Below, in pieces: positions 1 to 38,082 of a stretch of DNA of 38,082 nt. The translations under genes and the position numbers were made by a program. Source of the DNA: Candidatus Curtissbacteria bacterium (GTDB lineage: Bacteria; Patescibacteriota; Microgenomatia; Curtissbacterales; GWA2-41-24). A model generated the notes under the pieces. That model did not search any database. It saw only the letters and a program-made list of their open reading frames with translations, and had not been told where the DNA came from. The stretch spans positions 1 through 38,082 of the forward strand of contig JACQIV010000002.1 of NCBI GenBank assembly GCA_016198325.1. The letters run 5' to 3'. Every line of letters begins with the position of its first letter. Within the stretch, counting starts at the first letter, position 1.

Positions 1-931
1 CATAAGTTCCAATGTACTCAACATGTGCCGGGCCGTATCCCGCTTTAAACCTATGAAAACCAAACCATGGATTCTTTTCATTTGCGTCCGGTTCAAGTGC
101 CCCCCACATATCAAAAAATTTAAGCCCCATTCTTTTGCCCAGCCTAATTGCTTCCCAAGCAATTAAATTTGAAGCCATAACTTCTCTATTTTCCATCGAA
201 GACCCCCCATAAGGGTAATACAAAGTGTCCTTAAAATTCAGAAGCATCCATGCGACCAAGGGCTTTTTTCGGTATTTTGCAACAAGCACTCTTGCCAATC
301 CGGCGGGCATCAAAGTTTCCCAAACTTTCCGGTGGTAGGCTTCCGTATGTCCAAAGTACTTCTGCCTTCTGGTAGTTTCAAAATAAAGCTTTAAATAAAC
401 CTCGAAGTCCTCTTTTTTTGTTGATTCGTAAACTTCAACGCCCTTTTTTTGAGCAACTTTGATGTTGTACCGTGTTTTTTGTTGCATTGCCGAAAGAAGT
501 CCTTGTTCATCTTTTGTTAAATCGATAACAAAATTAAATTTGGTGAATAGAGATTTCTTAGCCGGCACCAACCCCAGTTCTCCAATACTGTCTTTAGTCT
601 TTAGTCTTTTGTCTTTTGTCTTTTCCACATTCGGTTCGATCTTAATAAACGCTGCTTTCTTTTCTTCCCCGACTTTCGATAAACTCTCAACCATCAACTT
701 ATTTAGCATCGGCCCTTTAGGAAAGTAACCAATAGTGCTTTTGAAAAAAGGAACAGGATGAAATGTCAGCTGGTAGGCAAGCACCATCCTTTTTCCGTCA
801 AAATGCCCAAGCCTAACCAAATCGACCCCCATTTTTTTCCGGAATTCGCCCCACTCCCAGGATTGAATCACATGCGAAACAAGCTTGTTATAATCAGTCT
901 TCTCTTTTTCTTTAACTTCCCTAACAATCAT
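1..931 (-). CDS. FemA/FemB-like peptidoglycan bridge aminoacyltransferase (GNAT fold), C-terminus beyond the window
   Basis: Minus-strand frame open from ATG at 929-931 to the left edge: MIVREVKEKEKTDYNKLVSHVIQSWEWGEFRKKMG...FVIDLTKDEQGLLSAMQQKTRYNIKVAQKKGVEV...YPYGGSS...NPWFGFHRFKAGYGPAHVEYIGTY. Typical FemAB features (QSWEWG, K.RYNI..A.KKGV, GG.S, FK.G). Confidence 0.85.
   Translation of the reverse strand, partial: MIVREVKEKEKTDYNKLVSHVIQSWEWGEFRKKMGVDLVRLGHFDGKRMVLAYQLTFHPVPFFKSTIGYFPKGPMLNKLMVESLSKVGEEKKAAFIKIEPNVEKTKDKRLKTKDSIGELGLVPAKKSLFTKFNFVIDLTKDEQGLLSAMQQKTRYNIKVAQKKGVEVYESTKKEDFEVYLKLYFETTRRQKYFGHTEAYHRKVWETLMPAGLARVLVAKYRKKPLVAWMLLNFKDTLYYPYGGSSMENREVMASNLIAWEAIRLGKRMGLKFFDMWGALEPDANEKNPWFGFHRFKAGYGPAHVEYIGTY
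590..624. repeat. Five tandem 7-bp units GTCTTT(A/T) inside the FemAB-like gene
   Basis: GTCTTTA GTCTTTA GTCTTTT GTCTTTT GTCTTTT read directly. Confidence 0.9.
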
Positions 932-957
932 CAATTAGGATTTTATCGTACTAACGC

Positions 958-989
958 ACCATCCCACCATCCCACTTGCCCAATTGCCC
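958..989. repeat. Degenerate tandem 8-bp array ACCATCCC x2, ACTTGCCC, AATTGCCC
   Basis: Read directly, between the divergent femAB-like gene and the 1032 gene. Confidence 0.75.
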
Positions 990-1031
990 ATTGATCTGAC
1001 CAGTTGTATTCTTAATTTAGACCACTGTTCC

Positions 1032-1550
1032 ATGGCAACAAATTTGCATAAGCTTACCCCCTTCGTAAAAAGACTTAAGTATTTTTTTGTTGTCGCCTCC
1101 CTAACAACAGCTTTTGCTCTTTGCTCAGTGTCCACCGTTATTGCCGGCTCCGGTCTTCTTTCATCAATAAGCGGCGTAACCTTTATCCAGGGAGCAACCC
1201 AGTTTTGGATTTCCGACACAACACCAACTTTTTCAGGCCTAACAACAGCAGGCGTTCCTGTTGATATTACAATTGGAGGGGTTAAAAACGGAGTAGTAGC
1301 AGATTCCTCCGGTGACTGGTCCTACACACACGCAACGGAACTTACGGGCGATAACGAAATAACTATTGCTACATCAGAATCTTCAATTACTTTCACACTT
1401 ACAATTGGAGCGTTGCCCGAAAATATTGCTTCATCTGCCGGCTCGGCTTTGGCTCCAGCAGGTTCGGTCAACCCAACACTCTTTATTCTCGGAGGGGGAC
1501 TTTCACTTCTTATTATCGGTGCTTTGGGTTGGAAGCGCTCCGCCGGCTAA
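1032..1550 (+). CDS. Secreted Ig-like-domain surface protein with C-terminal LPXTG-like anchor/TM
   Basis: N-terminal hydrophobic segment, Ig-like repeat (TTAGVPVDITIGGVKNGVVADSSGDWSYT), C-terminus LAPAGSVNPTLFILGGGLSLLIIGALGWKRSAG. Confidence 0.65.
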   Translation: MATNLHKLTPFVKRLKYFFVVASLTTAFALCSVSTVIAGSGLLSSISGVTFIQGATQFWISDTTPTFSGLTTAGVPVDITIGGVKNGVVADSSGDWSYTHATELTGDNEITIATSESSITFTLTIGALPENIASSAGSALAPAGSVNPTLFILGGGLSLLIIGALGWKRSAG

Positions 1551-2183
1551 ACTATCCCTCGTCTTCATTTTCAAGTAGATAAAAGAAATTATTTCCAACA
1601 ATGCGAATAGTCCGATAAAAAGTGTCCACTTACTTATTCGCTGCAAGCCCGTATGGAAAACCAAAAGCCAAAGCACTAAATAAATTAACCTGTGAAGTCT
1701 TTTCCACCATTTCCCGAGACTTCTGACGCTCTTGTTATTTGAAGTCAAAAATAATAAGAAAAGCAGGGAAAGCGTCGACATTCCAAGAAGTTCGAAAAGG
1801 GGAGGGAATATTTGAAACTTTATATATCCTAAAATGATAGATAACAGTCGAACTAGGAGATAATGGGTAAGACCCAGTAAAAAAACAAGAATTCCCAGTC
1901 TTCTCCTAAATAAGGTAATTGTGCGGGTTATTGGAATTTCGATCCCGAACCTGCCTAAAATTCCAGGTATTACCACTATTCCCAGAAGTGTTATCGCCCC
2001 CTGGCCAAACTTTACCCCAAGAGAATAAAGGTAAGAAGAACCAGGCAGTATTCCTACAGTCGAAAGATATGCTACCGGCCAGAAACCCACAATTGCCAGA
2101 TAAACCAAATTAGAAAGGAACCTTATAAATTTTTCCTTTTTGGCAATTTTTAAATATATTTTTCTCTGCAGGTCTAAAAACAT
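1503..2183 (-). CDS. Ferric reductase-like / MsrQ-like heme-binding transmembrane protein
   Basis: Multiple TM helices with LGLTHYLLVR and LHRLIYLVLWLLVFHTGLQ histidine motifs. Confidence 0.65.
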   Translation of the reverse strand: MFLDLQRKIYLKIAKKEKFIRFLSNLVYLAIVGFWPVAYLSTVGILPGSSYLYSLGVKFGQGAITLLGIVVIPGILGRFGIEIPITRTITLFRRRLGILVFLLGLTHYLLVRLLSIILGYIKFQIFPPLFELLGMSTLSLLFLLFLTSNNKSVRSLGKWWKRLHRLIYLVLWLLVFHTGLQRISKWTLFIGLFALLEIISFIYLKMKTRDSLAGGALPTQSTDNKK

Positions 2184-2266
2184 CCTCTTACTATTCTAAC
2201 AACCTTTTTTGACTGCCGGGTTACATTATGCCATTGTTAAAAAGTAGGAAGGAGGTGATTATTTCA

Positions 2267-2479
2267 ATGAAAGCCCTTCATATGCTTACATTTTCCCTGG
2301 TTGTAATTGGTGCATTAAATTGGGGACTTGTCGGTCTTTTTCAGTTTAATTTAGTTGAAACTGTACTTGGATCTTTTTCCAACTTAGTAAGAGTCGTTTA
2401 TATTTTAGTGGGTGCCTCTGCCGTATATATCGCAGCAACCCATATGAACGACTGCAAGATCTGTGGAGCGAAAAAGTAA
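2267..2479 (+). CDS. DUF378 family small membrane protein
   Basis: MKALHMLTFSLVVIGALNWGLVGLFQFNLVETVLG...; ATG at 2267 preceded by AGGAGGTGAT Shine-Dalgarno at about 2250-2259. Confidence 0.85.
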   Translation: MKALHMLTFSLVVIGALNWGLVGLFQFNLVETVLGSFSNLVRVVYILVGASAVYIAATHMNDCKICGAKK

Positions 2480-2518
2480 AGTAATTTCAAACCAAGCCAT
2501 TCCTATTGGCCTATAGCA

Positions 2519-2547
2519 TTGCCGAAGTAGCTTTAATTTGGTAAAAT
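2519..2547 (+). promoter_or_regulatory. Putative promoter TTGCCG-N17-TAAAAT, 7 nt before ATG 2555
   Basis: -35 at 2519-2524, -10 at 2542-2547. Confidence 0.5.
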
Positions 2548-2554
2548 ACATCCC

Positions 2555-3160
2555 ATGCCAGAACGAATCGGAACTTTGGATTTTGTCGAAGTTCAAAAAC
2601 TGGAAATTGATTTAAGGCGTCAAAAACTGGCCGAACTGCGGTCGGAAAACAATCTGCCGTTTTGCCCGCTTCCGGAGGGCAACATGCATGTGATGCTTTT
2701 GGATAATAAATTCTACGGAAACCTGCTCGAAGCAATAGAAGAAGACGCCAAAGTCGAACAGACAGCCGAACACGAAATTGGGCATGCTCTGGTTGCAAAA
2801 GCCTTAGGTTGGGAAGTTCAAAGCATGACTGTGGTTGCAAGGGGTAATACGCTTGGGATGACAATAACTATGCCGACTAACCCGATGTCATTTGAAAACT
2901 GGCTGTATCAATCTGCAGCAATTTCACTTGGTGGTGGCATAGCTGCAGAAATGGCAAACCACAAGGCTCATGGATGCGGGTCGGATATGGCATACGCAAC
3001 AGCTCTTGCAAATCTTGCAGTTTCCCGCGGCTTTTCAACTAATACAGGCCAGTTCTTGTCAAAAGCAAAAAATTTGGCAAAATCGGCCCTTTCAGGATAC
3101 GGGGTTGGAATTATCCGAAGTTCGGCAAAAAATCTCTTCGCCGCAAAAACCGTTGCCTAA
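2555..3160 (+). CDS. Stand-alone peptidase M41 (FtsH protease)-like domain protein
   Basis: HEIGHALVAKALGWEVQSMTVVARGNTLGMT (HExxH) and GGIAAEM...GCGSDMAYATALANLAVSRGFS, resembling FtsH HEAGHA and the downstream Asp ligand region; no AAA domain. Confidence 0.7.
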   Translation: MPERIGTLDFVEVQKLEIDLRRQKLAELRSENNLPFCPLPEGNMHVMLLDNKFYGNLLEAIEEDAKVEQTAEHEIGHALVAKALGWEVQSMTVVARGNTLGMTITMPTNPMSFENWLYQSAAISLGGGIAAEMANHKAHGCGSDMAYATALANLAVSRGFSTNTGQFLSKAKNLAKSALSGYGVGIIRSSAKNLFAAKTVA

Positions 3161-3168
3161 ATACTCAT

Positions 3169-3197
3169 TTGGCAAAAAACTTCTAACTCATTATAAT
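3169..3197 (+). promoter_or_regulatory. Putative promoter TTGGCA-N17-TATAAT
   Basis: -35 at 3169-3174, -10 at 3192-3197, 18 nt before ATG 3216. Confidence 0.6.
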
Positions 3198-3215
3198 TCG
3201 AAATAATAAAAAATC

Positions 3216-3440
3216 ATGATTGAAAGAGTTCAACAAGAAACGTTACAACTTCCAATCGGTCAAGAAGTCACTGAAGGAATTCAGCGATATTATGAAAAGC
3301 ACGGAAAACAAGCCTTAATTGAAAACGAAAGGTGGCGCCAAAAGTCAAGAAGAGCAAATATAAACATTTGCCTACCGGGCAACTGTCCAAAACCAAACAA
3401 ATGGCCAAAGCCAAGACTTAATGTATTCGAAGCAGACTAA
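3216..3440 (+). CDS. Hypothetical small protein
   Basis: 74-aa ORF behind a consensus-like promoter; no family recognised. Confidence 0.5.
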   Translation: MIERVQQETLQLPIGQEVTEGIQRYYEKHGKQALIENERWRQKSRRANINICLPGNCPKPNKWPKPRLNVFEAD

Positions 3441-5260
3441 ACTGAGCTAATTAATTCTTCCGGTATATCCGTCACAAATCTCGAAACCATATTTGCGGAT
3501 AAACTGCCGAAGTAGAGCCGACGAGACGCATACGAAAGATAAAGTTTTTGCCGAGCCCTCGTCATCGCAACGTATGCCAGCCGTCTTTCCTCCTCAATCT
3601 GCTGCGGGTCAAGCATACTTCTTGCATGTGGAAACAGCCCCTCCTCCATCCCGATTACAAAAACGATATCAAACTCGAGTCCCTTGGCAGCATGGATTGT
3701 CATAAGCGTCACAAATTGCCCGGCCGCCTCAAAAGATTTATCCGGAGAAACTTTCCCTTCCATCAGCGCAACGTTCTCCAGAAAAGTCGAAAGGTTTTCA
3801 AATTCCGAGGCAACGGATTTCAGCTCTTTTACGTTTTCTACCCTCTGCAACCCCTGTTCGCTTCCATCATCAATCAAAAGCAAATACTGTGTCGCATTCA
3901 AAATATCATCAATTAACTCAATCGGCCTATGTACCTTCTCAATCTTCCCGATTTTCTTTACCAATTCTTTAAATTTCTCCAGCCTTCTTTTTCCAAGCTT
4001 TTCGATTCGCGCTGCAGAAACTCGGTCCTTTGGATTTTCAATTACCCTCAAGTAAGCCAAAATATCTTTTACCTCTTTTCTCTCATAAAACCGGATCCCC
4101 CCATAAATCCTGTATGGAATATTGGCGTGCAAAAGTGCCTCCTCAACCGTTCTAGACTGCGCATTAGTCCTGTATAAAACAGCAAAAGAAGAATAGGTAA
4201 GTCCCGAAGAAATCACCCTGTCGACAATAAAATTTGCCTCATCAATTTCATTACTCGCATTAAAGATAGAAACCTTTTCGCCCTCATCGTTTTCCGTCCA
4301 GAGCTTCAACACCGGATGCGAACTGTTCCTTGAAATTATCGAATTGGCAACATCCAATATGTTTTGGGTAGATCTGTAATTTTTCTCCAGGTTAAATACT
4401 TTGGCACTTGGGAAATCCTGCTCAAAGTTAAGGATATTACGAAAATCCGCGCCGCGAAATGAATAAATAGCCTGCGAAGCATCTCCAACCACCGTTAGGT
4501 TTCCATAGGCCGAAGCAAGCTGCTTGGTTAATTTGTACTGGGAAGTATTGACGTCCTGGTACTCGTCGACCAGCACATATCTATACTTCCCGCTGTATTT
4601 GGAAAGAATGTTTGGGTACATTTCAAAAAGCTTTACAGTCTGCATCAAAAGGTCGTCAAAATCACAGGCGTTCTGCGCGGCAAGTTCCTTTTGGTATTTT
4701 TCATAAACCTGTAAAACAGTTGATCCAAACGGCGTCTGGCTAATATTTGAATACGCAGATACCGTTACCAGTTCTCCTTTTGCAGAAGAAATTGCGTTCG
4801 CTATCGAGGTCGGTTTAAATCTCGTGCCTATATTTAAAAGTTTCATTATTCTTTTAATAAGTGTGAGCGAATCATCCGAATCAAAAATCAGATAACCGCT
4901 AGAAAGTCCCACAAACTTACCCTCGACCCTAAGCAATTTTGCGCAGAAAGAATGGTAAGTACCCACGAAAGGAAGCATGGCTGAGACTTCTGAAGAATGT
5001 TTTTCGCTCTTACCTAGACTCCCACCATCCAACCCTTCTATCAACCTACTAACCCGCTCCTTCATTTCATTTGCCGCCTTATTGGTAAAAGTCACCGCCA
5101 AAATATTTTCACCTTTTATTCCGTTCTCCATCAGGTAGGCAATTTTGTGCGTTAAAACCCTGGTTTTTCCGCTTCCTGCTCCCGCCAGAATTAAAATGGG
5201 GCCGTCTGTTTCTTCAACAGCTTTAGCCTGGTATGTATCAAGATTTGTTAAAATATTCAT
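3437..5260 (-). CDS. UvrD/PcrA/Rep-family ATP-dependent DNA helicase (SF1A)
   Basis: LAGAGSGKTRVLT, DEYQDVNTSQY, VVGDASQAIYSFRGA, NYRSTQNIL, TIHAAKGLEFD, EERRLAYVAMTRA. Confidence 0.95.
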   Translation of the reverse strand: MNILTNLDTYQAKAVEETDGPILILAGAGSGKTRVLTHKIAYLMENGIKGENILAVTFTNKAANEMKERVSRLIEGLDGGSLGKSEKHSSEVSAMLPFVGTYHSFCAKLLRVEGKFVGLSSGYLIFDSDDSLTLIKRIMKLLNIGTRFKPTSIANAISSAKGELVTVSAYSNISQTPFGSTVLQVYEKYQKELAAQNACDFDDLLMQTVKLFEMYPNILSKYSGKYRYVLVDEYQDVNTSQYKLTKQLASAYGNLTVVGDASQAIYSFRGADFRNILNFEQDFPSAKVFNLEKNYRSTQNILDVANSIISRNSSHPVLKLWTENDEGEKVSIFNASNEIDEANFIVDRVISSGLTYSSFAVLYRTNAQSRTVEEALLHANIPYRIYGGIRFYERKEVKDILAYLRVIENPKDRVSAARIEKLGKRRLEKFKELVKKIGKIEKVHRPIELIDDILNATQYLLLIDDGSEQGLQRVENVKELKSVASEFENLSTFLENVALMEGKVSPDKSFEAAGQFVTLMTIHAAKGLEFDIVFVIGMEEGLFPHARSMLDPQQIEEERRLAYVAMTRARQKLYLSYASRRLYFGSLSANMVSRFVTDIPEELISSV

Positions 5261-5368
5261 TTAGCAAAAGAAATCAGCCGTTTTCGGAATTTTATAGATT
5301 ATATATCAGCCAACCTTTGGATTAATCACTCGAAATCGGGAAGAGTCCAAGATATAATACAAAAAGTC

Positions 5369-5632
5369 ATGCTTAAAATTATTGATTTTTGGGCCGTCTG
5401 GTGTGGCCCCTGCAAATTTATGGAGCCGATCATCGAGGAATTGGAAAAAGAACTTGCCGGAAAAGTTGAAATTGAAAAAATAAACGTCGACGAAAATCAG
5501 GAAATGACGGCAAAATACGGTGTCATGTCAATTCCCACCTATGTTTTCTTAAAAGATGGCAAAGAAGTTGATCGCATAATTGGTGCAACCCAAAAAGAGA
5601 ACTTCCAAAAGATTCTCCAGAAACATGAGTAA
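5369..5632 (+). CDS. trxA: Thioredoxin
   Basis: WAVWCGPCKFMEPI active site, SIPTYVFLKDGKEV. Confidence 0.93.
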   Translation: MLKIIDFWAVWCGPCKFMEPIIEELEKELAGKVEIEKINVDENQEMTAKYGVMSIPTYVFLKDGKEVDRIIGATQKENFQKILQKHE

Positions 5633-6287
5633 AAGCCCTTTTGTAGTTGCCAACCACAAGGCCAATAAAACCTGGGAGGAAGTCCGGTCTTGGCTCGTGG
5701 AAATTTCAAATGAAACTTCAGCTTTTCCGGGAACAATTGTTTTTTGCCCGTCCGCACCGTTTCTAGCATCAACATATTCTGAAATAAAAAAAATAAATTC
5801 AAGTTTACAGCTTAGTGCACAAGATATTTCCAAATTCGAACAAGGCGCATACACAGGCGAATTCGCAGCGACCCAAATTAAAGACTTTTGTACTTATTCA
5901 ATAATCGGCCATTCGGAAAGAAGAGCAAATTTCAATGAAAGCGAAAATACACTTTCCCAAAAAGTCAAAAATGCCAAAACGGCAGGAATAGAACCAATTT
6001 TTTGCGTCCAAAGTGTGGAAAACGAGATACCGACAGATGTAAAAATCGTTGCCTACGAGCCTGTTTTTGCGATTGGCACCGGAAATCCGGATACACCTGC
6101 AAACGTTAAAGACATCGCCAAAAAATTAAAAGAAAAGGGGGAATTCATGATTCTTTACGGCGGATCGGTAGATGCCCAAAACGTTAAATCATTTCTGGAA
6201 CCCACTTTAATTGATGGGGTTTTAATAGGGGCATCAAACAGCCTGGACCCCAAAAAATTTATCGCGATTGTTCAAAATGCCGCATAA
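5625..6287 (+). CDS. tpiA: Triose-phosphate isomerase, compact form
   Basis: VANHKANKT, IIGHSERR, VAYEPVFAIGTG, ILYGGSVDAQNV, DGVLIGASNSL; start overlaps the trx stop (ATGAGTAA). Confidence 0.9.
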   Translation: MSKSPFVVANHKANKTWEEVRSWLVEISNETSAFPGTIVFCPSAPFLASTYSEIKKINSSLQLSAQDISKFEQGAYTGEFAATQIKDFCTYSIIGHSERRANFNESENTLSQKVKNAKTAGIEPIFCVQSVENEIPTDVKIVAYEPVFAIGTGNPDTPANVKDIAKKLKEKGEFMILYGGSVDAQNVKSFLEPTLIDGVLIGASNSLDPKKFIAIVQNAA

Positions 6288-6290
6288 TTT

Positions 6291-7484
6291 ATGCGAAGCC
6301 TATCTAGCGAAAAAGCAGAAAAAAAGAAAAAGCCAATCCTAAAAATTCTTGCCTTAAGTTCAATTCTCCTGGCGGCGACGATAGGTATTTTTATTTGGCT
6401 TGGAATAGGTAAAAAAGTTGTAGAAGCGCCTCAGTCTGTTGTCCAGTTAATCACAGACTCTGGCCTGAAATCAGAAGACGGCAGAACGAACATTCTCCTT
6501 TTGGGTATTGGCGGCGTCGGCCATGACGGTCCGGACTTAACAGATACAATAATCATCGCATCGGTAGATAAAGAAGGCAAAGACGTCGCGCTTATTTCCA
6601 TCCCGCGTGACCTCTGGATTCCAACCACGCAGGCAAAGGTCAACCATATTTATGCTTACGGACAGGAAAACGATGAACAAGGATTGGAAAACGCCAAAGA
6701 GCAAATTAGCGGGCTTCTTTCAATTCCACTTCACTACGCGTTTAGAATCGACTTTGGCGGTTTTACGAAAGCGGTTGATTTAGTTGGAGGACTGGATCTG
6801 GAAGTTGAAAATTCATTTTCCGATCCAAAATATCCCCTGGTTGGCAAAGAAGACGACCTTTGCGGTCTAAAGATAGAAACGGAAGAAAAAGACGGACAGA
6901 AACGGGAAGTTGTCAAAGATGCAACCGGTTCAGCGATTCCTCTTAACGAAATTACCGATGAAAATGACCCCTTCATTTGCCGGTACGAAACAATAACCTT
7001 CAGAAAGGGCAATTCCCGTATGGATGGTAAAACTGCCCTTAAATTCGTCAGAAGCCGTCATGGAACAAATGGTGAAGGTTCCGACTTTGCCAGGTCCGCC
7101 CGGCAGCAAAAAGTGCTGCTTTCTTTCCGCCAGCAGGTTCTTTCCACGGATACTCTTCTTAATCCCAAAAAGATTATTGAGCTTGCTAAAACATTCGGTG
7201 CATCAATAGATACCGACATCCAGGAAGACGAAATCCCGCTTTTTACTAAACTGGCAACTAAAGTCGATTCGACATCGGTGAGGCGGATAGTCCTGGATGC
7301 AAACCCTCAAACCGGAGCTTTAGAATTCGGATCTCCTGCAGATTACAATGGACAATCCGTGCTTGTGCCAAAAGAAGGGGACTGGCAAAAACTCTCAAAC
7401 TTCATAAAAGGTGAAATTTTTAAATATTCAGAAGGAAAATCGGATAGTTCCGAAAGTAAACCGCAGGAAGCTTTTATGAATTAG
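6291..7484 (+). CDS. LytR-CpsA-Psr (LCP) family cell-wall polymer ligase
   Basis: N-terminal TM, NILLLGIGG, DLTDTIIIASVDKEGKDVALISIPRDLWIP, KVNHIYAYG, ALKFVRSRH, DFARSARQQKVL. Confidence 0.9.
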   Translation: MRSLSSEKAEKKKKPILKILALSSILLAATIGIFIWLGIGKKVVEAPQSVVQLITDSGLKSEDGRTNILLLGIGGVGHDGPDLTDTIIIASVDKEGKDVALISIPRDLWIPTTQAKVNHIYAYGQENDEQGLENAKEQISGLLSIPLHYAFRIDFGGFTKAVDLVGGLDLEVENSFSDPKYPLVGKEDDLCGLKIETEEKDGQKREVVKDATGSAIPLNEITDENDPFICRYETITFRKGNSRMDGKTALKFVRSRHGTNGEGSDFARSARQQKVLLSFRQQVLSTDTLLNPKKIIELAKTFGASIDTDIQEDEIPLFTKLATKVDSTSVRRIVLDANPQTGALEFGSPADYNGQSVLVPKEGDWQKLSNFIKGEIFKYSEGKSDSSESKPQEAFMN

Positions 7485-7728
7485 AATCACGGAATGCAAG
7501 AAGCATTCTCATCATCGCAACCAGGAATAAAACTAATCCGGCAATAAAAATAATATAAGTAATCTGAATGGTGCCTGCATCCGGCAAAGCGCTATCGGTA
7601 GCCCCTCCACCCGTACCTGTTAAATCAACTACCGCTGAATCGGTCGCAAATTGGGCAAAGGCACTCGTAGCCATAGTCAAAAAACCAACGATGGAAGATG
7701 CTGCGGCAGCAATACGGGCAAGCGTCAT
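7474..7728 (-). CDS. Small secreted protein with LPXTG-like C-terminal sorting signal
   Basis: Signal peptide (ATSAFAQ) and C-terminal ALPDAGTIQITYIIFIAGLVLFLVAMMRMLLAFRDSNS. Confidence 0.6.
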   Translation of the reverse strand: MTLARIAAAASSIVGFLTMATSAFAQFATDSAVVDLTGTGGGATDSALPDAGTIQITYIIFIAGLVLFLVAMMRMLLAFRDSNS

Positions 7729-7781
7729 TTATTTATAGGCTCAACCTCTACGTTACTGGGTTTTAACAGGCGTTGTCAACC

Positions 7782-8042
7782 TTAAACAGCAGCTGCTTTA
7801 GTTCTTGGAGATTTAATTAACTTGGATAACCTGGACTTAAGCCTAGAAGCTTTCCTCTTGTGAATCACGTTTGTTTTGGCTGCTTTATCAAGAAGAGAAA
7901 ACGCAGCACTTAAAGAAGCCGCGGTTGGTTTAATGCGCGCAGCCTTTACCGCCTTTTTATAAGCGGTCTTCCTGACTAAGTTAAAAGCTGTCTTTTTCTT
8001 GTCTTGTCTGACTTTTTTGATTGCTTGTTTTGTGACCGGCAT
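7782..8042 (-). CDS. rpsT: 30S ribosomal protein S20
   Basis: MPVTKQAIKKVRQDKKKTAFNLVRKTAYKKAVKAA...LLDKAAKTNVIHKRKASRLKSRLSKLI. Confidence 0.88.
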   Translation of the reverse strand: MPVTKQAIKKVRQDKKKTAFNLVRKTAYKKAVKAARIKPTAASLSAAFSLLDKAAKTNVIHKRKASRLKSRLSKLIKSPRTKAAAV

Positions 8043-8174
8043 AAAGTTAATATTACCCAAACTTTAAGAACTTCTCAGGTATCTGGATATTAAAGCTTTG
8101 GATTTTAGTCTGCATATTCTATCATAAACTGGGTATGCTCCCAATTTTATTAATAATTTAAGTCTGCATTTTCT

Positions 8175-9839
8175 ATGATCAATTTACTTAAAAACGGGGC
8201 AAATTTCCTTAAAAAAAGGCAGGAGGATATCCTGTCCGCTGCTTTTGTAATCGCAGTCTCCGTTGCCCTTTCCCGAGCACTTGGACTCATCCGCTACCGA
8301 TTACTTGCGTCTTATTTTGGGCACGACCTCAAGCTACTGGATAGCTTTATCGCAGCGTCAGTTCTCCCCGATGCCATTTTCGAGGTTCTGATTTTCGGGG
8401 CTATCGGTCTTGCATTTATTCCGGTTTTTTCCAAATACCTTCATGGCGATGAGATGCAAAGAGCTTGGAAATTTGCAAGCACTATGATCAGTATCGGCCT
8501 GGTAGTATTTCTTGTTTTCGCGATACTGATATTTGTTTTAGCACCTTACTTGCCCCAGTTTATCGCTCCGGGTGTAATTGCAAAGGATCCCCTAACCAGT
8601 CCCTTAATTGCCAGGCTTCTCAGGATTATGATTTTTGCCCAGGCTTTTTTCGTCGTCTCCATTTTCGTAACAGGTATATTGCAGTCTTTCCAAAGGTTTA
8701 TAGTCCCGGCTCTTGCCTCAATTTTTTACAATGCCGGAATTATTCTATCAATCATTTTTTTGGCGCCGGTATTTGGCATATACGCCCCTGCTTTAGGTAT
8801 GATACTTGGCGCGCTGCTGCATCTGTTAATTCAATTGCCTTTGGTAGGATCCCTAGGTCTGAGGTTTAAATTCAATTTCAACATTAAAGACCAAGATGTC
8901 CGGGAAACCTTTGCCCTCATGTGGCCCAGAATGCTCGGGCTTGGAATTATTAGGATTGCCGATCTTATCAATGTTGCCCTTGCATCTATTGCCGCTGTCG
9001 GTTCTATTGTCGCCTTTAACTTTGCTCAAGTTCTGCAACTGGTACCAATCTCACTTTTTGCCGGAAGTATTGCCCAGGCCGCTTTACCCTCCTTATCTCT
9101 GAGGATCCATGCTCAGAAGATGGACCAGTTCAGGACTCTTTTCCGGGAATCTTTTCATCAAATCCTTTTTTTAATTCTGCCATTTGCCGCGATCCTTGCG
9201 ATTCTAAGGATCCCTGTTGTTCGTCTGGTATTCGGCGCCCGCGAATTCCCCTGGGAAACTACCGTTTTAACAGGTAGGGTACTAATTGCTTTCTCAATTG
9301 GTATTGCTGCTCAGGCATCAGGCCTGCTTCTGCTGCGCGGGTTTCATGCGATCAAAGACAGTATGACTCCGGTAAAAATAAACATTGTAAGCGTTTTTAT
9401 TAATGTAACGCTCAGTGTTCTGTTTATTCTGGTTCTTAATCTGTCGCTAATCTACCTTGCCCTTTCTTATTCAGTAGGGTCAATCGTAAATGCTCTTTTA
9501 ATGCTATATATCCTCGACAAAAGGGTTCATTTCGAAAAGAAGGAATTTATCCTGCCAATTATTAAAATGGGTGCAATCAGTATTGTCACGGCATTCTCCC
9601 TCTATATTCCGATGAAATTTCTCGATCAATTGGTATTCGATACCACCAAAACTGTTGGTTTAATCTTTCTGACCTCGGTTGCAACTTCTGTCGGTTTATT
9701 TGTTTACTTCTCCCTTTCCTGGATATTCAAAGTAGAACAAGTCTATATTTTTGCCGCATTTATAAAAAGAGTCATCAAATGGCCGAGAAAAATCTTCGAA
9801 TCGGCATCCGCTTCTGTCGACGCCCAGCAAAAAATCTGA
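8175..9839 (+). CDS. murJ: Lipid II flippase MurJ/MviN
   Basis: 14-TM pattern, ALSRALGLIRYRLLASYFG, SFIAASVLPDAIFEVLIFGAIGLAFIPVFSKY, PALASIFYNAGIILSII, RGFHAIKDSMTPVKINI. Confidence 0.92.
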   Translation: MINLLKNGANFLKKRQEDILSAAFVIAVSVALSRALGLIRYRLLASYFGHDLKLLDSFIAASVLPDAIFEVLIFGAIGLAFIPVFSKYLHGDEMQRAWKFASTMISIGLVVFLVFAILIFVLAPYLPQFIAPGVIAKDPLTSPLIARLLRIMIFAQAFFVVSIFVTGILQSFQRFIVPALASIFYNAGIILSIIFLAPVFGIYAPALGMILGALLHLLIQLPLVGSLGLRFKFNFNIKDQDVRETFALMWPRMLGLGIIRIADLINVALASIAAVGSIVAFNFAQVLQLVPISLFAGSIAQAALPSLSLRIHAQKMDQFRTLFRESFHQILFLILPFAAILAILRIPVVRLVFGAREFPWETTVLTGRVLIAFSIGIAAQASGLLLLRGFHAIKDSMTPVKINIVSVFINVTLSVLFILVLNLSLIYLALSYSVGSIVNALLMLYILDKRVHFEKKEFILPIIKMGAISIVTAFSLYIPMKFLDQLVFDTTKTVGLIFLTSVATSVGLFVYFSLSWIFKVEQVYIFAAFIKRVIKWPRKIFESASASVDAQQKI

Positions 9840-9862
9840 CTTTTCTGATAAACTGTGCTTCC

Positions 9863-11773
9863 ATGAACATTAGGAATTTTGCCATTATTGCCCATATTGA
9901 CCACGGTAAATCAACACTTGCCGATCGCATTATGGAACTATGTGGTGCTGTTGAAAAAGGTCACCGGGAACAGCTTCTGGACAGCCTTGAACTGGAACGC
10001 GAACACGGCATAACCATCAAACTGAAGGCAATCCGCCTAAAATATACTTACTCTACACTTTTAGGCCCGCAGTCCGAAGGACGAGGACCGCATGGCATTG
10101 TATACACTTTTAACCTTCTCGATACCCCCGGCCACGTCGATTTTTCCTATGAAGTCTCAAGGTCTCTTGCGTCAGTCGAAGGAGCTCTTCTGGTTGTCGA
10201 TGCTACCCAGGGCCTACAAGCCCAAACGCTCTCTAACTTTAACTTGGCTGTCAACGCTGGGCTTCACCTTATACCCGTAATAAATAAAATAGATATGCCC
10301 GCCTCAGACGTCAAAAAAACCTCAAATGAGCTAATGGAACTTGGCTTTTTGGAAAATGAAATCATCAAAGTTTCAGCAAAAACGGGCGAAGGTGTCGGCT
10401 TACTGCTGGAAGAAATCGTTAAAAAAATCCCTCCACCCACCTTTCGTCATTCTGAACTCAATTTTGAGTCCTCGGAAAATAAGCACAGCTTTTCTACGAA
10501 TAAGCCCTCCTATTCAGAATCTGCATTGCAGGCTCTAATTTTCGATTCCTCCCTTGACCCGTACAAGGGAGTAATAGCCTCCATTAGGCTCTTTGCCGGG
10601 GAAATAAAATCCGGTGACAAAATCAAACTTGTCGCGACGGATACAGCAACCGAAATTCTACAACTCGGTTTTTTAACCCCAAAACCGGAATATGTCGAAA
10701 AACTTACCAGGGGGGAAATCGGATTTATTGTCACCAATCTCAAGAATTTGTCAAAAGTCAAAGTCGGGGATACGGTCACACTTTCTAATAACCCGGCACC
10801 ACTGCTTCCCGGCTACCAGGAAGCAAAACCGGTTGTCTTTCTTTCATTCTTCCCAGCAGATTCTGCCGACTTTTCCAAATTAAAAGAGGGCTTTGAAAAA
10901 CTCAAGTTGAATGATGCTGCTCTAACGTTCACCCCTGAATCCTCAATCAGCCTAGGCCAGGGCTTACGCGTTGGATTCCTCGGACTTCTTCATGCCCAAA
11001 TCACCCAGGAAAGGTTAGAAAGAGAACACAACCTCGATATTGTAGTTACATCACCATCTGTTAATTTCATAATCGACGGAAAACAAATTAATAAACCTTC
11101 GGAATTTACGGGAAATGCGGAAATCGTAAAAGAACCGTGGGCAAAAGTGACCATTTTTGCACCCCAAAAATATTACGGAGTCGTTACAAATATGGTTTAC
11201 GAAAAGAGGGGACAAATAGAAAACTTTGAAAACATCGGTGCTTCGACAAAAATCGAAGCAAACATGCCTCTTCTCGAAATCTTAATTGGATTTTACGACG
11301 ACCTTAAATCTCAAACTTCGGGCTACGCCTCCTTCGACTTTGAGGTAACCGACTACAAAGAAGCCAAACTGGTTAAACTCGACATCTTGGTTAATTACGA
11401 ACCGGTCGAGGGTCTTGCCCAGGTCGTTCCAACACAAAAAGCGGAAGATTTCGGCAGGAAACTGGTCGAAAAACTAAAAGAAATTATTCCACGCCAGAAT
11501 ATCCCGATTCCCGTCCAGGCAGTTATAAACTATCAGAAAATTAAAGGCGGAGTAGGCTCGCCCACCGTAGCTTCAGCGAAAGTGGGGGGCAAAATTTTGG
11601 CGCGAGAAACAATCCCTGCCTACCGCAAAGACGTCACCGCAAAACTATACGGTGGAGACGTTACCCGCAAAATGAAGCTTCTCGAAAAACAGAAAAAGGG
11701 TAAAAAACGCATGAAACGCTTCGGCAACGTAGATATCCCCCAAGAAGCGTTTCTAGCTGTCCTTAAAATCTAA
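9863..11773 (+). CDS. lepA: Elongation factor 4 (LepA)
   Basis: MNIRNFAIIAHIDHGKSTLADRIMELCGAV, DTPGHVDFSYEVSRSLASVEGALLVVDATQG, C-terminal KQKKGKKRMKRFGNVDIPQEAFLAVLK. Confidence 0.96.
   Translation: MNIRNFAIIAHIDHGKSTLADRIMELCGAVEKGHREQLLDSLELEREHGITIKLKAIRLKYTYSTLLGPQSEGRGPHGIVYTFNLLDTPGHVDFSYEVSRSLASVEGALLVVDATQGLQAQTLSNFNLAVNAGLHLIPVINKIDMPASDVKKTSNELMELGFLENEIIKVSAKTGEGVGLLLEEIVKKIPPPTFRHSELNFESSENKHSFSTNKPSYSESALQALIFDSSLDPYKGVIASIRLFAGEIKSGDKIKLVATDTATEILQLGFLTPKPEYVEKLTRGEIGFIVTNLKNLSKVKVGDTVTLSNNPAPLLPGYQEAKPVVFLSFFPADSADFSKLKEGFEKLKLNDAALTFTPESSISLGQGLRVGFLGLLHAQITQERLEREHNLDIVVTSPSVNFIIDGKQINKPSEFTGNAEIVKEPWAKVTIFAPQKYYGVVTNMVYEKRGQIENFENIGASTKIEANMPLLEILIGFYDDLKSQTSGYASFDFEVTDYKEAKLVKLDILVNYEPVEGLAQVVPTQKAEDFGRKLVEKLKEIIPRQNIPIPVQAVINYQKIKGGVGSPTVASAKVGGKILARETIPAYRKDVTAKLYGGDVTRKMKLLEKQKKGKKRMKRFGNVDIPQEAFLAVLKI
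10446..10523. repeat. Palindromic repeat-derived segment inside lepA
   Basis: Begins GTCATTCTGAAC (10446-10457), ends ATTCAGAATCT (10512-10522); 8-bp inverted arms ATTCTGAA 10449-10456 / TTCAGAAT 10513-10520; inner hairpin ACTCAA-TT-TTGAGT. Confidence 0.7.
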
Positions 11774-11783
11774 AAACGCAAAT

Positions 11784-12167
11784 TTGACAAGAAATGCTTT
11801 AATAAGTGTGGTGTCAGAAAGAAAGACCGAGCGATCAACTAAAATAGTCAGAAATGAGAATGGGCAAGCAGTGTTTGAGGGGACGCAATTTCTCATCCAT
11901 CAAATTATTAGTAGGGCAAATGTAATAGGTAATATTAAAGAAGCCAGAAGAGAATTTATAGAAGGTTACCCGCATTTATCCCCGGCACATTTTGATACTT
12001 CACAAGTGTATTATCAAAAGCATAAAGAAGAAATTGATGAGGTAATAAAAAAAGAGCGAAGACTACTCGCTGTTATGGTCAAGCACAATGTACCGGGACG
12101 AGGAGTCGACTTCGATGCATTAGAAGCTGATCCGGAATACCAAACACTCGAACAATCAACTCGCTAA
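11784..12167 (+). CDS. Hypothetical protein
   Basis: 127-aa ORF; no family recognised; true start may be internal. Confidence 0.5.
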   Translation: MTRNALISVVSERKTERSTKIVRNENGQAVFEGTQFLIHQIISRANVIGNIKEARREFIEGYPHLSPAHFDTSQVYYQKHKEEIDEVIKKERRLLAVMVKHNVPGRGVDFDALEADPEYQTLEQSTR

Positions 12168-12184
12168 ATTTTGCCTAAAAGTTG

Positions 12185-12190
12185 TATAAT
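12185..12190 (+). promoter_or_regulatory. -10 box TATAAT 8 nt before ATG 12199
   Basis: GTATAATTTCGCGCTATG; -35 is weak. Confidence 0.4.
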
Positions 12191-12198
12191 TTCGCGCT

Positions 12199-12396
12199 AT
12201 GACAGAACGAAAGCTGTTTGATAAAAACCTTAGGGACTTTGAAGATGATTTTGATTTCACGAACGTACCCATTGGTAAAGTTAATCGCGAAAGGCTAAAA
12301 ACGCCAAAATTCCCTCAACACGGAGGTTCTTTAAAAAGGGTAATTGTCCCTATAATTGAGGAAAAAGCGAAAGCTGCGGAAGAAAAAGCCAAATAA
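12199..12396 (+). CDS. Hypothetical small protein
   Basis: 65-aa ORF with a close upstream TATAAT. Confidence 0.45.
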   Translation: MTERKLFDKNLRDFEDDFDFTNVPIGKVNRERLKTPKFPQHGGSLKRVIVPIIEEKAKAAEEKAK

Positions 12397-12455
12397 ATTA
12401 CCATATAAAAGTTATTGGCCTTCTTAGAAAGGATCACTAGCTTCCGCAAACCCTC

Positions 12456-12493
12456 TTGACAACTATTAGCACTCATGATACATTGTCTGCTAG
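12456..12493 (+). promoter_or_regulatory. Putative hrcA-operon promoter TTGACA-N17-TACATT overlapping a degenerate CIRCE-like site
   Basis: -35 12456-12461, -10 12479-12484; TTAGCACTC 12466-12474 is a perfect CIRCE left half; right half GTCTGCTAG 12485-12493 is 6/9 with a 10-nt spacer. Confidence 0.6.
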
Positions 12494-12502
12494 TTCCGGA
12501 TT

Positions 12503-12544
12503 TCATTGTCAATCCTGAACTTGATTCAGGATCTAACAAATGAG
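12503..12544. repeat. Intergenic palindromic repeat
   Basis: TCATTGTCAATCCTGAA-CTTGA-TTCAGGATCTAACAAATGA; inverted arms ATCCTGAA/TTCAGGAT. Confidence 0.8.
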
Positions 12545-12645
12545 ATTAATTTGGTTTATTAAAGATTCTGCACTAAATTCAGAATGCAAACTATCCGTTC
12601 AAATTCGTAATGATTAGTTCAAATTAGTTAGTTGTTAATACAACC

Positions 12646-13359
12646 ATGGATTTATCCGAAAGACAAAAAAACTTGCTTCGCGCAATAATTGAAAAATATA
12701 TCGAAACCGGCGACGCAGTCGGCTCCGAGACTATTGAAAAAGGAGCCGCACTCGGTGTTTCTCCCGCAACTATCCGAAACGAAATGGTCAAATTAACGGC
12801 CCTTGGATACCTTAAACAACCCCACACATCGGCCGGCAGAATCCCGACTTCAATGGGTCTTAAGTTCTATGTCGATCAACTCATGGAAGAAAGGGCTCTC
12901 TCCTTAAAAGACGAAGTTGCTATCAAGGAAGAACTTGGGCAGGAAAAAGAAAAGTTCGACAAACTACTCAGGCACGCATCACAAGCTTTGGCAAGCCAAA
13001 CACATTCTCTTGCTGTTGCGTCCGACGAAGACGGCAATGTCTATGCATCCGGAATGGCTAACCTTCTTGATATTCCGGAGTTCTATGATATCGATATAAC
13101 CAGGACTATTCTCTCTATGGTCGATCGCGTAGAAATACTTAACCAAATCTTCGGCTTCCTTTCCCCGGAAGAACAGGTAAAAATTCTATTCGGCGAGGAA
13201 CTAAACATGCCCTTTCTTGAAGCTTGTGGTTTTGTAGTTTCACGCTACCGATCACCGAGCCACTTTGGGATGCTGGGTGTAATTGGGCCTTGTAGACTTA
13301 ATTATCAAACCGTCATACCGACAATGAGATACTTTTCGCAGATTCTTTCGGAGTTCTAA
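12646..13359 (+). CDS. hrcA: Heat-inducible transcription repressor HrcA (short)
   Basis: MDLSERQKNLLRAIIEKYIETGDAVGSETI...GVSPATIRNEMVKLTALGYLKQPHTSAGRIPTSMG; C-terminal GMLGVIGPCRLNYQTVIPTMRYFSQIL. Confidence 0.93.
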   Translation: MDLSERQKNLLRAIIEKYIETGDAVGSETIEKGAALGVSPATIRNEMVKLTALGYLKQPHTSAGRIPTSMGLKFYVDQLMEERALSLKDEVAIKEELGQEKEKFDKLLRHASQALASQTHSLAVASDEDGNVYASGMANLLDIPEFYDIDITRTILSMVDRVEILNQIFGFLSPEEQVKILFGEELNMPFLEACGFVVSRYRSPSHFGMLGVIGPCRLNYQTVIPTMRYFSQILSEF

Positions 13360-13360
13360 T

Positions 13361-13846
13361 ATGGCTAAAAAGAAAAAGGACGACAATTTAATTAATTTGG
13401 AAGACCAGCTCAAAAGAGCTCTTGCAGATTATCAGAACCTGGAAAGGCGGGTCGAAGAAGAAAAGAAACTACTCTCGGTACTTTATACGGCGATAGTTGT
13501 GGAAAAATTTCTTCCGGTTCTGGACAATTTGGAAGCGGCCCAAAGTCATATCAAAGACGAAGGACTCGCAATGGTTATCACCCAGTTTAAAGACGTACTT
13601 GCAAAAGAAGGTGTTGAAGAAGTAACAGCCGAAGGTCAGAATTTCGACCCGAAACTCCATGAAGCAATAGAAGCTGTTGAAGGCGAAGACGAAGGAAAAG
13701 TTGTCAAGGTTTTAAGTAAAGGTTATAAAATAAATGGTAAGGTGCTAAGGCCGGCAAAAGTAGTTGTCACCAAAGCAAGTTCCACCAAGTCGGAAAATAC
13801 AATGGAAGAGTTACAAGATATCAAGGAGGTTGGAGCAGACGCCTAA
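13361..13846 (+). CDS. grpE: Nucleotide exchange factor GrpE
   Basis: RALADYQNLERRVEEEK, VLDNLEAA, LAKEGVEEV...FDPKLHEAI, VLSKGYKINGKVLRPAKVVV. Confidence 0.92.
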   Translation: MAKKKKDDNLINLEDQLKRALADYQNLERRVEEEKKLLSVLYTAIVVEKFLPVLDNLEAAQSHIKDEGLAMVITQFKDVLAKEGVEEVTAEGQNFDPKLHEAIEAVEGEDEGKVVKVLSKGYKINGKVLRPAKVVVTKASSTKSENTMEELQDIKEVGADA

Positions 13847-13882
13847 GTTTAGCGTTAGTCTATTTGCGTTTAGCGAACAAAT

Positions 13883-15790
13883 ATGTCAAAAGTCATAGGA
13901 ATAGATTTAGGAACAACAAATTCGGTAGTTGCCGTTGTCGAAGGCGGTAAACCGAAAGTTATCCACTCGGCAGAAGGCAGAAACATCATACCGTCTGTTG
14001 TTGACCCGCAAAAGCACATCGTCGGTGATGTTGCCAAAAGGCAAATGGTTGTAAACCCCAAAACCACCATTTTTTCCGTTAAAAGGTTAATGGGCAGAAA
14101 GTTCAGAGATAAAGAAGTCGAACGCGATGCCAAATGGCTCCCCTACGAAATTAAATCCGGTCGCGAGGGTATGGCCGTTGTTAACGTCGAAGGTAAGGAT
14201 TACACTCCGCAGGAGATTTCGGCAATGGTTCTTGGCAAAATGAAGGCAGATGCAGAGGCTTACCTTGGCGAAAAAGTCGAAAAAGCGGTCATCACAGTGC
14301 CTGCCTACTTTGATGATGCCCAGAGGCAGGCAACCAAACAAGCAGGCGAAATTGCCGGGCTCAAAGTCGAAAGGATTATCAACGAACCGACAGCAGCCGC
14401 TCTTGCTTACGGTCTCGAAAAATCCCACGCCCACACTATTGCCGTCTACGATCTTGGTGGAGGAACTTTTGATATTTCGGTTCTCGAACTTGGTGAAGGT
14501 GTTTTCGAAGTTAAAGCAACTAATGGTGACACCCACCTTGGCGGAGACGATTTTGATTCCAAAATCGTTGAATATCTCATGGAAGAATTTAAAAAGGAAA
14601 GCGGGATGGATATTTCAAAGGATAGACAAGCCCTCCAGCGCCTAAGGGATGCTGCGGAAAAAGCCAAGATCGAACTTTCAACTACCACGGAAACCGAAAT
14701 TTCGATCCCCTATCTTACTGCGGATTCAGCAGGCCCTAAACATCTTTCCACAAAGCTGACACGCGCAAAACTCGAATCATTGGTAGGCGAGCTTGTCGAA
14801 AAAACTTTTGAACCGGTTAAAGCATGCCTTAAAGATTCCAAAATCACTGCCAAGGATGTAGACGAAATCATCCTGGTAGGTGGGATGACAAGGATGCCCA
14901 TGGTGCAGCAAAAAGTCCAGGAATTTTTTGGAAAAGAGCCTCACAAAGGAATCAATCCGGACGAAGTTGTCGCAATCGGGGCAGCGGTCCAAGGTGCGGT
15001 ATTAACCGGTGAAATGAAAGAAATGGTCCTTTTGGACGTCACTCCCCTAACTCTCGGAATCGAAACGCTGGGCGGGGTTTCTACGCCATTAATTACCAGA
15101 AATACTACTATCCCGACTTCAAAAACCGAAGTCTTCTCAACAGCTGCCGACAATCAGACTTCCGTTGAAATTAACGTTCTTCAGGGAGAAAGGCCAATGG
15201 CCTCCGACAACAAATCTTTGGGTCGGTTTATTCTCGACGGAATTCCGCCCGCTCCACGGGGGATTCCACAGGTCGAAGTCACCTTTGATTTGGATGCGTC
15301 CGGAATTCTTTCCGTCAAAGCCAAGGACAAGGCAACCGGCAAGGAACAAACGATTAAAATAACCGGCTCAACCGGCCTCACAAAAGACGAAATCGAAAGG
15401 ATGACCAAGGAGGCGGAAGCAAACGCCAAGGAAGACGAAGCCAAAAAGGAAGAAATCGAAGTAAGGAATAAAGCAGACGGCCTTGCATATCAGGCGGAAA
15501 AAGCTCTCAAAGATGCCGGTGACAAAGTCCCGGCAGAAGTAAAAACGGAAGTCGAAGAAAAAATAAAAGCATTAAAAGAAATCATGTCATCTGCACCGCT
15601 CGACGAAGTTAAACAAAAAACCGAAGACCTGTCAGCGGTACTTTCTAAAATTGGATCGGCAATGTATGGGCAAAATGAAGGTCCGGTAGAAAGTCAGGAA
15701 AAAAAGGAAAGCGAAGAAGAAACCCAAAAGGCCGACGAAAAACCTCAGGATTCGGAAGAGGTTCAAGAAGGAGAAGTAGTAAAGGAGTAA
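13883..15790 (+). CDS. dnaK: Molecular chaperone DnaK (Hsp70)
   Basis: [76 protein letters not shown]. Confidence 0.98.
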
Positions 15791-15792
15791 AA

Positions 15793-16326
15793 GTGGATGG
15801 AAGAGGACAGGAACATAGCATCATCCGGAACGCTGAAATCCGCAATACCAAGACCAGCCTTTCTTATAATGACTTTCGCCTAATCGCAGACCTGGCCCTT
15901 AGCAATTGGCTTACACATCAGCCGGAATTATTCGCAACTGCAGATACACTAACGCTTTTGCGCCTCAAGGAAGAACAGGACCTACCCCAAATCGATAAAG
16001 AAACACTTGAAAAAGTTTGGAAAGTACGTTCCGCTTGGATGAAACAAATAAGAAGAGAAAACGATATATTCCCAAAAGATCAGGAATTCAAACCCACTAA
16101 ACGGAATCAATCGGCTATCCTTTTTATGATAGATATGTTAAAAAATGACCCTCATCCCGCAGCAGTTAGGCTTAAGGGTTGGGTGGCAAAATGGGGTATA
16201 ACTTTACCGCTGGAAAAAGTTCAGATGCCGGACGATTTCATTGAACAAATTTCTGTTACTCCCAAGAATTATACCGCCCAACGTGCAATTGCCAAGCGAA
16301 AGGTTAGAGAAGAAATCCAAACATAA
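15793..16326 (+). CDS. Hypothetical protein between dnaK and dnaJ (GTG start)
   Basis: 177-aa ORF opening 2 nt after the dnaK stop; no recognised family. Confidence 0.65.
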   Translation: MDGRGQEHSIIRNAEIRNTKTSLSYNDFRLIADLALSNWLTHQPELFATADTLTLLRLKEEQDLPQIDKETLEKVWKVRSAWMKQIRRENDIFPKDQEFKPTKRNQSAILFMIDMLKNDPHPAAVRLKGWVAKWGITLPLEKVQMPDDFIEQISVTPKNYTAQRAIAKRKVREEIQT

Positions 16327-16338
16327 TTAAAGATCAAT

Positions 16339-17217
16339 ATGTCAACCAAAAAAGACTATTACGAGGTACTTGGTGTTTCAAAAAACGCTAACGCGGAGGA
16401 ATTAAAAAAAGCCTACCGCAATTTGGCGCGGAAACACCACCCGGATGTAGATAAATCTCCGAACGCCGAAAAAACCTTCAAAGAAATAAACGAAGCGTAT
16501 CAGGTTCTTTCCGACCCTCAGAAAAAGGGTGCTTACGACCAATATGGCCATTCCGCTTTTGAACCAGGTGCTGGAGGATTTGGTGGAGCACAAGCAGGTG
16601 GTCCGTTCGGTGGTCAGGGTGGGTTCCGCACGTATACCTGGTCTTCGGGAGGGGGGCAACAAGGCGGACAGGATTTTGGGGATTTTGGCGGTTTTGCTGA
16701 CCCTTTCGATATATTCGAAATGGTTTTTGGTGAAAGGTCTCCCTTCGGTCGCGCCCAACGGCTTCCCCGCTACGTACTTCAGTTGGATTTTACAGATGCA
16801 GTACATGGAACAGAAAAAGAAGTCGAAATAAACGGTAAAAAACAAAAGATCAAAATTCCCGCAGGTGTCGACAGTGGTACCGAAATCCGCTTTTCCGAAT
16901 ACATAATAGTTTGTGAAGTTAAAAACGACCCCAGGTTTGTAAGGCGAGGGCAGGATATCGTTACCGAAAAGGAAATTTCATATTCCCAGGCAGCCCTTGG
17001 CGCAGTCACCGAAATCAGAACTATCGACGGACCGGTTAAAATTAAAATCCCCTCCGGCACCCAACCGGGTACGCAAATCCGTCTCCGCGCAAAGGGGGTT
17101 CCAAAAGTCCACTCGCACTCCCGCGGCGACCACTACGTAATAATCCGTGTGACCATTCCGAATAAATTAAACCGCGAACAAAAAAGGTTGTTGGAAGAAC
17201 TCGAAGAAATTTCTTAA
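16339..17217 (+). CDS. DnaJ-family co-chaperone without zinc finger (type B / CbpA-like)
   Basis: [36 protein letters not shown]-rich region, C-terminal beta domains; no CxxCxGxG repeats. Confidence 0.9.
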
Positions 17218-17231
17218 ATCACCCCTTGGTC

Positions 17232-17286
17232 ATCCTGAACCGATTCGGCCTGAGGGCTCACGGCCTCGAAGGCTTGATTCAGGATC
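17232..17286. repeat. Compound intergenic palindromic repeat (same family, internal nested palindrome)
   Basis: ATCCTGAAC-[CGATTCGGCCTGAGGGCTCACGGCCTCGAAGGC]-TTGATTCAGGATCTAA; outer ATCCTGAA/TTCAGGAT, nested TTCG.GGCC/GGCC.CGAA. Confidence 0.75.
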
Positions 17287-17339
17287 TAATTTGACATCCC
17301 CAAAGCCTGAGCTTTGATATACTTTACCCGTAATCCAAA

Positions 17340-17537
17340 ATGGCATCTCTTCAGGATTTGGAAAAACGGATCGAAAAAATCGAAGCAAGAAACGTTTAAA
17401 TCTTTTTAATCGTTGATTCGAAATCGCATTCAGTAAGCGATACTTTTTACGGAGTTTTGCCCTATATTGTGCCCGCTCTTATTGTTTGGTACTTGATTGC
17501 ACAAAAAAACAAAATAATCTACCCCTTGTTTAATTGA
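17340..17537 (+). pseudogene. Possible remnant of a small coiled-coil + TM protein, interrupted by TAA
   Basis: One frame reads MASLQDLEKRIEKIEARNV*IFLIVDSKSHSVSDTFYGVLPYIVPALIVWYLIAQKNKIIYPLFN*. Confidence 0.4.
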
Positions 17538-17562
17538 CTCATGCCCTTTCTTTTGCTAGAAT
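17534..17562 (+). promoter_or_regulatory. Putative promoter TTGACT-N17-TAGAAT
   Basis: -35 17534-17539, -10 17557-17562. Confidence 0.7.
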
Positions 17563-17595
17563 CTGCATGCATTTTAGTTTAGGTTACGAGGGATT

Positions 17596-17617
17596 AGGCG
17601 CGAATGCGCCTTTTTTT
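17596..17617 (+). terminator. Intrinsic terminator AGGCGC-GAAT-GCGCCTTTTTTT
   Basis: Perfect 6-bp stem (17596-17601/17606-17611), GAAT loop, T-tract to 17617. Confidence 0.85.
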
Positions 17618-17686
17618 GAATAAAGTGGAATGTTATATCAGCAAAGCTTTAATTATTGTATTTAAGAAAAAGGAAATTTTTTAAAA

Positions 17687-19048
17687 ATGGCAATACAAGC
17701 AAGAACGGAATTCGCATCGGCACTGAACCAGGTTTGCTCCGAAAGGGGAGTTGAGCCGGAAGTGGTAATCGACTCCATAAAACAGGCAATTTTGGCAGCC
17801 TACCGCAAAGATTATGGCGAACCGGAAGACATTGAAGTAAATCTGGATGCAAATAGCGGAGAAGTTGCTCTTACAAAAGACGGTAAAAATGTCACCCCGG
17901 GTGGCTTTGGAAGAATTGCCGCCCAAACCGCCAAACAGGTAATTCTTCAAAAAATCCGTGAAGCGGAAAAAAACGCTATTTTAGCGGAATATTCATCCAA
18001 AATAGGCACGGTTGTATCCGGTATTGTCCAGAGGATTTCCGGACCGATAATTACGGTCAATTTAGGAAAAGCCGAGGCAATCATGCCCCCGCCGGAGCAG
18101 GCCCACAACGAGAAATATTATGTTAACCAACGCGCGAAATTTTACGTGGTTGGTATCAAAGAAGGCACACGTGGAGAAGAAATTATCGTGTCACGTGCAG
18201 CAAACGGTTTACTGGAGGGCTTGTTTAAGCAGGAAGTTCCGGAAATTGCTTCGAATGCGGTCGAAGTCAAAACAATTGCCAGGGAAGCAGGTTCCAGGTC
18301 AAAAATTGCGGTTAGCTCAAGCCAAATGGGTGTTGATCCGGTTGGTTCCTGTGTCGGGCAAAGAGGTGTCAGGGTCCAGGCGGTAATTAACGAACTCGGT
18401 GATGAAAAAATAGATGTCATTGCTTATCAGGAAGACCCAGTTGAGTTTATTAAGGCTGCCCTTTCTCCGGCAAAAGAACTTTCCGTAAAAATTGATGAGG
18501 AAGAAAAAACAGCCGAAGTTACTGCGCCGGACGAACAGCTTTCTTTGGCAATCGGGAAAGACGGTCAGAATGTAAGACTGGCGGCAAAACTTACAGGTTA
18601 CCGCATCGACATTCGCGGAAAAAGCGGGTCACCAAAAGAAGTTGAAGCAAAAGAAAAAGCTGCCCAGGAGGAAGCAAAAAGGGTACTGGGAGTAATTCCT
18701 GAAGAGGACGTTAAGGCAAGTGGCGAGGATAAAAAAGAGAAAGGTACTCAAGAAACAAAACCCACCGATCAATCTCAAGTTCAAGTCCAAAAAGATAACC
18801 AAAGCCGAATTGTCCCTGAACGGGCAGAAGTCGAAACTGTCAATGAAGAATCCGAAGAAAAAGCAGAAGCAAAAGACGGGGAAACCCTAAAAACAAAATC
18901 TTCCCGTCAAGAAAAAAAGTCTGCCAAATCCAAAAAGGGAAAAGAACCTATTCTTACCGGTGAAGATTCACCTGAGTCGGAAGAAATTACTACCGAACCT
19001 GAAACCAAGCCTGACGAACCCGAAAAAGGCGACCAGGACGAAAAGTGA
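17687..19048 (+). CDS. nusA: Transcription termination/antitermination factor NusA
   Basis: S1 domain, [27 protein letters not shown] (KH1), [25 protein letters not shown] (KH2); long charged C-terminal tail. Confidence 0.95.
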
Positions 19049-19082
19049 AAGCACATTTTCAAATAGAAAGGGAGCTTTATAA

Positions 19083-20507
19083 ATGGACAAAAAAAATATA
19101 CGACCGCCGATTGTTACTATCATGGGCCATGTTGACCACGGCAAAACAACGCTTCTCGACGCAATCCGTAAAACAAACGTAGTTGCCGGGGAGCATGGCG
19201 GCATCACCCAGCATATTGGTGCCTACCAAGTCAACTTCGAAGGCAAAAAAATAACTTTTATCGATACTCCTGGACATGCGGCATTTGAAGAAATGCGTTC
19301 ACGTGGGGCAGAAGCTGCCGACGTCGTAATTTTGGTGGTAGCTGCAACAGAAGGAGTAAAACCTCAAACAACAGAAGCAATAAGGCATATCCACAAAGCC
19401 AAAAGGCCGATTATTGTAGCCGCGACTAAAACAGACCTCGAAAACTCCAATATAGAAAAGGTTAAGAAAGAACTGCAGGTTCAAAATGTCCTGCTTGAAG
19501 AGTATGGAGGAGATGTCCCGCTTGTTAAAGTAGCTGCCCTCAAAGGTGTGGGCATCAAAGAACTACTCGAAATGATCGAACTAGTCTGGCAGCTTGCCCC
19601 TGAGCCGTTTCTCCCAAACGAACCCATGGAAGCTTTAGTAGTTGAATCTTTTATGGATAAAAACCGGGGTTCAGTATCAACGGTTATTGTTAAAAAAGGA
19701 ACCTTAAAAGTTGGTCAAAAAATTAAAGTAGACGGGGAAACAATTACAGTCCGGGCACTCGTCGACGATTCCGGGAAACAAGTTAAAGAGGCGGAACCCT
19801 CAAAGCCGGTTGAAATCTTAGGCTTTAAAAAAGTCCTACCGATAGGCAGCATTGTTAGTGATGTAATCCAGATTGGTGAAAAACGGATGCAAAAATCGGC
19901 GACTCTCGAAGAAATTATTTCCAAATCACAGGATGTTAGGGACAATTTTAAAGTGATTATTAAAGCAGATGTTGCGGGCAGTCTTGAAGCGGTTTTAAAT
20001 AATCTTCCCGAAAAAGTATTAGTAGTATCATCCGGGCTTGGCGAAGTTACCACAACGGATATCACTTTTGCCAAAGTCGCCAGTTCCCCTATTTTGGCAT
20101 TTAATGTCAAAATCCCGGGTTCAATCAAGGCACAAGCGGACAGGGAAGGGATTGTAATTAAGACTTACCGGGTAATTTATGAATTGGTAAACGATATCGA
20201 AGATGTCGTTGAAGGATTCAAAGCTGCCCAATATGAGACAAAGATTAAAGGGAAGGCCAAAATTTCCCAAACATTTTCGGTGGACGGTAAGGAAATCGCA
20301 GGGGTAACCGTGACTTCCGGTAAAATTCATACCGGGGACACTATAATTCTGAGAAGAGCAGATAATTCCGAATTTGAGACAAAGATAGCTTCACTTAAAA
20401 AGTTCAAAAAAGACGTTGAATCGGTAACCTCAGGACAGGAATGCGGAATTGTCTTTGCGCCCGAAGTTGACTTTGGCGAAGGTGATGTAATAGAATCCCT
20501 GGGTTAA
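19083..20507 (+). CDS. infB: Translation initiation factor IF-2, short N-terminus
   Basis: [62 protein letters not shown], domains II-IV. Confidence 0.96.
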
Positions 20508-20519
20508 AACCTATAGGTT

Positions 20520-21473
20520 ATGGATCCGAGCCTGAAACAGAAAACCCAAGAAAGACTCACTAAGGCGGAAAATATCATAGTCTGCGCTCCCCTTAACGCA
20601 GACTTTGACCATAAAGCTGCAAGTCTTGCCCTTTATCTGTCAATTTTAAAAATCGGTAAAAACGCCCGCGTTTTAGCCAAAGAACCCACCGTCGAGGAAG
20701 CACAAAAACTATACGGCATCGATAAGATAAGTAGTAGTTCAAAATCAACCGACAACTTTGTGATTGCAATAAATGACGCCGTCAACTCTGTTGATAAAGT
20801 CACATATTTTCTCGAGAAAGACAAGCTCAAAATCGTCGTCCACCCTCTGGCCGGGTCAACTGGGATAAATAAAGAACAAATTACATTTGATAATGCGCCG
20901 GCAAAACCGGATTTCGTTATCGCTGTAGGGTTTTCCTCTAAAGAAGAATTGAGAAAAGAATTTGCACAAGAACAAATATTTGACCCGGAAACATGGATCA
21001 TTTCCATAAATAAGTCACCGGATAGCCAAAAGTTCGCCCAAGTGAATATAAGTAGTACTCAAGTATCTTCGATTTCGGAAATGTGTACACAACTTATCCA
21101 GGAACTTGCACTACCCCTGAATGAAGATATCGCTTACAATCTTTATACAGGTCTCTCTTTTGCAACCCGTGGATTTTCACCTGCGCAAACTTCTCCTTTA
21201 ACATTTCAGGTAGCGGCATGGCTCTTAAAGTTTGGTGCAGGACGGGCCAGTTTTGCGAAAAAAGCTCAAAAAACCGAGTCCGATTTTGCCCCTCAACAAA
21301 AACAATATTCCCAAGAGGAACAATATACGACACTGCAAACTTTACCGGGTGAATTGCCAGGTCCGGAGGAAACGCCTCTGGAAGAAGTCGAAGTCGAAAA
21401 ATCAAAAGAAGAAGATTGGTTAAAACCGCCAAAGGTTTATAAAGGCTCCAAGTCTTTTGACAGCGAATCATAA
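20520..21473 (+). CDS. DHH-phosphoesterase-like protein, possibly degenerate
   Basis: AENIIVCAPLNADFDHKAASLALYLSILKIGKNARV resembles the DHH N-terminus; position between infB and rpsO. Confidence 0.5.
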   Translation: MDPSLKQKTQERLTKAENIIVCAPLNADFDHKAASLALYLSILKIGKNARVLAKEPTVEEAQKLYGIDKISSSSKSTDNFVIAINDAVNSVDKVTYFLEKDKLKIVVHPLAGSTGINKEQITFDNAPAKPDFVIAVGFSSKEELRKEFAQEQIFDPETWIISINKSPDSQKFAQVNISSTQVSSISEMCTQLIQELALPLNEDIAYNLYTGLSFATRGFSPAQTSPLTFQVAAWLLKFGAGRASFAKKAQKTESDFAPQQKQYSQEEQYTTLQTLPGELPGPEETPLEEVEVEKSKEEDWLKPPKVYKGSKSFDSES

Positions 21474-21496
21474 ACTGCTCTATACTACCCGGACCT

Positions 21497-21757
21497 ATGG
21501 CTGATTCAAAAAAGCAGGTAATAGACAAATTTAAAACTCACGATGGAGATACTGGTTCTCCGGAAGTCCAAGTTGCCTTGCTTTCACAAAGAATAGACAA
21601 CGTTAAAGATCACCTGAAGTCTCACGATCATGATAATCACTCAAGGCGTGGGTTACTTTCCATGATTAACAAAAGAAGGAGACTTCTACATTATTTAATG
21701 CGTAAAGTTCCTGAACGTTATAAGGATATAATAGGCAAACTCAATCTGGCGAAGTAA
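21497..21757 (+). CDS. rpsO: 30S ribosomal protein S15
   Basis: FKTHDGDTGSPEVQVALLSQRIDNVKDHLKSHDHDNHSRRGLLSMINKRRRLLHYL. Confidence 0.96.
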   Translation: MADSKKQVIDKFKTHDGDTGSPEVQVALLSQRIDNVKDHLKSHDHDNHSRRGLLSMINKRRRLLHYLMRKVPERYKDIIGKLNLAK

Positions 21758-21777
21758 TATATCCTTGCGCTTCGCTA

Positions 21778-21813
21778 AAAGATATTATCGGTAAATTAGA
21801 CCTGACTAAATAA
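21778..21813 (+). pseudogene. Vestigial duplicate of the rpsO 3' end
   Basis: AAAGATATTATCGGTAAATTAGACCTGACTAAATAA reads KDIIGKLDLTK*, versus rpsO KDIIGKLNLAK*. Confidence 0.65.
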
Positions 21814-21853
21814 ATTATCCTTGCATTTTGATAAGTTATAGGATAAAATGGGC

Positions 21854-21940
21854 AAAGAAGATTCAGGGTGTTGGAAGTTGACTAGTACGAATCAATTTGT
21901 TGATTCAGACTATCCGATTTCTAACTCCCCCAGCTTCTTT
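21854..21940 (+). promoter_or_regulatory. Long imperfect stem-loop in the pnp leader
   Basis: AAAGAAG 21854-21860 / CTTCTTT 21934-21940, further GGG/CCC, GTT/AAC pairing, apical GAATCAA-TTTG-TTGATTC (21889-21906). Confidence 0.65.
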
Positions 21941-21953
21941 CAAAAAATAAATA

Positions 21954-24164
21954 ATGAGTAAAGTTATTCAGAAAGAGTTAAGCCTTGGTGGTAAAACACT
22001 GACACTCGAAACAGGAAAACTGGCTACTAAAGCCAATGCGGCCGTTATCGCAAAATATGGCGAAACGGTTGTCCTATCAACTGTTGTCGCCGGTAAAGCC
22101 GCCGAAAACGCAAGCTTTTTCCCCCTTGCTGTCGATTACGAAGAAAGATTGTATGCTGGCGGAAAAATCTCTACCTCCCGTTTTATTAAAAGGGAAGGTA
22201 GACCAACAGAAGAAGCTGTTTTAACAGCCCGTAAGATTGACCGATCAATACGGCCGCTTTTCCCGAGCGATTATCTGGCAGAAGTTCAGGTAATTATTAC
22301 CGTTCTTTCCGTTGACCAGGAAAACGATCCGGATATAGTCGCTCTTATTGCAACGTCTGCAGCCCTAACTGCGTCCGATATCCCCTGGAAAGGCCCGATT
22401 TCCGGGCTAAGAATTGGAAGGCAAAACGGAGGTTTCATTGTAAATCCTACAGAGTCCGAGAAGAAATTTTCCAACCTGGATCTTGTTCTGGTCGTCAGGG
22501 AAGATGAAATCGTTATGGTCGAAGCAAATGCCGACCAAGTCGAGGAAGAATCGGTTGCTGCAGCAATAAAATTCGGGATTGAAGAAAGTAAAAAAGTGAA
22601 TAAATTTATCGAAGAATTCGCCAAAAGTGTCGGGAACCAAAAACAGGATTACGTTGTAACTAAACTAGAGCCGGAAAAGGAAAAGCAAGTAAAAGAATTT
22701 ATTACAAAAAAACTCCTTAAAGAACTAGAAGATCCCAAAATAGCGCTCGACGAAGGCTGGTTTGGCGATGCCTTAGAAGAACTTAAGGCCGAATTTATCA
22801 AGGAAAATGAAGAAAATAACCCTGCACCAAAGTTATTAGCAGACATTTTGGACGAAGAGGTATCCGACTATCTTAGGAACCTAATCCTTAAATCAAAAAA
22901 GAGAATAGATGGCAGGTCCCCGGACGAACTTCGTGAACTAACTTCGGATGTCGGAATACTTCCAAGGACCCACGGTACAGGTCTTTTCCAGAGGGGAGAC
23001 ACTCAAGTTCTTTCAATCGTAACTTTAGCTTCTCCTGCACTTCAGCAATTAATAGAAAGTATGGAAGGGGAAGAGACCAAAAGATTCATGCATCATTACA
23101 ACTTCCCACCCTTTTCTGTTGGTGAGGTCAGGCGTCTCGGATCACCGGGTCGTCGCGAAATAGGCCACGGTGCACTGGCAGAACGCGCTTTGGTCCCTGT
23201 AATTCCTTCCCAGGAAGAATTTCCATACACAATCAGGATAGTTTCCGAAGTGCTTTCATCTGCCGGTTCGACGTCTATGGCCTCTGCAACAGGCTCAACC
23301 CTTGCTCTTATGGATGCCGGTGTGCCGATAAAGGAACCCGTTGCGGGTATTTCAATCGGCTTGGTTACAGAAAAAGAAGATAAATCAAAATATCTAACTT
23401 TGACGGATATCGCTTATCAGGAAGATGCGCAAGGTGATATGGATTTCAAAGTAGCCGGAACCAAAAATGGAGTTACGGCAATCCAAATGGATACCAAGCT
23501 TGATGGTGTCCCGGCAAAAATAATTGAAGAAGCGCTGGAAAAGGCCAAAAAGGCAAGGGTAATAATTATCGACAAAATTCTTTCAACGATTCCGGTATCT
23601 CGATCGGCAATATCCAAACACGCCCCAACGGTAATAGTCGTCAAGATCGACCCGTCCAAGATCGGCGAAGTAATCGGCTCCGGTGGCCGGACAATTAACA
23701 GGATTATCGGTGAAACAGGCGCTGCTATCGACGTAGACGATGAAGGTACTATAACTATAAGCGGCGAAGAAGACGGCGCCCGCAAAGCAGCCAGCTGGAT
23801 TGAAGGTATTGTCAAGGAGGCCCAGGTTGGTGAGGAATTCGAAGGCCCTGTAAAAAGAATTTTACCCTTCGGTGCTATGGTAGAAATATTACCTGGCAAA
23901 GAAGGACTTGTTCATATTTCAAGGCTTGCCCCTCACAGAGTCGAAAAAGTTGAGGATGTTGTTAAAATCGGCCAGGTCGTAAAAGTTAAAGTCGCGGAAA
24001 TCGACGACCAGGGTAGGGTTAACCTGGCAATAGCAGGAGTGGAAAAAAAGTTTGAGGCTGGGGGCGACAGAGGAAGAGACGGGGTAGACAGAGGGCCAGA
24101 TAGAAGAGGTGGCGGAGGCAGGTTTGACCGCAGGGATCAGAGAAGACGACCAAAAAGATATTAA
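21954..24164 (+). CDS. pnp: Polyribonucleotide nucleotidyltransferase (PNPase)
   Basis: Two RNase PH domains, KH (IGEVIGSGGRTINRIIGETGAAIDVDDEGTI), S1 domain, R/G-rich tail. Confidence 0.97.
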   Translation: MSKVIQKELSLGGKTLTLETGKLATKANAAVIAKYGETVVLSTVVAGKAAENASFFPLAVDYEERLYAGGKISTSRFIKREGRPTEEAVLTARKIDRSIRPLFPSDYLAEVQVIITVLSVDQENDPDIVALIATSAALTASDIPWKGPISGLRIGRQNGGFIVNPTESEKKFSNLDLVLVVREDEIVMVEANADQVEEESVAAAIKFGIEESKKVNKFIEEFAKSVGNQKQDYVVTKLEPEKEKQVKEFITKKLLKELEDPKIALDEGWFGDALEELKAEFIKENEENNPAPKLLADILDEEVSDYLRNLILKSKKRIDGRSPDELRELTSDVGILPRTHGTGLFQRGDTQVLSIVTLASPALQQLIESMEGEETKRFMHHYNFPPFSVGEVRRLGSPGRREIGHGALAERALVPVIPSQEEFPYTIRIVSEVLSSAGSTSMASATGSTLALMDAGVPIKEPVAGISIGLVTEKEDKSKYLTLTDIAYQEDAQGDMDFKVAGTKNGVTAIQMDTKLDGVPAKIIEEALEKAKKARVIIIDKILSTIPVSRSAISKHAPTVIVVKIDPSKIGEVIGSGGRTINRIIGETGAAIDVDDEGTITISGEEDGARKAASWIEGIVKEAQVGEEFEGPVKRILPFGAMVEILPGKEGLVHISRLAPHRVEKVEDVVKIGQVVKVKVAEIDDQGRVNLAIAGVEKKFEAGGDRGRDGVDRGPDRRGGGGRFDRRDQRRRPKRY

Positions 24165-24167
24165 AAA

Positions 24168-25124
24168 ATGCCCCGCAATTTGCCGAAAATCCTACTGGCA
24201 ATAGCAGCAATAACATTACTCACCTTTTCTGCATTTTTTTTAAAACCCAAAACCTCATCTTTCAAACTCACTACAAAAGATGATCAGTTTCTGCTTACAT
24301 TCGCTTTAACTAAAAAAGATCAGCTGGAAATGGCACAGCTGATTACAAAATTAGGATTACCGGAAGATTCTACTCCGGAGTTCACGTTTAAGCTTGATGC
24401 AACCTCGTCAGCCCGTCTTGCTTTTTCGCTACCCACAGAAGGTAATCTAGATGTAAACCCGAAAGAAATATCCTTCACAGGTAAACACACATCTCCTCAA
24501 ATCTCACCGCAAATATTCGACCCCATTAACCTTCCCGGTGACACAAACCTCGTCATCTATTCTCCTCAAACACCTTTTCTTTTTAAAAATAATTCAAAAC
24601 TTCCAAGAGAGCTTACAGACTGGTTTTTCCCAAAAATTGACGAGTCTTATCCGGTAGTACTGACTGCTTTTTCCGAAAATGCCCAGTGGGTTCTGGTCTT
24701 TAATTGGAAAGAAGTACCAAATTATGAGGAGCTTTCAAATCTTATCAAAAGTGAACCGGACGAAAGCTATAAAAAAGAAGATTCCGAAGAAGGGACTTTT
24801 CATTTGCTTAAATTTAAAGCCCATGAAGAAGAAAAGATCTTCACTTTTTTCGATGACGGAGAAAAATCATATTTTGCCTCATCAAAAGAAGCTGCCCAAA
24901 AAATGCTGGAATCCCAAAAAACCAAAGACAACCTGTTTCCACAAAATGCACAAGATGCAGTTTTCGAATTATTCTACAAAGCCCCCATAAACGTACCTGT
25001 TTCAGAAGAAATGGTTGCATTGATTTTGGACAATGATAATGCTAAATCAAAACTTCAGGCCATAGACCAGGTTAGGTTTCTTTTGAAGCCTCAATCTTTT
25101 TCTGGTTTAATTAAGCTAAAGTGA
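24168..25124 (+). CDS. Hypothetical membrane-anchored extracytoplasmic protein
   Basis: N-terminal TM/signal, 318 aa, start 4 nt after pnp. Confidence 0.6.
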   Translation: MPRNLPKILLAIAAITLLTFSAFFLKPKTSSFKLTTKDDQFLLTFALTKKDQLEMAQLITKLGLPEDSTPEFTFKLDATSSARLAFSLPTEGNLDVNPKEISFTGKHTSPQISPQIFDPINLPGDTNLVIYSPQTPFLFKNNSKLPRELTDWFFPKIDESYPVVLTAFSENAQWVLVFNWKEVPNYEELSNLIKSEPDESYKKEDSEEGTFHLLKFKAHEEEKIFTFFDDGEKSYFASSKEAAQKMLESQKTKDNLFPQNAQDAVFELFYKAPINVPVSEEMVALILDNDNAKSKLQAIDQVRFLLKPQSFSGLIKLK

Positions 25125-26176
25125 ACTCTACCTCTGCCCAGTTTAGCGATATTTCTCTACTTGAGGAAAAACTTAAAAAAAGGAATCTTCCACCTGATTT
25201 GCAGAAAAGAGCAGAAGCATTAATCGAAAGACTGCTCAGGGCATCTACTTCCCAAGGATATTCCCAGGAATACGATCAAGTCGCCAGGTATCTTGACTGG
25301 CTCACATCGCTTCCCTGGAACGAAGTGAGCGAAGATACTCTGTCTTTGGAAAAAGCAAAAAAAATTCTGGACGCCAATCATTTCGGACTTGATAACATTA
25401 AAGAAAGAATCTTGGAATTCATCTCCGTTGTTTCACTCAAGAAAAACCAAGACGCGCAAGGCATAAATAAAGCACCCGCCCTCCTACTCCTGGGCTTGGT
25501 AGGAACGGGAAAAACAACCATGGCTTATTCGATTGCCCAATCGCTTTCACGACCTTTTGGCAGAATTCCAATGGGAGGTATGGGGGACGCACTGCAGCTG
25601 AGAGGAAGGTCAAGAGCGTATCCGGATGCGGAACCGGGTCAAATAATCAAAGTATTGCGGAGAGTTGGCAAGAAAAACCCGGTAATTTTACTTGACGAAA
25701 TCGACAGAGTTACAGACGATGCAAGGTCGGATATTATGGGTGTTTTGGTTGAACTACTCGATCCGGAGCAAAATTCCAATTTTCTTGACCATTATATTGA
25801 TTACCCATTTGATCTTTCACAAGTGCTTTTTATTGCAACTGCCAATAATACAGGTAATGTAGCAACTGCAGTCTTAGATAGATTGGAGACCATCGAAATG
25901 CCCACTTACACGGATGAGCAAAAGACAATTATTGCCAAGAGCTTTCTTCTGCCAAGGGCAATGTCAAGTTCGGGCCTTTCACTTTCCGATCTTTCGGTAG
26001 AAGATACCGTATGGCAACAAATCGTAAGGCCACTCGGGTTTGATGCCGGAATGAGGACACTCGACAGAACAATTAACGCGATTTGCAGGAAGGTCTCGAA
26101 GATGAAAGTAGAAGGTAAAACGAATAAAATCATCCTTACCGGAGACAACGTCAAAGAATTCTTGCCCACTTGGTAA
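25121..26176 (+). CDS. Lon-like AAA+ ATPase lacking the protease domain (GTG start)
   Basis: YLDWLTSLPWNEVSEDTLSLEKAKKILDANHFGLDNIKERILEFISV (Lon-type), GLVGTGKTTMAYSIA, ILLDEIDRV, LLDPEQNSNFLDHYIDYPFDLSQVLFIATAN; ends after the AAA lid. Confidence 0.88.
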   Translation: MNSTSAQFSDISLLEEKLKKRNLPPDLQKRAEALIERLLRASTSQGYSQEYDQVARYLDWLTSLPWNEVSEDTLSLEKAKKILDANHFGLDNIKERILEFISVVSLKKNQDAQGINKAPALLLLGLVGTGKTTMAYSIAQSLSRPFGRIPMGGMGDALQLRGRSRAYPDAEPGQIIKVLRRVGKKNPVILLDEIDRVTDDARSDIMGVLVELLDPEQNSNFLDHYIDYPFDLSQVLFIATANNTGNVATAVLDRLETIEMPTYTDEQKTIIAKSFLLPRAMSSSGLSLSDLSVEDTVWQQIVRPLGFDAGMRTLDRTINAICRKVSKMKVEGKTNKIILTGDNVKEFLPTW

Positions 26177-26231
26177 CTCTTCAAAATAACCTATAGCAAT
26201 TTGAAAGAATTTGAGTTAAAATACAAACGAC

Positions 26232-28328
26232 ATGCCCAGAGTTAAAAAAAGAAAACTCATCTCCCCCTTAAATCTTGAAAAAAAGACTATCAAAAGTATC
26301 CTTGGGTTTGGACTTCTTGCCTCTGCGGTCCTACTGGTCCTCTCCTTCTTTTCTGAAACAGCTCTCTTGGTCTCAATAAAAGAATATATTTTCAACTTGT
26401 TGGGGCTTGGAATAATTCTGGTTCCCCCCTATGCACTGATTGCTGCGCTTTCCCTCTTTCAAGTTAAGACCAAAATACAAAAAACCAACATCATTTTCGG
26501 CACGCTAGCTGCCTGTCTTTCTATTCTCAGCCTTGTCTCTCCCTTTTCTCAAAGCTTGTCCGGAATAATCGCAACAGCCATATGGACATTAATAAAGTCC
26601 TTTGTAACTCCGGTAGGTGCGTTCTTCATCTTGCTTTTTACCTTCTTTGTATCCCTAATTATTACGACAAATACGAGTATTAGCGATGTCTCCACTGCAC
26701 TATCCGTTTTACGTACAAAACTCGCTTCCCTTTTTAAACTCCTTTCATTTTCAAGGGGACCCTCTAAACGGCCACTGATCCCAACTACTATTCAAAACAA
26801 AACCGGACAGGATAAACCTAGAAATATCAACCCGGATGCTGTCCTTGCCCCGAGTGTTGTTGTCAATTCCCCCGGGGAAAACAGGCTCTGGCAATACCCT
26901 CCACTCTCCCTACTTGCGGATGCAAAAGGTGGCCAGGCAAACAGGGGCAACCTTAAACAGAATGCCCAGACTATCGAAAAAACACTAGAAAGTTTCGGTA
27001 TATCTGCAAAAGTTGTAGAGGTTAACCCCGGTCCGACTGTTACCCAATACGGGTTGGAAATACCTATGGGTACAAAACTCTCCAAAATTTTGACTTTGCA
27101 AAACGACCTTGCTCTTGCGCTTGCAACATCCAATGGCATGGTACGTATAGAAGCACCAATTCCCGGTAAATCCTTAGTTGGAATCGAAATCCCAAATATT
27201 ACACCAGAGACCGTAAACTTAAAACGTGTTCTTTCGACAGGCCATCTCATAGAAAGTAAGGCAAAAACAATTGTCGGGCTTGGAGAAGATGTTTCTGGCA
27301 ATATTATCACGGCAGATCTGGCAAGAATGCCTCATGTTCTAATTGCCGGAACAACCGGCTCAGGTAAATCAGTCCTGTTAAATGCCATAATTTCCACTAT
27401 TCTTTTCAGGGCAAGCCCTCAGGAAGTAAAACTTATTTTGGCCGATCCAAAAAGGGTTGAACTAACTGAATATAAAGATATACCTCATCTCCTAACTCCG
27501 GTAATTATTGAACCTGACAAAATTTTATCGAGTCTCAGGTGGGCAGAGAGTGAGATGGATAGACGATACAAACTTTTCCATGACGCCCAGGTTAAAAATA
27601 TTGCTGGCTACAATGAATTTTCCGGCTTCCAGGCGCTTCCATATATAGTCATCGTCATTGACGAGCTCCATAATCTTATGGAGTTTGCTCCGGTTGAAGT
27701 TGAAGATTCAATTTGCAGGCTGGCCGCAATGGCCAGGGCAACAGGTATTCATCTTGTCGTTGCAACCCAAAGGCCGTCGGTCGACGTAATTACCGGGCTC
27801 ATTAAGGCAAATATTCCATGCCGGATCGCTTTTAACGTTTCGTCCATGATCGACTCACGGGTAATTATCGATAGTCCTGGTGCGGAGAAACTTCTGGGTA
27901 AAGGCGACATGCTGTATGTTCCCCCTGATGCTTCCAAACCCCAAAGAATCCAGGGAGTTTATGTCTCGGATACGGAAATCAGAAACCTAATTGGCTTTTT
28001 AAGAAGCTCCGGTTTTGCTCCTGAATATACCGACGAAGTAATCCAAATGCCAACCAGCCGCATTTCAGGAGGGCACGGTGGCGCTTCGGGAGAAAAAGAT
28101 GACCTTTTTGAAGAAGCGGTCCGGACTATTTGCCAGTACGACAGGGCATCAGCGTCGCTATTGCAAAGAAGGCTAAGAATTGGCTATGCCCGTGCGGCCA
28201 GGCTTATAGACGAACTGGAAATGGCTGGTATAATCGGACCGGGTGAGGGAGCAAAACCCCGTGACGTTCTGGTTAAAAATGCAGAAGAATATCTCCAGAG
28301 TCAACAGGTAGAAGCGCCACAACAATAA
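26232..28328 (+). CDS. ftsK: FtsK/SpoIIIE DNA translocase
   Basis: N-terminal TMs, HVLIAGTTGSGKSVLLNAIISTILF, LADPKRVELTEYKDIPHLLTPVI, VIDELHNLM, C-terminal winged-helix gamma domain. Confidence 0.95.
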   Translation: MPRVKKRKLISPLNLEKKTIKSILGFGLLASAVLLVLSFFSETALLVSIKEYIFNLLGLGIILVPPYALIAALSLFQVKTKIQKTNIIFGTLAACLSILSLVSPFSQSLSGIIATAIWTLIKSFVTPVGAFFILLFTFFVSLIITTNTSISDVSTALSVLRTKLASLFKLLSFSRGPSKRPLIPTTIQNKTGQDKPRNINPDAVLAPSVVVNSPGENRLWQYPPLSLLADAKGGQANRGNLKQNAQTIEKTLESFGISAKVVEVNPGPTVTQYGLEIPMGTKLSKILTLQNDLALALATSNGMVRIEAPIPGKSLVGIEIPNITPETVNLKRVLSTGHLIESKAKTIVGLGEDVSGNIITADLARMPHVLIAGTTGSGKSVLLNAIISTILFRASPQEVKLILADPKRVELTEYKDIPHLLTPVIIEPDKILSSLRWAESEMDRRYKLFHDAQVKNIAGYNEFSGFQALPYIVIVIDELHNLMEFAPVEVEDSICRLAAMARATGIHLVVATQRPSVDVITGLIKANIPCRIAFNVSSMIDSRVIIDSPGAEKLLGKGDMLYVPPDASKPQRIQGVYVSDTEIRNLIGFLRSSGFAPEYTDEVIQMPTSRISGGHGGASGEKDDLFEEAVRTICQYDRASASLLQRRLRIGYARAARLIDELEMAGIIGPGEGAKPRDVLVKNAEEYLQSQQVEAPQQ

Positions 28329-28335
28329 AAGTTTA

Positions 28336-28962
28336 ATGCAAAGGTTAGGAGAACTTCTCGAGGCAAAGAGAAGGGGAAAGCGGATTTCATTAAAGAAAGC
28401 GGCAAAAAATCTTTCGCTCAAAAAAGAAGTCCTGGAATCATTGGAGAAGGAAGACTGGCAAACGTTGCCTGAACCGACTTTCGTTAAAGGTTTTTTGACA
28501 AATTACGCAAGTTATTTAGGAATCGACCCCGATTTTGCCCTGGCCCTTTATAGGCGGGGATACGATGAAGCAAAATATCCCCACAAAGTATCTCCTCTAA
28601 AGCAAAAAAGAAGACTCATGTTTACGCCCAACAAACTCGCCGCGCTTTCTTTCTCGCTTTCAATTCTGGCATTTCTTATTTACCTTTCTGTCCAGTATTT
28701 TTCGATTCTTTCCACGCCGCAGCTTGATATTATAAATCCCCAAAACGACGCTACAACCGGTATTCCCATTGTCATTGTCCAGGGAAGTACAGAACCGGGT
28801 GCCGTTGTTTCTGTAAACGGTGAATTTGCAGCCGTGGACGAAAGTGGTAAATTCGAAAAGGAAGTAAAACTAAAGGCTGGTAAAAACCAGATCGAGGTTA
28901 TTTCTTCTAAGAAACTATCCCCCAAATCCAAAAAAACCATAACACTCAGGCTCTCGCAGTAA
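28336..28962 (+). CDS. RodZ-like HTH + TM + Ig-like protein
   Basis: LGELLEAKRRGKRISLKKAAKNLSLKKEVLESLEKEDWQTLPEPTFVKGFLTNYASYLGID, TM, Ig-like GSTEPGAVVSVNGEFAAVDESGKFEKEVKLKAGKNQIEV. Confidence 0.8.
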   Translation: MQRLGELLEAKRRGKRISLKKAAKNLSLKKEVLESLEKEDWQTLPEPTFVKGFLTNYASYLGIDPDFALALYRRGYDEAKYPHKVSPLKQKRRLMFTPNKLAALSFSLSILAFLIYLSVQYFSILSTPQLDIINPQNDATTGIPIVIVQGSTEPGAVVSVNGEFAAVDESGKFEKEVKLKAGKNQIEVISSKKLSPKSKKTITLRLSQ

Positions 28963-28967
28963 GCTCA

Positions 28968-28997
28968 TTGACAACGAAGTCGCGAAAAGGGTATACA
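28968..28997 (+). promoter_or_regulatory. Putative promoter TTGACA-N18-TATACA
   Basis: -35 28968-28973, -10 28992-28997. Confidence 0.6.
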
Positions 28998-29017
28998 TTC
29001 TTTACTAAAACTGCCCT

Positions 29018-29290
29018 ATGGATTTAACACAAACTATACTTCTTTCGGTAATTATTGTTCTTTCGATATTCCTTGTGGTTCTCGGGATTCAGGTATTCTT
29101 TGTACTAAAAGCCCTAAAAGCCACAATTAAAAAAATGAACTCTCTTTTCGAAGAGGCATCAGGCCTCGTTGAGGAAATAAAAAAACCGGTTGCAAAAGCC
29201 GGCGGTTTAATTACAGCGTTAACTACTGGGGCAAGCATTGTAAACTTGCTAAAGAAAAGAAGGGATAATGAGCGACCAAAACAAAGATAA
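29018..29290 (+). CDS. Small membrane protein, DUF948-like
   Basis: N-terminal TM then amphipathic helix; 90 aa. Confidence 0.6.
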   Translation: MDLTQTILLSVIIVLSIFLVVLGIQVFFVLKALKATIKKMNSLFEEASGLVEEIKKPVAKAGGLITALTTGASIVNLLKKRRDNERPKQR

Positions 29291-29636
29291 CTCCCTAACA
29301 GCGCTTGTTGCAGGCATTATTTTGGGTGCTGCCGTTACCTACCTCTTTACTACAAAAGACGGGCAAAAAGTTAAGGACAAACTGTTGGTCGAAGGTTCAA
29401 AGCTACTTGATAAGCTTAAAGAAGGCCTCGAAAATGTTGGCGAGGAAATAGAAGAAAAAGCCGGTGAAATCGTCGAATCTGCGGGAGAGATCAGGGATGC
29501 TGCGGCCACCCACTTCGAAGAAGCAAAAGAAAACGTCCAGGACGCATTGAGGGAAGTCCCACCGCAGGTTGCTGAGATTCAGAAAAAAGGCCGCAAGTTC
29601 TTTTTTCGAAGACACCAATCCTCCTCAGAATCTTAA
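29268..29636 (+). CDS. YtxH-like protein
   Basis: ALVAGIILGAAVTYLFTTKDGQKVKDKLLVEGSKLLDKLKEG; overlaps the upstream gene by 23 nt. Confidence 0.7.
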   Translation: MSDQNKDNSLTALVAGIILGAAVTYLFTTKDGQKVKDKLLVEGSKLLDKLKEGLENVGEEIEEKAGEIVESAGEIRDAAATHFEEAKENVQDALREVPPQVAEIQKKGRKFFFRRHQSSSES

Positions 29637-29661
29637 GATTAGACAATCGAGCGTATATAAT
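29633..29661 (+). promoter_or_regulatory. Putative promoter TTAAGA-N17-TATAAT, 8 nt before ATG 29670
   Basis: -35 29633-29638, -10 29656-29661. Confidence 0.5.
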
Positions 29662-29669
29662 TAAGATCA

Positions 29670-30134
29670 ATGGATATGGATTCTTGTGTTTTTTGTGAAA
29701 TTGTTAACGGCTCGTCACCAGCTAATATTGTTTGGGAAGACACAAATCATATGGCGTTTCTTTCAATATTCCCAAATACGGACGGCTTTACGGTTGTCAT
29801 TACTAAGAAGCATTACTCAAGTTATTATTTTGACCACCCCGACAAAATTCTTAATGGTTTAATATTGGCTTCCAAAAAAGTTGCAGGAAAAATAGATAAA
29901 GCATTCGACGGAGTTGGAAGAACAGGCCTAATTCTAGAGGGGTTTGGAGTCGATCATCTGCATGCCAAACTTTTCCCGATGCATGGCACCAAAGGCTCTT
30001 GGCAAAAAAAGTCATCCAATATCAACAAGTTTTTTCAGAAGTACGAAGGATACATTTCCTCGCATGATTATAAAAGGGAAAATGAGAAAAAGTTAGCAGT
30101 TATTGCTTCCAAAATAAGAAAAACAAAAGCATGA
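29670..30134 (+). CDS. HIT family protein
   Basis: CVFCEIVNGSSPANIVWED, FPNTDGFTVVITKKHY, GFGVDHLHAKLFPM. Confidence 0.88.
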   Translation: MDMDSCVFCEIVNGSSPANIVWEDTNHMAFLSIFPNTDGFTVVITKKHYSSYYFDHPDKILNGLILASKKVAGKIDKAFDGVGRTGLILEGFGVDHLHAKLFPMHGTKGSWQKKSSNINKFFQKYEGYISSHDYKRENEKKLAVIASKIRKTKA

Positions 30135-31954
30135 ACTCAAAAGAGCTTCGGCAAAAATATCTAAAGTTTTTTGAAGATAGGGGACATAAAATAATCCCTT
30201 CGGCATCTCTTGTTCCCGACGAAACTGTTGAGCTTGCCGGTACTCAAAGAGTCCTTTTTACCACAGCCGGCATGCATCCGTTAGTCCCATATCTTTTAGG
30301 CCAACAGCATCCGGAAGGCAACCGCTTGGTCAATGTCCAGAAATGTCTTCGGACAGACGACATCGACGAAGTAGGCGATAGTGTCCATAACACATTTTTT
30401 GAAATGCTGGGTAATTGGTCACTCGGAGACCCTGCCTCGCCTGCCCGCTCCGACGGATCGAGGCGAGACGGTATCAGTCAAGGCGGGTATTGGAAAGAGG
30501 AAGCTATCTCCTGGTCATACGAATTTTTAACAAACGAATTGAAGCTCGATGCAAACCGCATCTATGTTTCGGTTTTTGCCGGCGACAGCGACGCCCCGTT
30601 TGATGAGGAATCATTCGACATTTGGCTAAAACTGGGAGTACCCGAAAGCCATATTTTCAGGTACGGCAAAAAAGATAATTGGTGGGGACCGGTCGGCCCG
30701 CAAGGCCCGTGCGGTCCAGACACGGAGATGTTTTATGACGTACAAGGAGAATCCTTGACAGGTAGGGAGCCTGCCACGAACCCAGAGAGGTTCGTGGAAA
30801 TCTGGAATAACGTGTTTATGGAATACGACAAACAGGCGGACGGGGCATTTAAACCCTTGGCGCAAAAAAATGTCGACACAGGCATGGGCCTCGAGCGAAT
30901 TCTCAAAGTTATGCAAAACGCCCCTTCGATTTACGAAACGGACGTTTTCGCTCCTCTTATGAAAAACATTGAAGACAAGGCAAACTATTTTCAAACACCA
31001 TCCGCAAGAATTGTTGCAGACCACATTCGTGCATCGGTTTTTCTCATTGCAGACGGTGTAAGTCCCTCGAACGTCGAAAGGGGATACATTTTAAGAAGGC
31101 TTATCCGTCGCGCGATTAGGCATGCCTCTCTCCTAAAAATCGAAAAAGATTTTCTTGAAGATTTGGCGCGCGAAACCATCAAAATATACGAAAGTTTCTA
31201 TCCTGGCCTTTCGGAGCATCAACCGCAAATAATTGACGAACTTCAAAAGGAAGAACAGAAATTTAAAAAGGCCCTTAATTCCGGAATCCGCGAGTTTGAA
31301 AAAATAAAAGGTGACATTTCCGGTGATGAAGCTTTCGATTTGTACCAGAACTTCGGATTCCCGATAGAATTGACTGTTGAACTTGCCAAAGAGCAAAATA
31401 AAAAAGTTGATATGGCAGCTTTTGACTCCAGGTTTAAAAATCACCAGGAGTCATCAAGAAAGGCAGGAGAAAAAACCAAAGGCGGCCTTGCTGTCCAGTC
31501 AGACAAAGCAGCAAAACTCCACACAGCCACACACCTACTCCATCGGGCACTTCGGGATGTTTTAGGAAAACACGTTCATCAGACCGGTTCTCATATTACG
31601 GACGAACGACTCCGCTTCGATTTCACCCACAAAGAAAAAATGACTGATGACCAAATAAAAAATGTCGAGGCAACAGTTAACCAACAAATTCAAAGTGCTC
31701 TCAACGTTTACAAAAAAACCATGCCCAAAGAGAAAGCAGACGAGTTGGGCGCAATTGGCTTGTTTGCTGATAAGTACCAGGAACTTGTCAACGTTTATTA
31801 CATTGGCCAGTCGGATGAAATTAAAAAAGCCTATTCTAAAGAATTTTGTGGGGGACCCCATGCCCAAAATACGGGTCAACTTGGTGTTTTCAAGATAATA
31901 AAAGAGGAATCGGCAGGTTCAGGTGTGCGGAGAATTTATGCTAAAATTGACTAA
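30131..31954 (+). CDS. alaS: Alanyl-tRNA synthetase, short form
   Basis: LRQKYLKFFEDRGHKIIPSASLVP, TTAGMHPLVPYLLGQQHPEGNRLVNVQKCLRTDDIDEVGD, HTFFEMLGNWS, THLLHRALR, CGGPHAQNTGQLG; ends after the editing domain. Confidence 0.95.
   Translation: MNSKELRQKYLKFFEDRGHKIIPSASLVPDETVELAGTQRVLFTTAGMHPLVPYLLGQQHPEGNRLVNVQKCLRTDDIDEVGDSVHNTFFEMLGNWSLGDPASPARSDGSRRDGISQGGYWKEEAISWSYEFLTNELKLDANRIYVSVFAGDSDAPFDEESFDIWLKLGVPESHIFRYGKKDNWWGPVGPQGPCGPDTEMFYDVQGESLTGREPATNPERFVEIWNNVFMEYDKQADGAFKPLAQKNVDTGMGLERILKVMQNAPSIYETDVFAPLMKNIEDKANYFQTPSARIVADHIRASVFLIADGVSPSNVERGYILRRLIRRAIRHASLLKIEKDFLEDLARETIKIYESFYPGLSEHQPQIIDELQKEEQKFKKALNSGIREFEKIKGDISGDEAFDLYQNFGFPIELTVELAKEQNKKVDMAAFDSRFKNHQESSRKAGEKTKGGLAVQSDKAAKLHTATHLLHRALRDVLGKHVHQTGSHITDERLRFDFTHKEKMTDDQIKNVEATVNQQIQSALNVYKKTMPKEKADELGAIGLFADKYQELVNVYYIGQSDEIKKAYSKEFCGGPHAQNTGQLGVFKIIKEESAGSGVRRIYAKID
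30431..30487. repeat. GC-rich palindrome-bearing insertion in alaS
   Basis: CTCGCCT 30436-30442 / AGGCGAG 30461-30467 flanking TCCGACGGA; encodes PASPARSDGSRRDGISQGG between GD and YWKEEA. Confidence 0.65.
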
Positions 31955-31976
31955 GGTGCATACAAACTTTAAATCT

Positions 31977-32005
31977 AATTTGAATCTGGCTTTGCCAGTC
32001 AAATT
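31977..32005. other. Stem-loop after alaS
   Basis: AATTTGA-AT-CTGGC-TTT-GCCAG-TCAAATT; no T-tract, so not called a canonical terminator. Confidence 0.6.
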
Positions 32006-32028
32006 ATTCCGATTAGGGAAAGGGAATA

Positions 32029-32057
32029 TTAAGGGAAAACCGTAGGTTGTCCCTTAA
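32029..32057. other. Stem-loop upstream of the 32066 gene
   Basis: TTAAGGGA-A-AACC-GTA-GGTT-G-TCCCTTAA; 8-bp outer and 4-bp inner stems. Confidence 0.65.
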
Positions 32058-32065
32058 AGCACATT

Positions 32066-32890
32066 ATGGATCCTACTGCCCCGGGTTCACAAGACCCTCA
32101 GAACACAAATCCAACAAATCCGATAAGACCCGGTCAGTTCATTGTGGCAGGAGAGGACGCTTCACAAAATCAACCGTCAATAAACCAATTCCCGCCCGCT
32201 CCATCTACACCAACGCCCGCATTCCAGTCGCCACCTCAAACCTTAGCTGCCATGCCTCCATCTCCCCCTCTCGCCCCAGCACCTTCCGGTAATCCGGAAG
32301 AATTATTAGCATCCCTCGCCAAGCAAACAGAAGGGGCAGTTCTACCGCATCAGAACCCCCAAGATACACAACAGGCTGCACCGTTTCAGTCGTCACCAAT
32401 AAACGAGTTTCAGCCACCTCCTGCTGCACCGCCACCAGCAGAACCCGTTCTAAATCTTGCTTCCGAAATTCCGCCAATTCAAAACGAACCGCTACAACCC
32501 GCTGGTCAGGATTTGGCTCCCCAGTCGGAAAATACCCCACCAGACCCCACACCCTATGCCCCACCGTCTGCCGGGCCGCCTCCCTCACAGGAAGGATCCA
32601 AAATGGACAAGATTAAAATTGTACTGATGGGAGCCGGAGTTTTAGTTCTGGTTGGGTTGCTTGCTTCACTTGCCTGGTTCTTTGTATTTAATAAACCTAA
32701 CGGTGCAGCCAAAACCGAAATTACTCAGGAAGATTTAATTGAAGACCTTCCCCAGATTCCAAAAAGGACACAAGGAGGCTTCGGCGATTTGCCATCCTCA
32801 ACGTCCTCCGGTTCAACTCCCGCTTCGCCCTCTCCATCTCCGGAAGACCAAAATAGCGACATCACTATCCCCGACCTGACAGGTTTTTAG
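32066..32890 (+). CDS. Hypothetical Pro-rich protein with single TM
   Basis: Long Pro/Gln/Ala-rich N-terminus, TM (IVLMGAGVLVLVGLLASLAWFFVF), acidic/Ser C-terminus. Confidence 0.6.
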   Translation: MDPTAPGSQDPQNTNPTNPIRPGQFIVAGEDASQNQPSINQFPPAPSTPTPAFQSPPQTLAAMPPSPPLAPAPSGNPEELLASLAKQTEGAVLPHQNPQDTQQAAPFQSSPINEFQPPPAAPPPAEPVLNLASEIPPIQNEPLQPAGQDLAPQSENTPPDPTPYAPPSAGPPPSQEGSKMDKIKIVLMGAGVLVLVGLLASLAWFFVFNKPNGAAKTEITQEDLIEDLPQIPKRTQGGFGDLPSSTSSGSTPASPSPSPEDQNSDITIPDLTGF

Positions 32891-32940
32891 GCTGTTTAAA
32901 AACTAAACAATCAAGCTGATATAATACACTCAAGCTGCCG

Positions 32941-35082
32941 ATGGCGCCATTTAGCTTCCTTTCGAAATTCAGGAAGAAACCGACTCTTTCCCAAGAGAAT
33001 TTTCTTTCCCTCATACTTACCAACAATAATGTAACGGCAATAATCTGGGCGGAAAAAAATAGTGAAGTTAACATCGAAGGTACCGCAACCAAACCATTTA
33101 CTCAAATTTCCTCACTCGTCCATGAAACTGCAATCGCAATCGATAAAGCAGCAGAAAAAGTAACGGCGGATGTCACAAAAGTTGTTTTTGGTCTTTCGGA
33201 TTCATGGTTGGAAAACGGTCAGCTTAGCCCAACAACCTCAAAAACTCTGGATGCCCTTACAAAAGACCTGGAACTCGAAGCGCAAGCCTTCATTCCGCTT
33301 TCGGCAGCGGTCCTCCATCACTTTAAACATAACGGAAAACAGTTAACTGGCGCGCTACTTGTAGGCATCTTCGATAACTACAGCGAAATTCATAGGGTCA
33401 AAGAGGGAAAAACGGAAAAATCCAAAAACTTTAACGGAAAAATAACGACCGACGAACTGGACGAAGAAATGGAAGGGGAGAATCAATTAAAGGAAATTGT
33501 TTTTTTCGGTTCCGGTTTTGAACACCTCGCCCAAAAAGTCAAAAAAAAGTCTCCGGATAAATATGATCTGGAAGAAGTAAGCGAGAACGAGATGAGTATG
33601 GCAGTTGCGCTTTCCCAGGCCGCCGATGTTCTCGGCTATGAACCGCAAATCGCAAAAGACCACCCAAAACACGCAGAAAACCCAGCCGAAAAAGAGGAAA
33701 AAGTTTCCAAAGAGGATCTGCTCGGGTTTATAGAAGGTAGGGATGTTCTTTTGATGGAAGATGATAAGGAAGAAAAAGAAACAGCGGATTCACATACCCC
33801 GCAGGAGGAAATAAAGCTTCCTGTGAAACCGGACAAAAAGGAAGAGCAATACGCCGTATCGCAGGAAATAACCGAAAATACCGAAGGTGCGCCCAGGACA
33901 CCAACGGCATCAATATTAACCAGGCTCACCACCTTGGCCTGGCTGCCAAACTTTCCGGACATAATAAAAGGCGGATCCAAAAAAATATTGATTTTGTTAG
34001 GTATTGTTGTTGCAATTCTGATTGCCTCCTTTTACTTTTTGGCACCAAACCTGACAAAGGCTGTTGCAGAAATTCAGGTAGCAGGCGATAGCTTCGAAAA
34101 AGATTTCGAAGCCGAAGGCTTTGTTGGCGCAGAAGATGGCGGTAACCTGTCTCTTGCCCAGGTAGCCGCAGCCGCCCAGAAAACGGAAAAGGCAGCAGCA
34201 ACTGGTACCAGGAAAATCGGTAATTACGCAAGCGGAACAGTTAAAGTATTTAACTGGACCACAAACCCTGTCACGTTCGACAGTGATACAAATTTAATAA
34301 CTAAAGATGGCATAAAATTTAAGCTTGACGCTCCAATAGAGGTAGCCTCCAGAAGTGCCGCAAATCCCGGGCAGCAGGACGCAAAAGCCAAGGCGATCGA
34401 ATTTGGCGAAAATGGCAATATTCCCGCCGGCAAAGATTTCACTTTCCAGTCTTTTGATGAATTACTCTATTCCGGCAGGAACGATGAGCCGTTTTCGGGC
34501 GGTGACGAGAAAGAAATTACAGTGGTTGCCCAAAACGACCTGACAAAACTGGAAAAATCATTAACAGAATCATTAACCAAAGAAGCAAAGGAAAAACTTT
34601 CATCCGAAAACCCTGGCAAGAAATTCGACGAATCACAAATTACCGTCAAAGTCATTAAAAAAAGTTTCGATAAAAAACTGGACGAAGAGGCAAATGCAGT
34701 AAATTTATCAATGGAAGTAGAAGCATCGGCCGTTGTTTACGAGGAAGAAAATCTCAAAAACCTCTTAGCCGAAAAATATTCGCAAGATGCGCCCCAAGGC
34801 CTGGAAATTAAAGCAGCAAGCGTCGAAATTAGCGATATTGAATCAAAACGGTCAAAAGACAAAGTTACTTTCAGCGGCCATTTTAAATCTCCGCTTAGCC
34901 CAAAAGTAGATGATAAAGAATTGGCAAAACAGGTTGCAGGCAAAAGCCAAAAAGAAGCAAGGGAAATTATTAAAAAACTACCGAATGTTTCGGAAGTAAA
35001 CTTTACATTTACACCGTCACTGCCACTGATAGGAACACTTCCGAAAAATCCCGAAAAAATTACTTTTAAGTTCAAATCCTAA
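32941..35082 (+). CDS. Large single-TM protein with baseplate-J-like C-terminal region
   Basis: About 350-aa soluble N-terminal part, TM (KKILILLGIVVAILIASFYFLAP), then ASGTVKVFNWTTNPVTFDSDTNLITKDGIKFKLDAPIEV. Confidence 0.6.
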   Translation: MAPFSFLSKFRKKPTLSQENFLSLILTNNNVTAIIWAEKNSEVNIEGTATKPFTQISSLVHETAIAIDKAAEKVTADVTKVVFGLSDSWLENGQLSPTTSKTLDALTKDLELEAQAFIPLSAAVLHHFKHNGKQLTGALLVGIFDNYSEIHRVKEGKTEKSKNFNGKITTDELDEEMEGENQLKEIVFFGSGFEHLAQKVKKKSPDKYDLEEVSENEMSMAVALSQAADVLGYEPQIAKDHPKHAENPAEKEEKVSKEDLLGFIEGRDVLLMEDDKEEKETADSHTPQEEIKLPVKPDKKEEQYAVSQEITENTEGAPRTPTASILTRLTTLAWLPNFPDIIKGGSKKILILLGIVVAILIASFYFLAPNLTKAVAEIQVAGDSFEKDFEAEGFVGAEDGGNLSLAQVAAAAQKTEKAAATGTRKIGNYASGTVKVFNWTTNPVTFDSDTNLITKDGIKFKLDAPIEVASRSAANPGQQDAKAKAIEFGENGNIPAGKDFTFQSFDELLYSGRNDEPFSGGDEKEITVVAQNDLTKLEKSLTESLTKEAKEKLSSENPGKKFDESQITVKVIKKSFDKKLDEEANAVNLSMEVEASAVVYEEENLKNLLAEKYSQDAPQGLEIKAASVEISDIESKRSKDKVTFSGHFKSPLSPKVDDKELAKQVAGKSQKEAREIIKKLPNVSEVNFTFTPSLPLIGTLPKNPEKITFKFKS

Positions 35083-35835
35083 GTGGCTCTTGCAATTTAC
35101 GTCAAAAAAACCAAATCGGAAAAAAATTTCGGCAAAATCGGCAAAAAAGGATTCCTTGCAGCAGCCTATTTCCTGATCCGCCACGAAAAACAATATTTTA
35201 TAACTATTGCCTTAATCGGAATATCGTCTATGGTTTTTGCCCTGTTTCCGATGATTGTCTGGCAATTTAAAACTTTACCTAAACTTTCTCAAAAAATTGG
35301 AAACCTTCCTATTCCGAAAACGGAGGTTTTATCTGCACAAACTTTAGCTGCAAATGTTTCGGTTGCAAGAGAAGAAGACGGATTCACATATTTCACGACA
35401 GATATCAGACCGCAAGGGCCAAGACCGAAAGAGTACACTCTTTCCATTCCAAAGCTTGAAATCAAAGATGCACAAGTCTTAGTCGATTCTGTGAAATTTG
35501 ATTCAAACTTGGCGCAATTCCCTGGAACAGCCCTGCCCGGCGATATTGGCAACACTTTTATAACCGGCCATTCTGCCTTGCCTCAATTCGCGAACCCAAA
35601 AAATTACCGCACAATATTTTCAAAACTTCCCGATTTGGAAGTGGGGGACACGATTTACGTTCAAATTGAAGGCAAAAAAATGGAATATGTTGTCCAATAC
35701 TCAAAAGTTGTTGACCCAAAAGACCTCTCAGTTCTTTTGCCGATCACGCCGTCGGCAAGGAACCTCACCCTCATGACCTGCGTTCCCCCGGGCACCAACT
35801 CCAAACGGCTGGTTGTAATAACAAGCCTGATATAG
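35083..35835 (+). CDS. Sortase family transpeptidase (GTG start)
   Basis: N-terminal TM, NTFITGHSALPQF (His), NLTLMTCVPPGTNSKRLVV (Cys, Arg). Confidence 0.88.
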   Translation: MALAIYVKKTKSEKNFGKIGKKGFLAAAYFLIRHEKQYFITIALIGISSMVFALFPMIVWQFKTLPKLSQKIGNLPIPKTEVLSAQTLAANVSVAREEDGFTYFTTDIRPQGPRPKEYTLSIPKLEIKDAQVLVDSVKFDSNLAQFPGTALPGDIGNTFITGHSALPQFANPKNYRTIFSKLPDLEVGDTIYVQIEGKKMEYVVQYSKVVDPKDLSVLLPITPSARNLTLMTCVPPGTNSKRLVVITSLI

Positions 35836-35909
35836 GTTTGACTTTCAAAATCGTTGTTTCAACATATTAATATAATGAAACAAAATACCCAACCCATATT
35901 TTACTATTT

Positions 35910-35937
35910 GTCATTCTGAACGGAGTGAAGAATCTAC
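35910..35937. repeat. Intergenic repeat copy GTCATTCTGAACGGAGTGAAGAATCTAC
   Basis: Shares GTCATTCTGAAC exactly with the lepA segment. Confidence 0.6.
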
Positions 35938-35957
35938 TAAGTATTTATTAATTTTTT

Positions 35958-35986
35958 TTGACTTTCGGCAGGTTTCAAACTAAAAT
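35958..35986 (+). promoter_or_regulatory. Putative promoter TTGACT-N17-TAAAAT, 7 nt before ATG 35994
   Basis: -35 35958-35963, -10 35981-35986. Confidence 0.65.
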
Positions 35987-35993
35987 TCCGGCT

Positions 35994-36323
35994 ATGAGTT
36001 GTGAAAAGGAAATTCCATATACAGGGGACGTGATTGCTTATTGGGAAGAAATATCAAAAAGACACGATCCCCATTTGGAAATAGCGCTAAAACACCGCGA
36101 AAAAACTCTCACTAAAAGAAAAACTGTTAACAACCAAACCGGTAGTGATTTTGAAACTGAAACTGGAGAAAATAATCCCTTCCCGGCAAGAGTGCAAAAA
36201 CTCATTGACGCAGGATGGCAATTTAGGAAGGGTACCGACGAACCTTCCGTTTTAATATCACCGGACGGAAATAGCCAGTTCACAGTAAAGGAAGACGGTA
36301 ATCTTTACGACCACGAAGCATAG
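35994..36323 (+). CDS. Hypothetical protein
   Basis: MSCEKEIPYTGDVIAYWEEISKRHDPHLEIALKH...; ATG at 35994 preferred over 35958, which lies in the putative -35 box. Confidence 0.5.
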   Translation: MSCEKEIPYTGDVIAYWEEISKRHDPHLEIALKHREKTLTKRKTVNNQTGSDFETETGENNPFPARVQKLIDAGWQFRKGTDEPSVLISPDGNSQFTVKEDGNLYDHEA

Positions 36324-36377
36324 CAATTTATCAAAAATAAGCCAAAGCGGCTTAAATAAAGTAGTACAATTTCAAGA

Positions 36378-36764
36378 ATGATCCTTGGAATTGATCTTGG
36401 CCAGAAAAAATCGGGTCTGGCAATTTCGGCAGGCCAACTTGCATCGCCTTATAAAACCATCATCCACAAGAATTTAGAACAAGCTGTCACTACGATGATA
36501 CGAATCATCGTAGTGGAAGGTGTTAAAACTGTCGTCATTGGGTACGTAGAAGGTAAAACACAAAAGCAATTCCAGAAATTTGCCGATCTTCTGAAATCAA
36601 AAAGACCGGATCTTGAAATCATTATGCGGGACGAAACTTTAACCACTAGACAGGCGCGCGAAACTATGATTAAACTCGGTGTACCGAAAAAGAAAAAAAA
36701 TAAACTCGAACACGAGTATTCGGCTGCCGTTATCCTGCAAAGTTATTTAGACGAAAATGATTAA
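36378..36764 (+). CDS. ruvX: RuvX/YqgF-family putative Holliday junction resolvase
   Basis: ILGIDLGQKKSGLAIS, VVIGY, RDETLTTRQARETM, HEYSAAVILQSYLDEN. Confidence 0.9.
   Translation: MILGIDLGQKKSGLAISAGQLASPYKTIIHKNLEQAVTTMIRIIVVEGVKTVVIGYVEGKTQKQFQKFADLLKSKRPDLEIIMRDETLTTRQARETMIKLGVPKKKKNKLEHEYSAAVILQSYLDEND
36488..36515. repeat. Perfect inverted repeat inside ruvX
   Basis: CACTACGATGAT-ACGA-ATCATCGTAGTG, 12-bp arms, 4-nt loop. Confidence 0.92.
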
Positions 36765-36960
36765 AAGAATTCTTGCGCCGGTCCAGGCATGGATTTTACT
36801 CCAGGGCAGATGCCCGGGTTGTGGTCAGAATCTGTCTATCGGACGTAAATTTGAAAAGATAAATAACACCCAAAAAGTGGTCTGTAACTGCCGCCGCATC
36901 TATATATTCAATAAAAGGAACGGAAAATACCACAGGGCAAGTTTCGAGGAGGCACAATAA
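36757..36960 (+). CDS. Small putative zinc-ribbon protein
   Basis: CPGCGQ...VVCNCRRIY; 67 aa, overlaps the end of ruvX. Confidence 0.6.
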   Translation: MIKRILAPVQAWILLQGRCPGCGQNLSIGRKFEKINNTQKVVCNCRRIYIFNKRNGKYHRASFEEAQ

Positions 36961-37949
36961 AAAACAAAACAAAATTTATTGTAATCGGTGTCATTTTTAT
37001 TATTCTTGTAGTAACACCTATTGCTTTAAATAAGTATTACAACTATTTACTAGCAGCAAGATCAACTTCCCAGTCGGAAGATACGATATTTATAGTCAGA
37101 CCCGGTGAAGCTGTTACAAATATTGCCTCAAACCTTAAAAACGAAGGGTTAATTAAAAGCCCGCTTGCATTCAGGCTCCTTGTTTCTCAAATGGGAATTG
37201 CAAAATCAATTCAGGCCGGCGACTTCAGACTTTCTGCGTCAATGACCTCCCGGCGGATTGCGGAAGAGTTGACTCATGGGGCAATTGATGTTTGGATTAC
37301 AATACCAGAAGGCTTAAGGCTGGAAGAACAAGCTGCAAAAATTGAAGAGAAATTAAACTTTGGCAATAGTATATTAGCTTTCGACAAAAAGGAGTACATC
37401 AAAAACGCAAAAGAAGGATATATGTTTCCGGATACATATTTAATTCCAAAAGATGCTTCTACCACAGACGTAATAAACAGGTTAAGTGAAACTTTCGCAA
37501 TAAAAACCGAAAAACTATTAAAATCAAAGAACAAAACTAACCTCGCAGAAGATGAGATTATAATTTTGGCTTCGCTTATCGAAAGGGAGGCAAAGAACGA
37601 CGACGAAAGACCGGTTATTGCAGGAATTTTACTGAACCGGATTAAAAGTAATCTTGCCCTTCAGGTGGATGCAACAGTTCAGTATGCAAAGGGTTACGAC
37701 AGCAGCCAAAATACCTGGTGGCCGCAAGTTTCAACAGATGATTACCAAAAGGTGAAATCACCCTACAATACATACCTTTCACTCGGCCTTCCACCCGGAC
37801 CGATTTGCAATCCCGGCATAAAATCAATTGAAGCTGCGCTCAACCCGACCCAAACGGAATATTATTATTATCTGCACGACACAGAAGGTAAAATTCATTA
37901 TGCCGAAACAATCGACGAGCATAACGAAAATATCAGGAATTTTCTTTAG
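36957..37949 (+). CDS. mltG: Endolytic murein transglycosylase MltG (YceG-like); probable AUA start
   Basis: (M)KNKTKFIVIGVIFIILVVTP...FIVRPGEAVTNIASNLKNEGLIKSPLAFRLL...ILASLIEREAKNDDERPVIAGILLNRI...LQVDATVQYA...YNTYLSLGLPPGPICNPGIKSIEAALNP; AGGAGG at 36947-36952. Confidence 0.88.
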   Translation: MKNKTKFIVIGVIFIILVVTPIALNKYYNYLLAARSTSQSEDTIFIVRPGEAVTNIASNLKNEGLIKSPLAFRLLVSQMGIAKSIQAGDFRLSASMTSRRIAEELTHGAIDVWITIPEGLRLEEQAAKIEEKLNFGNSILAFDKKEYIKNAKEGYMFPDTYLIPKDASTTDVINRLSETFAIKTEKLLKSKNKTNLAEDEIIILASLIEREAKNDDERPVIAGILLNRIKSNLALQVDATVQYAKGYDSSQNTWWPQVSTDDYQKVKSPYNTYLSLGLPPGPICNPGIKSIEAALNPTQTEYYYYLHDTEGKIHYAETIDEHNENIRNFL

Positions 37950-38066
37950 ATAATTGACAAAAGTTCTTAAAGTATCAGCGAATTAGTTTACATCCTCAAG
38001 TCCTCAGAACTAAAGCTAATTGGTATCAAGGAAGGTTAAGATTATCTCCAATGGAAGGAGGTAGTC

Positions 38067-38082
38067 ATGAGTGACAAAACCA
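38067..38082 (+). CDS. Start of an unidentified CDS, truncated at the window edge
   Basis: GGAGG (38057-38061) then ATGAGTGACAAAACC (MSDKT). Confidence 0.45.

Follow-up and report, generated by a model that had tools for sequence, protein, structure and literature searches.

Organization of the mltG locus

Where does translation of a gene begin when its reading frame holds no canonical start codon ahead of the region encoding the N terminus of the protein? The question is raised by mltG in a window of 38,082 nucleotides, the whole stretch of DNA analyzed here, which is contig C15 of a Curtissbacteria-family MAG (549,505 bases, 29 contigs, 83.46% complete). The closest named records with a similar mltG are from Candidatus Curtissbacteria.

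The gene is the last member of a cluster on the forward strand. ruvX (YqgF; 36378..36764; Pfam RuvX 1.6e-24, TIGR00250 over its cut-off) comes first, and its stop codon is overlapped by the start of a 67-residue CxxC zinc-ribbon-like ORF (36757..36960; ATGATTAA), which mltG follows. This small ORF is kept in all family relatives (ILAPVQAWILLQGKCVGCG...KGKYHRA) and matched no Pfam or NCBIfam family over the cut-off. The ruvX coding sequence also carries a near-perfect palindrome of 24-28 bp (CACTACGATGATACGAATCATCGTAGTG; window 36488-36515), with two more copies just upstream of a recA-like ORF elsewhere in the genome (G000:C20:28801 and 29273). It may be an SOS-type operator, one copy of which lies within a Holliday-junction resolvase gene.

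Read from an ATA codon (36957..36959), mltG spans 36957..37949 and ends at TAG (37947-37949). Scores of 211.5 bits against TIGR00247 (1.7e-62; cut-off 103.4) and 266.1 against Pfam YceG, PF02618 (4.9e-79; cut-off 32.4), identify the product as the endolytic transglycosylase MltG/YceG. The frame is closed upstream by an in-frame TAA (36912..36914), after which it reads AAG GAA CGG AAA ATA CCA CAG GGC AAG TTT CGA GGA GGC ACA ATA(36957) AAA AAC AAA. The initial annotation had reported that no ATG, GTG, TTG or CTG occurs in frame before position 37191, and a check of the 92 codons following the TAA bore this out. An AGGAGG Shine-Dalgarno (SD) sequence (36947..36952), located within the 3' end of the zinc-ribbon ORF, precedes the ATA with a 4-nt spacer, and the ATA overlaps the TAA of that ORF (36958-36960) as ATAA; both features, described earlier, are read directly from the DNA. 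The 16S 3' end GGATCACCTCC is present in the relative G014. RNA folding around the mltG start showed nothing special (z -0.78).

The N-terminal membrane region had also been placed upstream of the first ATG. Hydrophobicity points to a membrane segment at 36975..37028 (FIVIGVIFIILVVTPIAL), which is conserved in relatives, and the anchor is present only if translation starts upstream of 36975.

The start of mltG in profiles and relatives

Position 2 of the TIGR00247 profile aligns to residue 18 of the frame, three codons after the ATA, and the Pfam YceG domain starts at 37092. Both matches begin upstream of the first canonical in-frame start, an ATG at 37191..37193 (caggctccttgtttctcaaATG), which therefore falls inside the domain. 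As the first canonical codon, this ATG is what a gene caller would annotate, and initiation there would give a soluble, truncated MltG. It lacks an SD sequence, however, its use would remove the membrane segment together with 33 residues of the YceG domain, and relatives begin about 78 codons earlier. We consider a start at this ATG very unlikely.

Comparison with relatives, proposed in the initial annotation, was informative on this point. All 12 family relatives with mltG have a canonical start (5 ATG, 6 TTG, 1 GTG) located -1 to +3 codons from the ATA. Each of these 12 starts is coupled to the zinc-ribbon ORF: it overlaps the end of that ORF by 1-14 nt, abuts it or follows it after a 1-nt gap. 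TTGA overlaps occur in L005, L006 and L012, and L010 has ATGA, the very overlap that had been expected at the ATA site. In L014, an ATG follows the same SD sequence at the same spacing (GGAGGCTTA-ATG versus GGAGGCACA-ATA here), the codons being GGAGGC TTA ATG ATT AAA AGC there and GGAGGC ACA ATA AAA AAC in this genome.

Differences between the N-terminal 77 codons and those of relatives fall 388, 183 and 561 times on codon positions 1, 2 and 3 (871 codons compared), and their third-position bias before the ATG at 37191 matches that in the rest of mltG. Judged by this substitution pattern, the stretch upstream of the ATG is conserved as coding sequence. Profile alignment, the starts of relatives and coding-type substitution thus place the start no more than three codons from the ATA. 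The ATA at 36957 is the only codon there that lies one base from AUG with an SD sequence at a working distance. A second in-frame ATA upstream, at 36927, has AAGGA 7 nt before it; it was rejected as a candidate, as no relative begins there.

The overlap of the two frames also raises the possibility of a -1 frameshift that would join the zinc-ribbon ORF to MltG with no initiation event, in which case the upstream protein would orient the membrane segment of MltG correctly. The site (GCA CAA TAA), however, contains no slippery heptamer, and the two ORFs are separate in every family relative. We find such a fusion hardly credible.

Probable non-canonical starts of infC in the family

A second gene of this genome, infC (G000:C4:6101-6346), likewise has no canonical start. 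The sequence before the IF3 core reads TGA AAA AGG GAG GCA CAG GTA AAA AAG TAC TAC, with the GTA at C4:6119-6121. The same absence was seen in 12 of 12 family genomes where infC was found (L168, the copy in this genome, L169, L174-L177, L179-L181, L183, L191 and L196). One aligned column contains GTA (8), GTC (3) or ATA (1, in G013), preceded at 5-6 nt by an AGGAGG-like SD sequence in most genomes. Of the Val codons in this genome, 45% are GTA or GTC; for independent genomes, the chance that 11 of 11 Val codons would be of these two types is about 2e-4, and since the genomes are related this value is only a rough guide.

Non-canonical infC starts of the AUU, AUC and AUA types are known together with IF3 autoregulation, as described in PMC5472188 and PMC13009471. 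The conserved GUA/GUC codon is probably the IF3 start codon and autoregulatory; a GUA or GUC start of infC was not found in this literature on non-canonical infC starts. Because infC lacks a canonical start here, and an ATA stands at the aligned column in G013, the lineage very probably uses such starts. Contig C5 of this genome also carries two tRNA genes whose anticodon is CAU. Together, the infC starts and these tRNAs make it plausible that AUA serves as a start codon in this lineage.

Frequency of non-canonical starts in the genome

To place mltG in a genomic context, stop-to-stop frames were compared with nearly the whole assembly of G014 and with parts of G006 and G009, shadow frames being removed. 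The scan covers genes with a homolog in the compared relatives, and detects cases in which the first canonical codon lies more than about 12 codons from a non-canonical start. About 430 genes closed at the 5' end were compared, and inspection left three with homology well above the first canonical start: mltG, infC and a frameshifted hisS fragment. The same scan of 493 genes in G014 returned infC and one frameshift-like case (ORF C2:325375, whose match lies in the later portion of a larger gene), and G006 (184 genes) and G009 (92) showed just ordinary short upstream extensions. Across the three relatives, about 770 genes in all, infC alone lacks a canonical start.

These counts indicate that non-canonical starts outside infC are rare in the Curtissbacteria family, and mltG was the only such case seen in the scan. 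A general loss of start discrimination was rejected, since among about 430 genes the effect is confined to mltG and infC, and most starts are ATG. Reassignment of AUA was rejected as well: normal reading of conserved genes, and the 26% share of ATA among Ile codons, mark AUA as an ordinary codon for Ile in this genome, and no reassignment is needed.

The hisS-like gene is frameshifted at about G000:C14:8204-8232 relative to G014, by a difference of about 4 nt that is due either to a faulty assembly or to a true lesion.

The A at 36959, or the loss of a codon at this site, could reflect a fault of sequencing or assembly, or else a minor strain variant carried into the consensus; the population would then have ATG and an ordinary ATGA overlap. 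The sequence comes from a single MAG, incomplete and in 29 contigs; an ATA in mltG is seen nowhere else in the family; the assembly also contains a frameshifted hisS; and a G-to-A change keeps the upstream stop, so that nothing else would look wrong. Against this, mltG and hisS are the sole anomalies outside infC found among about 430 genes, none of which showed a substitution to a stop within its frame. Base errors are therefore not common, and the chance that one would hit any of the roughly 1,500 bases in start codons would be small. We give an error or variant a limited but real chance, somewhat on the unlikely side.

A scan of viral contigs for the same pattern returned one match, GAGGAGGCACAATGAAAAACAAAACAA, on the phage contig L198 (IMGVR_UViG_3300011335_000468), where the same 27 nt occur with ATG for ATA (26/27 identical) in an ATGA overlap. 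We rejected this match as evidence on the base: the contig is unrelated and has no homology outside the 27 nt, which is a ribosome-binding-site coincidence.

If the ATA is real, it may still be damaging, with mltG silenced or nearly so and on its way to becoming a pseudogene. MltG is dispensable in some bacteria, two family members (G014 and G001) have no mltG match, and the canonical start has been lost here in favor of a codon that is not conserved. The frame nevertheless runs for 330 codons with no stop or frameshift and with strong conservation to the last residue, so any silencing must be recent. Elsewhere, moreover, AUA with a strong SD sequence yields measurable product (PMC13009471). 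We regard decay of the gene as unlikely.

A model for initiation at AUA

We consider it probable that mltG is translated from the AUA at 36957 by SD-guided, coupled and weak initiation, and that the AUA is a lineage-specific change. Ribosomes finishing the zinc-ribbon ORF would terminate at the overlapping ATAA, where AGGAGG would hold them for a restart at the AUA, read by the ordinary initiator tRNA (anticodon CAU). Efficiency would be low, a fraction of the rate at AUG, and the product would be full-length, membrane-anchored MltG in lowered amount. Such initiation would also be sensitive to IF3. Re-initiation with an SD sequence is known in E. coli (PMC2268962).

The SD sequence is strong and at a workable spacing (AGGAGG, 4 nt), identical to that preceding the ATG of L014. 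Several observations count against AUA use. The 4-nt spacer is short, and the SD sequence is also part of the zinc-ribbon coding sequence, so its presence does not speak for the ATA alone. As the broken hisS shows, either this assembly or the genome itself is not free of faults. Finally, the ATA is seen in one genome and shared by 0 of 12 family relatives, and a search for a second genome of the genus returned this genome alone. The unusual codon is therefore not conserved among the genomes compared. This weakens, but does not exclude, the claim that it is a genuine start, since lineage-specific cases such as that of citZ exist.

The initial annotation had left a choice between true AUA initiation and a G-to-A mutation or sequencing error. 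Both options stand, but G-to-A is not the sole mutational route. A G-to-A change in an ATGA overlap would have converted the canonical start while turning the upstream stop from TGA to TAA, a harmless change. Alternatively, a canonical start codon standing before an Ile codon may have been lost in frame. Relatives read TTG-ATA-AAG, TTG-ATC-AAA and ATG-ATT-AAA, a start followed by an Ile codon, and loss of the start would give the same letters.

Comparison with known non-canonical starts

Among the 4-nt stop/start overlaps of the family, the ATGA and TTGA pairs of L005, L006, L010 and L012 resemble mltG in having the SD sequence within the upstream ORF, and differ in having canonical start codons.

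In S. aureus, PMC13009471 describes AUA starts of infC and ccpN found by ribosome profiling, and of ccpN and citZ shown by reporters, with about 10% of AUG activity in poor medium. The closest match to mltG is citZ, an AUA start in a metabolic gene that is described for one strain lineage, S. aureus NCTC 8325; unlike at mltG, its activity was measured with luciferase reporters, and it is not described as a stop/start overlap (PMC13009471). Both ccpN and infC of S. aureus combine AUA with a strong SD sequence, as mltG does. The ccpN codon, however, is conserved to B. subtilis and probably regulatory, according to PMC13009471, whereas the unusual codon of mltG is not conserved. Like mltG, sigR of Streptomyces is a gene other than infC with a non-canonical start, but its codon is GTC and not AUA, and repression by IF3 was tested there (PMC5472188).

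Autoregulated infC genes start at AUU (E. coli), ATC (Streptomyces) or AUA (S. aureus), non-canonical codons like that of mltG, and the infC of this genome has GTA. Unlike for infC, we know of no reason for mltG to sense IF3. IF3 might control a small set of genes in this Microgenomates family, infC through the family-wide GUA/GUC and mltG through the AUA in this species, which would tie peptidoglycan chain release to the level of IF3; we think this quite unlikely.

Implications for gene annotation and start-codon discrimination

Most likely, the AUA of mltG is a weakly translated start of a kind that is rare but has been described before. Gene callers commonly take ATG, GTG and TTG only, so this mltG would be annotated 78 codons short and would lack its membrane anchor. 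Provided that the base is correct, the locus adds an example from the CPR to the few natural non-canonical starts outside infC, and shows how the AUG of an ATGA overlap can disappear with no harm to the upstream gene. The family-conserved GUA/GUC starts of infC, in turn, make start-codon discrimination testable in CPR ribosomes.
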